Below, piece after piece: positions 1 through 64,000 of a stretch of 64,000 nucleotides of DNA. The notes below the pieces were generated by a model that saw nothing but the letters and a program-made list of their open reading frames with translations, was not told the origin of the DNA and made no database searches. The stretch comes from Halomonas smyrnensis AAD6. GTDB lineage: Bacteria; Pseudomonadota; Gammaproteobacteria; Pseudomonadales; Halomonadaceae. Location of the stretch: the NCBI RefSeq assembly GCF_000265245.1, contig NZ_AJKS02000010.1, forward strand, positions 1-64,000, written 5' to 3'. Position 1 is the stretch's first letter. Each line of letters starts with the position of its first letter. The position numbers and the translations under genes are program-made.

Positions 1-175
1 CCAGAAAAGGCTGAGCGGGGTAGCATCCATGGCAACGGCGGTGTCCGTAGGCTGACGTTTTGGCGAATATCAGCTTACTCGGATTCACCGCCGTTTCTCT
101 ATCCAGCCCTCGCCTCAAGCCCTGCCTGTTTCACGCCGATCTGCGAAGAACCATTTTTTTGCCTTTATAAATTAT

Positions 176-190
176 TGGAAAAATTTTCCA
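176..190. promoter_or_regulatory. A/T-rich inverted repeat upstream of gcl
   Basis: TGGAA and TTCCA arms flank a five-base A/T core about 100 bp upstream of the gcl start. The right half, ATTTTCCA, recurs at 242-249, so a protein could contact both copies. A TTGACG box at 198-203 could be a -35 element. The rest of the first 170 bases shows no gene that I can recognise. Confidence 0.3.
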
Positions 191-226
191 TAAGTCGTTG
201 ACGGGGTGCCGGCGGCGAGCCTAGTC

Positions 227-238
227 TCTGTATACAGA
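227..238. promoter_or_regulatory. Candidate GntR-family operator of the glyoxylate operon
   Basis: TCTGTATACAGA is a perfect 12-bp palindrome centred 50 bp upstream of the gcl start codon. Its first ten bases recur at 7235-7244, in front of the GntR regulator gene that follows the operon. Palindromes with a GTATAC core are typical of FCD-type GntR regulators. I infer that the regulator at 7318-8046 binds both sites. Confidence 0.55.
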
Positions 239-282
239 AATATTTTCCAGAAAACATAACAACGCCACTGGAGGATCACGTC

Positions 283-2058
<1,776 letters not shown>

Positions 2059-2146
2059 GAAGCGTTAGGCTGGTCGCCGCTGGTGGCCGGCGGCGGGCGC
2101 ATCGGCAAGATCGATGACACACACGACAGGACACAGGGAGAAGCAC

Positions 2147-2923
<777 letters not shown>

Positions 2924-2929
2924 AATGCG

Positions 2930-3111
2930 ACTGCGCTCGGCATCTCGATCGCCGGCGGTGCCCGGAATCCTCATGTACTGAAGTACATTCCGGCTCCTCC
3001 GCGCCGGCGGCGACCGACCTGCCATCGCTCGTAACGCCTTTCATCTGACTCGCCGCGAGGACGGGCGCCGGGGACAAGTCGTAGCGAGGGTTCTTTGCCA
3101 TGGATGGCAAA
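2930..3111. repeat. Structured intergenic element (possible dispersed repeat)
   Basis: The 312-bp gap between hyi and glxR holds no convincing gene. It contains a long imperfect inverted repeat, about 45 bp per arm, whose apex is ATGTACT/AGTACAT at 2973-2979 and 2982-2988. A second palindrome follows at 3094-3111, with TTTGCCAT and ATGGCAAA arms around GG. The sequence resembles extragenic repeats I associate with Halomonas and Pseudomonas genomes, but only one copy is visible here, so the repeat status is inference. Confidence 0.4.
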
Positions 3112-3235
3112 GGTAGCGCCCAGGGAAGGGTTTACAGCGCCTCGCGAAGGCTTGTCGCCGGGAAGCCCGAGCGATAACGGCAGTAGACATACGCTCGAGA
3201 TCACGACGACAACAGAGACAAACGGGAGACGCATC

Positions 3236-4123
3236 ATGAGCAAGATCGGTTTTATCGGACTGGGCATCATGGGCCGTCCCATGGCGGGCCACCTGCTGGA
3301 CGCCGGCCACACACTGACCACCGTCAAGCGCGGCCCCCTGGACGAGACCCTGGCCGGCAAGGGCATGCAGGAGCTGGCCGATCCCAAGGCGGTCGCCGAG
3401 GCCTCCGAGGTGATCATCACCATCGTCCCCGACACCCCGGACGTCGAGGAAGTGCTGTTCGGTGAGGGCGGCGTCATCGAGGGGCTGAAGCCCGGCACCC
3501 TGGTGATCGACATGAGCTCGATCGCCCCGCTGGCCACCCAGGACTTCGCCAGGCGCATCCATGAGGCCGGCGGCGAGTACGTCGACGCCCCGGTGTCCGG
3601 CGGCGAAGGCGGCGCCATCAACGCCGCCCTGACCATCATGGTCGGCGCCACCGGGGAAGGCTTCACCCGCGCCGAGCCGCTGCTCGAGGTGATGGGCAAG
3701 ACCATCACCCATATCGGCGGCCACGGCGCCGGACAGACATGCAAGGTGGCCAACCAGATCGTCGTCGCGCTGACCATCGAAGCCGTCTCCGAGGGCCTGC
3801 TGTTCGCCTCCAGGGCCGGCGCCGACGTGGCCAAGGTCCGCGAATCGCTGCTCGGCGGCCTGGCCCAGTCGAAGATCCTCGACGTCCACGGTCAGCGCAT
3901 GATCGACCGCACCTTCGATCCCGGCTTCAAGATCAAGCTGCACCAGAAGGACCTCAACCTGGCGCTGGAAGGCGCGCGCAGCCTTGACCTGGCGCTGCCC
4001 GGCACCGCCAACGCCCAGCAGCTGTTCCAGGCCTGCGTCGCCCACGGCGGCGCCGACTGGGACCACGCCGGCATCGCCCGCGCCCTGGAAACGCTGGCCG
4101 ACCACGAGATCGGCAGTGAGTGA
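3236..4123 (+). CDS. glxR: 2-hydroxy-3-oxopropionate (tartronate semialdehyde) reductase
   Basis: This beta-hydroxyacid dehydrogenase reduces tartronate semialdehyde to D-glycerate with NAD(P)H in the cytoplasm. The 295-residue protein starts with the dinucleotide fold GFIGLGIMGRPMA (residues 5-17). It carries the family signature DAPVSGGEGGA (118-128) and the catalytic Lys at about position 170 in GAGQTCKVANQ. The ATG at 3236 has GGGAG at 3224-3228; an upstream in-frame ATG would only add sequence from the structured intergenic element. It follows hyi and precedes the glycerate kinase, in pathway order. Functional confidence is high. Confidence 0.95.
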   Translation: MSKIGFIGLGIMGRPMAGHLLDAGHTLTTVKRGPLDETLAGKGMQELADPKAVAEASEVIITIVPDTPDVEEVLFGEGGVIEGLKPGTLVIDMSSIAPLATQDFARRIHEAGGEYVDAPVSGGEGGAINAALTIMVGATGEGFTRAEPLLEVMGKTITHIGGHGAGQTCKVANQIVVALTIEAVSEGLLFASRAGADVAKVRESLLGGLAQSKILDVHGQRMIDRTFDPGFKIKLHQKDLNLALEGARSLDLALPGTANAQQLFQACVAHGGADWDHAGIARALETLADHEIGSE

Positions 4124-4134
4124 TGCCATGCCAC

Positions 4135-4166
4135 CGCCCGGCGGCGTCGAGCGGCGCCGCCGGGCG
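4135..4166 (+). other. Intercistronic hairpin after glxR
   Basis: A perfect 12-bp stem (CGCCCGGCGGCG with its complement) and an 8-base loop begin 12 bases after the glxR stop. No T-tract follows, so it is more likely an mRNA-stability or processing element inside the operon than a full terminator. Confidence 0.45.
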
Positions 4167-4316
4167 ATGGAGGATGGGGAGGTGACTGCTCCCTGAAGGC
4201 AGGCGTCGGGTCGTCGTCTGCCGGAGTCGTCGCTTGACGGCTCCTTGCCCGGTGGCGAGTCTTCCCCTATGCCCCCCTGGCTCGTCACCGGGCCCTTTTG
4301 CCAAGGAGACCCCTGA

Positions 4317-5673
4317 ATGAATGCCCCTTCCCCGCGGACCGTTTCCCCGCAGGCCTTCGCCGAGCGCCCCGAGGCGGCGCGCGCCTGGCTCGAGCGGCTC
4401 GGCGAGATCGCCGTCTCGGCCGTGCACCCCGATACCCTGCTGCCCGACCGGCTGCCCGAGCCCCCGGCCGGCCGCACCCTGGTGGTCGGCGCCGGCAAGG
4501 CGGCGGCGGCCATGGCCGTCGCCCTGGAACGCGCCTGGGACGCCCATCAGCCCGAGGCGCCGCTGTCCGGCCTGGTGGTGACCCGCTACGGGCATGGCCC
4601 CCAGGCGCCGGATTCAGGCCCGTCGGGGGAGGGCGCCGCCGGGCGCCGCATCGAGATCCTCGAGGCCTCGCATCCGATGCCCGATGACCTGAGCGAGAAG
4701 GCCGCCCGGCGCATGCTCGAGGCCGTGGACGGCCTCGGCGAGGACGACCTGGTCATCACCCTGATCTCCGGCGGCGGCTCGGCGCTGATGACCCTGCCGG
4801 CGCCCGGCGTGAGCCTGGCCGAGAAGCAGGCCATCAACAAGGCGCTGCTGAGAAGCGGCGCCCCGATCGGCGAGATCAACACCGTGCGCCGCCATTTGTC
4901 GGCGATCAAGGGCGGGCGCCTGGCCGCCGCCGCCCATCCGGCCCGGGTGCTGACCTGGCTGATCTCCGACGTGCCCGGCGACGAGGCCTCGCTGATCGCC
5001 TCCGGGCCGACGCTGCCCGATGCCTCCACCCCCGACGAGGCGCTGGCGATCCTGGAACGGCGCGGCATCGAGGTCTCCGCCGCGGTGCGCCGGCAACTTG
5101 AGGCCAACCACGAGGCGCCGCGGCCGGACGATCCGGGCTTCGCCCGCGACGAGAGCGAGATCCTGGCCCGCGCCCGGGACGCCCTGGCGGCCGGCCGGGC
5201 CGCCGCCGAGGCCGACGCGGTCGAGGTGCGCCTGCTCGGCGACGACCTCGAGGGCGAGGCCCGAGAGCTCGGCCGCGAGCACGCCCGCCTGGCCCTCGAG
5301 GCCCAGGCCGGGCGCGAGCGGCCGCTGCTGATCCTGTCCGGCGGCGAGACCAGCGTGACCGTGGCCGGCGACGGCCGCGGCGGGCGCAACGTCGAGTACC
5401 TGCTGGGGCTGTTCACGGCCCTCCAGGGCGCCGCCGGCATTCATGCCCTGGCCATCGACACCGATGGCATCGACGGCTCCGAGGACAACGCCGGGGCGAT
5501 TTTCGGGCCCGGCTGCTGGACGCGCATGAACGAGCGCGACCTCGACGCCGACGCCTATCTGTCGCGCAACGATACCGACTCGTTCTTCGAGGCGCTGGAC
5601 GATCTGATCGTGACTGGGCCCACGCGCACCAACGTCTCGACTTTCGTGCCATCCTGGTACTGCCGCGGAATTC
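4317..5673 (+). CDS. Glycerate 2-kinase (TtuD/MOFRL family) with a disrupted 3' end
   Basis: Family members phosphorylate glycerate to 2-phosphoglycerate; older annotation calls them hydroxypyruvate reductase TtuD. Motifs seen are [57 protein letters not shown] and [13 protein letters not shown]. About 440 residues align with the family, up to TGPTRTNV. After that the expected ending (DFRAILVLP) lies in another frame, as though one base were missing near 5637. In the original frame no stop occurs until 7184, which would add over 500 unrelated residues across pyk. In the shifted frame the stop is at 5780-5782. The end given here is where family similarity ends. It may be a sequencing error or a real mutation; the catalytic part is intact. 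Confidence 0.8.
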
Positions 5674-7164
5674 ATGCCCACACTGCCGCGCCATGCCCCG
5701 ATCCACGAGCCGATCCGCCGCACCAAGATCGTCGCCACTCTCGGCCCCGCCAGCGACCGGGAGGGCGTGCTGGAGCAGATGATCGCCGCCGGCGTCGACG
5801 TGGTGCGCCTCAACTTCTCCCACGGCTCGGCGGACGACCATCGCCGCCGGCTAAGCGCGGTGCGCGAGATCGCCGCCCGACAGGGTCGCAGCGTCGCCGC
5901 CCTGGGCGACCTGCAGGGGCCGAAGATCCGCATCGCCCGCTTCACCGAGGGCAAGGTCGTGCTCGAGGAAGGCGCGCCCTTCGTCATCGACGTGGCCCTC
6001 GACGGCCAGGCCGGCGACGCCAGCCGCGTCGGCTGCGACTATCGCGAGCTGGCCGACGACGTGAGCGCCGGCGACCGCCTGCTGCTCGACGACGGCCGGG
6101 TGGTGCTCGACGTCTCCCGCGTCGACGGCAGCGCCATCCACACCACCGTGGTGGTGGGCGGCGAGCTGTCCAACAACAAGGGCATCAACAAGCAGGGCGG
6201 CGGGCTCTCCGCCCCGGCGCTGACCGACAAGGACAAGGCCGACCTCGAGACCGCCATGGCCATCGGCGTCGACTACCTGGCCGTGTCCTTCCCGCGCAGC
6301 GCCGCCGACATGCAGGAGGCCCGCGCGCTGCTGGGCGAGGCCGGTCGGGAGATCGGCCTGGTGGCCAAGCTCGAGCGCGCCGAGGCGGTGGCCGACGACG
6401 AAACCCTCGACGGCATCATCGAGGCCAGCGAGGCGGTGATGGTGGCCCGCGGCGATCTCGGCGTGGAGATCGGCGACGAGGCGCTGATCGGCACCCAGAA
6501 GCGCATCATCAAGCACGCCCGCAGCCACAACCGCGCGGTGATCACCGCCACCCAGATGATGGAGTCGATGATCGACTCGCCCTTGCCGACCCGCGCCGAG
6601 GTGTTCGACGTGGCCAACGCGGTGCTCGACGCCACCGACGCGGTGATGCTCTCCGCCGAGACCGCCGCCGGCGACTTCCCGGTCGAGACCGTGGAGGCCA
6701 TGGCCCGGGTGTGCCTGGGCGCCGAGCGCGAGCGCATCGCCCAGTCCTCCGGCCACCGCATCCACGAGGGCTTCTCGAAGATCGACGAGACCATCGCGCT
6801 GTCGGCGATGTACGCCGCCAACCACCTGTCGGGCGTGGCCGCCATCGCCTGCATGACCGCCACCGGCTACACCCCGCTGATCGCCTCGCGCATCCGTTCC
6901 GGGCTGCCGATCGTCGGCCTGGCACACAATCCGGTCGCCCAGCGGCGCATGGCGCTGTATCGCGGGGTGATCTCGCTGCCCTTCGACACCAGCGAGATGT
7001 CGGCCGCCGAGCTCAACGACCGTGCCATGGCGCTGCTGGTGGGGCAGGGCGTGGCCGAGCCGGGCGATCACGTCATCCTCACCCGCGGCGATCACATGAA
7101 CGCCCACGGCGGCACCAATACCCTGAAGATCCTCGACGTCAACGAGCGGCATCGCGACGGCTAG
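5674..7164 (+). CDS. pyk: Pyruvate kinase
   Basis: Converts phosphoenolpyruvate and ADP to pyruvate and ATP, the last step from glycerate in this operon. The 496-residue product resembles E. coli PykA more than PykF. It has [13 protein letters not shown] near residue 15, [25 protein letters not shown], the acid-base Lys in [11 protein letters not shown], the metal site [19 protein letters not shown] and [13 protein letters not shown]. The ATG at 5674 has only a weak ribosome site and overlaps the damaged end of the glycerate kinase gene, so translation is probably coupled to it. A terminator follows. As the last gene of a glyoxylate operon, it is probably a pathway-specific isozyme. Confidence 0.95.
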
Positions 7165-7204
7165 TGCGAAAACGTCCCCGATGATCGTGGCGTCACCTGA
7201 TATC

Positions 7205-7236
7205 GCCCCGACCGTGCCGACGGTCGGGGCATTTTC
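7205..7236 (+). terminator. Rho-independent terminator of the gcl-pyk operon
   Basis: A perfect 10-bp stem, GCCCCGACCG with CGGTCGGGGC, has a six-base loop and is followed by ATTTTC. It lies 40 bases after the pyk stop and just before the second TCTGTATACA motif. Confidence 0.85.
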
Positions 7237-7246
7237 TGTATACAAT
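7235..7246. promoter_or_regulatory. Second copy of the TCTGTATACA operator motif
   Basis: TCTGTATACAAT repeats the first ten bases of the palindrome in front of gcl (227-238). It lies about 75 bp upstream of the GntR gene, consistent with autoregulation. This is inferred from the shared motif only. Confidence 0.5.
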
Positions 7247-7317
7247 GCCGGTATGCGATACAGTCAGCCATCCGCCCACATGCGACAGTCCGCGCGGACG
7301 ATCAGGAGACCCACGTC

Positions 7318-8046
7318 ATGAGCCAAGCCTGGCACGAGGAGTTGCAGGCCGACGTCAGGAGCGGTGCCCGCGTCGGCGACCGCGATATCGCCGACAAGGT
7401 GCGCCGAGCGGTGCTGATGCAGCGGCTGCCGCCGGGCACCAAGCTGCCCGAGGTGACGCTGGGCGAGGTGTTCGGCGTCAGCCGCTCGGTGGTGCGCAAG
7501 GCGCTGACCCGGCTGGCCTCGGAGCACGTCGTCGACCAGCGTCCCAACCAGGTGGCGCGGGTGCGGGCGCCGAGCATCGAGGAGACCCGCGAGACCTTCG
7601 CCGCCCGCCGCCTGGTGGAGGGCGAGGTGGTCGCGCTGCTGGCCGGCCGGCTGTCCGCCGAGACGCTGGACGCGCTCAGGCTCCAGGCGAACGAGGAGAC
7701 CGAGGCCCATCGCCGCGGCGACGAGCCGGCGCGCATCGAGCACTCGCTGAACCTGCACCACCTGCTGGCCGAGCACTCGCCCAACCGGGTGCTGGGCGGC
7801 ATGCTCACCGACCTGGTGCTGCGCACCTCCATCGTGGTGGCGCTCTACAAGCGCTCGGGGCTCTCGTCGTGCTATCAGGAGGCCCAACACGAGCGGCTGG
7901 TCGAGCTGCTGGCCGCGGGCGAGGCGGACGCCGCCCGCGGCGCGATCCACGATCACCTGCTCGGGCTGGAGGCGCTGCTGGACCTGAGCCCGCGGGAGTC
8001 GCGCATCGATCTGAAGTCGATCCTGGGGCAATCGCCCGCGACCTGA
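7318..8046 (+). CDS. GntR family regulator, FCD domain (candidate GclR)
   Basis: A 242-residue FadR-type transcription factor. The N-terminal winged helix holds IADKVRRAVLMQRLPPGTKLPEVTLGEVFGVSRSVVRKAL (about residues 23-62). The C-terminal all-helical FCD effector domain spans about 85-230, with the His/Asp-rich ligand region around HSLNLHHLLAEHSPN. An AGGAG site precedes the ATG. Its position right after the glyoxylate operon, and the shared TCTGTATACA sites, suggest that it represses gcl-pyk and itself, like the GclR repressor reported in Pseudomonas putida. The effector is unknown; a purine-breakdown or glyoxylate-related metabolite would fit. Confidence 0.85.
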   Translation: MSQAWHEELQADVRSGARVGDRDIADKVRRAVLMQRLPPGTKLPEVTLGEVFGVSRSVVRKALTRLASEHVVDQRPNQVARVRAPSIEETRETFAARRLVEGEVVALLAGRLSAETLDALRLQANEETEAHRRGDEPARIEHSLNLHHLLAEHSPNRVLGGMLTDLVLRTSIVVALYKRSGLSSCYQEAQHERLVELLAAGEADAARGAIHDHLLGLEALLDLSPRESRIDLKSILGQSPAT

Positions 8047-8072
8047 GACGGTCGAGATACCCCTCCGACATT

Positions 8073-8124
8073 CCAAACGACACCGCCGCGCCTCTCGACC
8101 AAGAGGCGCGGCGGTGTCGTTTGG
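8073..8124. terminator. Bidirectional terminator between convergent genes
   Basis: A perfect 23-bp inverted repeat (8073-8095 and 8102-8124) with a six-base loop. The GC-rich core is flanked by ACG/CGT and AAA/TTT, so a T-run follows the stem on both strands. It sits between the rightward GntR gene and the leftward MFS gene. Confidence 0.85.
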
Positions 8125-8156
8125 CGTCGAAGACGCCGGTGGCGGGGCGGGTGGCG

Positions 8157-9401
8157 TCAGGCGCGGGAGGCCGCCTCGGCGCCGGCCTGGGCGCGACGCT
8201 CGCGGAAGGCGATCAGGAACAGCACCAGCACCGCCAGGGCGAAGGCCGCCGGGAACAGCCAGATGCCCTGCCAGTCGTGGCCGCCGTCGGCCAGCGTGTA
8301 GTGGTCGGTGACCTGGCCGGCGATCCAGAAGCCGATCAGCATGCCGACGCCGTAGGTGGCCAGGGTGATCATGCCCTGGGCGGCGCTCTTGAACCGCTCG
8401 CCGGCCTTGGAATCGGTGTAGATCTGCCCGGTGACGAAGAAGAAGTCGTAGCAGATGCCGTGCAGCGCGATGCCCAGCAGCAGCAGGTAGAGCTCTCCCT
8501 CGGCGTCGCCGAAGGCGAACATCGCGTAGCGCAGCGCCCAGGCCAGCATGCCGATCAGCAGCGTCTTCTTGATGCCGAAGCGGCCGATAAACAGCGGCAG
8601 CAGCAGCATGAACAGCACCTCGGAGGCCTGTCCCAGGGTCATCTTGCCGGTGGGATTGGCCACACCGACCTCGGCCAGGAAGGGGTTGGCGTTCTGATAG
8701 TAGAAGGCCAGCGGAATGCAGATCAGCACCGAGGCGGCGAAGAAGATCGCATAGTTGCGGTCCTTCAGCAGCGACAGGGCGTCGAGTCCCAGCACCTCGC
8801 GCAGGCCGGTCCTGCCCTGGCCTTTGGCCTTGGGCGGGGTGGCGGGCAGGGTGAAGCTGTACACGCCCAGCGCGAGAGAGGCGATCGCGCCCATCAGGAA
8901 GGTGTTGCGCAGCAGGCCCTCGCCGATACCGGCGGCGGAGTCCCAGGCGAACACGTAGCTGATGCCGAGGCCGGCGACGATCCAGCCGAGGGTGCCCCAC
9001 ACGCGGATGCGGGCGAACTCGATGGCCGGGTCGCTCAGCTGGCGGAACGAGACCGAGTTCACCAGCGCCAGGGTCGGCATGTAGAGGATCATGTAGGCCA
9101 GCACCAGCGGATAGAAGGCCGCGAAGTCCTCGGCCAGATAGAGCCCGACCATCAGCGCCGCGCCCAGCAGGTGCAGCACCCCGAGCAGGCGCTCGGCGTG
9201 GAAGTAGCGGTCGGCGATCAGGCCGATGATGAAGGGCGCGATGATCGCCCCCCAGGACTGGGTGGCGAAGGCCATCCCGATCTGGCCGCCGCTGGCCTCC
9301 AGGTTGCTGGCCAGGAAGGTGCCCAGGGTGACGAACCAGCCGCCCCAGATGAAGAACTGCAGGAACATCATCAGGCTCAGGCGCGAGCGTAGCAGTGACA
9401 T
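8157..9401 (-). CDS. MFS transporter, NupG-like nucleoside/sugar proton symporter family
   Basis: A 414-residue, roughly 12-helix inner-membrane protein. It begins with FLQFFIWGGWFVTLGTFLA and has the conserved IGLIADRYF and FARIRVWGTLGWI segments of the nucleoside:H+ symporter family (NupG/XapB). AAGGAA precedes the start. Its neighbours are sugar enzymes rather than nucleoside enzymes: it is the last gene of a leftward unit with a TIM-barrel isomerase and a Gfo/Idh/MocA oxidoreductase. I therefore infer import of a sugar, an oxidised sugar or a polyol made in the periplasm by the divergent genes. The substrate cannot be read from the sequence. Confidence 0.8.
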   Translation of the reverse strand: MSLLRSRLSLMMFLQFFIWGGWFVTLGTFLASNLEASGGQIGMAFATQSWGAIIAPFIIGLIADRYFHAERLLGVLHLLGAALMVGLYLAEDFAAFYPLVLAYMILYMPTLALVNSVSFRQLSDPAIEFARIRVWGTLGWIVAGLGISYVFAWDSAAGIGEGLLRNTFLMGAIASLALGVYSFTLPATPPKAKGQGRTGLREVLGLDALSLLKDRNYAIFFAASVLICIPLAFYYQNANPFLAEVGVANPTGKMTLGQASEVLFMLLLPLFIGRFGIKKTLLIGMLAWALRYAMFAFGDAEGELYLLLLGIALHGICYDFFFVTGQIYTDSKAGERFKSAAQGMITLATYGVGMLIGFWIAGQVTDHYTLADGGHDWQGIWLFPAAFALAVLVLFLIAFRERRAQAGAEAASRA

Positions 9402-9416
9402 GGCGTTTTCCTTCTC

Positions 9417-9468
9417 GTGAGGCTTGTTGTTGTGAGGCGCGTTCTCGTGAGGCCCGTTCTTGTGAGGC
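9417..9468. repeat. 15-bp tandem repeat, four copies
   Basis: GTGAGGC recurs at 9417, 9432, 9447 and 9462, an exact 15-bp period, with similar GTT-rich spacers. It fills the 94-bp gap between the TIM-barrel gene and the MFS gene. Copy number may vary between strains. Confidence 0.7.
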
Positions 9469-9495
9469 CTGTGGCGTGCTCCTGTCGGGGCGGCG

Positions 9496-10566
9496 CTAGC
9501 GCGCCAGCCCCAGGATGCGGCGATTGCGGGCCGGGCTGGTGTCCTGGCCGGCGAAGTCGTCGAAGGCGCGGCCGGCGCGGGTGATCAGGTGTTCGGCGAT
9601 GAAGGGCGCGCCCTCGGCGGCGCCCTGGGCGGCGTCCTTCAGGCAGCACTCCCATTCGAGCACCGCCCAGCCGTCGAAGCCGTACCGGGTCAGGCGGCTG
9701 AAGATGCCCTTGAAGTCGACCTGGCCGTCGCCCAGCGAGCGGAAGCGCCCGGGGCGATCGACCCAGCCCTGATAGCCGCCGTAGACGCCGCTGCGCGCGT
9801 CGGGGGTGAACTCGGCGTCCTTGACGTGGAACATGCCGATGCGCTCGTGGTAGCGATCGATGAAGCCCAGATAGTCGAGCCGCTGCAGCAGCAGGTGGCT
9901 CGGGTCGTAGAGGATCCTGGCCCGCGGATGATGATCCACCGCCTCGAGGAAGCGCTCGAAGGAGGCGCCGTCGTGCAGGTCCTCGCCGGGATGGATCTCG
10001 TAGCACAGGTCGACCCCGGCCTCCTCGAAGGCGTCGAGGATCGGCCGCCAGCGCCGGCCGAGCTCGGCGAAGCCCTCCTCGACCAGTCCGGCGGGGCGCT
10101 GCGGCCAGGGATAGAAGAAGGGCCACAGCAGGGCGCCGGAGAAGGTGGCGTGGGCCTCGAGCCCGAGCCGCCGGCTGGCCTTGGCCGCCAGCTTGAGCTG
10201 GGCGATGGCCCACTCGGTGCGGGCCTCGGGATCGCCATGCAGCTCGGCCGGGGCGAAGCCGTCGAACAGCTCGTCGAAGGCCGGGTGGACCGCCACCAGC
10301 TGGCCCTGCAGGTGGGTGGAGAGCTCGCTGATCTCGACCCCGGCCGCGGCGCAGCGGGCCTTGAGGTCGTCGCAGTAGGCCTGGCTATCGGCGGCGCGCT
10401 CGAGGTCGATGAAGCGCGGATCGTGGGTCGGCAGCTGGATGCCGCGATAGCCCTGCTCGGCGGCCCAGCGGGCGATGGCGTCGAGGCCGTCGAAGGGCGC
10501 CTCGTCGCCGATGAACTGGGCCAGGAAGATCGCCGGGCCGCGAATGCCGGAAGAGGTGTCGCTCAT
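9496..10566 (-). CDS. Sugar phosphate isomerase/epimerase family TIM-barrel protein
   Basis: A 356-residue xylose-isomerase-like TIM barrel without a signal peptide, so probably cytoplasmic. Likely divalent-metal ligands lie in CYEIHPGED, YDPSHL, FHVKDAEF and LEWECCLK. CGGAG precedes the ATG. It starts 12 bases after the Gfo/Idh/MocA gene and is presumably cotranscribed with it. Proteins of this type act on keto sugars, inositol derivatives or, as epimerases, on free sugars. Here it probably rearranges the sugar imported by the neighbouring MFS protein. No exact substrate can be assigned. Confidence 0.8.
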   Translation of the reverse strand: MSDTSSGIRGPAIFLAQFIGDEAPFDGLDAIARWAAEQGYRGIQLPTHDPRFIDLERAADSQAYCDDLKARCAAAGVEISELSTHLQGQLVAVHPAFDELFDGFAPAELHGDPEARTEWAIAQLKLAAKASRRLGLEAHATFSGALLWPFFYPWPQRPAGLVEEGFAELGRRWRPILDAFEEAGVDLCYEIHPGEDLHDGASFERFLEAVDHHPRARILYDPSHLLLQRLDYLGFIDRYHERIGMFHVKDAEFTPDARSGVYGGYQGWVDRPGRFRSLGDGQVDFKGIFSRLTRYGFDGWAVLEWECCLKDAAQGAAEGAPFIAEHLITRAGRAFDDFAGQDTSPARNRRILGLAR

Positions 10567-10578
10567 GGAAGGCTCCGT

Positions 10579-11739
10579 TCAGTCGATGGAGGGCAGGTCG
10601 GTCCAGCGGCTGCCGCCGGCCTGGCTCTGGGTGACCGCCTCGATGAAGGCCATGCCGCGCAGCCCCGAGGCCATGCCGGGCACGCCGGCGATGTCGCCGC
10701 GGTCGCCGCGCCGGATCGCCGCGGCGGCGTCGCCGTAGAGGTTGGCCAGCGCCTCGAGATAGCCCTCGGGGTGGCCGCCGGGCAGGCGCAGCCGCGACAG
10801 GGCCGCGTCGACCAGCTCGGGCTGGTCGATGCCGGCGCGCAGCACGCGCATCGGCGCGCCGCGCGAGCGGTGGACCAGGCTGTTGGGCTCCATCTGGCGC
10901 CATTCCAGGGCGCCGTCCTCGCCGTAGAGGCGCAGCTTCAGCGCGTTCTCCTCGCCGGTGCTGACCTGGCTGGCCATCAGGGTTCCGGAGGCCCCCTCGG
11001 CGGTGCGCAGCAGCACGTCGCCGTCGTCGTCCAGCCGCCGGCCGTCGACGTGGCTGCCGAGCGAGGCGCACAGCGCCTCGACGCGCTGCCCGGAGACGAA
11101 CTCGGCCAGGCCGAAGGCGTGAGTGCCGATGTCGGCCATGCAGCCGCTGGGGCCGGCCAGGGCCGGGTCGGTGCGCCATCCGGCCTGCTTGTTGCCCTGG
11201 GCCTCGAGGGTCTCGCCGAGCCAGCCCTGGGGATACTCGACGTGGATCTTGCGCAGCCGGCCGAGCGCGCCGGCGTCGACCATGGCGCGGGCCTGCCACA
11301 CCATCGGGTAGCCCAGATAGGTGTGGGCCAGGCCGTACAGGCCGCCGTGCTCGCGCCAGGTGGTCTCGAGGCCGCGGGCCTCGTCCAGCGACAGGGCGGC
11401 GGGCTTCTCGCAGAAGACGTGGAAGCCGGCGGCGAGGGCGGCCTCTGCGATCGGCACGTGCAGGTGATTGGGGGTGACGATCACCAGCAGCTGCATGCGC
11501 TGCTCGGCGGGCAGGGCGCGCTCGCCGTCCAGCAGGCGCTGCCAGTCCGCGTACAGGCGCGATGCCGCCACGTCGCAGGCGGCGCCGGTGCGGGCGTTGT
11601 TGTCGGCTTCGCGGCTGAAGGCGCCGCAGACCAGCTCGAAGTGGCCGTCGAGGTTGGCGGCCAGGCGATGGACCTGGCCGATGAAGGCGCCTTCGCCGCC
11701 GCCGACCATGCCCAGGCGGACTCTCGGGGTGGGGGACAT
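10579..11739 (-). CDS. Gfo/Idh/MocA family oxidoreductase
   Basis: A 386-residue NAD(P)-dependent sugar oxidoreductase. The Rossmann fold starts RLGMVGGGEGAFIG (about residues 8-21), the conserved EKP motif appears in VFCEKPAALS, and the second domain carries the HTYLGYP and DIGTHAFGLAEF segments. The start at 11739 has GGGAG upstream and matches the family N-terminus. It is the first gene of the leftward arm; a candidate LacI-type operator lies 34 bp upstream. Family members oxidise or reduce sugar hydroxyls, often at C3 of glycosides. I infer reduction of a 3-keto sugar, or the reverse, in the cytoplasm. Confidence 0.85.
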   Translation of the reverse strand: MSPTPRVRLGMVGGGEGAFIGQVHRLAANLDGHFELVCGAFSREADNNARTGAACDVAASRLYADWQRLLDGERALPAEQRMQLLVIVTPNHLHVPIAEAALAAGFHVFCEKPAALSLDEARGLETTWREHGGLYGLAHTYLGYPMVWQARAMVDAGALGRLRKIHVEYPQGWLGETLEAQGNKQAGWRTDPALAGPSGCMADIGTHAFGLAEFVSGQRVEALCASLGSHVDGRRLDDDGDVLLRTAEGASGTLMASQVSTGEENALKLRLYGEDGALEWRQMEPNSLVHRSRGAPMRVLRAGIDQPELVDAALSRLRLPGGHPEGYLEALANLYGDAAAAIRRGDRGDIAGVPGMASGLRGMAFIEAVTQSQAGGSRWTDLPSID

Positions 11740-11772
11740 CGATCGCTCCCGGATCGTGGGTGAATAACGGTG

Positions 11773-11788
11773 ATGTAACCGGTTACAT
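11773..11788. promoter_or_regulatory. LacI-type operator, left copy
   Basis: ATGTAACCGGTTACAT is a perfect 16-bp palindrome with the central CG typical of LacI-family operators. An identical copy lies at 11983-11998. The two centres are 210 bp apart, close to 20 helical turns. This copy is next to the Gfo/Idh/MocA promoter. Confidence 0.75.
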
Positions 11789-11980
11789 GCTGTGTTTCGC
11801 AACCTAGGGGACGCGGCGTGGGTGTCGCAATGCGACCAAAGGCTATGCGGCCAATGTCTAGTGCATGCCGGACGCCGCGCGCAAACGCCGCCATGCCGGG
11901 TCCCGGCACTCGTGCATCGGGTCCTGGAGGCGGCCGGAGAACCGGTCGATACGTTGCGGAAGCGAGAACGATGGCATATA

Positions 11981-12000
11981 CCATGTAACCGGTTACATGG
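11981..12000. promoter_or_regulatory. LacI-type operator, right copy
   Basis: A perfect 20-bp palindrome, CCATGTAACCGGTTACATGG, 58 bp upstream of the first exported TIM-barrel gene. A TATA-like stretch at 11977-11980 touches it. The LacI protein at 17115-18137 is the obvious candidate ligand. The other bases of this 319-bp divergent region show no gene I would defend. Confidence 0.78.
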
Positions 12001-12058
12001 TCGTCGGAAGCGGCCATGGCTCCCCGCTGAGCCCACTCGACACGGAGGCACGCCCGCC

Positions 12059-12943
12059 ATGAACAACAACACCGCACGCCCGCTCGCCGCCTTTCGCCGC
12101 CGCACGCTGCTGGCCTGTCTGGGGGCCGCCCTGGCGCTGCCGGGGCTGGCTTACGCCCAGTCTCCGGCCCCGGCGGCCTCGCCGGTGGCCGCCCAGATGT
12201 ACACCCTGCGCGATTTCGGCTCGCTGGAGGAGCAGTTCGCGGCCGTCGAGCGCGCCGGCATCGCCTCGGTGGAGCTGGTCGGCGACCAGGGCATCGAGGC
12301 CGAGGAGATGAACGCGCTGCTGGCCGAGCACGAGCTGTCGGTCAGTTCCAGCCACGTGCCCCTCGACGACCTGCGCCACGATCTCGACGACGTGGTCGAC
12401 TTCCACCGCGCGGTCGGCAACGACACCCTGGTGATCCCCTACCTGGCCGAGGAGGCGCGCCCCGACAGCGCCGAGGGCTGGCGGGTGCTCGGCGAGGAGA
12501 TCGGCGGCCTGGCCAGCCGACTCGCCGAGGACGGCATGCGCCTGGCCTATCACAACCATGACTTCGAGATGCGGACCTTCGACGACCGCACGGCGCTGGA
12601 GATCCTGATGCAGGCCGCCGGGCCCGAAGTGCTGGCGGAGATCGACCTGGCCTGGGTGGCCCGCGGCGGCCTGGACCCCGCCGACTACCTGGCGAACTTC
12701 GAGGGCCGACTGTTCGCCGTGCACGCCAAGGACAATGCCCCGGCCGGCACCGCGGAGGATGAGCGCGGCTTCGCCATTCCGGGGCAGGGCGTCCTCGACT
12801 GGGGCGAGATCCTGCCCGCCGCCCGCGAGGCCGGCGTTGAGGTCTACATCCTCGAGCACGATCAGCCGCGGGATGCCCAGGCGGTGATGACCGAGGGGCA
12901 TCGCTTCCTCGACGAGGCGCTCGCCGCCCTGCACCGCGAGTGA
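12059..12943 (+). CDS. Exported sugar phosphate isomerase/epimerase-like TIM-barrel protein
   Basis: A 294-residue protein whose first 40 residues form a signal peptide. FRRRTLLACLGAALALPGLAYAQ has consecutive arginines before the hydrophobic core, so Tat export is likely. The mature part is a small xylose-isomerase-like barrel with LAYHNHDFEM, EIDLAWVARGG, FAVHAKD and EHDQPRD, which carry the expected metal-binding His, Glu and Asp residues. GGAG at 12044-12047 sets this start; longer in-frame versions are not supported. It is the first gene of the rightward arm. Cluster context suggests periplasmic isomerisation or elimination on a keto-glycoside. The exact reaction is unknown. Confidence 0.82.
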   Translation: MNNNTARPLAAFRRRTLLACLGAALALPGLAYAQSPAPAASPVAAQMYTLRDFGSLEEQFAAVERAGIASVELVGDQGIEAEEMNALLAEHELSVSSSHVPLDDLRHDLDDVVDFHRAVGNDTLVIPYLAEEARPDSAEGWRVLGEEIGGLASRLAEDGMRLAYHNHDFEMRTFDDRTALEILMQAAGPEVLAEIDLAWVARGGLDPADYLANFEGRLFAVHAKDNAPAGTAEDERGFAIPGQGVLDWGEILPAAREAGVEVYILEHDQPRDAQAVMTEGHRFLDEALAALHRE

Positions 12944-12996
12944 GTGTCGCCGGTATTCCGCCGGTGTGAGACGGACGACGCGAGAGGGGCATCGCC

Positions 12997-13896
12997 ATGA
13001 TGAGGCATTCCATCGACAGGCGCGGCTTGCTGCGCCAGACCCTGACCGGTGCCGCGGGGCTCAGCCTGCTCGGCGGCCTCGGCGGGCCGGCCTTCGCCGC
13101 CGAGGCGGGCGCGTCCCGCCGGCTCGAGGGCAATATTCGCCACGCCGTGGCGCGCTGGACCTTCGATTTCCTGCCCCTGGAGTCGCTCTGCCGGGTGGCC
13201 GGGCGGCTGGGCATGTCGGCCATCGATCTGGTGGGGCCGGAGGAGTGGCCGGTGCTGAAGCGCCATGGCCTGGACTGCTCCATGTGCAATGGGGCGGAAC
13301 TGAGCCTCGAGGAGGGCTGGGGAGACGACCGCTACCACGCGGCGCTGGTCGAGCGCTATCTCCAGCATATCGATCGGGTCAGCGCGGCCGGCTATACCAA
13401 CCTGATCTGTTTCAGTGGCAATGCCCGCGGCATGTCGCCTGAGCAGGGGCTGGACAACGCCGAGGCCGGCCTGAAGCGCATCCTCGAGCGAGCCGAGCAA
13501 AAGGGCGTCGTGCTGCAGATGGAGCTGTTCAACAGCAAGGTCGATCACCCCGACTACCTCTGCGACAACTCCGCCTGGGGCATCGAGCTGTGTCGGCGCC
13601 TCGATTCCCCCAGTTTCAAGCTGCTCTATGACATCTATCACATGCAGATCAGCGAGGGAGATGTCATCAGGACGATTCGTGAGAATCACCAATATTTCGG
13701 CCACTACCACACCGCCGGGGTGCCCGGAAGGCATGAGATCGATGACAGCCAGGAGCTGAACTATCCGGCCATCTGCCGCGCGATACGCGATACCGGGTTC
13801 CAGGGCTATGTGGCCCAGGAGTTCCTGCCGGATCGAGAGAATGATCAAGCCAAGATCGAGTCACTCGAAGCGGCGGTTCGTCTCTGTGACGTGTGA
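12997..13896 (+). CDS. Tat-exported hydroxypyruvate-isomerase-like TIM-barrel protein
   Basis: A 299-residue protein with a convincing Tat signal: DRRGLLRQTLTGAAGLSLLGG, then an AFA cleavage region near residue 34. The mature domain keeps the Hyi-family catalytic sequence, with MELFNSKVDHPD, LLYDIYHMQISEGD, HYHTAGVPGRHE and AQEFLP. It aligns well over this part with the cytoplasmic Hyi encoded at 2147-2923. Hydroxypyruvate isomerisation in the periplasm is unlikely. Beside a GMC sugar dehydrogenase and a DUF1080 protein, a keto-sugar isomerase or lyase role is more plausible. GAGAGGGG precedes the start. Confidence 0.82.
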   Translation: MMRHSIDRRGLLRQTLTGAAGLSLLGGLGGPAFAAEAGASRRLEGNIRHAVARWTFDFLPLESLCRVAGRLGMSAIDLVGPEEWPVLKRHGLDCSMCNGAELSLEEGWGDDRYHAALVERYLQHIDRVSAAGYTNLICFSGNARGMSPEQGLDNAEAGLKRILERAEQKGVVLQMELFNSKVDHPDYLCDNSAWGIELCRRLDSPSFKLLYDIYHMQISEGDVIRTIRENHQYFGHYHTAGVPGRHEIDDSQELNYPAICRAIRDTGFQGYVAQEFLPDRENDQAKIESLEAAVRLCDV

Positions 13897-13924
13897 CGCA
13901 CTTCAACAATAAAGGACGCTATTC

Positions 13925-15613
13925 ATGGCAAACCATCACTACGATGCCATCGTGGTGGGTTCGGGCATCAGCGGTGGCTGGGCCGCCAAGGAACTCACCG
14001 AGAAGGGACTCAAGGTGCTGCTGCTGGAGCGCGGCCGCAACATCGAGCACATCAAGGACTACCACAACGCCCACAAGGAGGCCTGGGACTATCCCCACCG
14101 GGGCGAGCCGACCCGGCAGATGAAGGCGGACTATCCCGTCCTCAGCCGGGACTATACCTTGAACGAGCAGACCCTCGGCATGTGGGCCGACGAGCAGGCC
14201 AACCCCTATGTCGAGGAGAAGCGCTTCGACTGGTTTCGCGGCTATCACGTCGGCGGGCGCTCGCTGCTGTGGGGGCGCCACAGCTATCGCTGGTCGCCGA
14301 TGGACTTCGAGGCCAATCAGCGCGAGGGCGTGGCCGTCGACTGGCCGATCCGCTACGACGACCTGGCCCCCTGGTACGATTACGTGGAGCGTTTTGCCGG
14401 GATTTCCGGCAACCGTGACGGCCTGGAGGAGCTGCCGGACGGGCAGTTCATGCCGCCGGTTCCCCTCAACCAGGTGGAGAAGGACGTCGCCGCGCGCATC
14501 CAGCGCGCCTTCGGCGGTTCTCGCCACCTGATCAACAGCCGAGTGGCCAACATTACCCAGGCCAAGCCGGAGCAGAACCGGGGCAATTGCCAGTATCGCA
14601 ACAAGTGCTGGCTGGGCTGCCCGTTCGGTGCCTATTTCAGTACCCAGTCGGCGACGCTGCCCGCGGCGATGGCCACCGGCAACCTGACCCTGAGGCCCTT
14701 CTCCATCGCCACCCAGGTGCTCTATGACCGCGATCGGCGGCGCGCCCGGGGCGTCGAGGTGCTGGACGCCGAGAACGGCCAGACCTATGAATACACCGCC
14801 GATGTCGTCTTCCTCAACGCCTCCACCTTCAACTCCACCTGGGTGCTGATGAACTCGGCCACCGACGTCTGGCCGGGTGGCCTCGGCAGCAGCAGCGGCG
14901 AGCTCGGTCACAACGTCATGGACCACCATTTCCGTGCCGGGGCCGGCGGCGAGATCGAGGGCTATCGGGACACCTACTACTTCGGGCGACGCCCCGCGGG
15001 CTTCTACATTCCCCGCTTTCGCAACCTCGGGACGGAGGCGCGGGACTACCTGCGCGGCTTCGGCTACCAGGGCTCGGCCAGCCGCGAGCGCTGGGATCGC
15101 GCGGTGGCCGAGGTCAGCCATGGCACCGACCTCAAGCAGGCGCTGAGCCAGCCGGGTGGCTGGACCATCGGCATGACCGGCTTCGGCGAGATGCTCCCTC
15201 GCCACGACAATCGCATCGCCCTGGATCACGGGGTCACCGATGCCTGGGGGCTGCCGGTGCTGTCCATGAACGTGGAGCTCGGCGACAACGAGCGGGCGAT
15301 GCGCCGGGACATGGTCCAGGACGCCATCGATCTCCTCGAGGCCGGCGGCGCGACCAACGTCAAGGGCGAGGAGGGCGACTACGGCCCGGGCATGGGCATC
15401 CACGAGATGGGCACCGCCCGCATGGGCCGCGATCCCGCCACCTCGGTGCTCAACGCCCACAACCAGGTCTGGGACGCCCCCAATGTCTACGTCACCGACG
15501 GCGCCTGCATGACCTCGTCGTCCTGCGTCAATCCATCGCTGACCTACATGGCGCTGACCGCCCGGGCGGTCGACCACGCCGTGGCCGAGCTGAAGAGGGG
15601 GAACCTGGGATGA
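13925..15613 (+). CDS. GMC oxidoreductase, glucoside 3-dehydrogenase large subunit type
   Basis: A 562-residue FAD enzyme predicted to oxidise the C3 hydroxyl of glucosides to 3-keto-glucosides. It has the FAD motif VGSGISGG (residues 11-18), the active-site His493 in GIHEMGTARMG and the C-terminal Asn536 in SSCVNPSLTYMAL. Cysteines 222, 228 and 232 (C-x5-C-x3-C) lie where FAD glucose dehydrogenases of the Burkholderia type carry a 3Fe-4S cluster. It has no signal of its own and overlaps the next gene by ATGA. That neighbour has a Tat signal, so the pair is probably exported as a complex. No cytochrome c subunit gene is nearby. Confidence in the family is high; the substrate is inferred. Confidence 0.88.
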   Translation: MANHHYDAIVVGSGISGGWAAKELTEKGLKVLLLERGRNIEHIKDYHNAHKEAWDYPHRGEPTRQMKADYPVLSRDYTLNEQTLGMWADEQANPYVEEKRFDWFRGYHVGGRSLLWGRHSYRWSPMDFEANQREGVAVDWPIRYDDLAPWYDYVERFAGISGNRDGLEELPDGQFMPPVPLNQVEKDVAARIQRAFGGSRHLINSRVANITQAKPEQNRGNCQYRNKCWLGCPFGAYFSTQSATLPAAMATGNLTLRPFSIATQVLYDRDRRRARGVEVLDAENGQTYEYTADVVFLNASTFNSTWVLMNSATDVWPGGLGSSSGELGHNVMDHHFRAGAGGEIEGYRDTYYFGRRPAGFYIPRFRNLGTEARDYLRGFGYQGSASRERWDRAVAEVSHGTDLKQALSQPGGWTIGMTGFGEMLPRHDNRIALDHGVTDAWGLPVLSMNVELGDNERAMRRDMVQDAIDLLEAGGATNVKGEEGDYGPGMGIHEMGTARMGRDPATSVLNAHNQVWDAPNVYVTDGACMTSSSCVNPSLTYMALTARAVDHAVAELKRGNLG

Positions 15614-16185
15614 ATCGTCGCGAACTGCTCAAGATGATCGCCGTCGTCACCGGCACCGCGCTGGTCGGCGGCCAAGCCCTGACGGCCTTCGCCGTTGGCG
15701 GGGGCGAGGAGGCACTGACGGACGCGGACGTGCGCCTGCTCGACGAGGTGGCCGAGACCCTGCTGCCGCGCACCGAGACCCCGGGCGCGAAGGACGCCGA
15801 GGTCGGTGACTTCATGCGGGTGTTCGTGCGCGACTGCTACACCGCCGAACAGCAGGCGCGGTTCCGCGACGGCATCGCCCGGATCGAGGCGCACAGCCGC
15901 GCGGCCCATGGCGACGGCTTCCTGGCCCTGGACGCGCCGCGCCGCGGCGAGGTCGTGGCCGCCCTCGACCGCGAGGCTCGGGCGCGAATGGACGGCGAGG
16001 CCCGGGAATGGTCCCCCGCCGAGGGCGGGCCCCACGGCTTCACTCTGATCAAGCAGCTGACCCTGTTCGGCTTCTTCACCTCGAAGGCCGGCGGCACCGA
16101 GGTGCTGCGCTATGTGGCCATCCCCGGCCGCTACGACGGCGATCTGGCCTACCGGTCCGGCGAGCCGGCCTGGGCAACCACCTGA
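15610..16185 (+). CDS. Gluconate 2-dehydrogenase subunit 3 family protein (dehydrogenase small subunit)
   Basis: A 191-residue protein starting NRRELLKMIAVVTGTALVGG, a Tat signal with the twin arginines at positions 3-4. The mature part has the family segments LLDEVAETLLPRTETPGAKDAEV and FGFFTSKAGGTEVLRY. Subunits of this kind chaperone the partner GMC catalytic subunit through Tat export and help link it to an electron acceptor. Its ATG overlaps the GMC stop (ATGA), indicating translational coupling. Spacing and order match known FAD sugar dehydrogenase operons, apart from the missing cytochrome gene. Confidence 0.88.
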   Translation: MNRRELLKMIAVVTGTALVGGQALTAFAVGGGEEALTDADVRLLDEVAETLLPRTETPGAKDAEVGDFMRVFVRDCYTAEQQARFRDGIARIEAHSRAAHGDGFLALDAPRRGEVVAALDREARARMDGEAREWSPAEGGPHGFTLIKQLTLFGFFTSKAGGTEVLRYVAIPGRYDGDLAYRSGEPAWATT

Positions 16186-16256
16186 GCGCCTCCGGGCGCA
16201 TCCGGGCGCGGGCGTCACCGCCCGCGCGGCTCACGCCATGCGAGAGGAGACATCTT

Positions 16257-17015
16257 ATGCACAAGGGAATTTCTGCGGGCGCGCTGATCACCGGGCTGGC
16301 CGCCCTGGCGTCGACCGCTATCCAGGCCGACGCGCCCAGCGACGCCGAGCGGGCGGCCAGGACGGAGGTCTGGGAGCCGGCGCCGCCGGTGGTGGCGGCA
16401 CCGGCTGACGGCGTGCCGTCGGACGCCGTGGTGCTGTTCGACGGCACGGACCTGTCCGCCTGGGAAGGCGAGGAGGGCGGGACGGCCGGGTGGCGAGTCG
16501 AGGACGGCACCATGACGGTGGTGCCCGGCGCCGGCGGCATCCGTACCCGGGAATCGTTCTGCGACGCCCAGCTGCACCTGGAGTGGCGCGCCCCGGCCGA
16601 CATCGGCGGCTTCGACGGCCAGGATCGCGGCAACAGCGGCGTCTTCCTGCAGCAGCGCTACGAGGTCCAGGTGCTGGATTCCCACGACAACCCCACCTAC
16701 GCCAACGGCCAGGCGGCCTCGATCTACAAGCAGCACATGCCGCTGGTCAACGCCTCCCGGGACCCGGGCGAGTGGCAGGCCTACGATATCCTCTACACCG
16801 CGCCACGCTTCGACGAGGACGGCGAGCTTGACGCACCGGCCCACGTCACGGTGCTGCACAACGGCGTGCTGGTGCAGCATCACGCCACGATCCAGGGCAC
16901 CACCGAGTGGATCGGCGAGCCCTCCTACGACGAGGCTCACGGCTGCGCGCCGCTCGCCCTGCAGGATCACGACGCGGCAGTGAGCTTTCGCAACGTTTGG
17001 ATCAGAAGGCTCTAA
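16257..17015 (+). CDS. DUF1080 protein (3-keto-glycoside hydrolase/lyase-like), exported
   Basis: A 252-residue protein with a Sec-type signal (MHKGISAGALITGLAALASTAIQA). The DUF1080 jelly-roll domain follows, with VVLFDGTDLSAWEG, LHLEWRAP, GQDRGNSGVFLQQRYEVQVLDS and an ending in VSFRNVWIRRL. Members act on 3-keto-glycosides, cleaving the glycosidic bond after C3 oxidation. A strong purine-rich site (GAGAGGAGA) precedes the ATG at 16257. Lying directly after the C3 dehydrogenase pair, it probably cleaves their product in the periplasm. The choice between hydrolysis and beta-elimination cannot be made from sequence. Confidence 0.85.
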   Translation: MHKGISAGALITGLAALASTAIQADAPSDAERAARTEVWEPAPPVVAAPADGVPSDAVVLFDGTDLSAWEGEEGGTAGWRVEDGTMTVVPGAGGIRTRESFCDAQLHLEWRAPADIGGFDGQDRGNSGVFLQQRYEVQVLDSHDNPTYANGQAASIYKQHMPLVNASRDPGEWQAYDILYTAPRFDEDGELDAPAHVTVLHNGVLVQHHATIQGTTEWIGEPSYDEAHGCAPLALQDHDAAVSFRNVWIRRL

Positions 17016-17114
17016 GGATATCGCCGGCCGCATGCGATAAGCTGGGGCGTCCGCCGTGGCCGGTTCGTCGGGCGAGCCGGGGCGGCGGATCGTGTCGCAT
17101 CGAGAAGAGGGCGC

Positions 17115-18137
17115 ATGTCCAATATACGCAAGGTCGCCGAACTGGCGGGCGTCTCCGTGGCCACGGTGTCGCGGACCCTCAAGTCGCCGGATATCGTGTC
17201 GCCTGCCACCCGCGACAAGGTGCGCCGAGCCATCGAGGCCTCGGGCTACCGCCCCAACCAGATGGCCGTGCAGTTCCGCTCCCGGCGCAGCCACAACCTG
17301 GCGGTGCTGGTGCCGACCATCGCCAACACCTTCTTCGCCCGGGTGATCGCCGGGGTCCAGCAGGCGGCCCGTGAGCAGGGCTACGGCGTGCTGCTGTGCA
17401 ACACCCTGGGGCAGGAGGAGGACGAGATCCAGTACGCCGGCATGGTGGCCGCCCGCCAGGCCGATGGCGTCATCCAGCTGCGCGCCTTCAATCCCTTTCC
17501 GGACGATGCCGTCGAGCCGGGTCGGCCGCTGCCCATGGTCAACGCCTGTGAGGTGCTCGACGATGCCCCTTGCCCGACGCTACGCATCGACAATCGGGCG
17601 GCGGCGCGCACCCTCACCGAGCACCTGATCGCGTTGGGCCACCGGCGCATCGCCATGATCCAGGGGCCGCGGCGCAGCCCACTGACTCGCGATCGCGTGG
17701 CGGGCTATCGCGATGCGCTGGTGGCCGCGGGCATCGAGCCCGACGAGACCCTGCTGTGCCCCGGCGACTTCACCCCGGCCTCCGGGCATGCGGCGGCGGG
17801 CAGCCTGCTGGCCGTCGGGGTGCCGCCGACCGCGATCTTCTGCGAGAGTGACGAGATGGCCATCGGCGCCATCAGCCGCCTGCGGCAGGCGGGGCTGTCC
17901 GTGCCCGCCGATGTCTCGGTGGCCGGCTTCGACGATATCGCCTTCGCCTCCTACAGCGACCCGGCGCTGACCACCATCGCCCAGCCCGCCGAGGCCTGCG
18001 GACGTCGCGCTGTGGAGATGCTGATCGCTATCCTGGAGGGGCGCGGCGAGGTCGCGCCCAGGGTCGTGCTGCCCCACGAGCTGGTGATTCGCGACAGCAC
18101 CGCGCCGCCCCGCGACGGCATCCGGGACCGCGCATAG
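17115..18137 (+). CDS. LacI family transcriptional regulator of the keto-glycoside locus
   Basis: A 340-residue LacI/GalR protein. The HTH is IRKVAELAGVSVATVSRTLKSPDIVSPATRDKV (residues 4-36), with a hinge helix near 50-60 and a periplasmic-binding-like ligand domain to the end, including GFDDIAFASYSDPALTTI. It closes the rightward sugar arm, 99 bp after the DUF1080 gene. It is the best candidate to bind the two ATGTAACCGGTTACAT palindromes in the divergent promoter. No copy of that site lies immediately upstream of this gene. Confidence 0.88.
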   Translation: MSNIRKVAELAGVSVATVSRTLKSPDIVSPATRDKVRRAIEASGYRPNQMAVQFRSRRSHNLAVLVPTIANTFFARVIAGVQQAAREQGYGVLLCNTLGQEEDEIQYAGMVAARQADGVIQLRAFNPFPDDAVEPGRPLPMVNACEVLDDAPCPTLRIDNRAAARTLTEHLIALGHRRIAMIQGPRRSPLTRDRVAGYRDALVAAGIEPDETLLCPGDFTPASGHAAAGSLLAVGVPPTAIFCESDEMAIGAISRLRQAGLSVPADVSVAGFDDIAFASYSDPALTTIAQPAEACGRRAVEMLIAILEGRGEVAPRVVLPHELVIRDSTAPPRDGIRDRA

Positions 18138-18191
18138 CGCCATCGGCTACCCTGTTCGGCAACCGCGCCGCATCCCCCTGAGAGGAGTGTC

Positions 18192-18725
18192 ATGAATCCG
18201 ACCCGTCGCCGCCTGCTCCAGGCGCTTTCCATGTTGCCCGTGCTGCCTCTGGCTGCCTCCTGGCCCGGCCTCGCCATGGCCCAGGAGACGCGCCTGCCGC
18301 GGGTGCCGCTGACGGTGCACGGCGAGGCGGGCCCCCGTCGGCTGACTGTCGAGCTGGCGCGGAGTGCAGGCGAGCGCGCCCAGGGGCTGATGGGGCGCGA
18401 GCGCCTGCCCCTGGACGCCGGCATGCTGTTCCTCTACGACCGTACCCAGCCCTCGCGCAACGGCTTCTGGATGTACCGCACCCTGATCCCGCTGGACATC
18501 GCCTTCATCGACGAGGCCGGGCGCATCGTCGATATCCGCCGCATGGCGCCCTGCGCCTCGTCGTCGGCCAGGGACTGCCCGGTGACGCGCCCGGATGCGC
18601 CCTATCGAGCGGCGCTGGAGGTCAATGCCGGCGTCTTCGAGGCGCACGGCATCGCGGTCGGCGACTGCGTCAGCTGGCCCGGCGACGGCGGCGAATGCGC
18701 CATCGCCGCCGATATGAGCGGCTGA
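18192..18725 (+). CDS. DUF192 family exported protein
   Basis: A 177-residue protein with a signal peptide. TRRRLLQALSMLPVLPLAASWPGLAMA has an RRR start, so Tat is possible. The DUF192 domain follows, with ERAQGLMGRERLPLDAGMLFLY, NGFWMYRTLIPLDIAFID and AALEVNAGVFEAHGI. The function of this widespread family is unknown; it is usually periplasmic or extracytoplasmic. GAGAGGAG precedes the ATG. It lies downstream of the LacI gene and has no clear link to the sugar pathway. It converges on the EamA gene with a gap of ten bases. Confidence 0.85.
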   Translation: MNPTRRRLLQALSMLPVLPLAASWPGLAMAQETRLPRVPLTVHGEAGPRRLTVELARSAGERAQGLMGRERLPLDAGMLFLYDRTQPSRNGFWMYRTLIPLDIAFIDEAGRIVDIRRMAPCASSSARDCPVTRPDAPYRAALEVNAGVFEAHGIAVGDCVSWPGDGGECAIAADMSG

Positions 18726-18735
18726 TCGTCATCGC

Positions 18736-19605
18736 TCAGGTCGAGCCGTCGTGCCGTGCACGGCCACCGAAGCGAATCACGATCAGCGCGACGCCGGCCA
18801 CCACCAGGCCACCACCACCGAGCTTGAAGGGGTCGACACTGTCGTCCAGCAGCACGATGCCGAGGATCACGGCCAGCACCGGCACGAGCAGCGTCAGTGG
18901 TACCACTCGATTGACGTCATGGCGCCGTATCAGGCCGAACCACATGCCGTAGGCCAGGATGGATGACATCACCGCCGTGTAGAACACGGCTCCCCAGCCC
19001 TTGAGCCCGGCCTCCAGCATGAATTGCCAGTGCTGGTCCTCGAACCACCAGGAGGCCAAGGCCAGCTGTGGGGTGGCGAACAGCGCAATCCAGCCAGCCA
19101 TGGCCATGGGGGAGACCTTGGGGCCGCGCTTGATCAATAGCTGTGACACGGCCCAGCCCAGGGCGCTGGTGAGCAGCAGGGTCGTGGGCAGCGGGGCGGG
19201 CAGGGATGGCCCGCCGGCCAGCACCAATACCCCGGCAAACGACAGCAGCAGGCCGGCCAGCCGCCGCGGGCCCAGCTTCTCCTTGAGAAAGATCACCGCC
19301 AGCAGGGTGGCGAAGGGCGTGCCCATCTGTACCAGCAGCGCCCCGGTGCCGGCCTCGGCCTGTTCCAGGCCGATGATCAACAGGGCGAAGTTCATCACGC
19401 CGAATGTCACCGACAACAGCGCCAGGAACGGTAGCTGGTGACGCGATATCGGATGAAAGGGCACCAGCAGGACGGCCACTAACGCCAGGCGCAGTGTGGT
19501 CAGCAGCAGTGGCGGAAGCTCGGTCACGCCGAGCTTGATGACGATGATGTTGAGCGCCCAGATAACGATGACGCTCAGTCCCAGAACCAGGTCCTTGAGG
19601 GGCAC
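18736..19605 (-). CDS. EamA (DMT) family transporter, EamA-like metabolite exporter
   Basis: A 289-residue membrane protein with about ten helices in two EamA repeats. It begins VPLKDLVLGLSVIVIWALNIIVIKLGV and contains LIIGLEQAEAGTGALLVQMGTPFATLLAVIFLKEK, typical of the first repeat. I chose the GTG at 19605 because AAGGAAG is correctly spaced before it; the longer ATG form adds a poor N-terminus. E. coli EamA of this family exports cysteine pathway metabolites. Nothing nearby identifies a substrate here. Confidence 0.82.
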   Translation of the reverse strand: MPLKDLVLGLSVIVIWALNIIVIKLGVTELPPLLLTTLRLALVAVLLVPFHPISRHQLPFLALLSVTFGVMNFALLIIGLEQAEAGTGALLVQMGTPFATLLAVIFLKEKLGPRRLAGLLLSFAGVLVLAGGPSLPAPLPTTLLLTSALGWAVSQLLIKRGPKVSPMAMAGWIALFATPQLALASWWFEDQHWQFMLEAGLKGWGAVFYTAVMSSILAYGMWFGLIRRHDVNRVVPLTLLVPVLAVILGIVLLDDSVDPFKLGGGGLVVAGVALIVIRFGGRARHDGST

Positions 19606-19942
19606 GGCTCTTCCTTGATCGGTCGTGGAATGAAGCCACAGCCTAACAGGAATCGCCGTGCCGGTGCCGCACGGCACGGCATCGGCAGGTCCCGCGCATC
19701 ATGGCCCGGGACAGCGACGGGTCGCTGTCCTCGGGGCCGCACGTGTTCTCCCGGCACCGATGCTCCAGCCCCATGCCCAGGGGCTCGGTGGCAGGCCTCG
19801 CCACGTGGGGGCCTTTCGTGGGGGCCGTCGTGCGTCGACCAACGTCGACCCTTGTCGTGACGGGGGCTTGCAGGCATATTCTTTTGTTGCGAAATACCGA
19901 CAACGCCGATAACCGCTGCCAAAGCGGACACAAGGACACGCT
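19606..19942. other. Intergenic region between the EamA and TRAP genes, no gene seen
   Basis: The 337 bases separate two divergent genes. They include short GC-rich inverted repeats near 19670 and a GTCGAC repeat pair near 19838-19853. A less GC-rich stretch at about 19870-19915 probably holds the dctP promoter. I found no open frame with convincing codon use. Confidence 0.4.
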
Positions 19943-20953
19943 ATGCCCACCTCCCGCTCCCTCGGGCGTCTCGCCGCCACCCTGGCCGGCGCCGCCCTGC
20001 TGACCTCGACCCTGACCGCCCAGGCCCGCGAGCTTTCCGTCTCCACCGTGCTGTCCGACGCCTTCCCCTGGGGGCAGGCCGCCGAGAAATGGGCGGAACT
20101 GGTGGAGGAACGCTCCGACGGCGAGCTGACCCTGCGCGTCTATCCCAACGCCCAGCTGGTCAGCGGCGACCAGACCCGAGAATTCTCCGCCATGCGCTCC
20201 GGGCTGATCGACCTGGCGGTCGGTTCGACCATCAACTGGTCGCCCCAGGTGCCGGCGCTCAACCTGTTCTCGCTGCCGTTCCTGCTGCCCGACGAGGACG
20301 CCGTGGACGCGGTGACCGGCGGCGAGGCCGGCGAGATGATCTTCTCCGCCATCGAGGACAAGGGCGTGGTGCCGCTGGGCTGGGGCGAGAACGGCTTCCG
20401 CCAGCTGTCGAACTCCCGCGGCGACATCGACGCGCCGGCCGACCTCGAGGGCCTGAAGATTCGCGTCGTGGGCTCGCCGCTGTTCCAGGACACCTTCTCC
20501 GCGCTGGGCGCCAACCCGACCCAGATGAGCTGGGCCGACGCCAAGCCGGCGCTGACCACCGGTGCCGTGGACGGCCAGGAGAACCCGCTGTCGGTGTTCG
20601 ACGTGGCGCGGATCGATCAGGTCGGCCAGGCCCACCTGACGCTGTGGAACTACATGAACGACCCGCTGGTGTTCGCCGCCAACCGCCAGGTATGGGGCTC
20701 ACTGTCCGAGGAGCAGCAGCAGATGCTGCGCGAGACCGCGGTCGAGGCCGGCGCCTGGGAGATCGCCAAGAGCCGCGGCGAGCAGGCCGACCGGCTGGCG
20801 GCGATCCGCGAGCGCGGCGTGAGCGTCACCGAACTCGACGACGGCCAGTACCGGGCCTTCGTCGAGGCGACCGAGAGCGTCCACGACAAATGGGTGCCGC
20901 GCATCGGCGAGGAGATCGTCGAGGCCGCCCGCCGCGACATCGACGCGCCCTGA
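19943..20953 (+). CDS. dctP: TRAP transporter substrate-binding protein, DctP family
   Basis: A 336-residue periplasmic protein with a Sec signal ending near TLTAQA (residues 22-27). The DctP fold shows NAQLVSGDQTREFSAMRSGLIDLAVGS, LEGLKIRVVGSPLFQDTFSALGANPTQMSWADAKPALTTGAVDGQENP and the arginine in LKIRVV that usually binds an organic-acid carboxylate. It heads a three-gene DctPQM unit. A strong hairpin separates it from dctQ, which would favour higher expression of this component. It does not resemble the ectoine-binding TeaA as I remember it. The substrate is probably a carboxylic acid, but unknown. Confidence 0.9.
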   Translation: MPTSRSLGRLAATLAGAALLTSTLTAQARELSVSTVLSDAFPWGQAAEKWAELVEERSDGELTLRVYPNAQLVSGDQTREFSAMRSGLIDLAVGSTINWSPQVPALNLFSLPFLLPDEDAVDAVTGGEAGEMIFSAIEDKGVVPLGWGENGFRQLSNSRGDIDAPADLEGLKIRVVGSPLFQDTFSALGANPTQMSWADAKPALTTGAVDGQENPLSVFDVARIDQVGQAHLTLWNYMNDPLVFAANRQVWGSLSEEQQQMLRETAVEAGAWEIAKSRGEQADRLAAIRERGVSVTELDDGQYRAFVEATESVHDKWVPRIGEEIVEAARRDIDAP

Positions 20954-20972
20954 CGCTCGCCTCCCCCCATGA

Positions 20973-21002
20973 GACGTCGCCCGGCCTCGGCCGGGCGACG
21001 TC
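20973..21002 (+). other. Intercistronic hairpin between dctP and dctQ
   Basis: A perfect 13-bp stem (GACGTCGCCCGGC with its complement) with loop CTCG, 19 bases after the dctP stop. Only a weak T-rich tail follows. It probably protects the dctP mRNA end or partly terminates transcription. Confidence 0.55.
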
Positions 21003-21032
21003 GTCGTTCCTCACCCTTCAAGATCCCCCGTC

Positions 21033-21509
21033 ATGAAACGTCCCGACGCAAGACTCGAGCGCGTGCTCGCGACCCTGGCCATCCTGATCATCGGCCTGAT
21101 CAGCCTGGCCAACGTGGTGGTGCGCTACATCACCGACGCCTCCTTCGCCTTCACCGAGGAGTTCTCAGTGTTCCTGCTGGTGCTGCTGACCTTCGCCGGC
21201 GCCTCGGTGGCGCTGCGCCGCCATCGCCATATCCGCATCGCGCTGCTGGAGCGGGCCCTGCCGCCGGGGCCGCGGCGCGCGCTGATCCTGTTCCAGGGCC
21301 TGTGCGGCCTCACCGTGCTGGGGCTGGTGGCCTGGTACGGCGGCAAGCTGGCGTGGCAGGAATACCAGTGGGAGACCCTGTCGCCGGGCCTGGGGCTGCC
21401 CCAGTGGTGGTACCTGGCGTGGCTGCCGCTGCTGGCCGGCCTGATGCTGTGGCGCCAGTGCCAGCAGACCCTCGACCGCCTGCGCGGAGGGCTCGACGAT
21501 GAGTCCTGA
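21033..21509 (+). CDS. dctQ: TRAP transporter small membrane subunit DctQ
   Basis: A 158-residue protein with four transmembrane segments, near residues 10-30, 45-62, 86-104 and 126-142. It contains the DctQ motif FAFTEEFSVFLLVLLTFAGASVALRRHRHIRI. It partners the large DctM subunit in sodium-driven uptake of the ligand delivered by DctP. Its 3' end overlaps dctM by 11 bases, which indicates translational coupling. Confidence 0.9.
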   Translation: MKRPDARLERVLATLAILIIGLISLANVVVRYITDASFAFTEEFSVFLLVLLTFAGASVALRRHRHIRIALLERALPPGPRRALILFQGLCGLTVLGLVAWYGGKLAWQEYQWETLSPGLGLPQWWYLAWLPLLAGLMLWRQCQQTLDRLRGGLDDES

Positions 21510-22794
21510 CCTGTGGATGCTGCTGGCCTTCGCCGGCCTGCTGATCGCCGGCGTGCCGGTGGCCTTCTCGCTGGGGCTGTCCGGGGCGGTGGGCATCGTC
21601 GCCGGCCTGTCGCCGGCGATGCTGGCCACGCTCGGCACCAACACCTACAACAGCGTCGCCAAGTACCCGCTGATCGCCATTCCGCTGTTCATCCTCACCG
21701 GGCTGATCTTCGAACGCGCCGGGGTGGCGGCGCGCCTGGTGCGCTTCGCCCAGGCGCTGATCGGCCCGCGCCACGGCGGCCTGGCGCTGGTGGCGGTGCT
21801 GGTGTGCATGATCATGGGCGGCATGAGCGGCTCCGGCCCCGCCGACGCGGCCGCGGTGGCCATGGTGATGCTGCCCAGCATGACCAAGGCGGGTTATCCC
21901 AAGCCCTTCTCGGCGACGCTGATCGCGGCCTCGGCCTCCACGGCGATCCTGATTCCGCCCTCGGTGGCGCTGATCCTGTATTCCATCGTGGTGCCGGGCG
22001 TGGACCTGCGCGCGCTGTTTGCCGCCGGCCTGTTCCCGGGCATGCTGGCCGGGGCCGCGCTGCTGGTGCCGGCCTGGTGGCTGTCGAAACGCAACGGCTG
22101 GGAGGCGCCCGGCGAGACGGAGCGTCCGCCGATCGGCGAGAGCTTCCGTCAGGCGATCCCGGCGCTGTTCGCCCCGGTGCTGATCCTCGGTGGGCTGCGC
22201 TCGGGGCTGTTCACGCCCACCGAGGCGGCGGTGGTGGCGGTGGCCTATGGCGTGGTGGTGGGCCTGTGGCTGACCCGCGAGCTCGGCTGGCGCGACCTCT
22301 GGGCGCTGCTCGGCGAGGCCGCGGTGATCTCCGGGGTGGTGATGCTGATCATCGCCCTGGCCGGCATCTTCGCCTGGGCCGGCACCATGCTGGGCACCTT
22401 CCGCCACCTGGCGGAGTGGGTGATCGGGCTGTCGGACAACGGCACGCTGCTGCTGGTGCTGATCATGCTGGCGGTACTGCTGGCCGGCATGCTGCTGGAT
22501 GCGATCTCGATCTACCTGATCATGATGCCGATCCTGGTGCCGGTGATGCAGCACTTCGGCTGGAACCCGGTGTGGTTCGGCATCCTGCTGGCGATGAACA
22601 TCGCCATCGGCCAGTTCACGCCGCCGGTGGCGGTCAACCTGATGGTCACCACCGAGGTGGCGCGGGTGCGCCTGGAGCAGACCGTGGGCTGGGCGCTGGT
22701 GTTCGTGGCGGCCATGGCCAGCGCGCTGGCGCTGGTGGTGATCTTCCCGCAGCTCGCTCTGTGGCTGCCAGAGCTTTTGGGCTACAACGTCTAG
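21499..22794 (+). CDS. dctM: TRAP transporter large permease subunit DctM
   Basis: A 431-residue inner-membrane protein with about 12 helices. Family features include AGVPVAFSLGLSGAVGI, MGGMSGSGPADAAAVAMVMLPSM, ASASTAILIPPSVALILYS and NIAIGQFTPPVAVNLMVTTEVA. It forms the transport channel with DctQ and uses an ion gradient. It overlaps dctQ and converges on the macrodomain gene 12 bases downstream. There is no obvious terminator between the convergent stops. Confidence 0.92.
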   Translation: MSPDLWMLLAFAGLLIAGVPVAFSLGLSGAVGIVAGLSPAMLATLGTNTYNSVAKYPLIAIPLFILTGLIFERAGVAARLVRFAQALIGPRHGGLALVAVLVCMIMGGMSGSGPADAAAVAMVMLPSMTKAGYPKPFSATLIAASASTAILIPPSVALILYSIVVPGVDLRALFAAGLFPGMLAGAALLVPAWWLSKRNGWEAPGETERPPIGESFRQAIPALFAPVLILGGLRSGLFTPTEAAVVAVAYGVVVGLWLTRELGWRDLWALLGEAAVISGVVMLIIALAGIFAWAGTMLGTFRHLAEWVIGLSDNGTLLLVLIMLAVLLAGMLLDAISIYLIMMPILVPVMQHFGWNPVWFGILLAMNIAIGQFTPPVAVNLMVTTEVARVRLEQTVGWALVFVAAMASALALVVIFPQLALWLPELLGYNV

Positions 22795-22806
22795 GCGCGC
22801 CGCGGC

Positions 22807-23337
22807 TCAGGCCTCGGTCAGGGCCTCCAGGGTGTGCTGATGCAGCTCGGCGCCGGCGGCGTCGAACAGCACGAAGCGCACCCGCCTGATCGCCGGGCAG
22901 TGGGGCAGGGTGGTCAGCACGGTGGACAGGGCGATGCGCGCCGCCTCGGCGACCGGGTAGCCGAAGGCGCCGGTGGACAGCGCCGGGAAGGCGAGGCGTT
23001 CGATGCCATGCCGCTGTGCCAGTGCCAGCGCGTTGCGGTAGCAGTCGGCGAGCAGCGTGTCGGAGGGCTCGTCGACGCCGTAGACCGGCCCCAGGCAGTG
23101 GATGACGTGGCGATTGGGCAGGCCGTAGGCGTCGGTGATCACCGCCTCGCCGGGATGAATCGGCGCCAGGGGCGCGCAGGCCACGGCGAGCTCGGGGCCG
23201 GCGGCACGGTGCAGGGCGCCGGCCACGCCGCCGCCGGTGCGCAGCCGGGCGTTGGCGGCGTTGACCACCGCCTCGACGTCGTGCTGCCGGGCGATGTCGC
23301 CCTGGCAACATTCGATGCGGGGTGCGCTGGCGTGCAT
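22807..23337 (-). CDS. Macrodomain O-acetyl-ADP-ribose deacetylase, YmdB-like
   Basis: A 176-residue single macrodomain, the same size as E. coli YmdB. Motifs are CCQGDIARQHDVEAVVNAANARLRTGGGVAGALHRAAG for ADP-ribose binding and FPALSTGAFGYPVAEAARIA for the phosphate loop. Family enzymes hydrolyse O-acetyl-ADP-ribose or remove ADP-ribose from proteins. Two in-frame ATGs compete: 23337, preceded by GAGGA at good spacing, and 23361, with poorly spaced AGGA. I prefer 23337. It is a single gene between two TRAP operons with no clear partner. Confidence 0.88.
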   Translation of the reverse strand: MHASAPRIECCQGDIARQHDVEAVVNAANARLRTGGGVAGALHRAAGPELAVACAPLAPIHPGEAVITDAYGLPNRHVIHCLGPVYGVDEPSDTLLADCYRNALALAQRHGIERLAFPALSTGAFGYPVAEAARIALSTVLTTLPHCPAIRRVRFVLFDAAGAELHQHTLEALTEA

Positions 23338-23610
23338 GTGGGTGTCCTCGTGGACGCTCATGGTCCTGTCAGTCTGGCGGCCGCGCCGGCGATCTGACAA
23401 GCCGGGCGCTCGGCGCGGCTGCCGCGTTGACCAGGACGGCGGTGACGAGCGTTGACGGCAACTACACTGGGGGGGAAGCAATAAACTCCATCGGACAGAC
23501 GTTTTTTCGCTAAAGTAGGTATTGTCGAATAGATCGAACTGGCTCAGGATGCGCCGTCGATCGAATGGCTTTGCCAAATGTTTTGTCAACAACGTCAACG
23601 AGGTGCGTCA

Positions 23611-24591
23611 ATGAAACGCCATGCTTTCTCCACCGCCGCCTTCTCCGGTGCGCTGCTGGGTGCTGCCATGTTCGCGTCGCCGGCCATGGCGCAGGACGAA
23701 GAGCAGTTCATCACCATCGGCACCGGTGGCCAGACCGGCGTGTACTATGTGGTCGGCCAGTCCGTCTGCCGCCTGGTCAATCGTATCGACGACGCCAACA
23801 TCAAGTGCAACGCGCCTTCCACCGGCGGGTCGGTGGCCAACGTCAACGGCATCAAGTCCGGCGAGCTGGACATGGGCGTGGTGCAGTCCGACGTCCAGTA
23901 CCAGGCCTACAACGGCACCGGCAACTTCGAGGACGAGGCCTACGACAAGCTGCGGGCCGTGTTCCGCGTTCACGGCGAGCCGCTGACCATCCTGGCCCGC
24001 GCCGACGCCGGCATCGAGACTCTCGACGATCTGGAAGGCAAGCGCGTCAACATCGGCAACCCGGGCTCCGGTCAGCGCAACACCATGGAAGTGGTGATGG
24101 ACGCCAAGGGCTGGACCCAGGATTCCTTCTCGCTGGCCTCCCAGCTCGACGCCGCCGAGATGGCCTCCGCCCTGGCCGACAACAACATCGACGCCATGGC
24201 TTACGTGGTCGGCCACCCCAACGGCGCGATCCAGGAAGCCACCACCACCGTCGATTCGCGCCTGGTGGCGCTCAACGACGAGGACGTCCAGGGCATCGTC
24301 GATGAGTACCCCTACTACTCCATGTCGGTGATTCCGGGCGGGCTCTACAAGGGTAACCCGGACGACGTCGAGACGTTCGGCGTGGCGGCCACCTTCGTGA
24401 CCGATTCCGACACCAGCGACGAGGTGGTCTACCAGACCGTCAAGGCGATCTTCGACAACTTCGATCGCTTCAAGCAGCTGCACCCGGCCTTCGCCAACCT
24501 GGACCCGCAGGAAATGGTCACCCAGGGGCTCTCGGCACCGCTGCACGAGGGGGCCGCGCGCTACTACCGCGAACAGGGCTGGATCGAGTGA
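23611..24591 (+). CDS. TAXI family TRAP transporter solute-binding protein
   Basis: A 326-residue periplasmic protein with a signal peptide (MKRHAFSTAAFSGALLGAAMFASPAMA). The TAXI fold follows, with FITIGTGGQTGVYYVVGQSVCRLVN, CNAPSTGGSVANVNGIKSGELDMGVVQSD and VNIGNPGSGQRNTMEVVMDAKGW. It delivers the ligand, often glutamate or another carboxylate in studied cases, to the fused membrane protein encoded next. GAGGTG precedes the ATG at 23611; an upstream ATG lacks a ribosome site. The 270-bp region upstream holds its promoter and no gene that I see. Confidence 0.92.
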   Translation: MKRHAFSTAAFSGALLGAAMFASPAMAQDEEQFITIGTGGQTGVYYVVGQSVCRLVNRIDDANIKCNAPSTGGSVANVNGIKSGELDMGVVQSDVQYQAYNGTGNFEDEAYDKLRAVFRVHGEPLTILARADAGIETLDDLEGKRVNIGNPGSGQRNTMEVVMDAKGWTQDSFSLASQLDAAEMASALADNNIDAMAYVVGHPNGAIQEATTTVDSRLVALNDEDVQGIVDEYPYYSMSVIPGGLYKGNPDDVETFGVAATFVTDSDTSDEVVYQTVKAIFDNFDRFKQLHPAFANLDPQEMVTQGLSAPLHEGAARYYREQGWIE

Positions 24592-24626
24592 TCGTCAGCC
24601 GCTGAACCTGCATCATTCGCCATGGC

Positions 24627-24655
24627 ATGCGCGGCCCTCGCCGAGGGCCGCGCAT
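24627..24655 (+). other. Intercistronic hairpin between the TAXI protein and TRAP membrane genes
   Basis: ATGCGCGGCCCT and its exact complement flank a five-base loop, 36 bases after the TAXI stop. The following TTGCGTTTGTG is only weakly T-rich. It mirrors the hairpin after dctP and could set excess production of the binding protein. Confidence 0.55.
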
Positions 24656-24734
24656 TGCGTTTGTGATTCCGAAAGAAGAGTGAAAGAGAGCGTCGTGCAC
24701 TCCATGCGTCATCCACATCAACCAGGGCACGCTT

Positions 24735-27329
24735 ATGACTGACGACAAGACAAGGGCGCCGGGCGCCGAGGTCGATCTGGAGGACATGGTCGCCTCCAGC
24801 GACTCGGGGGCGCGCAAGCCGGCCGGAACGCCGGGCAAGCTGCTGGTCAGCATTGCCGCGGTCTGGTCGCTGTTCCAGCTGTGGATCGCCTCGCCGATTC
24901 CCTTCGTGCTGGGCTTCGGGGTCTTCAACGCCACCGAGGCGCGCTCCATCCACCTGGCCTTCGCACTGTTTCTGGCCTACATGGCCTATCCCGCCCTCAA
25001 GCGCTCGCCGCGGGACCGCATCCCGCTGCTGGACTGGGGGCTCGCCTTCGCCGCGGCCTTCTGCGGCGCCTACATGTTCATGTTCTACGAGCAGCTGTCC
25101 CAGCGCCCCGGCGCGCCGATCACCCAGGACGTGATCGTCGGCGTGATCGGCATCGTGCTGCTGCTCGAGGCGACGCGCCGCGCCCTGGGGCCGCCGCTGA
25201 TGATCGTGGCCCTGGTGTTTCTCGTCTACAGCCTGGCCGGCCCCTGGATGCCGGGCATCCTCGCCCACGGCGGGGTCAGCCTCAACGGGCTGGTCAATCA
25301 CCAGTGGCTGACCACCCAGGGGGTGTTCGGCATCGCGCTGGGCGTGTCGACCAGCTTCGTGTTCCTGTTCGTGCTGTTCGGTGCCCTGCTAGACAAGGCC
25401 GGGGCCGGCAACTACTTCATCAAGGTCGCCTTCTCGCTGCTCGGCCACTATCGCGGCGGGCCGGCCAAGGCCGCCGTGGTGGCGTCCGGCATGACCGGCC
25501 TGATCTCCGGCTCCTCGATCGCCAACGTGGTGACCACCGGCACCTTCACCGTGCCGATGATGAAGCGCGTCGGCTTCCCCGCCGAGAAGGCCGGGGCGGT
25601 GGAGGTGGCGTCCTCGGTCAACGGCCAGATCATGCCGCCGGTGATGGGCGCCGCGGCCTTCCTGATGGTCGAGTACGTCGGCATCTCCTACGTGGACGTG
25701 ATCAAGCACGCCTTCCTGCCGGCGCTGATCTCCTATATCGCGCTGGTCTACATCGTCCACCTGGAGGCCCTCAAGGCCAACATGCAGGGCCTTCAGAGCA
25801 GCAATCCGCCGAAGCCGCTGGTGCGCAAGGCGGTGGGCTTCCTGGCCGGTCTGCTGCTGATGATGATCACCGCACTGGTGGTGTACTACGGCCTGGGCTG
25901 GCTAAAGCCGGTGCTCGGCGATGCCACTCCCTGGGTGGTGGCCGTGGCCCTGGCGGCGGTCTACGTGAGCCTGCTCAAGGTGGCCTCGCGCTATCCGGAA
26001 CTGGAGCTCGACGACCCCGACGAGCCGGTCTACAAGCTGCCCCAGACCCGGCCCACGGTGATGGTCGGCCTGCAGTACATCCTGCCGGTGATCGTGCTGA
26101 TCTGGTGTTTGATGGTGGAACGCCTGTCACCGGGACTGTCGGCCTTCTGGGCCACGGTGTTCATGGTTTTCATCATGATCACCCAGCGCCCGATCACGGC
26201 CATGTTCCGCCACCGCAGCAATCTGGCGGCGGACGTTCGCGAGGGCTTCCATGACCTCTGGGAAGGCCTGGTCGGCGGCGCCCGCAACATGATCGGCATC
26301 GGCATCGCCACCGCCACGGCGGGCATCATCGTCGGCGCGGTGTCCCAGACCGGCGTGGGCCTGGTGCTGGCCGACGTGGTGGAGATCCTCTCCATGGGCA
26401 ATCTGCTGCTGATCCTGCTGCTCACCGCGGTGCTCAGCCTGATCCTCGGCATGGGCCTGCCCACCACCGCCAACTACATCGTGGTGTCGGCGCTGCTGGC
26501 GCCGGTGATCGTGCAGCTCGGCGAGCAGAACGGCCTGCTGGTGCCGCTGATCGCGGTGCACCTGTTCGTGTTCTACTTCGGCATCATGGCCGACGTGACG
26601 CCGCCGGTGGGGCTGGCCTCGTTCGCCGCGGCCGCGGTGTCCGGGGGCGACCCGATCCGCACCGGTTTCCAGGCGTTCTACTACAGCCTGCGTACCGCGG
26701 CGCTGCCGTTCCTGTTCATCTTCAACACCGACCTGCTGCTGATCGATGTCTCGCTGCTCCAGGGCATCCTGATCTTCGTGGTGGCGACGGTGGCGATGCT
26801 GATCTTCGCCGCGGCGACCCAGGGCTTCATGATCGCCCGCAATCGCTGGTACGAGTCGCTGCTGCTGCTGCTGGTGGCCTTCACGCTGTTCCGCCCGGGC
26901 TTCTGGATGGACATGATCCATGATCCCTACCAGGACGTGCCGCCGGCGCAGTTCGTCGAGGCGCTGGGCAACGCGGACCCCGATTCCTCGCTGCGGATCC
27001 AGATCAGCGGCCTGGACGCCTACGGCGATCCGATGACCACCTACATGACCCTGCCGGTGCCGGACGGCGAGACCGGCGAGGATCGGCTGTCGAACCTGGG
27101 GCTGATGCTCAACGTCGAGGACGATCGTGCCGTGGTCGACATGGTGACCTACGGCAGCGAGGCGGCGAAGCTCGGCTTCGACTTCGACCAGGAGATCATC
27201 CAGGTGCAGGCGCCGGTGGATCGCTGGACCAAGGAGTGGATGTGGATTCCCGCCTTCCTGGTGCTGGCCCTGGTGGTGATGCTGCAGCGACGGCGCCGCG
27301 ATCACGGCGGCAAGCCGGTCTCTGCCTGA
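24735..27329 (+). CDS. TRAP transporter fused 4TM/12TM permease with a C-terminal DUF3394-like domain
   Basis: An 864-residue fusion of the small and large TRAP membrane subunits, the usual partner of TAXI proteins. Residues 1-35 are a polar N-terminus. The DctQ-like helices follow to about 150 and the DctM-like part to about 740, with VVASGMTGLISGSSIANVVTTGTFTVPMMKR, SSVNGQIMPPVMGAAAFLMVEY and ILGMGLPTTANYIVVSALLAPV. The last 120 residues form a soluble domain (SEAAKLGFDFDQEIIQVQAPVDR, PDZ-like) before one final helix. This extra domain matches DUF3394. A uspA gene starts 12 bases after the stop. Confidence 0.92.
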   Translation: MTDDKTRAPGAEVDLEDMVASSDSGARKPAGTPGKLLVSIAAVWSLFQLWIASPIPFVLGFGVFNATEARSIHLAFALFLAYMAYPALKRSPRDRIPLLDWGLAFAAAFCGAYMFMFYEQLSQRPGAPITQDVIVGVIGIVLLLEATRRALGPPLMIVALVFLVYSLAGPWMPGILAHGGVSLNGLVNHQWLTTQGVFGIALGVSTSFVFLFVLFGALLDKAGAGNYFIKVAFSLLGHYRGGPAKAAVVASGMTGLISGSSIANVVTTGTFTVPMMKRVGFPAEKAGAVEVASSVNGQIMPPVMGAAAFLMVEYVGISYVDVIKHAFLPALISYIALVYIVHLEALKANMQGLQSSNPPKPLVRKAVGFLAGLLLMMITALVVYYGLGWLKPVLGDATPWVVAVALAAVYVSLLKVASRYPELELDDPDEPVYKLPQTRPTVMVGLQYILPVIVLIWCLMVERLSPGLSAFWATVFMVFIMITQRPITAMFRHRSNLAADVREGFHDLWEGLVGGARNMIGIGIATATAGIIVGAVSQTGVGLVLADVVEILSMGNLLLILLLTAVLSLILGMGLPTTANYIVVSALLAPVIVQLGEQNGLLVPLIAVHLFVFYFGIMADVTPPVGLASFAAAAVSGGDPIRTGFQAFYYSLRTAALPFLFIFNTDLLLIDVSLLQGILIFVVATVAMLIFAAATQGFMIARNRWYESLLLLLVAFTLFRPGFWMDMIHDPYQDVPPAQFVEALGNADPDSSLRIQISGLDAYGDPMTTYMTLPVPDGETGEDRLSNLGLMLNVEDDRAVVDMVTYGSEAAKLGFDFDQEIIQVQAPVDRWTKEWMWIPAFLVLALVVMLQRRRRDHGGKPVSA

Positions 27330-27341
27330 TGGAGGTGACCC

Positions 27342-27770
27342 ATGTATAGCAAGATCCTGTTGCCGGTGGACCTCAACGAGGAGTCCTCCTGGACCAAGGC
27401 GCTGCCGACGGCGCTGGCGCTGTGCAAGAGCTTCGGTGCCTCGCTGCACGTGGTGACGGTGTTGCCGGACTATCGCATGCCGCTGGTGGGGGCCTATTTC
27501 CCCGAGAACTTCGCCGCCAAGGCCCATGAGGAGGTGACCAAGGCCCAGCACGAGTTCATCCAGCAGCACGTGCCGGATGACGTCCAGGTGCAGAGCGTGA
27601 TCGTCGACGGCTCGCCCTGGGAGGCGATCATCAAGGCGGCCAGGAAGCTCGAGGTCGACCTGATCGTGATGGCGTCCCACAACAAGCGCAAGTTCGCCGA
27701 TTACGTGCTGGGCCCCAACGCCGAGCACGTGGTGCACCACAGCAAGATGTCGGTGATGATCGTGCGCTGA
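27342..27770 (+). CDS. Universal stress protein UspA family, TeaD-like
   Basis: A 142-residue cytoplasmic protein with the USP fold: MYSKILLPVDLNEESSW at the start, DLIVMASHNKRKF near residue 106 and VLGPNAEHVVHHSKMSVMIVR at the end. ATP-binding members have G-2X-G-9X-G-S/T. Here the first two glycines are absent (SHNKRK), but the LGPNA part remains, so ATP binding may be altered. It is cotranscribed with the TAXI-TRAP permease. This parallels TeaD of the Halomonas elongata ectoine TRAP system, which modulates transport, so a regulatory role on the transporter is likely. Confidence 0.88.
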   Translation: MYSKILLPVDLNEESSWTKALPTALALCKSFGASLHVVTVLPDYRMPLVGAYFPENFAAKAHEEVTKAQHEFIQQHVPDDVQVQSVIVDGSPWEAIIKAARKLEVDLIVMASHNKRKFADYVLGPNAEHVVHHSKMSVMIVR

Positions 27771-27790
27771 CGCCCGCGCCCGGCGCCCGC

Positions 27791-27830
27791 GACGCCCACG
27801 TCCCCGCCCGGGGGCGTGGGCGTCGTCGTT
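27791..27830 (+). terminator. Terminator of the TAXI-TRAP-uspA operon
   Basis: GACGCCCACG and CGTGGGCGTC enclose an inner CCCC/GGGG pairing, giving a stable hairpin at 27791-27824 followed by GTCGTTTC. It lies 20 bases after the uspA stop. Confidence 0.7.
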
Positions 27831-27992
27831 TCACCGCTCGGGTTTTGCCACCCCGCGGCATGATCCGAATCACGGCGGGGGCGCGGGGGAACGGCTAGAG
27901 TAACCAGTGACGGGGCGTGATGCCGGGCCTGGAATCCGCCCGTTCTGCCCGGCGAGTCCGGGACTTCAGCGTCGGCAAACGGGGGTGTCACC

Positions 27993-28811
27993 ATGTGTGC
28001 AGCAGCCACGAAGAGCGGCGGTAAGGAGGGTTCTCGGGTGCGAATCCGCATCCGGTCGGTCGGCATGGACAAGCCGCGAATCTGGCTGGCCGAAGGCGTC
28101 GCGGACTTTCGACGCGCCACGGCGGTCAGCCTGGCCTACGGGCTGTTCTGGGTGGGGCTGAGCATCGCCATCACCGCCGGGGCCTTCGTGCTGGGGCTAT
28201 GGCACTGGCTGCTGCCGCTGATCGCCGGCTTCATGTTCCTTGGCCCGCTGGTGGCGGTGGGCTCCTACGGCATCAGCCGGTCGCTGGAGGCCGGGCGCGA
28301 GCCGACCCTCGGCGACGCCTTCGGGGCCTGGACCGGCCATGTCGGATCGCTGGCGATGATGGGCGTGATGATGATGATCTTCTTCCTCGCCTGGATTCGT
28401 CTCGCCACCCTGCTGTTCGCGCTGTTCTTCGGCCTCGGCGCGCCCGACCCGGCGACCCTCTATGCGACGCTGCTGACCACCCCGGAGGGGCTCGGCATGC
28501 TGGCCGTGGGCACGACGGTCGGGGCGCTGCTGGCCTTCGGCGCCTTCGCCATCAGCGTGGTGGCGATTCCGACCCTGATGGATCAGGACCTGACCTTCAT
28601 GGAGGGCATCGAGGCCAGCATCCGTGCGGTGGCCTCCAACCTGCGCCCGATGATGCTGTGGGCCGCCATCATCACCGGCTGCGTGATGGTCGGCGTGGCC
28701 ACCTTCTACATCGGCCTGGCGCTGATCCTGCCGGTGCTCGGCCATGCCAGCTGGCATGCCTACGAGGACCTGGTACGGATCGAGCTCGTGGAGGGGGACG
28801 AGGCGGCCTGA
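27993..28811 (+). CDS. DUF2189 family integral membrane protein
   Basis: A 272-residue protein of unknown function with about six transmembrane segments. A cytoplasmic N-terminus of 40 residues precedes SLAYGLFWVGLSIAITAGAFVLGLWHWLLPLIAGFMFLGPLVAVGSYGISRSLEAG, the DUF2189 hallmark, and the protein ends HASWHAYEDLVRIE. The M-rich helix MMGVMMMIFFLAWI is notable. GGGGGTG lies shortly before the ATG. The family is often found near respiratory genes; here its neighbours are uspA and a PruR-like protein, which do not define a role. Confidence 0.85.
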   Translation: MCAAATKSGGKEGSRVRIRIRSVGMDKPRIWLAEGVADFRRATAVSLAYGLFWVGLSIAITAGAFVLGLWHWLLPLIAGFMFLGPLVAVGSYGISRSLEAGREPTLGDAFGAWTGHVGSLAMMGVMMMIFFLAWIRLATLLFALFFGLGAPDPATLYATLLTTPEGLGMLAVGTTVGALLAFGAFAISVVAIPTLMDQDLTFMEGIEASIRAVASNLRPMMLWAAIITGCVMVGVATFYIGLALILPVLGHASWHAYEDLVRIELVEGDEAA

Positions 28812-28923
28812 CGCCGCCCGTGCCCGGGTCAGGGCGTGCCGGGGCGGGGTGGGTGCCGGCGCCTGACGGCGTGGCGGGATTCGCGTAATCTTGGCGCCGA
28901 GACCGTAAAACCGGAGCCCCGAC

Positions 28924-29430
28924 ATGCGCCTTCGACGCCTGCTGCCATTGATCCTGGCCCTATCCTGGAGCCTGGTGGCGTCCGCCGCCGAATCCCTGCC
29001 CGAGCCCGAGGGGTGCGTGATGCTGACCGTCAGCGGTGACATCTCGCGCACCAACGGCGACGGCGAGGCGCGCTTCGACCGGGCCATGCTCGAGGCGCTG
29101 CCGTCGCGCACCATCGAGACCCATACTCCCTGGCACGAGGACTCGGCCCGCTACGCGGGGCCGCTCGGCGAGGCGCTTCTCGAGGCGGTGGGGGGCCGGG
29201 GCGACGAGGCCCGGGTGATGGCGCTCAACGGCTTCGAGGCCGAGGTGCCGGTCAGCGACTTCAGCCGCTACGGCGTCATCCTGGCGATGACGCGTGACGG
29301 CGAACCCATGCCGATCCGCCGCCTGGGCCCGCTGTTCGTGCTCTATCCCTTCGATGAACGCCCCGAACTGCGCAACGAGGAAATCCGCTTTCGCTCGGTC
29401 TGGCAGGTGGCGCGCATCGAGATCCACTGA
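28924..29430 (+). CDS. PruR-like periplasmic pterin-binding protein (sulfite-oxidase fold)
   Basis: A 168-residue exported protein with a signal peptide ending near VASAA (residue 22). The domain resembles the molybdopterin-binding fold of sulfite oxidase: LTVSGDIS, DRAMLEALPSRTIETHTPWHE, YAGPLGEALLEAVGG and a C-terminal GPLFVLYPFDE. The Cys that would hold molybdenum appears to be replaced by the TPWH segment, so it probably binds a pterin without acting as an enzyme. PruR of Agrobacterium is of this kind and works with an adjacent signalling protein. Here a hybrid histidine kinase with a periplasmic sensor starts 18 bases downstream, so the two probably form a sensory pair. Confidence 0.75.
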   Translation: MRLRRLLPLILALSWSLVASAAESLPEPEGCVMLTVSGDISRTNGDGEARFDRAMLEALPSRTIETHTPWHEDSARYAGPLGEALLEAVGGRGDEARVMALNGFEAEVPVSDFSRYGVILAMTRDGEPMPIRRLGPLFVLYPFDERPELRNEEIRFRSVWQVARIEIH

Positions 29431-29448
29431 CCGACGAGGAGCCGCCCG

Positions 29449-31632
<2,184 letters not shown>

Positions 31633-31739
31633 GGCCGGCCTCATCGCCATGAACCGGGCCGGGCCTCATGCCAACCGCGCATTGTGGGCCGGGGCGGCGC
31701 CCGCCTACACTGCGCCCATCCCGTCCTCGCGAGGCTGCC

Positions 31740-32900
31740 ATGTTCGACGCCCCCGGTTCTTCTTCTACGACGGCCTCGCCGCGCACGGCCGCCAGCGACA
31801 GCCTCGACCCCGAGCGGGCCGCCGCCGAGCTGGCCGAGGCGCTGGCCGGCCCCGGGCTCGGCTTCGTGCTGTTCTTCTGCAGCGCCGACTACCCCCTGGC
31901 GGCGCTCGGCGAGGCGCTGGAGCGAGCCTTCGCCCCCGTGCCCCTGGCCGGCTGCACCACCGCCGGCGAGATCACCCCGGCGGGCTACGGTCGGGGCTGC
32001 ATCGTGGCCATCGGCTTCGATCGCGACGACTTCGCCATCGGCTGTGCGCGGGTCGCCGATCTCGAGGCCTTCGCGCTGCCCCAGGCGCAGCGGCTGGTCG
32101 ACGGCCTGCTCGCCGACTGCCGGCGCCGGGCGCCCGACGCCGAGGCGCGCCCCTTCGTGCTGACCCTGCTCGACGGCCTCTCCAGCAGCGAGGAGCAGGT
32201 GCTCTCGACCCTCGAGGCCGCGCTCGGCGGCATTCCCAGCTTCGGCGGCTCGGCCGGCGACGACAACCGCCTGAGCCACACCCACGTCTACGCCGAGGGC
32301 GGCTTCCACGACGCCTCGGCGGTGGTGGTCATGATCGCCAGCCGCCGGCCCTTCGAGGTCTTCACCACCCATCATCTGCGCCCGCGCCGGGAGAAGCTGG
32401 TGGTCACCGCGGTGGACCGCGAGCGGCGGCGGGTGCTGGAGCTCAACGCCGCGCCCGCCGCCGAGGAATACGCGCGCCTGGTGGGGCGGCCGGTGGCGGC
32501 GCTGGACGACGGCGTGTTCGCCCGCCACCCGCTGGCGGTGCGCATCGGCGAGGACCACTACGTGCGCTCGATCCAGCGGGTCGACGATGACGGCGGGCTG
32601 CGCTTCTACTGCGCGGTGGAGAACGGCATCGTGCTCACCGCCATGCAGCCGGCGCCGATGCTCGAGGAGCTGGCCGGGGTGCTGGACGGCCTGGGGCGTC
32701 GCCTCGGCCCGCCGGCGCTGATCCTCGGCTGCGACTGCTTCCTGCGGCGCCTGGAGCTGGAGGCCCTGGGCCGGGTCGAGGACGCCTCGCGGCTGCTGGC
32801 CGAGGCCCGGGTGGTGGGCTTCAACACCTACGGCGAGCAGCACCAGGGGCGGCACATCAACCAGACCTTCACGGGGGTGGCGATTGGATCTCGGGGCTGA
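31740..32900 (+). CDS. FIST domain sensor protein, NosP-like
   Basis: A 386-residue cytoplasmic protein with FIST_N followed by FIST_C. The central segment is LGGIPSFGGSAGDDNRLSHTHVYAEGGFHDASAVVVMI, and the C-terminal part has GFNTYGEQHQGRHINQTFTGVAI. NosP proteins bind haem, sense nitric oxide and regulate a cotranscribed histidine kinase. This gene overlaps the next kinase gene by 17 bases, the same arrangement. GAGG before 31740 supports the start. NO sensing is inferred from family and context; haem ligands cannot be confirmed here. Confidence 0.85.
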   Translation: MFDAPGSSSTTASPRTAASDSLDPERAAAELAEALAGPGLGFVLFFCSADYPLAALGEALERAFAPVPLAGCTTAGEITPAGYGRGCIVAIGFDRDDFAIGCARVADLEAFALPQAQRLVDGLLADCRRRAPDAEARPFVLTLLDGLSSSEEQVLSTLEAALGGIPSFGGSAGDDNRLSHTHVYAEGGFHDASAVVVMIASRRPFEVFTTHHLRPRREKLVVTAVDRERRRVLELNAAPAAEEYARLVGRPVAALDDGVFARHPLAVRIGEDHYVRSIQRVDDDGGLRFYCAVENGIVLTAMQPAPMLEELAGVLDGLGRRLGPPALILGCDCFLRRLELEALGRVEDASRLLAEARVVGFNTYGEQHQGRHINQTFTGVAIGSRG

Positions 32901-34233
32901 GCGGCCGGACATCGAGCCCGTCACCGAGCGCGAGCGGGCGCTGGCGGAGGAGAACGCGCGGCTGCGGCGCATCTGCGGTGCGCTGATCGAGCGGGTGGAA
33001 TCCGCCGGCATGGCCGACGGCGCGCCCTACGGCGCCTTCGAGCACGCCGTGCTGCTCGCCGAGCAGGTGCGCGAGCGCACCGACAGCCTGCATCGCACCC
33101 TCGAGGCGCTGGAGGAGGCCCGGGCCGAGGCCGAGGCGGCCAACCGCTCCAAGACCCGCTTCCTGGCCGCCGTGAGCCACGACCTGCTGCAGCCGCTCAA
33201 CGCCGCACGGCTGTTCGCCAGCGCCCTGGAGGACCAGGCGCTGCCCGAGGCGGCGGCGCGTCAGGTCGGCCATATCGGCCGCTCGCTCAGGGACGTGGAG
33301 TCGCTGCTCGGCACCCTGGTGGACATCTCTCGGCTGGACGCGGGCGTGCTGACCCCGGACATCGCGGCCTTCCCGGTGGCCGAGCTGCTCGACGTGATCG
33401 CCGAGGAATTCCGCCAGCTGGCCGGCGCCCGCGGGCTCGAGTTCCGCTACGTGCCGAGCGAGGCGGTGGTCCGCTCCGACCTGGCGCTGCTGGCCCGGGT
33501 GGTGCGCAACTTCCTGACCAACGCGGTGCGCTACACCGAGCGCGGCCGGCTGCTGCTGGGCTGCCGGCGCCGTCCCGACGGCCTCGAGATCCTGGTCGGC
33601 GATACCGGACCCGGGATCGACGAGGCCCAGCAGCAGGCGATCTTCCTCGAGTTCCGCCGCGCCGTGACCGAGCCGGCCGAGGCCGATCGCGGCCTGGGGC
33701 TGGGGCTCGCCATCGTCGATCGCATCGCCACCATGCTCGACCATCCGCTGCACCTGGCCTCGCGGCCGGGGCGCGGGGCGCTGTTCTCGATCCGGGTGCC
33801 CTACGGCCGGCGCATCGAGACGCCGCCGGCGGAGGCGCCGCCGGGCATGCATGATCTGTCCGGGGCGCGAATCTGGGTGCTCGACGACGACCCGGCGATC
33901 CTCGAGGGCATGGCGGCGCTGCTGGAGGGCTGGGGCTGCCGGGTGCGCTGCGCGGCCACGCCGGCGTCGCTGGAGGCGGTGAGCCGCCGCGAGCGCGCCG
34001 ACCTGCTGCTGGTCGACTATCACCTGGCGCCGGGCGGCCCCGACGGGCTCAGCGTGGCGGACCGGCTGCGTCGGTGGCATCCCGGGCTCGGTGTGGTGGT
34101 GATCACCGCCAGCCATGACGGCGAGCTCAAGCAGCGGGCGAGGGAGCGCGGCTACGACTGCCTGCTCAAGCCGGTGAAGCCGCTGCGGCTGAGGCTGTTG
34201 ATCGCCAACCGGCTGGAGGCGGGCAGCGCCTAG
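32884..34233 (+). CDS. Hybrid histidine kinase, NahK/ErcS'-like
   Basis: A 449-residue soluble kinase. A coiled coil covers about residues 10-90. The HisKA motif is AAVSHDLLQPLNAARLF with His99, and the SHDLxQPL form is typical of NahK-type hybrids. The ATPase domain has NFLTNAVRYT, DTGPGID and RGLGLGLAIV. A C-terminal receiver carries Asp378 in LLVDYHLAPGG. The start is TTG at 32884 with GGGGGTGG just upstream, overlapping the FIST gene. The NosP-NahK pairing suggests that the FIST protein controls kinase activity. The convergent LuxR regulator 16 bases beyond the stop is a plausible partner. Confidence 0.87.
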   Translation: MDLGAERPDIEPVTERERALAEENARLRRICGALIERVESAGMADGAPYGAFEHAVLLAEQVRERTDSLHRTLEALEEARAEAEAANRSKTRFLAAVSHDLLQPLNAARLFASALEDQALPEAAARQVGHIGRSLRDVESLLGTLVDISRLDAGVLTPDIAAFPVAELLDVIAEEFRQLAGARGLEFRYVPSEAVVRSDLALLARVVRNFLTNAVRYTERGRLLLGCRRRPDGLEILVGDTGPGIDEAQQQAIFLEFRRAVTEPAEADRGLGLGLAIVDRIATMLDHPLHLASRPGRGALFSIRVPYGRRIETPPAEAPPGMHDLSGARIWVLDDDPAILEGMAALLEGWGCRVRCAATPASLEAVSRRERADLLLVDYHLAPGGPDGLSVADRLRRWHPGLGVVVITASHDGELKQRARERGYDCLLKPVKPLRLRLLIANRLEAGSA

Positions 34234-34249
34234 GCGTTCCAGGCATCGC

Positions 34250-34957
34250 CTAGTCGTGGTGCCGGGCCGCGGGCGACAGGCGCGCCAGCCGGGCGGCCAG
34301 CTCGCCCTGGTCGGCGGCCAGGATGGCCTGCACCCGGCTGCCGACGTTGAGCTTGCGCAGGATCGCCGAGACGTGGGTCTTGACCGTGGTCTCGGCGATG
34401 TCGAGGTCACGGGCGATCACCTTGTTGGCGTCGCCCCGGGCGAGGCGGGCGAGCACCTCGAGCTGCTTGTCGGTGAGGCTGTCCAGCGGCGAGGGCGCAT
34501 TCGGGGCGGCGGGCGCGGCGAAGGCGTCGTGATCGTCCGCGGTCGGGGCCGGCGGTCTGCGCATGATGTCCGGCGGCAGGTAGATCTGGCCGCTCAGCAC
34601 CTGACGCAGCGCCTCGAGCATCGCGCGCCGCGGCGTCGACTTGGGAATGTAGCCCACCGCGCCCAGGGCGATGGACTCGAGGATCAGGTTGCGTTCGCGC
34701 TCGGCGGAGACCACGACCACCGGCAGCGCCGGGCAGGCCTCGCGCAGCCGTTCCAGCCCGGCCAGCCCCGCGGCGTCGGGCAGGCTCAGGTCGAGCAGCA
34801 GCAGGTCGATGTCCTCCTCTTCCTCGGCGATGCCCTTGAGGGCGTCGTCGAGGCTGCCGGCCTCGAGCAGCCGGCAGCTGGGCAGGCCGGCGCGGATCGC
34901 CGCGCCGATCGCCTCGCGAAACAGCGGGTGGTCGTCGGCCACCATCAGGGTATTCAT
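34250..34957 (-). CDS. LuxR family (NarL-type) response regulator, ErdR/AgmR-like
   Basis: A 235-residue DNA-binding response regulator. The receiver has [13 protein letters not shown] and phospho-acceptor Asp56 in [10 protein letters not shown]. After a variable linker, the LuxR helix-turn-helix covers about residues 160-220 ([43 protein letters not shown]). It is convergent with the NahK-like kinase and divergent from the ExaC-like aldehyde dehydrogenase gene. In Pseudomonas, related LuxR regulators and this kinase type control ethanol and aldehyde oxidation genes. I infer control of the neighbouring dehydrogenase. Confidence 0.88.
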
Positions 34958-35114
34958 GCGGGACTCCTTGGATCGCTCGGCCGCCTGCCTGTCATGCCTC
35001 CGGGTCTCCTACCGAAGGAGGAGGCGCTCTCCTGCCATCGCAGTATGTCTCAGACGCCGGGGCTGGCCAAGACTGGGGGGGCACTCACATAACCACAACC
35101 GCTGGAGACACGCC

Positions 35115-36635
35115 ATGATCTTCGCCAACCCCGGCAGCCCCGAGTCCGTAGTCAGCTTCGATGCGCGCTACGGCAACTATATCGGCGGCGAGTTCGTCCC
35201 GCCGGTCAAGGGCCAGTACTTCGACAACGTCAGCCCGGTCAACGGCAAGCCGTTCTGCGAGATTCCCCGCTCCACCGCCGAGGACATCGACAAGGCGCTG
35301 GACGCCGCCCACGCCGCCGCCCCGGCCTGGGGCAGGACCTCGGCCGCCGAGCGCGGCAATATCCTGCTCAAGATCGCCGATCGCATCGAGCAGAACCTGG
35401 AAGCGCTGGCCGTGGCCGAGACCTGGGACAACGGCAAGGCGGTGCGCGAGACGCTCAATGCTGACCTGCCGCTGGCGGTGGACCACTTCCGCTACTTCGC
35501 CGGCTGCATCCGCGCCCAGGAAGGCACCGCGGCGGACATCGACGCCAACACGGTGGCCTATCACTTCCACGAGCCGCTCGGTGTGGTGGGCCAGATCATC
35601 CCCTGGAACTTCCCCATCCTGATGGCGGTGTGGAAGCTGGCGCCGGCGCTGGCCGCGGGCAACTGCGTGGTGCTCAAGCCCGCCGAGCAGACCCCGGCCT
35701 CGATCCTCAAGCTGATGGAGCTGGTCGGCGACCTGCTGCCGCCGGGCGTGGTCAACGTGGTCAACGGCTACGGCGCCGAGGCCGGCCAGGCGCTGGCCAC
35801 CAGCACCCGGATCGCCAAGATCGCCTTCACCGGCTCGACCCCGGTGGGCTCGCACATCCTCAAGTGCGCCGCCGAGAACATCATCCCCTCCACCGTGGAG
35901 CTGGGCGGCAAGTCGCCGAACATCTACTTCGCCGACATCATGAACGCCGAGCCCGAGTTCATCGACAAGGCCGCCGAGGGCCTGGTGCTGGCGTTCTTCA
36001 ACCAGGGCGAGGTGTGCACCTGCCCGTCGCGGGCGCTGATCCAGGAGTCGATGTACGACGCCTTCATGGCCAAGGTGATGGAGAAGGTCGCGACCATCAC
36101 CCGCGGCAATCCGCTGGATACCGACGTCAAGGTCGGCGCCCAGGCCTCCCAGGAGCAGTTCGACAAGATCATGTCCTACATGGACGTCGCCCGCGAGGAG
36201 GGCGCCGAGTTCCTGACCGGCGGCGACAAGGAGCGCTTCGATCCGGCCTATGACAGCGGCTATTACATCCAGCCGACCCTGCTCAAGGGCCACAACAAGA
36301 TGCGCGTCTTCCAGGAGGAGATCTTCGGCCCGGTGGTGGCGGTGACCACCTTCAAGGACGAGGAGGAGGCGCTGGCCATCGCCAACGACACCGAGTTCGG
36401 CCTCGGCGCCGGGGTCTGGAGTCGCGACATGAACGTGGCCTTCCGCATGGGCCGCGGCATCCAGGCCGGCCGGGTGTGGACCAACTGCTACCACCAGTAT
36501 CCGGCCCATGCCGCCTTCGGCGGCTACAAGAAGTCCGGCGTCGGCCGCGAGACCCACAAGGTCGCCCTCGAGCACTATCAGCAGACCAAGAACCTGCTGG
36601 TCAGCTACGACATCAACCCGCTGGGTTTCTTCTAG
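35115..36635 (+). CDS. exaC: NAD-dependent aldehyde dehydrogenase, ExaC/AldB-like
   Basis: A 506-residue cytoplasmic enzyme, the same length as Pseudomonas ExaC, that oxidises acetaldehyde or similar aldehydes to acids. The catalytic Cys301 is in [13 protein letters not shown] and the general base Glu262 in VELGGKS. The NAD-binding segments are [14 protein letters not shown] and [11 protein letters not shown]. The C-terminal NPLGFF ending is typical of this subgroup. GGAGA precedes the ATG at 35115; a far longer in-frame extension runs through the divergent promoter and is rejected. The neighbours (NahK-like kinase, LuxR regulator) match an ethanol-oxidation regulatory group, though no quinoprotein ethanol dehydrogenase is in view. 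Confidence 0.9.
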
Positions 36636-36828
36636 GCCCCCGGCGGCCGATTGCCGCGCCCCGCGACATGGCGCCGTGATGGCGGCGGGTCCCGCCCCGG
36701 GCGCAGCCCGGGGCATTCCCCCCTGACGCAGCCCGCCGCCCGATGGCGGCGGGCATCCCCCGTCCCGCAGGACAACGATAGACTATGAACGCCGCCGTGG
36801 GGCGGGTCGTCAGCGGGCCCCGAACGAG

Positions 36829-36863
36829 GCGGGGCGCGACGCGGGTCGCGCCCCGCTTTTTTT
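36829..36863 (+). terminator. Strong Rho-independent terminator downstream of the aldehyde dehydrogenase gene
   Basis: A 12-bp GC-rich stem (GCGGGGCGCGAC with its complement) and loop GCGG are followed by seven T residues. The 278-bp gap also holds a perfect 10-bp hairpin with tetraloop CGAT at 36731-36754. No gene was seen in it. Confidence 0.88.
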
Positions 36864-36913
36864 GGCCCCGTGCTGGCTCGGGCGAGGGCTTTTTCGGCCG
36901 CGCGGCACCGGCG

Positions 36914-37387
36914 TCAGGGAGACGCGGCCGCCTGCCAGGCCTGGGTGCCCCACAGCGGCACGCTGCTCAGGGCGTGCTTGAAGCTGCCGCTGCTCTCCTT
37001 GGTGGTGTAGGCCAGGTACAGCAGCGACTGGCTCTCGGCATCATAGATGCGGCGCAGCTTCAGGCTCTTGAACAGCACGCTCTGGGAGCGGCGGTAGAGC
37101 AGCTCGCCGGACGGCGAGGTATCGATGTCGGTGAGCATGTCCGCGGTGATCGGTCCGGTCTGGCGGCAGGCCAGGCTGGAGTCGGACGGATCGGCCAGGT
37201 CCAGGTCGGCGTCGATGTTGCTGAGATGGCAGGTCACGCCGGGAATCTTGGGATCGACGAGGCTCTCGATCTTGATGTCCTTGGTGGTGAACAGGCCCAG
37301 CGAGACGTCGCCGACCTCGTTGTCGTTGCCGCAGCCGGCGAGCCCCGCCAGGAGCAGGCCGATCAGGGGGGTACGCAGTGTCAACAC
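36914..37387 (-). CDS. CreA family lipoprotein
   Basis: A 157-residue protein with a lipoprotein signal. The lipobox LAGC is at about residues 16-19, so it is probably anchored in a membrane facing the periplasm. The CreA domain shows EVGDVSLGLFTTKDIKIESLVDPKIPGVTCHLS, DPSDSSLACRQTGPI and RIYDAESQSLLYLAYTTK. The family function is unknown. The start is GTG at 37387 with AGGGGAT upstream. It lies 12 bases after the DOPA-dioxygenase-like gene and is probably cotranscribed with it. Confidence 0.85.
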   Translation of the reverse strand: MLTLRTPLIGLLLAGLAGCGNDNEVGDVSLGLFTTKDIKIESLVDPKIPGVTCHLSNIDADLDLADPSDSSLACRQTGPITADMLTDIDTSPSGELLYRRSQSVLFKSLKLRRIYDAESQSLLYLAYTTKESSGSFKHALSSVPLWGTQAWQAAASP

Positions 37388-37399
37388 GTCGGTATCCCC

Positions 37400-37768
37400 T
37401 CAGGCCCGGTCGCCGAACTGGCTCAGGTCCAGGGGGTGGCTGTGGCCGAGCCACATGGCGCCCTGGGTGTGATCGAAGAGATCGTCGTCGGTGCCGAGGT
37501 GGACCAGCACGTCCAGCGAGCCGCGGTTCAGCGCCAGCCAGGGGATGAAGGCGCCGAAGGTCTCGGGGGCGAAGGAGAGCTGGCAGCTCCACAGCGGATG
37601 GGGCCCCACCGGCCGCTCGTGGAAGCGCCCGACGCGGATCTCGAAGCGCGCGGCGGCGGCCTCGGCGATGCGGCGCGCCTCGGCCAGGCCGGCGGCGTCG
37701 CGGTAGTAGAGGTGGGCGTGGTAGTAGCGGATGCGGGTCGGATCGGTGAGGGGCGGGGTGTCGCTCAT
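37400..37768 (-). CDS. DOPA 4,5-dioxygenase family protein
   Basis: A 122-residue small cytoplasmic protein. Motifs are YYHAHLYYRD (residues 16-25), GRFHERPVGPHPLWSCQLSF and DVLVHLGTDDDLFDHTQGAMWLGH, whose His residues would bind the iron. Family enzymes open catechol rings, but many bacterial copies are uncharacterised. AGGAGA precedes the ATG at 37768; an upstream alternative codon is not needed. It is the first gene of a two-gene unit with the CreA-like lipoprotein. The natural substrate is unknown. Confidence 0.85.
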   Translation of the reverse strand: MSDTPPLTDPTRIRYYHAHLYYRDAAGLAEARRIAEAAAARFEIRVGRFHERPVGPHPLWSCQLSFAPETFGAFIPWLALNRGSLDVLVHLGTDDDLFDHTQGAMWLGHSHPLDLSQFGDRA

Positions 37769-37892
37769 GACGGTCTCCTGGCTGGGCACCGTCAGGGTAA
37801 CCGTTGCGGGATGGCAACGCGAGGCGGCTCTACCCGGGACCCGGGCCGGGCGCGGGCGTCATCGACCTCGCTCCTGTGGGCGGGCCACACAC

Positions 37893-37922
37893 GACGACGG
37901 CGACCCGAGGGTCGCCGTCGTC
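37893..37922 (-). other. Hairpin downstream of betT
   Basis: GACGACGGCGAC and its complement flank a six-base loop, 20 bases beyond the betT stop on the minus strand. No T-run follows on that strand, so it is a weak terminator candidate or an mRNA 3'-end stabiliser. Confidence 0.4.
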
Positions 37923-37941
37923 AGGGCACGGAGCGTCAGGC

Positions 37942-39993
37942 TCAGGCCGGATTGAGGTCCTGGGGCGGCTCGCCCACGGAGCCCGGCATCGCCTGGACGT
38001 TGGCGTTTTCCTGACCGGCGCGGGCCAGGAAGTAGATGTGGCTCTCGTACTCGGTGACCACGTTGTGGATCACCTGGGCGCGGCTGTAGCCGTTGAGATC
38101 CTGCTCCAGGCCGCCCTCGTTGAGGTAGACGTCGAAGCGCACGTAGTAGTCGTCGTCCACCGGCAGGAAGCTCGGGGTGCGCAGGCGGTGCGCCCGCACC
38201 TGGTAGACGAAGCTGGCGGCGTCGTCGAAGTCCACCTGCAGGGTCAGCTGACGCAGCGGTTCGCCCTCGACCTCTTCCTCGGTCACCGTGGCCGGCTGGC
38301 CGCGACGCTCGAGCTCCTCGGCGAACTGGTTCAGCGCCGGCCGGATGGCGTGCTCGAGGGTGGCGGCGGCACCGGCGCGGTTGGAGGTGTCCAGCGCCCG
38401 GTCGAGGCGCTCGCGCCAGTCGCCCTGGATGCCGGTGCCGCCGATCTGGCGACGGGTGTCGGCCTTGGTGCACTCCAGCTTCAGGGCGCGGCTCATGCCG
38501 GCCATGATGGCGAAGATCACCAGCGAGAAGGGCAGGGCGGTGATCACCACCGCACTCTGCAGCGCCGAGAGGCCGCCGGCCATCAGCAGGGCCACGGTCA
38601 CCAGGCCGATGGTGGCCGACCAGAACACGCGCAGACGGATCGGGGCGTCGTGGTTCACGTCCGACAGGATGGAGGTGAAGTTCGCCAGCACCAGCGCGCC
38701 GGAGTCGGCGGAGGTGACGAAGAACACGATGCCGAGGATGGTCACCACCGAGGCGGTGATGCCGATGTAGGGATACTGCTCGAGGAAGGTGTAGATGGTG
38801 GTCTGAGGCGCGTTCAGCGCCTGCTCGCCGAGTTCGACGAGGCCCTGGTTGGCGACCATCTCGATGCCGCTGTTACCGAAGATCGACATCCAGGCCATCA
38901 TGAAGCCGAGCGGCAGCAGCAGGGCGCCAAGCACGAACTCGCGGATGGTGCGGCCGCGCGAGATGCGGGCCAGGAACAGGCCGACGAAGGGCGTCCAGGC
39001 GATCCACCAGCCCCAGAAGAAGATGGTCCACCAGCCCTTCCACTGTTGGGCATCCTCGCCGGCGAAGGCGTAGGTGTCGAAGCTCTTGCCGATGAAGCCG
39101 CTCAGGTAGTCGCCGGCGTTGAGCACCATGGCGTCGAGCAGGTGCAGGGTGTTGCCGGCGAACAGCACGAACAGCAGCAGCGCCACGGCCAGCGCCATGT
39201 TGAACTCGGACAGCCGGCGGATGCCCTTCTCGACCCCGGTGATCACCGAGATGGTGGCCAGGATCATCACCAGTACGATCAGCACCACCTGAGTCGTCAG
39301 GCTCTCGGGCACGCCGAACATGAAGGTCAGGCCGTAGTTCAGCTGCATCACGCCGATGCCGAGGCTGGTGGCGATGCCGAACACGGTAGAGATCACCGCG
39401 GTGATGTCGACGGCGTTGCCGATCGGGCCGTTGATGCGCTTGCCGAGCAGCGGGTAGAGGGCGCTGCGGATGGCCAGCGGCAGGCGATGACGATAGCTGA
39501 AGTAGGCCAGCGCCATGCCCATCAGCACGTACATGCCCCAGCCGGACAGGCCCCAGTGGAGGAAGGTCTGAGGCACGGCGGCGCGCATGGCCGCGGCGCT
39601 CTCCGGCGCCATGTCCGGCGGCGCCAGGTAGTGCGACAGCGGCTCGGCCACGCAGAAGAACAGCAGGTCGATGCCGATGCCCGCGGCGAACAGCATCGAG
39701 GCCCAGGACAGCAGCGAGAACTCGGGCCGGGCGTGGTCCGGGCCGAGTCGGATGTTGCCGACGCGGGAGCAGCCGATGGCGATCACGAAGACCAGGTAGA
39801 CCACGGCGGCCAGCAGGTAGTACCAGCCGAAGGTGTCGCTCACCCAGGCCAGGGCGGCGTCGAAAAAGGCGCCGGCCTCCTCGGTGAACGTCATGGTCAG
39901 CACCAGGAAGATCAGGATGCCTGCCACGCTGCCGTGAAAGACGGTGCGATTGATGCGATCTCGTCGCTCGGGATGGGCGGTGTTATCCGACAT
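37942..39993 (-). CDS. betT: BCCT family choline/betaine transporter, BetT-like
   Basis: A 683-residue inner-membrane symporter, close to E. coli BetT (677). About 12 helices include SWASMLFAAGIGIDLLFFCVAEP, HWGLSGWGMYVLMGMALAYFSYRHRLPL and WTIFFWGWWIAWTPFVGLFLARISRGRTIREF, the BCCT signature. The last 170 residues are a cytoplasmic osmosensing-type domain, found in BetT and absent from short BCCT proteins. AGGAG precedes the ATG at 39993. A palindrome like the BetI operator lies 37 bp upstream, but betI itself is outside the window. It probably imports choline for glycine betaine synthesis. Confidence 0.92.
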   Translation of the reverse strand: MSDNTAHPERRDRINRTVFHGSVAGILIFLVLTMTFTEEAGAFFDAALAWVSDTFGWYYLLAAVVYLVFVIAIGCSRVGNIRLGPDHARPEFSLLSWASMLFAAGIGIDLLFFCVAEPLSHYLAPPDMAPESAAAMRAAVPQTFLHWGLSGWGMYVLMGMALAYFSYRHRLPLAIRSALYPLLGKRINGPIGNAVDITAVISTVFGIATSLGIGVMQLNYGLTFMFGVPESLTTQVVLIVLVMILATISVITGVEKGIRRLSEFNMALAVALLLFVLFAGNTLHLLDAMVLNAGDYLSGFIGKSFDTYAFAGEDAQQWKGWWTIFFWGWWIAWTPFVGLFLARISRGRTIREFVLGALLLPLGFMMAWMSIFGNSGIEMVANQGLVELGEQALNAPQTTIYTFLEQYPYIGITASVVTILGIVFFVTSADSGALVLANFTSILSDVNHDAPIRLRVFWSATIGLVTVALLMAGGLSALQSAVVITALPFSLVIFAIMAGMSRALKLECTKADTRRQIGGTGIQGDWRERLDRALDTSNRAGAAATLEHAIRPALNQFAEELERRGQPATVTEEEVEGEPLRQLTLQVDFDDAASFVYQVRAHRLRTPSFLPVDDDYYVRFDVYLNEGGLEQDLNGYSRAQVIHNVVTEYESHIYFLARAGQENANVQAMPGSVGEPPQDLNPA

Positions 39994-40029
39994 TCGCAAA
40001 TGACTCCTGTCGCGGGGGCGACTTCTTTT

Positions 40030-40047
40030 TTTGAATGAACGTTCAAA
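40030..40047. promoter_or_regulatory. BetI-like operator upstream of betT
   Basis: TTTGAATGAACGTTCAAA contains the palindrome TGAACGTTCA (40036-40045) and flanking TTTGAA/TTCAAA arms. BetI regulators bind sites with a GAACGTTC core near bet genes. It lies just upstream of betT. Assigned by motif resemblance only. Confidence 0.5.
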
Positions 40048-40120
40048 TAAAATACGCACATCCCCCGACACCTGCAACAGCAAGGCGCCCAAGGCGAAGT
40101 ATTCTTTACCTTCCGGGCAC

Positions 40121-40147
40121 GAAAACGCCCGACCAGTGGCCGGGCGT
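40121..40147 (-). terminator. Terminator of the baeSR-spy unit (minus strand)
   Basis: On the minus strand, ACGCCCGGCCACTGGTCGGGCGT forms a hairpin followed by TTTTC. It lies 32 bases after the stop of the Spy-like gene. Confidence 0.75.
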
Positions 40148-40178
40148 GGGTGGAGTATAACGTTTTGAAATTTAGGCG

Positions 40179-40865
40179 TTATTCGGCAGCGTGCTCGGCC
40201 TGGTCGGGACCGCCGTGCGGGCCCGGCTCGCCGTGATGGCCGCGCTCGCCACGATGGCCGTGACCGTCATGGGGCGGGCGCATGGCCTGCTCCAGCTCGC
40301 CGATCTGTTCCTCGCTCAGCAGCTCGGCCAAGGCATCGTGGTGCTGGTCGCGCATCGCCTTCCAGGCCTGGCGGCGTTCGTCGCGGGAGTCGAACGACTG
40401 GGCCTTCAGCGCCTGGGCATCCTCCATGAAGGCGTGGCGCAGCTCGTCCAGCGACTGGCGGGTCTCGTCGTCGAGGTCCCAGCCGTCGACCACCGCGTCG
40501 ATGCGTGCCTCGATGGCGTCTCGCCGCTCGGCGCGATGCTCCTGGTGAATCTCCTGGCGGGCCTCGTCCAGCGCGGCGCGCTGCTCATCGTCGAGGATCT
40601 CGTCGATCTGCTCGCGGTAGTCGTGGCGCAGTTCGCGCATGGCCTCGCGATGTTCCTGCTCGGCCTCGGCGAGCTCGTCACGGGTCTCGGCGTCGATGCC
40701 GGCGCGGTCGAACAGTGCCTCGCGCTGCTCGGCGTGGAAGCCGTCCGGCTGGGGCTGGCCATGGGGGCCGCCCTGGCCGGCGTTGGCAGTGAACGCCAGC
40801 GGCGCGATGGCGGCGGCGAGCAGGGCGGGGGCGAACAGCGTGCGGGTCAGGTTGGTCTTTTTCAT
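40179..40865 (-). CDS. Spy/CpxP-like periplasmic protein with duplicated domain and His-rich tail
   Basis: A 228-residue secreted protein with a signal peptide (MKKTNLTRTLFAPALLAAAIAPLAFTANA). The mature chain is almost all helical and highly charged. Two similar halves, about residues 45-105 and 113-195, each run from D-E-T-R to a D/SEEQ segment, which suggests tandem Spy/CpxP-like units. The last 35 residues are rich in Gly and His (HDGHGHRGERGHHGEPGPHGG) and could bind metal. Spy proteins are chaperones or stress sensors. The gene follows a BaeSR-like pair, and three TGCA direct repeats lie in its promoter, so it is a likely target of that system. Confidence 0.8.
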   Translation of the reverse strand: MKKTNLTRTLFAPALLAAAIAPLAFTANAGQGGPHGQPQPDGFHAEQREALFDRAGIDAETRDELAEAEQEHREAMRELRHDYREQIDEILDDEQRAALDEARQEIHQEHRAERRDAIEARIDAVVDGWDLDDETRQSLDELRHAFMEDAQALKAQSFDSRDERRQAWKAMRDQHHDALAELLSEEQIGELEQAMRPPHDGHGHRGERGHHGEPGPHGGPDQAEHAAE

Positions 40866-40919
40866 CTCGGGCAATCCTCTTTGGCCGCGAATGGACGCCT
40901 TCACTGTCGCCCCTGGGCG

Positions 40920-40946
40920 TGCAAGCGATTTGCAGTCAGCGTGCAA
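40920..40946. promoter_or_regulatory. TGCA direct repeats (11-bp spacing) before the spy-like gene
   Basis: TGCAA, TGCAG and TGCAA start at 40920, 40931 and 40942, exactly 11 bp apart. The same TGCAA repeat with the same spacing lies upstream of the sensor kinase gene (43183 and 43194). Direct repeats near one helical turn are typical of OmpR-family regulators such as the one at 40970-41686. Confidence 0.65.
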
Positions 40947-40969
40947 ACATCGAGGACGCTGCCCGGGAA

Positions 40970-41686
40970 TCATTCCTCCGGCTGGTACTTGTAGCCCACG
41001 CCGTAGACCGAGCGGATGATCTCGCGCTCGGGCCAGACCTCGGCGATCTTCTTGCGCAGCTTCTTGATGTGGCTGTCCACGGTGCGCTCGGAGACGATGC
41101 GATGGTCGCGGTACATGTGATCCATCAGCTGCTCGCGGGAGAAGATGCGCCCCGGGGAGTGCATCATCACCCGCAGCAGCTGGAACTCCACCGCGGTCAG
41201 CGCCAGGTCGTGGCCGTCGGCCAGCGCTCGCCAGCCCTCGTCGTCGAGGCTCAGCTGGGCCTCCTCCGGTGCCTCCTCCGGCGCCGCGGTGGCGGCGCGG
41301 CTGCGACGCAGCACGGCCCGGGCCCGGGCCACCACCTCGCGGGGGCTGAACGGCTTGCAGATGTAGTCGTCGGCGCCGAGCTCCAGGCCCAGCAGGCGGT
41401 CGACCTCCTCGACCCGGGCGGTGAGCATGATGATCGCTACCCCGGGCCAGCGCTGGCGGATCTCGCGGCACAGGGTCAGGCCGTCGGTGCCGGGCAGCAT
41501 GAGGTCCAGCAGCACCAGCTCGGGCAGCGCCTCGCGCTCCTCCAGCCAGGGCATCACGGCATCGCCGTGCTCCAGGTGATGCGGCGCGAAGCCGCTGCCC
41601 GTCAGGTAGTCGGCCACCAGGCGGGCGATCTTGGGTTCGTCCTCGACGATCAGGACGGTATCGGTCGCGAGTTCCGTTGTGCTCAT
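40970..41686 (-). CDS. OmpR family response regulator, BaeR-like
   Basis: A 238-residue regulator. The receiver has VLIVEDEPKIARLVADYL and Asp61 in LVLLDLMLPGTDGL. The C-terminal winged helix has LTAVEFQLLRVMMHSPGRIFSREQLMDHMY and ERTVDSHIKKLRKKI. Its start overlaps the sensor kinase stop by ATGA, and GGAGGAAG precedes the ATG. It is followed by the Spy-like gene, as expected for an envelope-stress pair such as BaeSR or CpxAR. The sequence favours BaeR, but exact orthology is not proven. Confidence 0.9.
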   Translation of the reverse strand: MSTTELATDTVLIVEDEPKIARLVADYLTGSGFAPHHLEHGDAVMPWLEEREALPELVLLDLMLPGTDGLTLCREIRQRWPGVAIIMLTARVEEVDRLLGLELGADDYICKPFSPREVVARARAVLRRSRAATAAPEEAPEEAQLSLDDEGWRALADGHDLALTAVEFQLLRVMMHSPGRIFSREQLMDHMYRDHRIVSERTVDSHIKKLRKKIAEVWPEREIIRSVYGVGYKYQPEE

Positions 41687-43119
41687 GCGTCTTCCTCCCT
41701 GAGCTGATGATCGGCGATGGCGGGGAAGGTCAGGGTCCAGCATAGCCCGTCGAGCGACGAGGCACTGGGGGTCATCTCGGCGCCGTGGGCGCGCGCCAGG
41801 GCCATGGCGATGGAGAGGCCCAGGCCGCTGCCGCCGCTGGCGCGATTGCGCGAGCCCTCGACCCGGTAGAGGCGCTCGGTGAGCCGCGGCATCTCCGCCT
41901 CGGGCACGCCGGGCGCGCTGTCTTCCCAGCACAGCCGGTAATGGTCGCCTGTTTGCGTGAGTGTGACCCGCAGCCGTCCTGGCGTGTGGGTATAGGCGCA
42001 GGTGTTGTCGAGCAGGTTCGTCCACAGCTGGCGCAGGCGCTGGGTGTCGCCGCGGATCCAGGCCGGGCCTTCGATGTCGGTCTCGAGCGTGATGTCGGCA
42101 TCATGCAGCCAGGTGCCGGCCTCGTCGAGGCGATCGCCCAGGCTGGCGGCCAGGTCCAGCGGTGCCAGTTGCACCTCCAGGGCACCGGCATCGCTCTGGG
42201 ACAGCAGCCGCAGGTCGGCCACCAGGCGCTCCAGCTGGTCGACCTCCTGGCCCAGCGAGCCGAGGCTGTCCAGGTCCAGCGGGCGGATGCCGTCCTGCAT
42301 CGCCTCGATCTCGCCGCGCAGCACGGCGAGCGGGGTGCGCAGCTCGTGGGCGATGTCCGAGACCCAGCGGCTGCGCGCCTCGCGGCTGGCCTCGAGGGTG
42401 GCCGCCAGCACGTTGAAGTCCCGCGCCAGGCTCGATAGCTCGTCGCGGCCGCGCTCGGGCAGGCGGATGCTGTAGTCCCCCTCGGTGAGACGGCGGGTGG
42501 CCAGCGTCATGCCGCGGGCGCGGCGCCCCAGCCACCAGGACAGCCCCCCGGCGAGCAGCAGCGAGGCAAGCCCCAGGGCGGCGACGATGATCGCCAGGTT
42601 GCGCTGCTGCTGGGTGAGGAAGAGGCGGTCCATGCGCGCCATCAGCTGCTGCGGCGGGCGGTAGCCGAGGGTGCCGACGCGCTCGCCGTCGCTGACGATG
42701 GTCAGCCAGCGCAGCTCCGCGGCCTCCAGGTCGTTGTCCGGCGGCAGGCCGATCACCGGCAGGCCGTTGGCGTCGTGGAGCACGAAGTCCTTGGGATCAC
42801 CGAGGCGTCGCTCGAGTCCCTCCGGCGGTGCCTCGCCGGGCCACAGCTGGCGCCGTACCAGGTGATGCCAGGCGCGCGGCGACTGGCGCAGCCACTGCCA
42901 GTCGCCGCGCCGGGCCCATTCGTCGGCGAGCCCGGTGGCCAGGGTCTCGGCGCGATGGGTCTGGGTGCGGTCCAGGTACTCGATGAAGCCTTGGTCGAGG
43001 CTTCTCGACACGGCGATGAAGACCAGCCCCGAGATGGCGACGTTGACGATCAGGATGATCGCGAACAGCTTGATGCCGAGTCGGGACACGGCCGGGTTCA
43101 GGGCGTGGCGAAGGGACAT
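41683..43119 (-). CDS. Sensor histidine kinase, BaeS-like
   Basis: A 478-residue membrane kinase. Transmembrane helices lie at about residues 16-36 and 174-196, flanking a periplasmic sensor of about 135 residues. A HAMP linker (about 197-245) precedes HisKA with His258 in DIAHELRTPLAVLRGEIEAMQDG, which matches BaeS. The ATPase has NLLDNTCAYT and GGSGLGLSIA. The ATG at 43119 is chosen on family length; a TTG 27 bases upstream is possible. It is first in an operon with the response regulator and the Spy-like gene, and TGCAA repeats lie upstream. It probably senses envelope damage. Confidence 0.9.
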   Translation of the reverse strand: MSLRHALNPAVSRLGIKLFAIILIVNVAISGLVFIAVSRSLDQGFIEYLDRTQTHRAETLATGLADEWARRGDWQWLRQSPRAWHHLVRRQLWPGEAPPEGLERRLGDPKDFVLHDANGLPVIGLPPDNDLEAAELRWLTIVSDGERVGTLGYRPPQQLMARMDRLFLTQQQRNLAIIVAALGLASLLLAGGLSWWLGRRARGMTLATRRLTEGDYSIRLPERGRDELSSLARDFNVLAATLEASREARSRWVSDIAHELRTPLAVLRGEIEAMQDGIRPLDLDSLGSLGQEVDQLERLVADLRLLSQSDAGALEVQLAPLDLAASLGDRLDEAGTWLHDADITLETDIEGPAWIRGDTQRLRQLWTNLLDNTCAYTHTPGRLRVTLTQTGDHYRLCWEDSAPGVPEAEMPRLTERLYRVEGSRNRASGGSGLGLSIAMALARAHGAEMTPSASSLDGLCWTLTFPAIADHQLREEDA

Positions 43120-43182
43120 GGCACGGGCTCTCGATTGAACGGGCAAAGTGCCCTAGCGTAGCGCACCGGGTCGCCGGGAGGA

Positions 43183-43198
43183 TGCAATTCCGGTGCAA
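43183..43198. promoter_or_regulatory. TGCAA direct repeat upstream of the baeS-like gene
   Basis: TGCAA starts at 43183 and 43194, 11 bp apart, in the same orientation and spacing as the three repeats before the Spy-like gene. This suggests autoregulation by the BaeR-like regulator. Confidence 0.6.
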
Positions 43199-43210
43199 GT
43201 CCGCTCTGGC

Positions 43211-44260
43211 TCAGGGACAGGTTTCGCCGATCAGCAGCTCGGTGGTGAGCAGGCGGGGCGTGGCCGGCTCAAGCCCCAGCACCATGCGGGCCGCGATGCG
43301 CCCTTTCTCGACGCTGTCCTGGCGCACCGTGGTCAGTCGCGGCGAGCGGTACTGGCCCTCGGCGATGCCGTCGAAGCCGGTGATGCGCAGGTCCTCGGGA
43401 ATGCGCAGGCCACGCCGCTCGGCCAGGGTCAGTACCGTCAGGGCGATGCGGTCGGACATGCACAGCAGCAGGTCGGGACGCTCCTCGTCGGGAAGATCGA
43501 GGATTCCCTCGATCACCGGCGTGCAGACCTCGTGGGTGTTCTCCTCCACGTTCCACATCGGCACCGCCGCGGCGTCGAGGCCGTGCTCGTCGAAGGCCCG
43601 ATAGAAGCCGTCCAGGCGAGCGCGGGTGATGGTCCGACTGGCCGACAGCAGGGTCTGTCCGGGGCCGATGCGGCCGTTGCAGGCCTGTTCGGTGAGGCGC
43701 AGGTTGATGATGCCGGCGCGATGCGGCGGAGTCCTCAGCGCATGGCAGGCGATGGCGTGGGCCGCGGGTTCGTTATCCACGTGGACGCTGGCCTGGCCCG
43801 AGATGTCGAAGTCCACCGCCACCTGAGGGTGCTGCGAGGGCAGGTCGTCGAGCAGCGAGGGGCTGGGCATCAGGCCGTAGACGATGAAACCGTCGGCGAT
43901 GCTGGCCGAGCCCGGCATTCTATCGTTTGCCTGGCGCCCGGATAGCAGCAGAAGAGTGTGGCCGTGGGCGTCCAGCACCTCGGCGATGCCCGACAGCAGT
44001 TCGCTGGCCACCGCATCGTTCAGGCTGTAGGTCAGGCTCTCTGCGAGCAGTACCGCGACGATCTGCGAGCGGCCGGTACGCAGGCTGCGTGCCTTGGCGT
44101 CGGGGCCGCGGTAGCCCAGCCGGCGGGCCTCGGCGAGGATCCGTTCGCGCAGGTCGTGAGACAGCTGGTCCGGGCGGTTGAAGGCGTTGGACACGCTGGC
44201 CGTGGACACGCCGAGGTGTTGGGCCAGCTCCTTCAGGGTGATGCGGCGTGACGAAGACAC
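43211..44260 (-). CDS. LacI family regulator of the alpha-glucoside regulon
   Basis: A 349-residue LacI/GalR regulator. The HTH is ITLKELAQHLGVSTASVSNAFNRPDQLS (residues 7-34), followed by a hinge and a sugar-binding-type domain ending GFDGIAEGQYRSPRLTTVRQDS. The start codon is GTG. It lies downstream of the alpha-glucosidase operon but has its own upstream region with CTGAATCGATTTAG at 44300-44313. Related palindromes flank the promoters of the ABC importer and the porin. It is the likely repressor of the whole maltose or alpha-glucoside system. The inducer is probably an alpha-glucoside, which is inference. Confidence 0.88.
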   Translation of the reverse strand: MSSSRRITLKELAQHLGVSTASVSNAFNRPDQLSHDLRERILAEARRLGYRGPDAKARSLRTGRSQIVAVLLAESLTYSLNDAVASELLSGIAEVLDAHGHTLLLLSGRQANDRMPGSASIADGFIVYGLMPSPSLLDDLPSQHPQVAVDFDISGQASVHVDNEPAAHAIACHALRTPPHRAGIINLRLTEQACNGRIGPGQTLLSASRTITRARLDGFYRAFDEHGLDAAAVPMWNVEENTHEVCTPVIEGILDLPDEERPDLLLCMSDRIALTVLTLAERRGLRIPEDLRITGFDGIAEGQYRSPRLTTVRQDSVEKGRIAARMVLGLEPATPRLLTTELLIGETCP

Positions 44261-44299
44261 GGAATGGCTCGCTTCTCTGGCGGCGATACGGGGTCGCCT

Positions 44300-44313
44300 C
44301 TGAATCGATTTAG
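44300..44313. promoter_or_regulatory. Candidate LacI operator upstream of the regulator gene
   Basis: CTGAATCGATTTAG differs at two positions from the perfect palindrome CTTAATCGATTAAG found at 52126-52139. It lies 40 bp upstream of the LacI start, consistent with autoregulation. Confidence 0.55.
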
Positions 44314-44432
44314 TTAGGGGCCTATCCTAGCCGCACCTGCCGGCGATGAACAGTGACCGAGGGCCGCTTCATCGGCGGTATGCCCGTCCGTGTCGTGGCG
44401 CGGGCGGGCATGGTGAGCGGCGTCGGACGGCG

Positions 44433-46079
44433 TCAGGGGCAGGCCAGCCAGGCGGCGGTACCCGGCCACAGGCGCAGGGCGTTGCCCCGACGATGGGGAG
44501 ACGGCATTCCCGGCAGGTCTAGGACGCTTACAGCGCCGAAGCCGGTGGCCAGCTCGTCGAGGGAAATATCGGACGGTGTATCCCCATGGCCGAGATGCGC
44601 CAGGCACAGCAGGCGGCGGTCACCGAGCGTGCGAATCATGCCGAAGACCTCTTCGGGCAGGGCCTCGGGGGCGATCAGCTGCTGGTCGCCCTGACGCAGG
44701 AGGTCGCTGTCGGCGCGCCGCCGGAGCAGTTGGCGGACCCGGTTCAGCAGGCTGTCGGGCGCCTGTTCCTGGTGCTCCACGGCCAGTGGCCGGTGGCGCG
44801 CGTCGACCGGCAGCCAGGGGGAGGCGCCTTCGTCACAGAAGCCGCCGTTGGCGGACTCTTCCCAGACCATCGGTGTGCGGCAGCCGTCGCGGCCCTTGAC
44901 CTCCGGCCACAGGTTGATGCCGAAGGGGGCCTGCAGGTCCTCATAGGCCAGCTCGGCCTCGGGCAGGCCCAGCTCCTCGCCCTGATAGAGGCAGAGGCTG
45001 CCGCGCAGCGAACAGAGCACCGTCAGTGCCAGCAGGGCGCGCTCCTGGCCCCAGCTGCTGGCGCTGCGCTGGACGTCGTGGTTGGAAAGTGCCCAGCAGG
45101 GCCAGGTGTCGTCGCCGAGTTCGGCGAAGCGCGCCAGGACGCCGTGGAGCTCGCGCGCCTCACCGGTGCTGTCCAGCAGGTCGAAGGTATAGGCCATGTG
45201 CAGGCGCGACTCGCCGGCGGTATAGGCGGCCATGGTCGGCAGCGGATCGTTGCCGCCGATCTCGCCCACGGTGGTCGAGCCCGGGTATTCGTCGAGCAGG
45301 GCGCGGACACGCTCGAGGAACGCCAGGTTCTCGGGCTGCTCGATGTTGTGTCGCTGGCACTGGTAGCTCTGCGGATTGCCGGGCCGGCGTTGATCGAGAG
45401 GCATCGGCGGATTGTCGGTGAGGGCGCGGTCGTGGAAGTAGTAATTGACCACATCGAAGCGGAAGCCATCGACGCCGAGTTCCAGCCAGAAGCGCAGGTT
45501 GTCGAGCTGCGACTGCTGTACCTCGGGATGATGGAAATTGAGGTCCGGCTGGCTGGGCAGGAAGTTGTGCAGGTAGTACTGCCGGCGACGGGCATCGAAG
45601 GTCCAGGCGCGACCGCTGAAGGCCGCCATCCAGTTGTTGGGTGGATTGCCATCGGGCTCGGAGTCGGCCCAGACATACCAGTCGGCCTTGGGATTGGTGC
45701 GGTCCCGGCGGCTCTCCTGGAACCAGACATGCCGGTCCGAGCTGTGCGACAGCACCTGGTCGATGATCACCCGCAGCCCGAGCTCGTGGGCGCGGTCGAC
45801 CAGGGCGCGGAAGTCGTCGAGCGTGCCGAACATCGGGTCGACGTCGCGATAGTCGGCGACGTCATAGCCGAAGTCGTCCATCGGCGAGGTGAAGAAGGGC
45901 GACAGCCAGATGGCATCGACACCGAGGCTCGCCACATGCTCGAGCCGCGACGTGATGCCGGGCAGATCACCGATGCCGTCGCCGTTGGCGTCCATGAAGC
46001 TGCGCGGGTAGATCTGGTAGATCGTGGCGCCGCGCCACCAGTCGTGCCGCGAATCGTCCTGAGCGTGAAATAACGGCAT
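44433..46079 (-). CDS. GH13 alpha-glucosidase (isomaltase-like variant)
   Basis: A 548-residue cytoplasmic GH13 enzyme of the GH13_23 type. Catalytic residues are nucleophile Asp209 (GFRFDVVNYYF), acid/base Glu273 (TVGEIGGND) and Asp335 (LSNHDVQ). The residue after the nucleophile is Val, the form linked in this family to alpha-1,6 (isomaltase or oligo-1,6-glucosidase) preference. GGAGA precedes the ATG. It is the last gene of the importer operon, 70 bp after malK. It is clearly paralogous to the GH13 gene at 47303-48928 but differs at this key site. Confidence 0.9.
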   Translation of the reverse strand: MPLFHAQDDSRHDWWRGATIYQIYPRSFMDANGDGIGDLPGITSRLEHVASLGVDAIWLSPFFTSPMDDFGYDVADYRDVDPMFGTLDDFRALVDRAHELGLRVIIDQVLSHSSDRHVWFQESRRDRTNPKADWYVWADSEPDGNPPNNWMAAFSGRAWTFDARRRQYYLHNFLPSQPDLNFHHPEVQQSQLDNLRFWLELGVDGFRFDVVNYYFHDRALTDNPPMPLDQRRPGNPQSYQCQRHNIEQPENLAFLERVRALLDEYPGSTTVGEIGGNDPLPTMAAYTAGESRLHMAYTFDLLDSTGEARELHGVLARFAELGDDTWPCWALSNHDVQRSASSWGQERALLALTVLCSLRGSLCLYQGEELGLPEAELAYEDLQAPFGINLWPEVKGRDGCRTPMVWEESANGGFCDEGASPWLPVDARHRPLAVEHQEQAPDSLLNRVRQLLRRRADSDLLRQGDQQLIAPEALPEEVFGMIRTLGDRRLLCLAHLGHGDTPSDISLDELATGFGAVSVLDLPGMPSPHRRGNALRLWPGTAAWLACP

Positions 46080-46149
46080 GCGGGTCTCCAGAGACAGGAG
46101 CCGAGGCTCCCGTCACAGGGGGAAGAGAAAGGAAAATACGGGTGTCGAT

Positions 46150-47256
<1,107 letters not shown>

Positions 47257-47268
47257 CTTGCGACTCCC

Positions 47269-47290
47269 GGCCGGCGCCTTGGCGCCGGCC
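47269..47290. other. Intercistronic hairpin upstream of malK
   Basis: GGCCGGCGCC and its complement are separated by TT, between the malK start and the stop of the GH13 gene that precedes it in the operon. It has no T-run and is probably an RNA-processing or stability element. Confidence 0.45.
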
Positions 47291-47302
47291 TCTGGAAAGA
47301 GG

Positions 47303-48928
47303 TTAATCGAGCGAGATAAAGGCGGCCTGGTAGGCCGGCAGAATTAACTGCGAGGCCTCAAGGCTGGTCCGGAAACCGGGGCCCTCGAGCAGCGTGGCGT
47401 GCTCGCCAACAGATGCCGGCAGCGGAGTCTCCCGTGGCTCGCCGGTCAGGTTGAAGACGCACAGCAGCCGCTCGCCGTCCGCCTCGCGGAGGAAGCCGAG
47501 CAGGTCCTCGCCGACTTCGACCAGGCGGATCTCACCCTCGATCAGGGCCGCATGCTGCCGGCGGAAGGCCAGCATGGCGCGGGTGGCATTGAGCACCGAA
47601 TCGGCGTCGTCCTGCTGATTGGCGACGGCCAGCGGCAGGTGGCGCTCCTCGACCGGCAGCCAGGGCTCGACGGAGGAGAAGCCGCCCTGTTCGCCATGGG
47701 TCCAGGGCATCGGCGTGCGGCAGCCGTCGCGACCCTTGAATTCCGGCCACAGCACCTTGCCGTAGGGATCCTGAATACGCTCGAAGGGCACCTCGGCCTC
47801 CGGCAGGCCTAGCTCCTCGCCCTGGTAGAGGCAGACGCTGCCGCGCAGCGACAGCACCATGGCCAGCGCCACCTTGGGGTAGGCGACGGGGTCCTCGTCG
47901 GCGCCCCAGCGGGTCGCGCTTCTCATCACATCGTGGTTGGACAGCGCCCAGCAGGGCCAGGCGTCGCCGGCCAGGCGCTGGAAGCGTTCGATCACCTCGC
48001 GGATGTAGCCGGCGGAGTGCGGGGCATTGAGCAGGTCGAAGCCGTAGGCCATATGCAGCTTGTCGCCGCCGGCGGTGTATTCGGCCATGCGCTCGAGCGG
48101 ATTGTCGTCGCCGATCTCGCCGACCGTGGTGGTGCCCGGGAACTCGTCCATCAGGGCGCGCAGCTCCTTGAGGAAGTCGAGGTTCTCCGGGCGGCTCAGG
48201 TCATAGACGTGGCGCTGCCAGGTGTAGGGGTTGGTGTCCGGCGCGCCCAGGGTCTTGGCCTCGCCCGCCGGCACCGGCGGGTTGTCGCGAAGCTCCTGGT
48301 CGTGGAAGTAGAAGTTGACGGTGTCGAGGCGGAAGCCGTCGACGCCGAGCTCGAGCCAGAAACGCAGGTTGTCGAGCTGGGCCTGCCTGGCCTCGGGATG
48401 GTGGAAGTTCACGTCCGGCTGGCTTTTCAGGAAGTTGTGCAGATAGTACTGCTGGCGGCGCGAATCGAAGGTCCAGGCCGAGCCGCCGAAGATCGACAGC
48501 CAGTTGTTGGGCGGTGTGCCGTCGGGCTTGGGGTCCGCCCACACGAACCAGTCGGCCTTGTCGTTGGTGCGGTCCTGGCGGCTCTCCTGGAACCAGGGGT
48601 GCTGATCCGAGGTATGGCTGATCACCTGATCGATCATCACCTTCAGGCCCAGGGCATGGGCGCGTGCCAGCAGCGCCTTGAAGTCGTCGAGGGTGCCGAA
48701 CATCGGGTCGACGTCGCGGTAGTCGCTGATGTCGTAGCCGAAGTCGAGCATCGGCGAGGTGAAGAAGGGCGACAGCCAGATGCCGTCGACGCCCAGCGAG
48801 GCCACATAGTCGAGCTTCTCGGTGATGCCGGCCAGGTCGCCGATGCCATCGCCGTTGCTGTCCATGAAGCTGCGCGGATAGATCTGATAGATGACGCCAC
48901 CGCGCCACCAGATGGTTGAGTCTTGCAT
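47303..48928 (-). CDS. GH13 alpha-glucosidase, Halomonas H11 type
   Basis: A 541-residue enzyme very close to the alpha-glucosidase known from Halomonas sp. H11, as I remember that sequence, including the numbering of the catalytic residues: Asp202 (GFRLDTVNFYF), Glu271 (TVGEIGDDN) and Asp333 (LSNHDVM). The residue after the nucleophile is Thr203, the form associated with alpha-1,4 and sucrose-type activity. It hydrolyses imported maltose, sucrose or short glucosides in the cytoplasm and may transglucosylate. I chose the start at MQDSTIWW (48928) by family match; two nearby upstream ATGs are possible. It lies 26 bases after the permease gene. Confidence 0.93.
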   Translation of the reverse strand: MQDSTIWWRGGVIYQIYPRSFMDSNGDGIGDLAGITEKLDYVASLGVDGIWLSPFFTSPMLDFGYDISDYRDVDPMFGTLDDFKALLARAHALGLKVMIDQVISHTSDQHPWFQESRQDRTNDKADWFVWADPKPDGTPPNNWLSIFGGSAWTFDSRRQQYYLHNFLKSQPDVNFHHPEARQAQLDNLRFWLELGVDGFRLDTVNFYFHDQELRDNPPVPAGEAKTLGAPDTNPYTWQRHVYDLSRPENLDFLKELRALMDEFPGTTTVGEIGDDNPLERMAEYTAGGDKLHMAYGFDLLNAPHSAGYIREVIERFQRLAGDAWPCWALSNHDVMRSATRWGADEDPVAYPKVALAMVLSLRGSVCLYQGEELGLPEAEVPFERIQDPYGKVLWPEFKGRDGCRTPMPWTHGEQGGFSSVEPWLPVEERHLPLAVANQQDDADSVLNATRAMLAFRRQHAALIEGEIRLVEVGEDLLGFLREADGERLLCVFNLTGEPRETPLPASVGEHATLLEGPGFRTSLEASQLILPAYQAAFISLD

Positions 48929-48954
48929 CTTGGATTCCATTGATGACATGAAGC

Positions 48955-50768
<1,814 letters not shown>

Positions 50769-50780
50769 CTCGACCTCCGG

Positions 50781-52049
50781 TTACCAGCGACGACGCTTGA
50801 TGCGCGACAGTTCGCTATCCAGCTGCGAGACCGCCTCGGCGCCGGTCATGTTGCCGGAGAGCACGCTGTGGATGGCGTTGAAGAAACTGTTGCTGACGCG
50901 GCCGTAGTTGTCGCCGGTGGGGGCGGAGGGCCGTGCCACGGCATTGGTGAAGGTTTCGAAGAGGGTGCCGAAGAAGGGGACGGCGGTCAGCACTTCCTCG
51001 TCTTCATAGAGGCTGGCGATGGTCGGGTTGTAGGCGCCCTCGATGGCGCGGCGCTTCTGTTCGGCTTCACCGGTCAGGAAGGCCACCAGCTCGGCGGCGA
51101 GCTCGGGATTCTCGCTGTACTTGGAGACCGCCAGGTTCCAGCCTCCGAGCGTCGCCGCGGTATCTCCATTCGGTCCATGGGGCAGCTTGACCACGCCGAC
51201 CTCGCCGGCCACCTCGCTGTCCTCGCTCTGGGCCAGCGACCAGGCATAGGGCCAGTTGCGCATGAACACCGCATTGCCGGACTGGAAGACGCCGCGGGCC
51301 TCTTCCTCGGTGTAGTTGAGTGCGCCGGCCGGCGAGATGTCGCCGATCCAGCCGGCGGCCAGATCGAGGGCCGCGGCGGCGTTCTCGTTGTCAATGGTGA
51401 TCTCTCCGCCGTCGTCGACCAGGGTGCCGCCGCCTTGGCTCGCCACCCATTCCAGGGCATTGCAGGTCAGGCCCTCGTAGGCGCGACCCTGGAAGACATA
51501 GCCCCACATCTGGTCGTTGCCGTCGGCGCGCTCGGCGGCCTGGATCTCCTCGGCGATGGCGGTCATCTCCTCCCAGGTCTCGGGCGCCTCGAAGCCGTGC
51601 TGCTCGAGCAGATCCGTGCGGTAGTAGAGCACCCCGGCGTCGGTGAACCAGGGCATCGCCACCAGACGCTCGTCGACGGTGTTGTTGGCGACGATGGTCT
51701 CGAAGTGGCCGTCGGCGGCCTCTTCGCCGATGGCCTCGTTGAGGTCGAGCAGGTGATTGGCCAGCAGGCCCGGCCAGACCACGTCGATCTGCATCACGTC
51801 GATGTCGCTGGATTGTGCGGAGAGGATCTGCTGATAGAGCGACAGTCGCTCGGTGGAGGAGTTGGGCGTGGAGACGATCTCCACGTCGTGGCCGGTCTCG
51901 TCTTCCCAGGCCGCGACGCCCTCCTCGCACAGGGCCAGCTCGGCACCGACGGCGCCGCAGGAGATGGTCAGTTCAGCGGACAGGGCCGCGGGAGCGCCTG
52001 TCGCGCCCAGCAGGGCGAGTCCAGAGACGATCAGGGACTTGCGTTGCAT
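50781..52049 (-). CDS. Sugar ABC transporter substrate-binding protein, ThuE/AglE-like
   Basis: A 422-residue periplasmic protein with a Sec signal (MQRKSLIVSGLALLGATGAPAALSA). The extracellular solute-binding fold has LYQQILSAQSSDIDVMQIDVVWPG, AMPWFTDAGVLYYRTDLLEQHGF and NWPYAWSLAQ, whose aromatic residues would stack on sugar rings. It is the first gene of the operon and probably binds trehalose, maltose, sucrose or similar alpha-glucosides. A perfect LacI-type palindrome lies 75 bp upstream of its start, which suggests repression by the local LacI protein. Confidence 0.92.
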   Translation of the reverse strand: MQRKSLIVSGLALLGATGAPAALSAELTISCGAVGAELALCEEGVAAWEDETGHDVEIVSTPNSSTERLSLYQQILSAQSSDIDVMQIDVVWPGLLANHLLDLNEAIGEEAADGHFETIVANNTVDERLVAMPWFTDAGVLYYRTDLLEQHGFEAPETWEEMTAIAEEIQAAERADGNDQMWGYVFQGRAYEGLTCNALEWVASQGGGTLVDDGGEITIDNENAAAALDLAAGWIGDISPAGALNYTEEEARGVFQSGNAVFMRNWPYAWSLAQSEDSEVAGEVGVVKLPHGPNGDTAATLGGWNLAVSKYSENPELAAELVAFLTGEAEQKRRAIEGAYNPTIASLYEDEEVLTAVPFFGTLFETFTNAVARPSAPTGDNYGRVSNSFFNAIHSVLSGNMTGAEAVSQLDSELSRIKRRRW

Positions 52050-52124
52050 GGCGTATCCTCGTCACTTGTTGTTGTAGGGCCGGCATGGCAAAGACACGCG
52101 TCTCATGTCGCGATGCCGGTGTCG

Positions 52125-52140
52125 TCTTAATCGATTAAGA
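52125..52140. promoter_or_regulatory. LacI operator upstream of the ABC importer operon
   Basis: TCTTAATCGATTAAGA is a perfect 16-bp palindrome with a central CG, upstream of the leftward binding-protein gene. The rest of the 366-bp divergent region is unusually A/T-rich (about 52210-52320) and holds both promoters; no gene was seen. Confidence 0.75.
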
Positions 52141-52306
52141 TATGGTGCTCAGTTAAGCGACGCGCCGTCGGTGGTGCAACCTAGACTTTGGTCGCGCAAG
52201 GTGCCGGCTATCGGCGTTGAATGTTGTTTACTTACTATTTATTAACGCGTTTGAACGGGTTTTAGACATAAGTCGTGTGTTTTTCGCGTTCTATTCCAAC
52301 TACCTT

Positions 52307-53933
<1,627 letters not shown>

Positions 53934-53967
53934 CAAGAATCTCTGGTCGAGTGCTGTTTCGATGCTT

Positions 53968-53994
53968 GCCCGCGACCGAGGTCGCGGGCGTTTT
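53968..53994 (+). terminator. Rho-independent terminator of the porin gene
   Basis: GCCCGCGAC and GTCGCGGGC form a 9-bp stem with a four-base loop, followed by GTTTTC. It lies 35 bases after the porin stop. Confidence 0.85.
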
Positions 53995-54064
53995 CGTTGG
54001 CGGGTCTACGCCGTCAGTAGCAACAGGGGAGCGCGTCGCGATAGGAGGGCGTCCGAGGCCAGCG

Positions 54065-54997
54065 TTACAGCGTCAGCAGGAACAGGATCAGCGGCGGCGA
54101 GAGCAGCGAGAGGATAAAGCCCGAGACCACCGCCACCGGCACGCAGTTGACGCCGCCGTGCTGCTGGATCACCGGCAGGGTGAAGTCCATGGAGGTGGCG
54201 CCGCCGTAGCCGATGGCCAGCGCCGGGTGACGGCCGATCACCAGCGGGATCAGCACGAAGGCCAGCAGCTCGCGGCCCAGGTCGTTGAAGAAGGCCACGC
54301 CGCCCAGCAGCGGTCCCAGCGCGTCGCCGATCAGGATGCCCGACAGCGAGTACCAGCCGAAGCCGGCGGCCATGGCCAGGCCCTCGTTCCAGGAAAGGTC
54401 GAGCAGCGGGGCGGCGACCAGCCCGCCGATCAGCGAGCTGGCGCCCAGGGTCACGGCGATGGCCAGCCCGTGGCGGTTGAGCAGGATCTGCCTGAGCGGC
54501 ATGCCGGAGTTCCTGAGCTGGCAGCCGATCAGCACCAGCAGGGCGTAGAGCACCCATTCCGACAGGCGCTCTGCCCAGGCGAAGGGCGCCTCGGCGCCGC
54601 CGAACAGAACATGGATCAGAAGGCCGAGCACGATGCCGGCGAACACCACCCCGACCAGCGCCAGCGAGCCGGCCATGGCGGCCAGCTTGCTGGTGGGCGC
54701 GCCGTCCACCGCCTGGCTCGAGTCCACGGCCAGGCGCAGCCTCCGCGACAGCCAGCCCAGGGCGACGAGGTTGAAGGCCGAGGTCACGCCGAGCAGCGCA
54801 AGCGCTTGGCCGCCCATGCGCGAGAACTGGCCGCCGAGGTCGTCGAGCCCGGCCAGGCTCACGCCCATCAGCAGCAGGATGGCGTAGATCGCGGCGCTGA
54901 CGCCGCGGTTGATCGCCGCCATGACGGCATCGTGACGCACCCGGACCAGATAGCCGAGGATCAGCGGCAGCAGGACGATCAGCAGTCCGGTGAGCAT
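54065..54997 (-). CDS. lysO: L-lysine exporter LysO family protein
   Basis: A 310-residue inner-membrane protein with about eight or more helices. The C-terminal half matches E. coli LysO (YbjE) as I recall it: GFGWYSLSGILIGDALGPLLGGVAFFNDLGRELLAFVLIPL and GGATSMDFTLPVIQQHGG. LysO exports lysine and toxic lysine analogues. No other amino acid genes lie nearby, and no lysine riboswitch was recognised upstream. The start at 54997 follows a purine-rich site (AAGGAA). Confidence 0.88.
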   Translation of the reverse strand: MLTGLLIVLLPLILGYLVRVRHDAVMAAINRGVSAAIYAILLLMGVSLAGLDDLGGQFSRMGGQALALLGVTSAFNLVALGWLSRRLRLAVDSSQAVDGAPTSKLAAMAGSLALVGVVFAGIVLGLLIHVLFGGAEAPFAWAERLSEWVLYALLVLIGCQLRNSGMPLRQILLNRHGLAIAVTLGASSLIGGLVAAPLLDLSWNEGLAMAAGFGWYSLSGILIGDALGPLLGGVAFFNDLGRELLAFVLIPLVIGRHPALAIGYGGATSMDFTLPVIQQHGGVNCVPVAVVSGFILSLLSPPLILFLLTL

Positions 54998-55091
54998 GCG
55001 AGAGTTCCTTCCCTGATTCTTTCCCGTTCGGGCCGTCGGCGACGGCCAAAACCGGTCACTCTAGCAGCTTGTTGGCGCCGGGGCAGCGGCC

Positions 55092-55748
55092 TCAGTCGCC
55101 GCCGAGCCGGGTCAGCGACAGGCGGCTCTTGCGCTCGCCGTCGCGGTAGTAGGCCATGCCCAGCAGCAGGCCCGGGCGCCGGGCATCGAAGGTGATCTCC
55201 ATGCGGCGGTCGTCCTCGTCGGGTTCGGCCAGCGTCACCCGCACCGCCTCGAAGCGCCCCGTCGGCAGGGTCACGGGCGCGCGATCCAGCACCCGATAGT
55301 CGAGCCGTTCCTCGCGGCCGCGGTGGTCGCGATAGCGCAGCCGGCCCCGGTCGTCGGCGTCGTCGATGACGCGGCGGGCCAGCGCCACCAGGGCGCTCTG
55401 GCGATCGGGCAGCGGGGCCAGATCGTCCCGTTCCAGCGAGTAGGCGCGGCTGATGCCCAGCAGCGAGTAGCCGGCGGCGTAGTGCAGCGAGCTGACCCGC
55501 TCGTCGTCGAGCCGGAAGCGGCCCCATTCGTGGCCCCTGGCGCCGGGCAGGCTAGCGCGCATCTCGCTCTGCCAGTGGCCGGCTTCCTGCGACAGTCGGT
55601 GGTCGATATCGATGTCCGGCCAGCCCGAGACCTCCAGGTGGTAGCGGGCGTCGAAGGGCTGGGGTGCGGTGGCGGCCAGGCTCGGCAGGGCCGTGATCAA
55701 CAGCGCCAGGCCCAGCAGCCGGGCGCGGCGCGGCAGGCGAAACGTCAT
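55092..55748 (-). CDS. DUF3108 family exported protein
   Basis: A 218-residue protein with a signal peptide ending near LAATA (residue 27). The mature part is mainly beta: [87 protein letters not shown]. The family function is unknown. GAGGAA before the ATG supports this start over a longer form. It stands alone between lysO and a DJ-1-like gene. Confidence 0.82.
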
Positions 55749-55934
55749 CGGGAATTCCTCGCGGGAAAGAGCATCGGGGTGACTCGATTGAGAGGGCGCG
55801 GCGGCCGCCGGGTTCCCCGCCGGGCATGCTCGACGGTGATCTCGTTGACGCCTCGCTGGCATGGCCGCGTCATCGATGAGCGGTTAGGCTGGCGGGGCAG
55901 GCTCCCATTTTCGTCTTTCACAGGAGGTGTTGTC

Positions 55935-56492
55935 ATGGCCAGACTGCTGCTTATCGCCGGCGACTTCGTCGAGGACTACGAGATCATGGTGCCGTTCCAG
56001 GCCCTGCAGGCCATGGGCCACCGGGTGGACGCGGTGTGCCCCGAGAAGCGCGAGGGCGACAGCATCCGCACCGCCATCCACGACTTCGAGGGCGACCAGA
56101 CCTACACCGAGAAGCCGGGGCACAACTTCACCCTCAACGCCACCTTCGCCGAGGTCGCCGCCGGCGACTACGACGCGCTGGTGATTCCCGGCGGCCGGGC
56201 GCCGGAGTACCTGCGCCTGGACGAGCGGGTGCTGGAGCTGGTGCGCCACTTCTTCGACGCCGACAAGCCGGTGGCCGCCATCTGCCACGGTGCCCAGCTG
56301 CTGGCCGCCGCGGTGTCGCTGGCCGACTACCGGGTCTCGGCCTATCCCGCCTGCGCCCCGGAGGTGCACCTGGCCGGCGGCGACTACGCCGAGATCGGCA
56401 TGGACGAGGCCATCGTCAGCGGCAAGCTGGTGACCGCCCCGGCCTGGCCGGCGCATCCGGCCTGGCTGGCGCGCTTCAACGAGCTGCTGTAA
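55935..56492 (+). CDS. DJ-1/PfpI family protein
   Basis: A 185-residue cytoplasmic protein with the class I glutamine amidotransferase-like fold. The nucleophile elbow is [10 protein letters not shown] with Cys117, and the acidic partner is Glu13 in DFVEDYEI, as in PfpI. Family members are proposed to be glyoxalases, deglycases or peptidases. AGGAGGTG precedes the ATG at excellent spacing. No operon partner is evident. Confidence 0.88.
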
Positions 56493-56516
56493 GTCGGCGC
56501 TGCCCCGGCAAAGGCG

Positions 56517-56783
56517 TCAGGGCGTCTCGTCGGTCCGGCGGGCGAGGCGCTCGGATAGTGTGACCGGATCGTCGCCCTCGAGTCGCGCCAGTCGGCGCAG
56601 GGTGGTCGGCAGGCGTTCGAGGTCCCGCGCAACCCGCTCCCGGGCGGCGGAAGACCGGCTGGCACCCGGGCCGATGGATCCTGCCGGGGGAGTGCTTGAG
56701 CTTCGGGGCCCGGCACATGCCACCCGCCGGCAGGACAGCTCCTCGACGCTCGGCGGGCCGATACGGCATGGCGTGTCCCTCAC
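56517..56783 (-). CDS. Possible small hypothetical protein after pncA
   Basis: An 88-residue frame whose GTG start overlaps the pncA stop (GTGA), so it could be translationally coupled. The first half has poor codon use. The C-terminal 40 residues (ERVARDLERLPTTLRRLARLEGDDP and on) are charged and helical-looking. I recognise no family. It may be spurious; otherwise this 287-bp gap has no gene. Confidence 0.22.
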   Translation of the reverse strand: MRDTPCRIGPPSVEELSCRRVACAGPRSSSTPPAGSIGPGASRSSAARERVARDLERLPTTLRRLARLEGDDPVTLSERLARRTDETP

Positions 56784-57349
56784 GGCATGATCGTGGCGCC
56801 GGCCCCGGCGAAGGCGGCCCGGCAGTCGGCCACGGCCTGCGGGTCCACCGCCGCGCTGAGCGATTCGAGCAGCAGGGTCTCGAAGCCGTGCCGGCAGGCG
56901 TCGAGCACCGTGGCACGCACGCAGACGTCCAGCGCCAGGCCGCAGACGATCACCCGGGTGACGCCGCGCTCGCGCAGGTAGCCGGCCAGGCCGGTGCCGT
57001 CGAAGGCCGAGTAGGCGTCGGCGTCGAAGGCGGTGGCCTTGCTGACGCGGAGCGTATCGGCGTCGAGGTCGAGCTCTGGGTGGAAGTCGGCGCCGGGGGT
57101 GTCCTGCACGCAGTGCACCGGCCAGGGGCCGCCGCGGTGGACGAAGCTGACATGATCGATGGGGTGCCAGTCCCGGGAGGCGACGATCGGCGCACCGCCG
57201 GCCCGGGCGGCGGCGATCTCGGCGTTGACGCCCGGCACCAGGGCGTTGCTGCCGGCGACGGCCAGGGCGCCGCCCTCGCAGAAGTCGTTCTGCATGTCCA
57301 CCACCAGCAGCGCGTCCGCGGGGCCGTAGTCCAGCTGGGCTTGCGGCAT
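56780..57349 (-). CDS. pncA: Nicotinamidase (pyrazinamidase)
   Basis: A 189-residue isochorismatase-fold enzyme that deamidates nicotinamide to nicotinate in NAD salvage. The catalytic triad is Asp18 (LLVVDMQNDF), Lys104 (VSKATAF) and Cys143 (GLALDVCVRATVLDA). Metal ligands are in RDWHPIDHVSFVHRGG. AAGGAGG precedes the ATG at 57349. It follows ghrA by 68 bases and may be cotranscribed with mocR and ghrA. Confidence 0.92.
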   Translation of the reverse strand: MPQAQLDYGPADALLVVDMQNDFCEGGALAVAGSNALVPGVNAEIAAARAGGAPIVASRDWHPIDHVSFVHRGGPWPVHCVQDTPGADFHPELDLDADTLRVSKATAFDADAYSAFDGTGLAGYLRERGVTRVIVCGLALDVCVRATVLDACRHGFETLLLESLSAAVDPQAVADCRAAFAGAGATIMP

Positions 57350-57417
57350 CGTTTCCTCCTTCGGGGTCGCTGACGTCCCCTTCAGCGTATGCCCTGAGCC
57401 GGCGTCTGTGTCGGGCA

Positions 57418-58353
57418 TCAGTAACCCGCCTCGGGGTCGATGGTCTCGACGTCCTCGCCGGCATCCATGGCGCGCAGCGCCTCGGCCACTTGGTCGAGCG
57501 CCTCGCCGAGCGGCGTGGGGCCGGCCATGTGCGGGGTGACCAGCACCCGCGGATGTGACCACAGCGGGCTCGATGCCGGCAGCGGCTCCTCGGGGAAGGC
57601 GTCGAGCAGCGCGCCGCGCAGCCGGCCTTCTGCCTCGCCGTCGCCCAGGGCGTCGAGCAGCGCCGCCTCGTCGATCAGGCTGCCACGCCCCGGGTTGATC
57701 AGGCTGGCGCCCTCGGGCAGCGCGGCCAGGGCCTCGGCGTCGATGATCTCGCGGGTCGCCGGCGTGCCGGGCAGCAGCAGCACCAGGCTCTTCACCTCGG
57801 GCAGCAGCTCACGCAGGCCGTCGCCGCCGTGATGGCAGCGCACGCCGGGCAGCGTCCTGGGCGAGCGGCTCCAGCCGTGCACCGGGAAGCCGTCGTCGGC
57901 CAGCGCCTGCGCCACCCTGGCGCCGATGGCGCCGAGTCCCAGCACCCCCACCGACCAGTCGGCCTTGTCGACCGGCGGACACTCGCGCCACTCGGTGCGT
58001 GCCTGCTGGCGGCGATAGCGGTCGAAGTCGCGCTGGAAGTGCAGCACGCCGTAGCGCGCGTAGTCGGCGATGGGCCCGGCCATGCCGGCGTCGCGCAGCT
58101 TGACGATGGGCACGCCCCGGGGCAGGGCGGGATTGTCGAGCATGGCGTCGACCCCGGCGCCGAGATTGACGATGCCCTTGAGCGCGGTGAGCTCGCCGAG
58201 CAGTGCGGCGGAGGGCTTCCAGGCCGCCAGGTAGTCGGCGCGGCGGCGCTCGTCGGCGGGGGCGGCGCTGGTGAGGATCTCGGCGTCGGGCAGGCGTTCG
58301 GCCAGGGCCTCGCGCCAGGCCTCGGCGGCGTCGGTGTGAACCAGGACTCGCAT
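57418..58353 (-). CDS. ghrA: Glyoxylate/hydroxypyruvate reductase A
   Basis: A 311-residue D-2-hydroxyacid dehydrogenase, the same size as E. coli GhrA (312). The NAD(P) motif GLGAIG lies at about 139-144. Catalytic Arg223 is in INPGRGSL, Glu256 in DAFPEEPLP and His275 in VTPHMAGPT. It reduces glyoxylate or hydroxypyruvate. Lying 16 bases after the MocR gene and divergent from the ectoine genes, it may act on a 2-oxoacid formed there, or simply on glyoxylate. AAGGAGAA precedes the start. Confidence 0.92.
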   Translation of the reverse strand: MRVLVHTDAAEAWREALAERLPDAEILTSAAPADERRRADYLAAWKPSAALLGELTALKGIVNLGAGVDAMLDNPALPRGVPIVKLRDAGMAGPIADYARYGVLHFQRDFDRYRRQQARTEWRECPPVDKADWSVGVLGLGAIGARVAQALADDGFPVHGWSRSPRTLPGVRCHHGGDGLRELLPEVKSLVLLLPGTPATREIIDAEALAALPEGASLINPGRGSLIDEAALLDALGDGEAEGRLRGALLDAFPEEPLPASSPLWSHPRVLVTPHMAGPTPLGEALDQVAEALRAMDAGEDVETIDPEAGY

Positions 58354-58369
58354 GACGTTCTCCTTCGTG

Positions 58370-59773
58370 TCAGTAGATGATCTGCATCGGCGGCGGTGCC
58401 TCGTCGAGCAGCGCGGCGAGGCGCGACAGGGCGCCTTCCAGGCGTTCGAGGTCCGGTTCGGCGCCGAGGCTCAGGCGGATGCGTCGCGGCGCCGGAGTTT
58501 GCTCGACCATGAAGGGCGTGGCGGTCGTGACGGTCATGCCTTCCTGCTCGGCCTGCTGCTGCAGCTCCTCGGGCCGCCAGGCCACGGGCAACGACAGCCA
58601 CAGGTGCAGGCTGGAGGGGCGGGCGCTGAACTCGTGGCCGCCGAGCAGGCGGCCGGCCAGGCGCTGGCGCTCGCTCAGCCGCTGGCGCTGTTCGTCGGCC
58701 AGCTGCGCCAGGGTGTCGTCGGCGAGCCAGGTGTCGGCCAGCTCGAAGATCAGCGGAGTGGCCATCCAGGTGGTGGCGCGCATGCGCGGCAGGGTGTGGT
58801 GCAGCTGGCCGCGGGGCACGCTCAGATAGCCGGCGCGCAGCCCCGGCAGGGCGACCTTGGTCAGGCTGGTGACGTGGAAGCACAGCTGCGGCAGCCGGGC
58901 GGCCAGCGGCGTGAGCCCCGGCGGCTCGAGCAGCGCGTGGACGTCGTCCTCGATCAGCCATACGCCGTGGTGGTCGAGCACCCGCGCCACGGCGTCGCGT
59001 CGGGCCTCGTCCATGGTCGCCCCGGTGGGGTTGAGCTGGGTCGGGGTCAGGCACACGGCGCGCGGCCGCAGGCGCCGGCAGGCCAGGTCGAGGGCTTCGG
59101 GAATCACCCCGCGCTCGTCGATGGCCACGCCGCGCAGCTGGAAGCCCAGGGTGCGCGAGAGGGCGATCAGGCCGTGGTCGGTGAGCGCCTCGGTGAGCAC
59201 CAGGTCGCCGTGCTGGACCACGGTGGAGATGGCCAGCATCAGGCCGTGGGCGGCGCCGTTGCACAGCACCCGGTCCTCGGGGCCGCCGGGCACGCCGAGG
59301 GTGTCGGCCAACCAGTCGCTGGCGCGCTCGCGCTGGTGGAGCAGGCCGGCGATGGGGCGGTTGGCGGCGATCACCTCGGGGCGCAGCTGCTCGGCCAGCG
59401 AGGCCAGGGTCTCGCGAAAGCGCAGCTGGTGGCTCGGAGTACACACCGGATGAGCGATGGAGAGGTCGACCAGCGTGCTCTCCTGGCGCGGCTCCTGGCC
59501 GCGCAGGTAGGCCGACTCCCGGGCGTCGTCCAGGGCGTTGATCCAGGTGCCGCTGCCCACGCGCGACTGCACCAGGCCCATCTTCTCGGCCTGGGCGTAG
59601 GCCCGCGAGACGGTCTGCACGCTCACGCCCAGCGTCTCGGCCAGCCGGCGGTGGGGCGGCAGCCGAGTGCCGGGCGTGAGCTCGCCCTGGCGGATCGCCT
59701 CGGACAGCGCGCGGGCGATGGCCAGGTACTTGGGGCCGCTGTCCTGAAGGAAGGGGGTCAGGTCGATTGTCAT
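58370..59773 (-). CDS. MocR/PdxR-type GntR regulator with aminotransferase-like domain (EnuR-like candidate)
   Basis: A 467-residue regulator. An N-terminal GntR winged helix (about residues 12-78, TPGTRLPPHRRLAETLGVSVQTVSRAYAQAEKMGL) is fused to a type I aminotransferase-like domain. The PLP-binding Lys306 is in VTSLTKVALPG, and Asp277 (IEDDVH) contacts the cofactor. It is divergent from doeA. In marine bacteria, EnuR of this class controls ectoine genes and responds to a diaminobutyrate-type intermediate. The start at 59773 fits the family N-terminus; a longer start 30 bases upstream is less likely. ATTGTCATG motifs lie around its promoter. Confidence 0.88.
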   Translation of the reverse strand: MTIDLTPFLQDSGPKYLAIARALSEAIRQGELTPGTRLPPHRRLAETLGVSVQTVSRAYAQAEKMGLVQSRVGSGTWINALDDARESAYLRGQEPRQESTLVDLSIAHPVCTPSHQLRFRETLASLAEQLRPEVIAANRPIAGLLHQRERASDWLADTLGVPGGPEDRVLCNGAAHGLMLAISTVVQHGDLVLTEALTDHGLIALSRTLGFQLRGVAIDERGVIPEALDLACRRLRPRAVCLTPTQLNPTGATMDEARRDAVARVLDHHGVWLIEDDVHALLEPPGLTPLAARLPQLCFHVTSLTKVALPGLRAGYLSVPRGQLHHTLPRMRATTWMATPLIFELADTWLADDTLAQLADEQRQRLSERQRLAGRLLGGHEFSARPSSLHLWLSLPVAWRPEELQQQAEQEGMTVTTATPFMVEQTPAPRRIRLSLGAEPDLERLEGALSRLAALLDEAPPPMQIIY

Positions 59774-59841
59774 GATCCAATAAAGCCTTTGACCGTCGGC
59801 CAAGTGGGGGTGCTAGTATCGGCAGAAAGACATTGACTGAA

Positions 59842-59877
59842 ATTGTCATGCATTGTGATGTCATCAATCATGACAAT
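59842..59877. promoter_or_regulatory. Candidate MocR operator between mocR and doeA
   Basis: ATTGTCATG at 59842-59850 and its inverted copy CATGACAAT at 59869-59877 form a long-spaced inverted repeat, and the matching arms extend one more base. A third direct copy (59766-59774) overlaps the mocR start. MocR-class proteins often bind such mixed direct and inverted repeats. Confidence 0.6.
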
Positions 59878-59979
59878 TCAAGCGGCCCCTCGCATGGCCG
59901 TCAACCGCCTTGGCGCCCCGGCATCTCCCGGCATGGAGATGGCCGGTATCGGTGACGTGATCGTTGGACGAGCGATTTC

Positions 59980-61179
59980 ATGATTCAGGTTTCCCTTCCT
60001 TTCACTCGCGAGGAGTACGCCGGCCGACTGTGGAAGGTCCGCGCCGAGATGGCGAGCCGCGGCATCGACGTGCTGATCATCAGCGACCCCTCGAACATGG
60101 CCTGGCTGACCGGCTACGACGGCTGGTCCTTCTACGTGCACCAGTGCGTGCTGCTCGGGCTCGAAGGCGAGCCGGTGTGGTACGGCCGGCGCATGGACGC
60201 CAACGGGGCGCTGCGCACCTGCTGGATGGACCCCGAGAACCTCACCTACTACCCGGATCACTACGTGCAGAATCCGGACATGCACCCCATGGAGTACCTG
60301 GCCCAGTCGATCATGCCCGATCGCGGCTGGCACCAGGGCGTGGTGGGCATGGAGATGGACAACTACTACTTCTCGGCCAAGGCCTATCAGTCGCTGCTGC
60401 GCGAGCTGCCCCACGCCCGCTTCATGGACGCCAACGGCCTGGTCAACTGGTGCCGGGCGATCAAGTCGGCCCAGGAGATCGAATACATGCGCATCGCGGC
60501 CCGCATCGTCGAGGGCATGCATTCGCGCATCCTCGAGGTGATCGAGCCGGGCCTGCCCAAGAGCAAGCTGGTGTCGGAGATCTACCGGGTCGGCATCGAG
60601 GGCTGGAAGGACGAGCATGGCAAGGTCTACGGCGGCGACTATCCGGCCATCGTGCCGATGCTGCCCACCGGCAAGGACGCCGCCGCGCCGCACCTGACCT
60701 GGGACGACACGCCGTTCCGCGAGGGCGAGGGCACCTTCTTCGAGATCGCCGGGGTGTTCAAGCGCTACCACGCGCCGATGTCGCGCACCGTGTTCCTCGG
60801 CCGGCCGCCGGCGGAGTTCGTGCGCGCCGAGTCGGCGCTGCTCGAGGGCATCGAGCACGGCCTCGAGGTGGCCAAGCCCGGCAATCGCACCGCGGACATC
60901 GCCATGGCGCTGGGCGCGGCCATGGACAAGTACGGCTTCGACCGCGGCGGCGCGCGCTGTGGCTATCCCATCGGCATCAGCTATCCGCCGGACTGGGGCG
61001 AGCGCACCATGAGCCTGCGCCCCTCCGACGAGACGGTCCTCGAGCCCGGCATGACCTTCCACTTCATGCCCGGGCTGTGGGTCGACGACTGGGGCCTGGA
61101 AATCACCGAGAGCATCCTGATCACCGAAAACGGCTGCGAGACGCTGGCCGACTTTCCCCGCCAGCTGTTCGTCAAGTAA
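59980..61179 (+). CDS. doeA: Ectoine hydrolase DoeA
   Basis: A 399-residue M24-type (pita-bread) hydrolase that opens ectoine to N-alpha-acetyl-diaminobutyrate. The length equals H. elongata DoeA. Residues include SDPSNMAWLTGYDGWSFYVHQ near the N-terminus, MEMDNYYFSAKAY, and the C-terminal domain with EGEGTFFEIAGVFKRYHAPMSRTVFLG and PGMTFHFMPGLW. It is first in doeA-doeB-doeX and divergent from the MocR regulator, 10 bp upstream of doeB. Confidence 0.95.
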   Translation: MIQVSLPFTREEYAGRLWKVRAEMASRGIDVLIISDPSNMAWLTGYDGWSFYVHQCVLLGLEGEPVWYGRRMDANGALRTCWMDPENLTYYPDHYVQNPDMHPMEYLAQSIMPDRGWHQGVVGMEMDNYYFSAKAYQSLLRELPHARFMDANGLVNWCRAIKSAQEIEYMRIAARIVEGMHSRILEVIEPGLPKSKLVSEIYRVGIEGWKDEHGKVYGGDYPAIVPMLPTGKDAAAPHLTWDDTPFREGEGTFFEIAGVFKRYHAPMSRTVFLGRPPAEFVRAESALLEGIEHGLEVAKPGNRTADIAMALGAAMDKYGFDRGGARCGYPIGISYPPDWGERTMSLRPSDETVLEPGMTFHFMPGLWVDDWGLEITESILITENGCETLADFPRQLFVK

Positions 61180-61189
61180 GGAGCACCCC

Positions 61190-62230
61190 ATGAGCAAGCG
61201 ACCGAGCCCCATCGCCGCCACCGTCGACTTCGAGGCCGACGGCGTCCAGCACGGCTTCCTCAAGCTGCCGATCTCCAACGACGAGTCGGCCTGGGGGGCG
61301 GTGATGATCCCGATCACCGTGGTCAAGAACGGCGAGGGCCCGACCGCGCTGCTGACCGGCGGCAACCACGGCGACGAGTACGAGGGCATCACCGCGCTGC
61401 AGAAGCTGTCGAGCTCGCTCGCCGCCGAGGACGTCAGCGGCCGGTTGATCATCGTGCCGATGATGAACACCCCGGCGGCCCAGGCCGGCAAGCGCACCTC
61501 GCCGATGGACGGCGGCAACCTCAACCGCAGCTTTCCCGGCGACCCCGACGGCAGCGTCACCGAGAAGATCGCCGACTACTTCACCCGCATCCTGGTGCCG
61601 ATGAGCGACGCGGTGCTCGACCTGCACTCCGGCGGCCGCACCCTGGACATCGTGCCCTTCGCCGCCTCCCACGTGCTCGACGATGCCGACCAGCAGCGCC
61701 GCGCCCTGGACGGCGCCAAGGCGTTCGGCGCGCCCTACGCCATGATCATGTTCGAGCTCGACGCCGAGGCGCTGTTCGACACCGCCGTGGAGCGCCAGGG
61801 CAAGGTGTTCGTGGCCACCGAGCTCGGCGGCGGCGGCACCTCCACGCCGCAGAGCCTGGCCATCACCGAGCGTGGCATCCACAACTTCCTGGTCCACTTC
61901 GGGCTGGTCGAGGGCGAGATCGAGGCGCCCGCCGAGCCCCAGGTCTATCTCGACATGCCGGACGCCAGCTGCTACGTGCAGAGTGAGCACACCGGACTGC
62001 TCGAGCTGACGGTGGCGCTGGGCGAGACGGTGGAGCACGGCCAGGTGATCGCCCGGGTCTACGACATGACCCGCAGCGGCGCCGCGCCCATCGAGTACCG
62101 CGCCGAGCGCGACGGCCTGCTGATGGCGCGCCGCTTCCCGGCCAACGTCAACATGGGCGACACCATCGCGGTGATCGCCGAGGTGGTCGATTCGCTCGAC
62201 GCCGGTCAGACCCAGCCCCAGCGCCAATGA
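61190..62230 (+). CDS. doeB: N-alpha-acetyl-L-2,4-diaminobutyrate deacetylase DoeB
   Basis: A 346-residue zinc hydrolase of the succinylglutamate desuccinylase/aspartoacylase family. Zinc ligands are His60 and Glu63 (GGNHGDEYEG) and His146 (DLHSGG). Substrate residues lie in GGNLNRSFPGDPDG, and the catalytic Glu in ATELGGGG. It removes acetate from the DoeA product to give diaminobutyrate. AAGGAG precedes the ATG. The intergenic hairpin at 62236-62321 follows its stop. Confidence 0.95.
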   Translation: MSKRPSPIAATVDFEADGVQHGFLKLPISNDESAWGAVMIPITVVKNGEGPTALLTGGNHGDEYEGITALQKLSSSLAAEDVSGRLIIVPMMNTPAAQAGKRTSPMDGGNLNRSFPGDPDGSVTEKIADYFTRILVPMSDAVLDLHSGGRTLDIVPFAASHVLDDADQQRRALDGAKAFGAPYAMIMFELDAEALFDTAVERQGKVFVATELGGGGTSTPQSLAITERGIHNFLVHFGLVEGEIEAPAEPQVYLDMPDASCYVQSEHTGLLELTVALGETVEHGQVIARVYDMTRSGAAPIEYRAERDGLLMARRFPANVNMGDTIAVIAEVVDSLDAGQTQPQRQ

Positions 62231-62235
62231 GCGAC

Positions 62236-62321
62236 GGCCAGGCAAGGCGAACAGCGCCGAAAGCGCGGAGTTTACGAGGGGTAAATGAGCATCTTGAGAC
62301 GCTGTTCAACGCGGCATGGCC
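62236..62321. repeat. Large intergenic hairpin between doeB and doeX
   Basis: GGCCAGGCAAGGCGAACAGC (62236-62255) pairs imperfectly with GCTGTTCAACGCGGCATGGCC's first 20 bases (62301-62320), with an inner TTTAC/GTAAA stem (62271-62285). It has the look of an extragenic repeat. Copies elsewhere in the genome cannot be checked here. It could reduce read-through into doeX. Confidence 0.45.
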
Positions 62322-62351
62322 GAGCGCAATCAGCTGGGATGGTGGTCTGAC

Positions 62352-62831
62352 ATGAAGCTCGATCGCTACGATCTCAAGATCCTCGAGATCCTGTCCCGCG
62401 AGGGGCGCATCACCAAGTCGAAGCTGGCCGAGGCGATCAACCTCTCGGTCAGCCCCTGCTGGGAGCGGGTGCGGCGGCTGGAGAGGGCCGGCATCATCGA
62501 GGGCTACGGGGCGCGGATCGACCCTAACGTGCTGCGGCCGCGCACCCCGGTGTGGGTGCAGATCGAACTCAAGAGCCACAACGCCGAGAGCTTCGCCCGC
62601 TTCGAGGCCCTGGTGCGCGACACCCCCGAGGCCGTCGAGTGCGTGGCCGTGGGCGGCGGCGTGGATTACCTGGTCAAGTTCGAGGCCGCCTCCATCGACG
62701 CCTATCAGCGCCTGATCGACGCCTGGCTGATGTCCGACGTCGGCATCGAGCGCTATTTCACCTACATCGTCACCAAGCGCGTCAAGCGCCCCGATAGCGG
62801 ATTCGCCGCCGGTGACTTCGTCCCCGACTGA
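62352..62831 (+). CDS. doeX: Lrp/AsnC family regulator DoeX
   Basis: A 159-residue regulator. The N-terminal HTH is LDRYDLKILEILSREGRITKSKLAEAINLSVSPCWERVRRLERAGIIEGY (residues 3-52). The C-terminal RAM domain has WVQIELKSHNAESFARFEALVRDTPEAVECVAVGGGVDYLVKFEA, where diaminobutyrate-type ligands could bind. The start at 62352 matches the family; an upstream in-frame ATG lies inside the hairpin region. In H. elongata, DoeX binds near the doe promoter. Here both DoeX and the MocR protein may control the cluster. Confidence 0.92.
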   Translation: MKLDRYDLKILEILSREGRITKSKLAEAINLSVSPCWERVRRLERAGIIEGYGARIDPNVLRPRTPVWVQIELKSHNAESFARFEALVRDTPEAVECVAVGGGVDYLVKFEAASIDAYQRLIDAWLMSDVGIERYFTYIVTKRVKRPDSGFAAGDFVPD

Positions 62832-63001
62832 GGACGACGGCCCGCGGCGCCCCTGCTGCGTTGATTCGCCCCGCCGCGCGTGGCATAAGCTAGAAGGGTG
62901 ATGGGGTTTCCCCCCACGCCTGGCGATCCCTCCGGCGTAGCACGATGCGTGGCGCCGGCCGCCTGCAGTGATTCGAGATCGCCTGACGCAGAGGGTATGA
63001 C

Positions 63002-63871
63002 ATGTCCTATTTCACGATTGCCGGTGTCCAGATGCTTGCCCTGCATCACGGTGACAACACCGACGCCATGCGCCATCGCATCGATGTGCTGATGAGCCGC
63101 TTTCCCCAGGTGCAGATGGTGCTGTTCAGCGAGCTGATGCCGTTGGGCGCCTCGCCGCATCACGCCGAGCCGATGCCCAGTCACGCCGAGGCGGTGTTCT
63201 GCCACCTGGCCGAGAAGCACCGCATCTGGCTGATTCCGGGCTCGATGTTCGAGCAGGCCGGTGATGCTATCTATAACACCCTGTCGGTGATCAATCCCCG
63301 CGGTGAAGTCGTGACGCGCTACCGCAAGATGTTCCCGTTCCGCCCCTACGAGGCCGGCGTGGAGAGCGGCGAGGAGTTCGTCGTCTTCGACGTGCCGCAG
63401 GTGGGGCGCTTCGGCGTGTCGATCTGCTACGACATGTGGTTCCCCGAGACCACCCGCACCCTGGCGTCGATGGGCGCCGAGGTGATCCTGCATCCGACCA
63501 TGACCGACACCATCGACCGAGACATCGAGCTGTCGATCGCGCGCACCAATGCCGCGGTCAACCAGTGCTATTTCTTTGACATCAACGGTGCGGGGGCCAT
63601 CGGCAACGGGCGCTCCATCGTGGTCGGGCCGTCCGGCGACGTCATCCACCAGGCCGGCACCGGCGAGGAGATCATGCCCGTGGAGGTCGATCTGGGCCGC
63701 GTGCGCCGCGAGCGCGAAACCGGCCTGCGCGGCCTCGGCCAGCCGCTCAAGAGCTTCCGGGATCGGCGCGTCGACTTCACTCTGTATCGTCACGAGGGTG
63801 GCTCCTCACCCTTCCTCGATACCCTGGGGCCACTCGAAAAGCCACAACGAACTAATATTGAGGATTACTGA
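63002..63871 (+). CDS. Carbon-nitrogen hydrolase (nitrilase superfamily amidohydrolase)
   Basis: A 289-residue cytoplasmic enzyme with the Glu-Lys-Cys triad: Glu44 (FSELMPLG), Lys109 (RYRKMFPF) and Cys142 (SICYDMWFPE). The family hydrolyses amides, carbamoyl groups or nitriles. It lies 170 bp after doeX with its own leader and precedes another gene by 37 bases. A role in nitrogen-compound breakdown linked to ectoine use is possible, but the substrate is unknown. The start matches the family (MSYFTIAGVQM). Confidence 0.85.
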   Translation: MSYFTIAGVQMLALHHGDNTDAMRHRIDVLMSRFPQVQMVLFSELMPLGASPHHAEPMPSHAEAVFCHLAEKHRIWLIPGSMFEQAGDAIYNTLSVINPRGEVVTRYRKMFPFRPYEAGVESGEEFVVFDVPQVGRFGVSICYDMWFPETTRTLASMGAEVILHPTMTDTIDRDIELSIARTNAAVNQCYFFDINGAGAIGNGRSIVVGPSGDVIHQAGTGEEIMPVEVDLGRVRRERETGLRGLGQPLKSFRDRRVDFTLYRHEGGSSPFLDTLGPLEKPQRTNIEDY

Positions 63872-63908
63872 CCGTCTCGCAGGAACAATTCCGGAACTGA
63901 GGAGCCCC

Positions 63909-64000
63909 CATGTTCGCCCGAATCCTCGATGGCCTGCGTCGCCTGTTCCATTCGTCCGCGGCCGCCGGTGATGCCGGCGCCGACCAGCCCGAGCGCTCCG
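63909..64000 (+). CDS. Partial gene at the window edge, unidentified
   Basis: An ATG with GAGGAG at good spacing opens a frame of 30 codons that runs off the end: MFARILDGLRRLFHSSAAAG and on. It begins 37 bases after the nitrilase-like gene and is probably in the same operon. The visible part, a short amphipathic start then an Ala/Gly/Asp-rich stretch, is too short to assign a family. Confidence 0.5.

Follow-up and report, generated by a model that had tools for sequence, protein, structure and literature searches.

The intergenic region analyzed here contains two identical copies of a perfect 16-bp palindrome, ATGTAACCGGTTACAT, which are very probably operators of the LacI-family repressor encoded at 17115-18137, judging from where this sequence occurs in related genomes. 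The preferred reading, to which we give roughly three chances in four, is that they are two separate operators of this repressor, each of which would block the promoter of its own operon, and that the 210-bp spacing results from the two operons becoming neighbors. Throughout, the window is the whole 64,000-nt stretch of Halomonas smyrnensis AAD6 DNA that was analyzed, and its features are collected in Table 1.

Table 1. Genes, predicted operators and putative promoters of the divergent sugar operons (positions in the window).
Feature	Position	Strand	Domains and remarks
MFS transporter, nucleoside:H+ symporter family	8157..9401	-	PF03825
TIM1, xylose-isomerase-like TIM-barrel protein	9496..10566	-	PF01261
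Gfo/Idh/MocA oxidoreductase (Gfo)	10579..11739	-	PF01408, PF22725, PF02894
Predicted operator 1, ATGTAACCGGTTACAT	11773..11788	.	33 nt upstream of the predicted Gfo/Idh/MocA start; same site before Gfo in relatives
Putative Gfo-arm promoter	11801..11830	-	TTGCGA (11830-11825), 18 nt, TAGGTT (11806-11801); ends 12 nt before operator 1
Putative cassette-arm promoter	11954..11982	+	TTGCGG (11954-11959), 17 nt, TATACC (11977-11982); abuts operator 2
Predicted operator 2, ATGTAACCGGTTACAT	11983..11998	.	60 nt upstream of the predicted TIM-barrel (TIM2) start; site with 0-1 mismatch before the cassette in relatives
TIM2, TIM-barrel protein, first right-arm gene	12059..12943	+	PF01261; N-terminal signal-like segment by eye
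TIM3, TIM-barrel protein	12997..13896	+	PF01261; missing in three sister species with paired operators
GMC oxidoreductase	13925..15613	+	PF00732, PF05199
Gluconate 2-dehydrogenase subunit 3 family	15610..16185	+	PF13618
DUF1080, 3-keto-disaccharide hydrolase domain protein	16257..17015	+	PF06439; start codon picked by eye in ORF 16008-17015
LacI-family repressor, 340 aa	17115..18137	+	PF00356, PF13377; helix GVSVATVSR; without tetramerization tail

The paired palindrome and its surroundings

The preliminary description of this DNA had reported two identical 16-bp palindromes 210 bp apart, and both copies are indeed present, with a start-to-start spacing of 210 bp. The palindromy of operator 2 extends into its flanks to a perfect 22 bp, an extension that operator 1 does not share. 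Allowing up to 3 mismatches, the window holds two matches to ATGTAACCGGTTACAT, whereas 100 shuffles of the window averaged 0.04 and none of them reached two or more. There is no further exact copy in the genome (a 3.56-Mb assembly of 33 contigs, 95.93% complete), where the third match within 3 mismatches is a single 3-mismatch site on a different contig, and among the six perfect 16-bp palindromes of the window ATGTAACCGGTTACAT alone is present twice. The shuffles, the genome-wide rarity and the palindrome count rule out a chance origin of the pair. The comparison with plasmid records returned none that resembles the intergenic region.

The predicted starts of the divergent genes, at 11739 (-) and 12059 (+), leave a gap of 319 bp (11740-12058), in which the two sites lie 34-49 and 61-76 bp upstream of their respective starts. 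The usual LacI-family site is described in the main text of Ravcheev et al. (2014, PMC4052901) as a 16-nt even palindrome with a central CG, located 30-140 bp before the start. ATGTAACCGGTTACAT is an even palindrome (within 16-22 nt) with a central CG, and both copies fall within the range of approximately 30-140 bp before the start codon.

The left arm of the predicted divergent operons consists of the Gfo, TIM1 and MFS genes, and the right arm of TIM2, TIM3, GMC, subunit 3 and DUF1080, with the LacI-family gene at its far end. We infer that the GMC oxidoreductase is the large subunit of a glycoside 3-dehydrogenase and the subunit 3 protein its small subunit, and the Gfo/Idh/MocA product is possibly a 3-keto-sugar reductase. 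The set resembles the 3-keto-glycoside cluster (lacABC/DUF1080) of Caulobacter crescentus in its dehydrogenase, DUF1080 protein, epimerases, reductase and transporter. In Caulobacter, lactose is thought to be oxidized to 3'-ketolactose and then hydrolyzed, the epimerases, reductase and transporter are encoded near the cluster, and a similar cluster is named for Halomonas titanicae BH1 (PMC9007349); locus L012 of our comparison set is that of Vreelandella titanicae BH1. The main text of that paper does not contain the term “LacI” and does not cover regulation in Halomonas.

One site beside each promoter had also been claimed. An operator does adjoin each divergent arm, but the promoters themselves are only weak predictions: the score of the putative Gfo-arm promoter (7 of 12 matches) was reached by 141 of 300 shuffles and that of the cassette arm, also 7 of 12, by 136 of 300. 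A scan for consensus promoters gave 0 hits, so the promoter calls rely on the recurrence of their positions among relatives. At 20 of 25 Gfo-side loci, the highest-scoring pair consists of a TTGA(C/T) hexamer followed after 16-18 nt by a TA-T hexamer that ends 6-13 nt before the operator; the exceptions are the window, L004, L005, L014 and L024, and the element in the window aligns by eye with the TTGAC-N17/18-TAnnTT of relatives. On the cassette side, 7 of 16 loci, counting the window, have a TTGC-N17-TA that ends 0-1 nt ahead of the operator; the score at one of the cassette loci (L157) was reached by all 300 of 300 shuffles. With promoters at these positions, a dimer on each site would cover the transcription start of its own promoter. 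A 13-bp palindrome, GTCGCAATGCGAC, lies within 11824-11850 and overlaps the putative Gfo -35 element, and a block next to it, e.g., CCTTTGTCGCATTGAC on the Gfo strand, recurs by eye in many relatives; this neighborhood may bind an activator.

The repressor and its probable sites in related genomes

The protein encoded at 17115-18137 carries the LacI helix-turn-helix (PF00356, 59.1 bits) and the periplasmic-binding-protein-like core (PF13377, 149.1 bits), both above cut-off. None of the 20 named NCBIfam LacI-family regulators listed (CytR, RbsR, GntR, GalR, and others) reaches its cut-off with this protein, the best being CytR with 296 bits vs. a cut-off of 436. Every one of the 27 proteins read has the same recognition helix, GVSVATVSR, and helices of this type are like those of E. 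coli GalR and CcpA. The window contains one more LacI-family gene, at 44108-44239 (-), whose recognition helix is different.

Across 275 genomes of the family, the exact ATGTAACCGGTTACAT occurs in 39 and an ortholog of the repressor (E<=1e-80, with 7 candidates scored per genome among the matches listed) in 46, and the two occur together in 38, i.e., in 38 of the 39 exact-site genomes (Fisher p=1.5e-37, a value overstated by the kinship of the relatives). Eight genomes have the ortholog without the exact site, and seven of these carry a version with 1-2 mismatches near the LacI gene (L160-L166). In the eighth, G001 (coordinates match Aidingimonas halophila, L019), the genome-wide search covered the exact site only, and neither the L019 nor the L020 LacI locus contains a site within 4 mismatches in its 21 kb. 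In G002 (coordinates match Aidingimonas lacisalsi, L020), contig 12 carries the LacI gene and contig 1 the operator that precedes TIM2/TIM3, and therefore the link between regulator and operator is not merely positional. Of 48 exact sites, 47 adjoin the LacI gene, the Gfo/TIM1 operon or the TIM2/TIM3-GMC cassette; 35 were inspected (the window's two and 33 fetched sites, from the 29 loci L084-L112 and the 4 further sites L150-L153, 32 of them positive), and 13 were placed beside LacI by coordinates.

Isolated sites are the norm among the relatives examined. The motif scan of named loci covered L004-L029 of the LacI loci, apart from the 54 distant relatives L030-L083 (35-38% identity), and in 24 of these 26 loci a site with 0-2 mismatches, exact in 20, lies upstream of Gfo, TIM1 or LacI. 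The site-bearing loci include those of Pseudomonas mandelii and P. fluorescens, and the nearest named relatives of the window's LacI locus are Halomonas species. No second site with up to 4 mismatches is found within 1 kb in 22 of the 24, and in most relatives examined operator 1 stands alone, flanked by the Gfo operon (in L022 by TIM1) and a divergent LacI gene. Second exact sites do occur before TIM2/TIM3, elsewhere in the genome, in seven genomes (G037, G041, G044, G048, G052, G064, and G101), and five named loci (L008, L010, L013, L017, and L029) have a cassette site with one mismatch at a distance of 8-10 kb. The search for pairs, limited to center spacings of 195-225 bp, found four of the 275 genomes (that of the window, G057, G062, and G077), all with exactly 210 bp, and exact-site coordinates reveal no further genome among the 275 with two exact sites up to 1 kb apart. 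The close pair probably arose when the two operons became neighbors.

Several of these loci differ in gene content. The TIM3 region (12921-13923) is present in the window, and L004, L005 and G062 lack it in an arrangement that is otherwise the same. At L005 5647-10000, an insertion of approximately 4.25 kb separates DUF1080 from LacI, and the LacI start is partially repeated at 5751-5918. At L006 3843-10000 (Halomonas maura), the gap between Gfo and LacI is about 6 kb and two M16-peptidase-like genes replace the sugar cassette. At L029 70-10977 (Halomonas olivaria TYRC17), TIM1, TIM2, GMC, subunit 3, DUF1080 and LacI appear to be in frame-shifted pieces, perhaps because of sequencing error.

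Beyond the family, 18 of 390 sampled genomes of the order carry ATGTAACCGRTTACAT, four of them being family members. One region was fetched for each of the remaining 14 (the second motif sites of G281 and G473 thus fall outside this count), and the Gfo/TIM1 pair is beside the site in five and absent from beside it in nine. Those five (L175, L176, L177, L184, and L185) come from two other families within the order and have this same operator ahead of Gfo-TIM1, and therefore the regulon reaches at least two other families; the other nine mean that the site is not exclusive to the regulon and that similar sites seem to serve other regulators. L176 has two sites, separated by 7 kb, before separate genes.

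That the sites are LacI-family operators owned by the repressor at 17115-18137, as had been proposed, is supported by the co-occurrence, the linkage and the invariant recognition helix. The genome encodes seven LacI-family genes, and ownership by a different one of these proteins would be in line with the apparent use of the same site by other regulators outside the family and with G128, the only genome with an exact site and no ortholog, in which the site adjoins a LacI paralog of 35% identity. We consider this very improbable given the co-occurrence with the ortholog in 38 of 39 genomes and the linkage in most genomes, and none of the five paralogs read, out of six (L172 being the other), has the SVATVSR helix.

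Independent operators or a loop

In the mechanism that we favor, a repressor dimer on each palindrome would block RNA polymerase at the promoter of that operon. In the TIM2-TIM3-GMC-subunit 3-DUF1080 operon the putative -10 element is directly followed by operator 2, and in the Gfo-TIM1-MFS operon operator 1 comes shortly after the putative -10 element; since each operator adjoins its own putative promoter, local blocking would suffice. A sugar-derived inducer would free both operators, and the likeness to the Caulobacter cluster points to a 3-keto sugar, or a compound formed from one, as the probable inducer. The 210-bp spacing would then reflect two members of the regulon, apart in other relatives, having become divergent neighbors in a small clade. 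A bridging loop may form and would not be required.

The preliminary description had instead seen in the pair the classic geometry of a LacI-family repression loop that shuts off both arms together. Two identical operators 210 bp apart, with a LacI-family protein encoded in the same cluster, do fit a Lac-type loop held by a tetrameric repressor. The alignment of the protein at 17115-18137 with E. coli LacI, however, ends at LacI residue 333 of 360 and leaves 7 further residues of the protein, and 26 of the 27 proteins read are 331-341 aa long (that of L029 is shortened by a frame break). The C-terminal tetramerization helix of LacI lies beyond residue ~340, and therefore the tetramerization segment is absent; with no room for this helix, a loop by a tetramer is rejected as very improbable. 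The classic geometry thus fails on the missing segment, and single sites being the rule in the relatives examined also speaks against it.

The accompanying claim that the sites are 20 turns apart and on the same face of the DNA is correct as arithmetic at 10.5 bp per turn (20.0 turns), but the phase depends on the helical repeat. The in vivo repeats fitted to lac data and reported in PMC1762422 are 11.60, 11.08 and 10.95 bp per turn, at which 210 bp corresponds to 18.10, 18.95 and 19.18 turns, and at 11.3 bp per turn the sites would be out of phase (18.58 turns). Of the repeats between 10.4 and 11.7, 55% put 210 bp within a quarter turn of phase, such that the helical phase of the two operators is compatible with a loop rather than established.

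A loop need not involve a tetramer. GalR is described as binding as a dimer and looping with HU in a phase-sensitive manner (PMC4693257), and dimers on the two operators here might likewise touch, perhaps with the aid of an architectural protein such as HU, to form a 210-bp loop that shuts both arms. In that case, a new divergent control unit would have come into being in the four-species clade when two 3-keto-sugar operons were joined: the dimer-only repressor would bridge the operators at ~19-20 turns, selection would have held the 210 bp while the DNA between was rewritten, and the loop would have evolved from single-operator ancestors. We regard this as unlikely, although it has several points in its favor: the two putative promoters are enclosed by the operators, which is also the case in gal, the spacing is within ~0.2 turn of phase at 10.5, 10.95, 11.08 and 11.6 bp per turn, and it is exactly 210 bp in all four paired species. 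Relative to the window, 53 of the 194 inter-operator bases differ (ungapped) in L004 (G057), 63 in G062 and 77 in L005 (G077), and among the noncoding segments compared this DNA has the highest substitution rate, yet all four species have kept its net length, something that a model of purely independent sites would not predict. The other noncoding segments compared have often changed length relative to the window (6 of 9 in L004, 6 of 9 in G062, and 7 of 8 in G077).

Several observations weigh against reading this as the trace of a loop. Single sites are the rule, and the pair is not kept across the relatives. The four paired species are close kin and amount to about two independent lineages for the right half, where the right-hand 84 bp of the window is a different version (39 of 84 positions identical at zero offset, the next best offset giving 30 of 80) with a break near 11895. 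Pairwise alignments contain 3-5 cancelling gap events between the operators, so zero net length change need not equal zero indels, although the multiple alignment has no gaps there; the nearest other segments substitute only slightly less (e.g., 15/60 vs. 50/194 in G062). Repression by looping in gal is reported to hold up to 19 turns and to be reduced beyond (PMC4693257), phase would be lost at repeats such as 11.3, the intergenic region contains no IHF consensus, and A/T runs of at least 4 are absent between the operators. The unchanged 210 bp is accordingly only a mild hint in favor of a spacing constraint, because there are about two independent lineages and because limits on where each promoter can lie could account for some of the unchanged length. 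Where the likeness of the window to the sister species ends, a 15-bp inverted repeat, TGCCGGGTCCCGGCA, lies at 11894-11908, and this position is a possible recombination junction.

Known systems and significance

Among described systems, the local regulons of LacI-family proteins (Ravcheev et al., 2014, PMC4052901) share with this locus the 16-nt even palindrome with a central CG at 30-140 bp before the start, the sugar genes and a regulator encoded in the cluster; here the regulator gene instead occupies the distal end of one arm. The main text of that work makes no mention of Halomonas. The GalR repressosome of E. coli gal is similar in having a dimer-type repressor and operators flanking promoters, and differs in that its operators are 113 bp apart vs. 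210 bp between divergent operons here, with a loop and HU documented for gal (PMC4693257). E. coli lac also has a LacI-family repressor and an operator near the transcription start, a position that would hold here if the putative promoters are correct; it differs in the tetramer loop, the tail being present there and missing here, and in the single operators found in most relatives examined here. None of the papers searched by text contains the operator string ATGTAACCGGTTACAT. The passages considered in PMC5507952 do not describe the regulon, and its Supplementary Table S2 of Halomonas regulons may contain it.

The locus is very probably a case of ordinary LacI-type regulation with operators brought together by operon rearrangement. 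For an oxidative glycoside (3-keto sugar) pathway, the analysis provides a likely regulator, an operator sequence and a regulon of two operons, and this assignment covers the Halomonas relatives and the two Pseudomonas loci examined. The single operators of most relatives and the 210-bp pair of the small clade offer a natural comparison for asking whether the operator pairs of joined operons gain looping; if a loop does form, the locus would show, in a natural case, how a repression loop can evolve where the ancestors had single operators.
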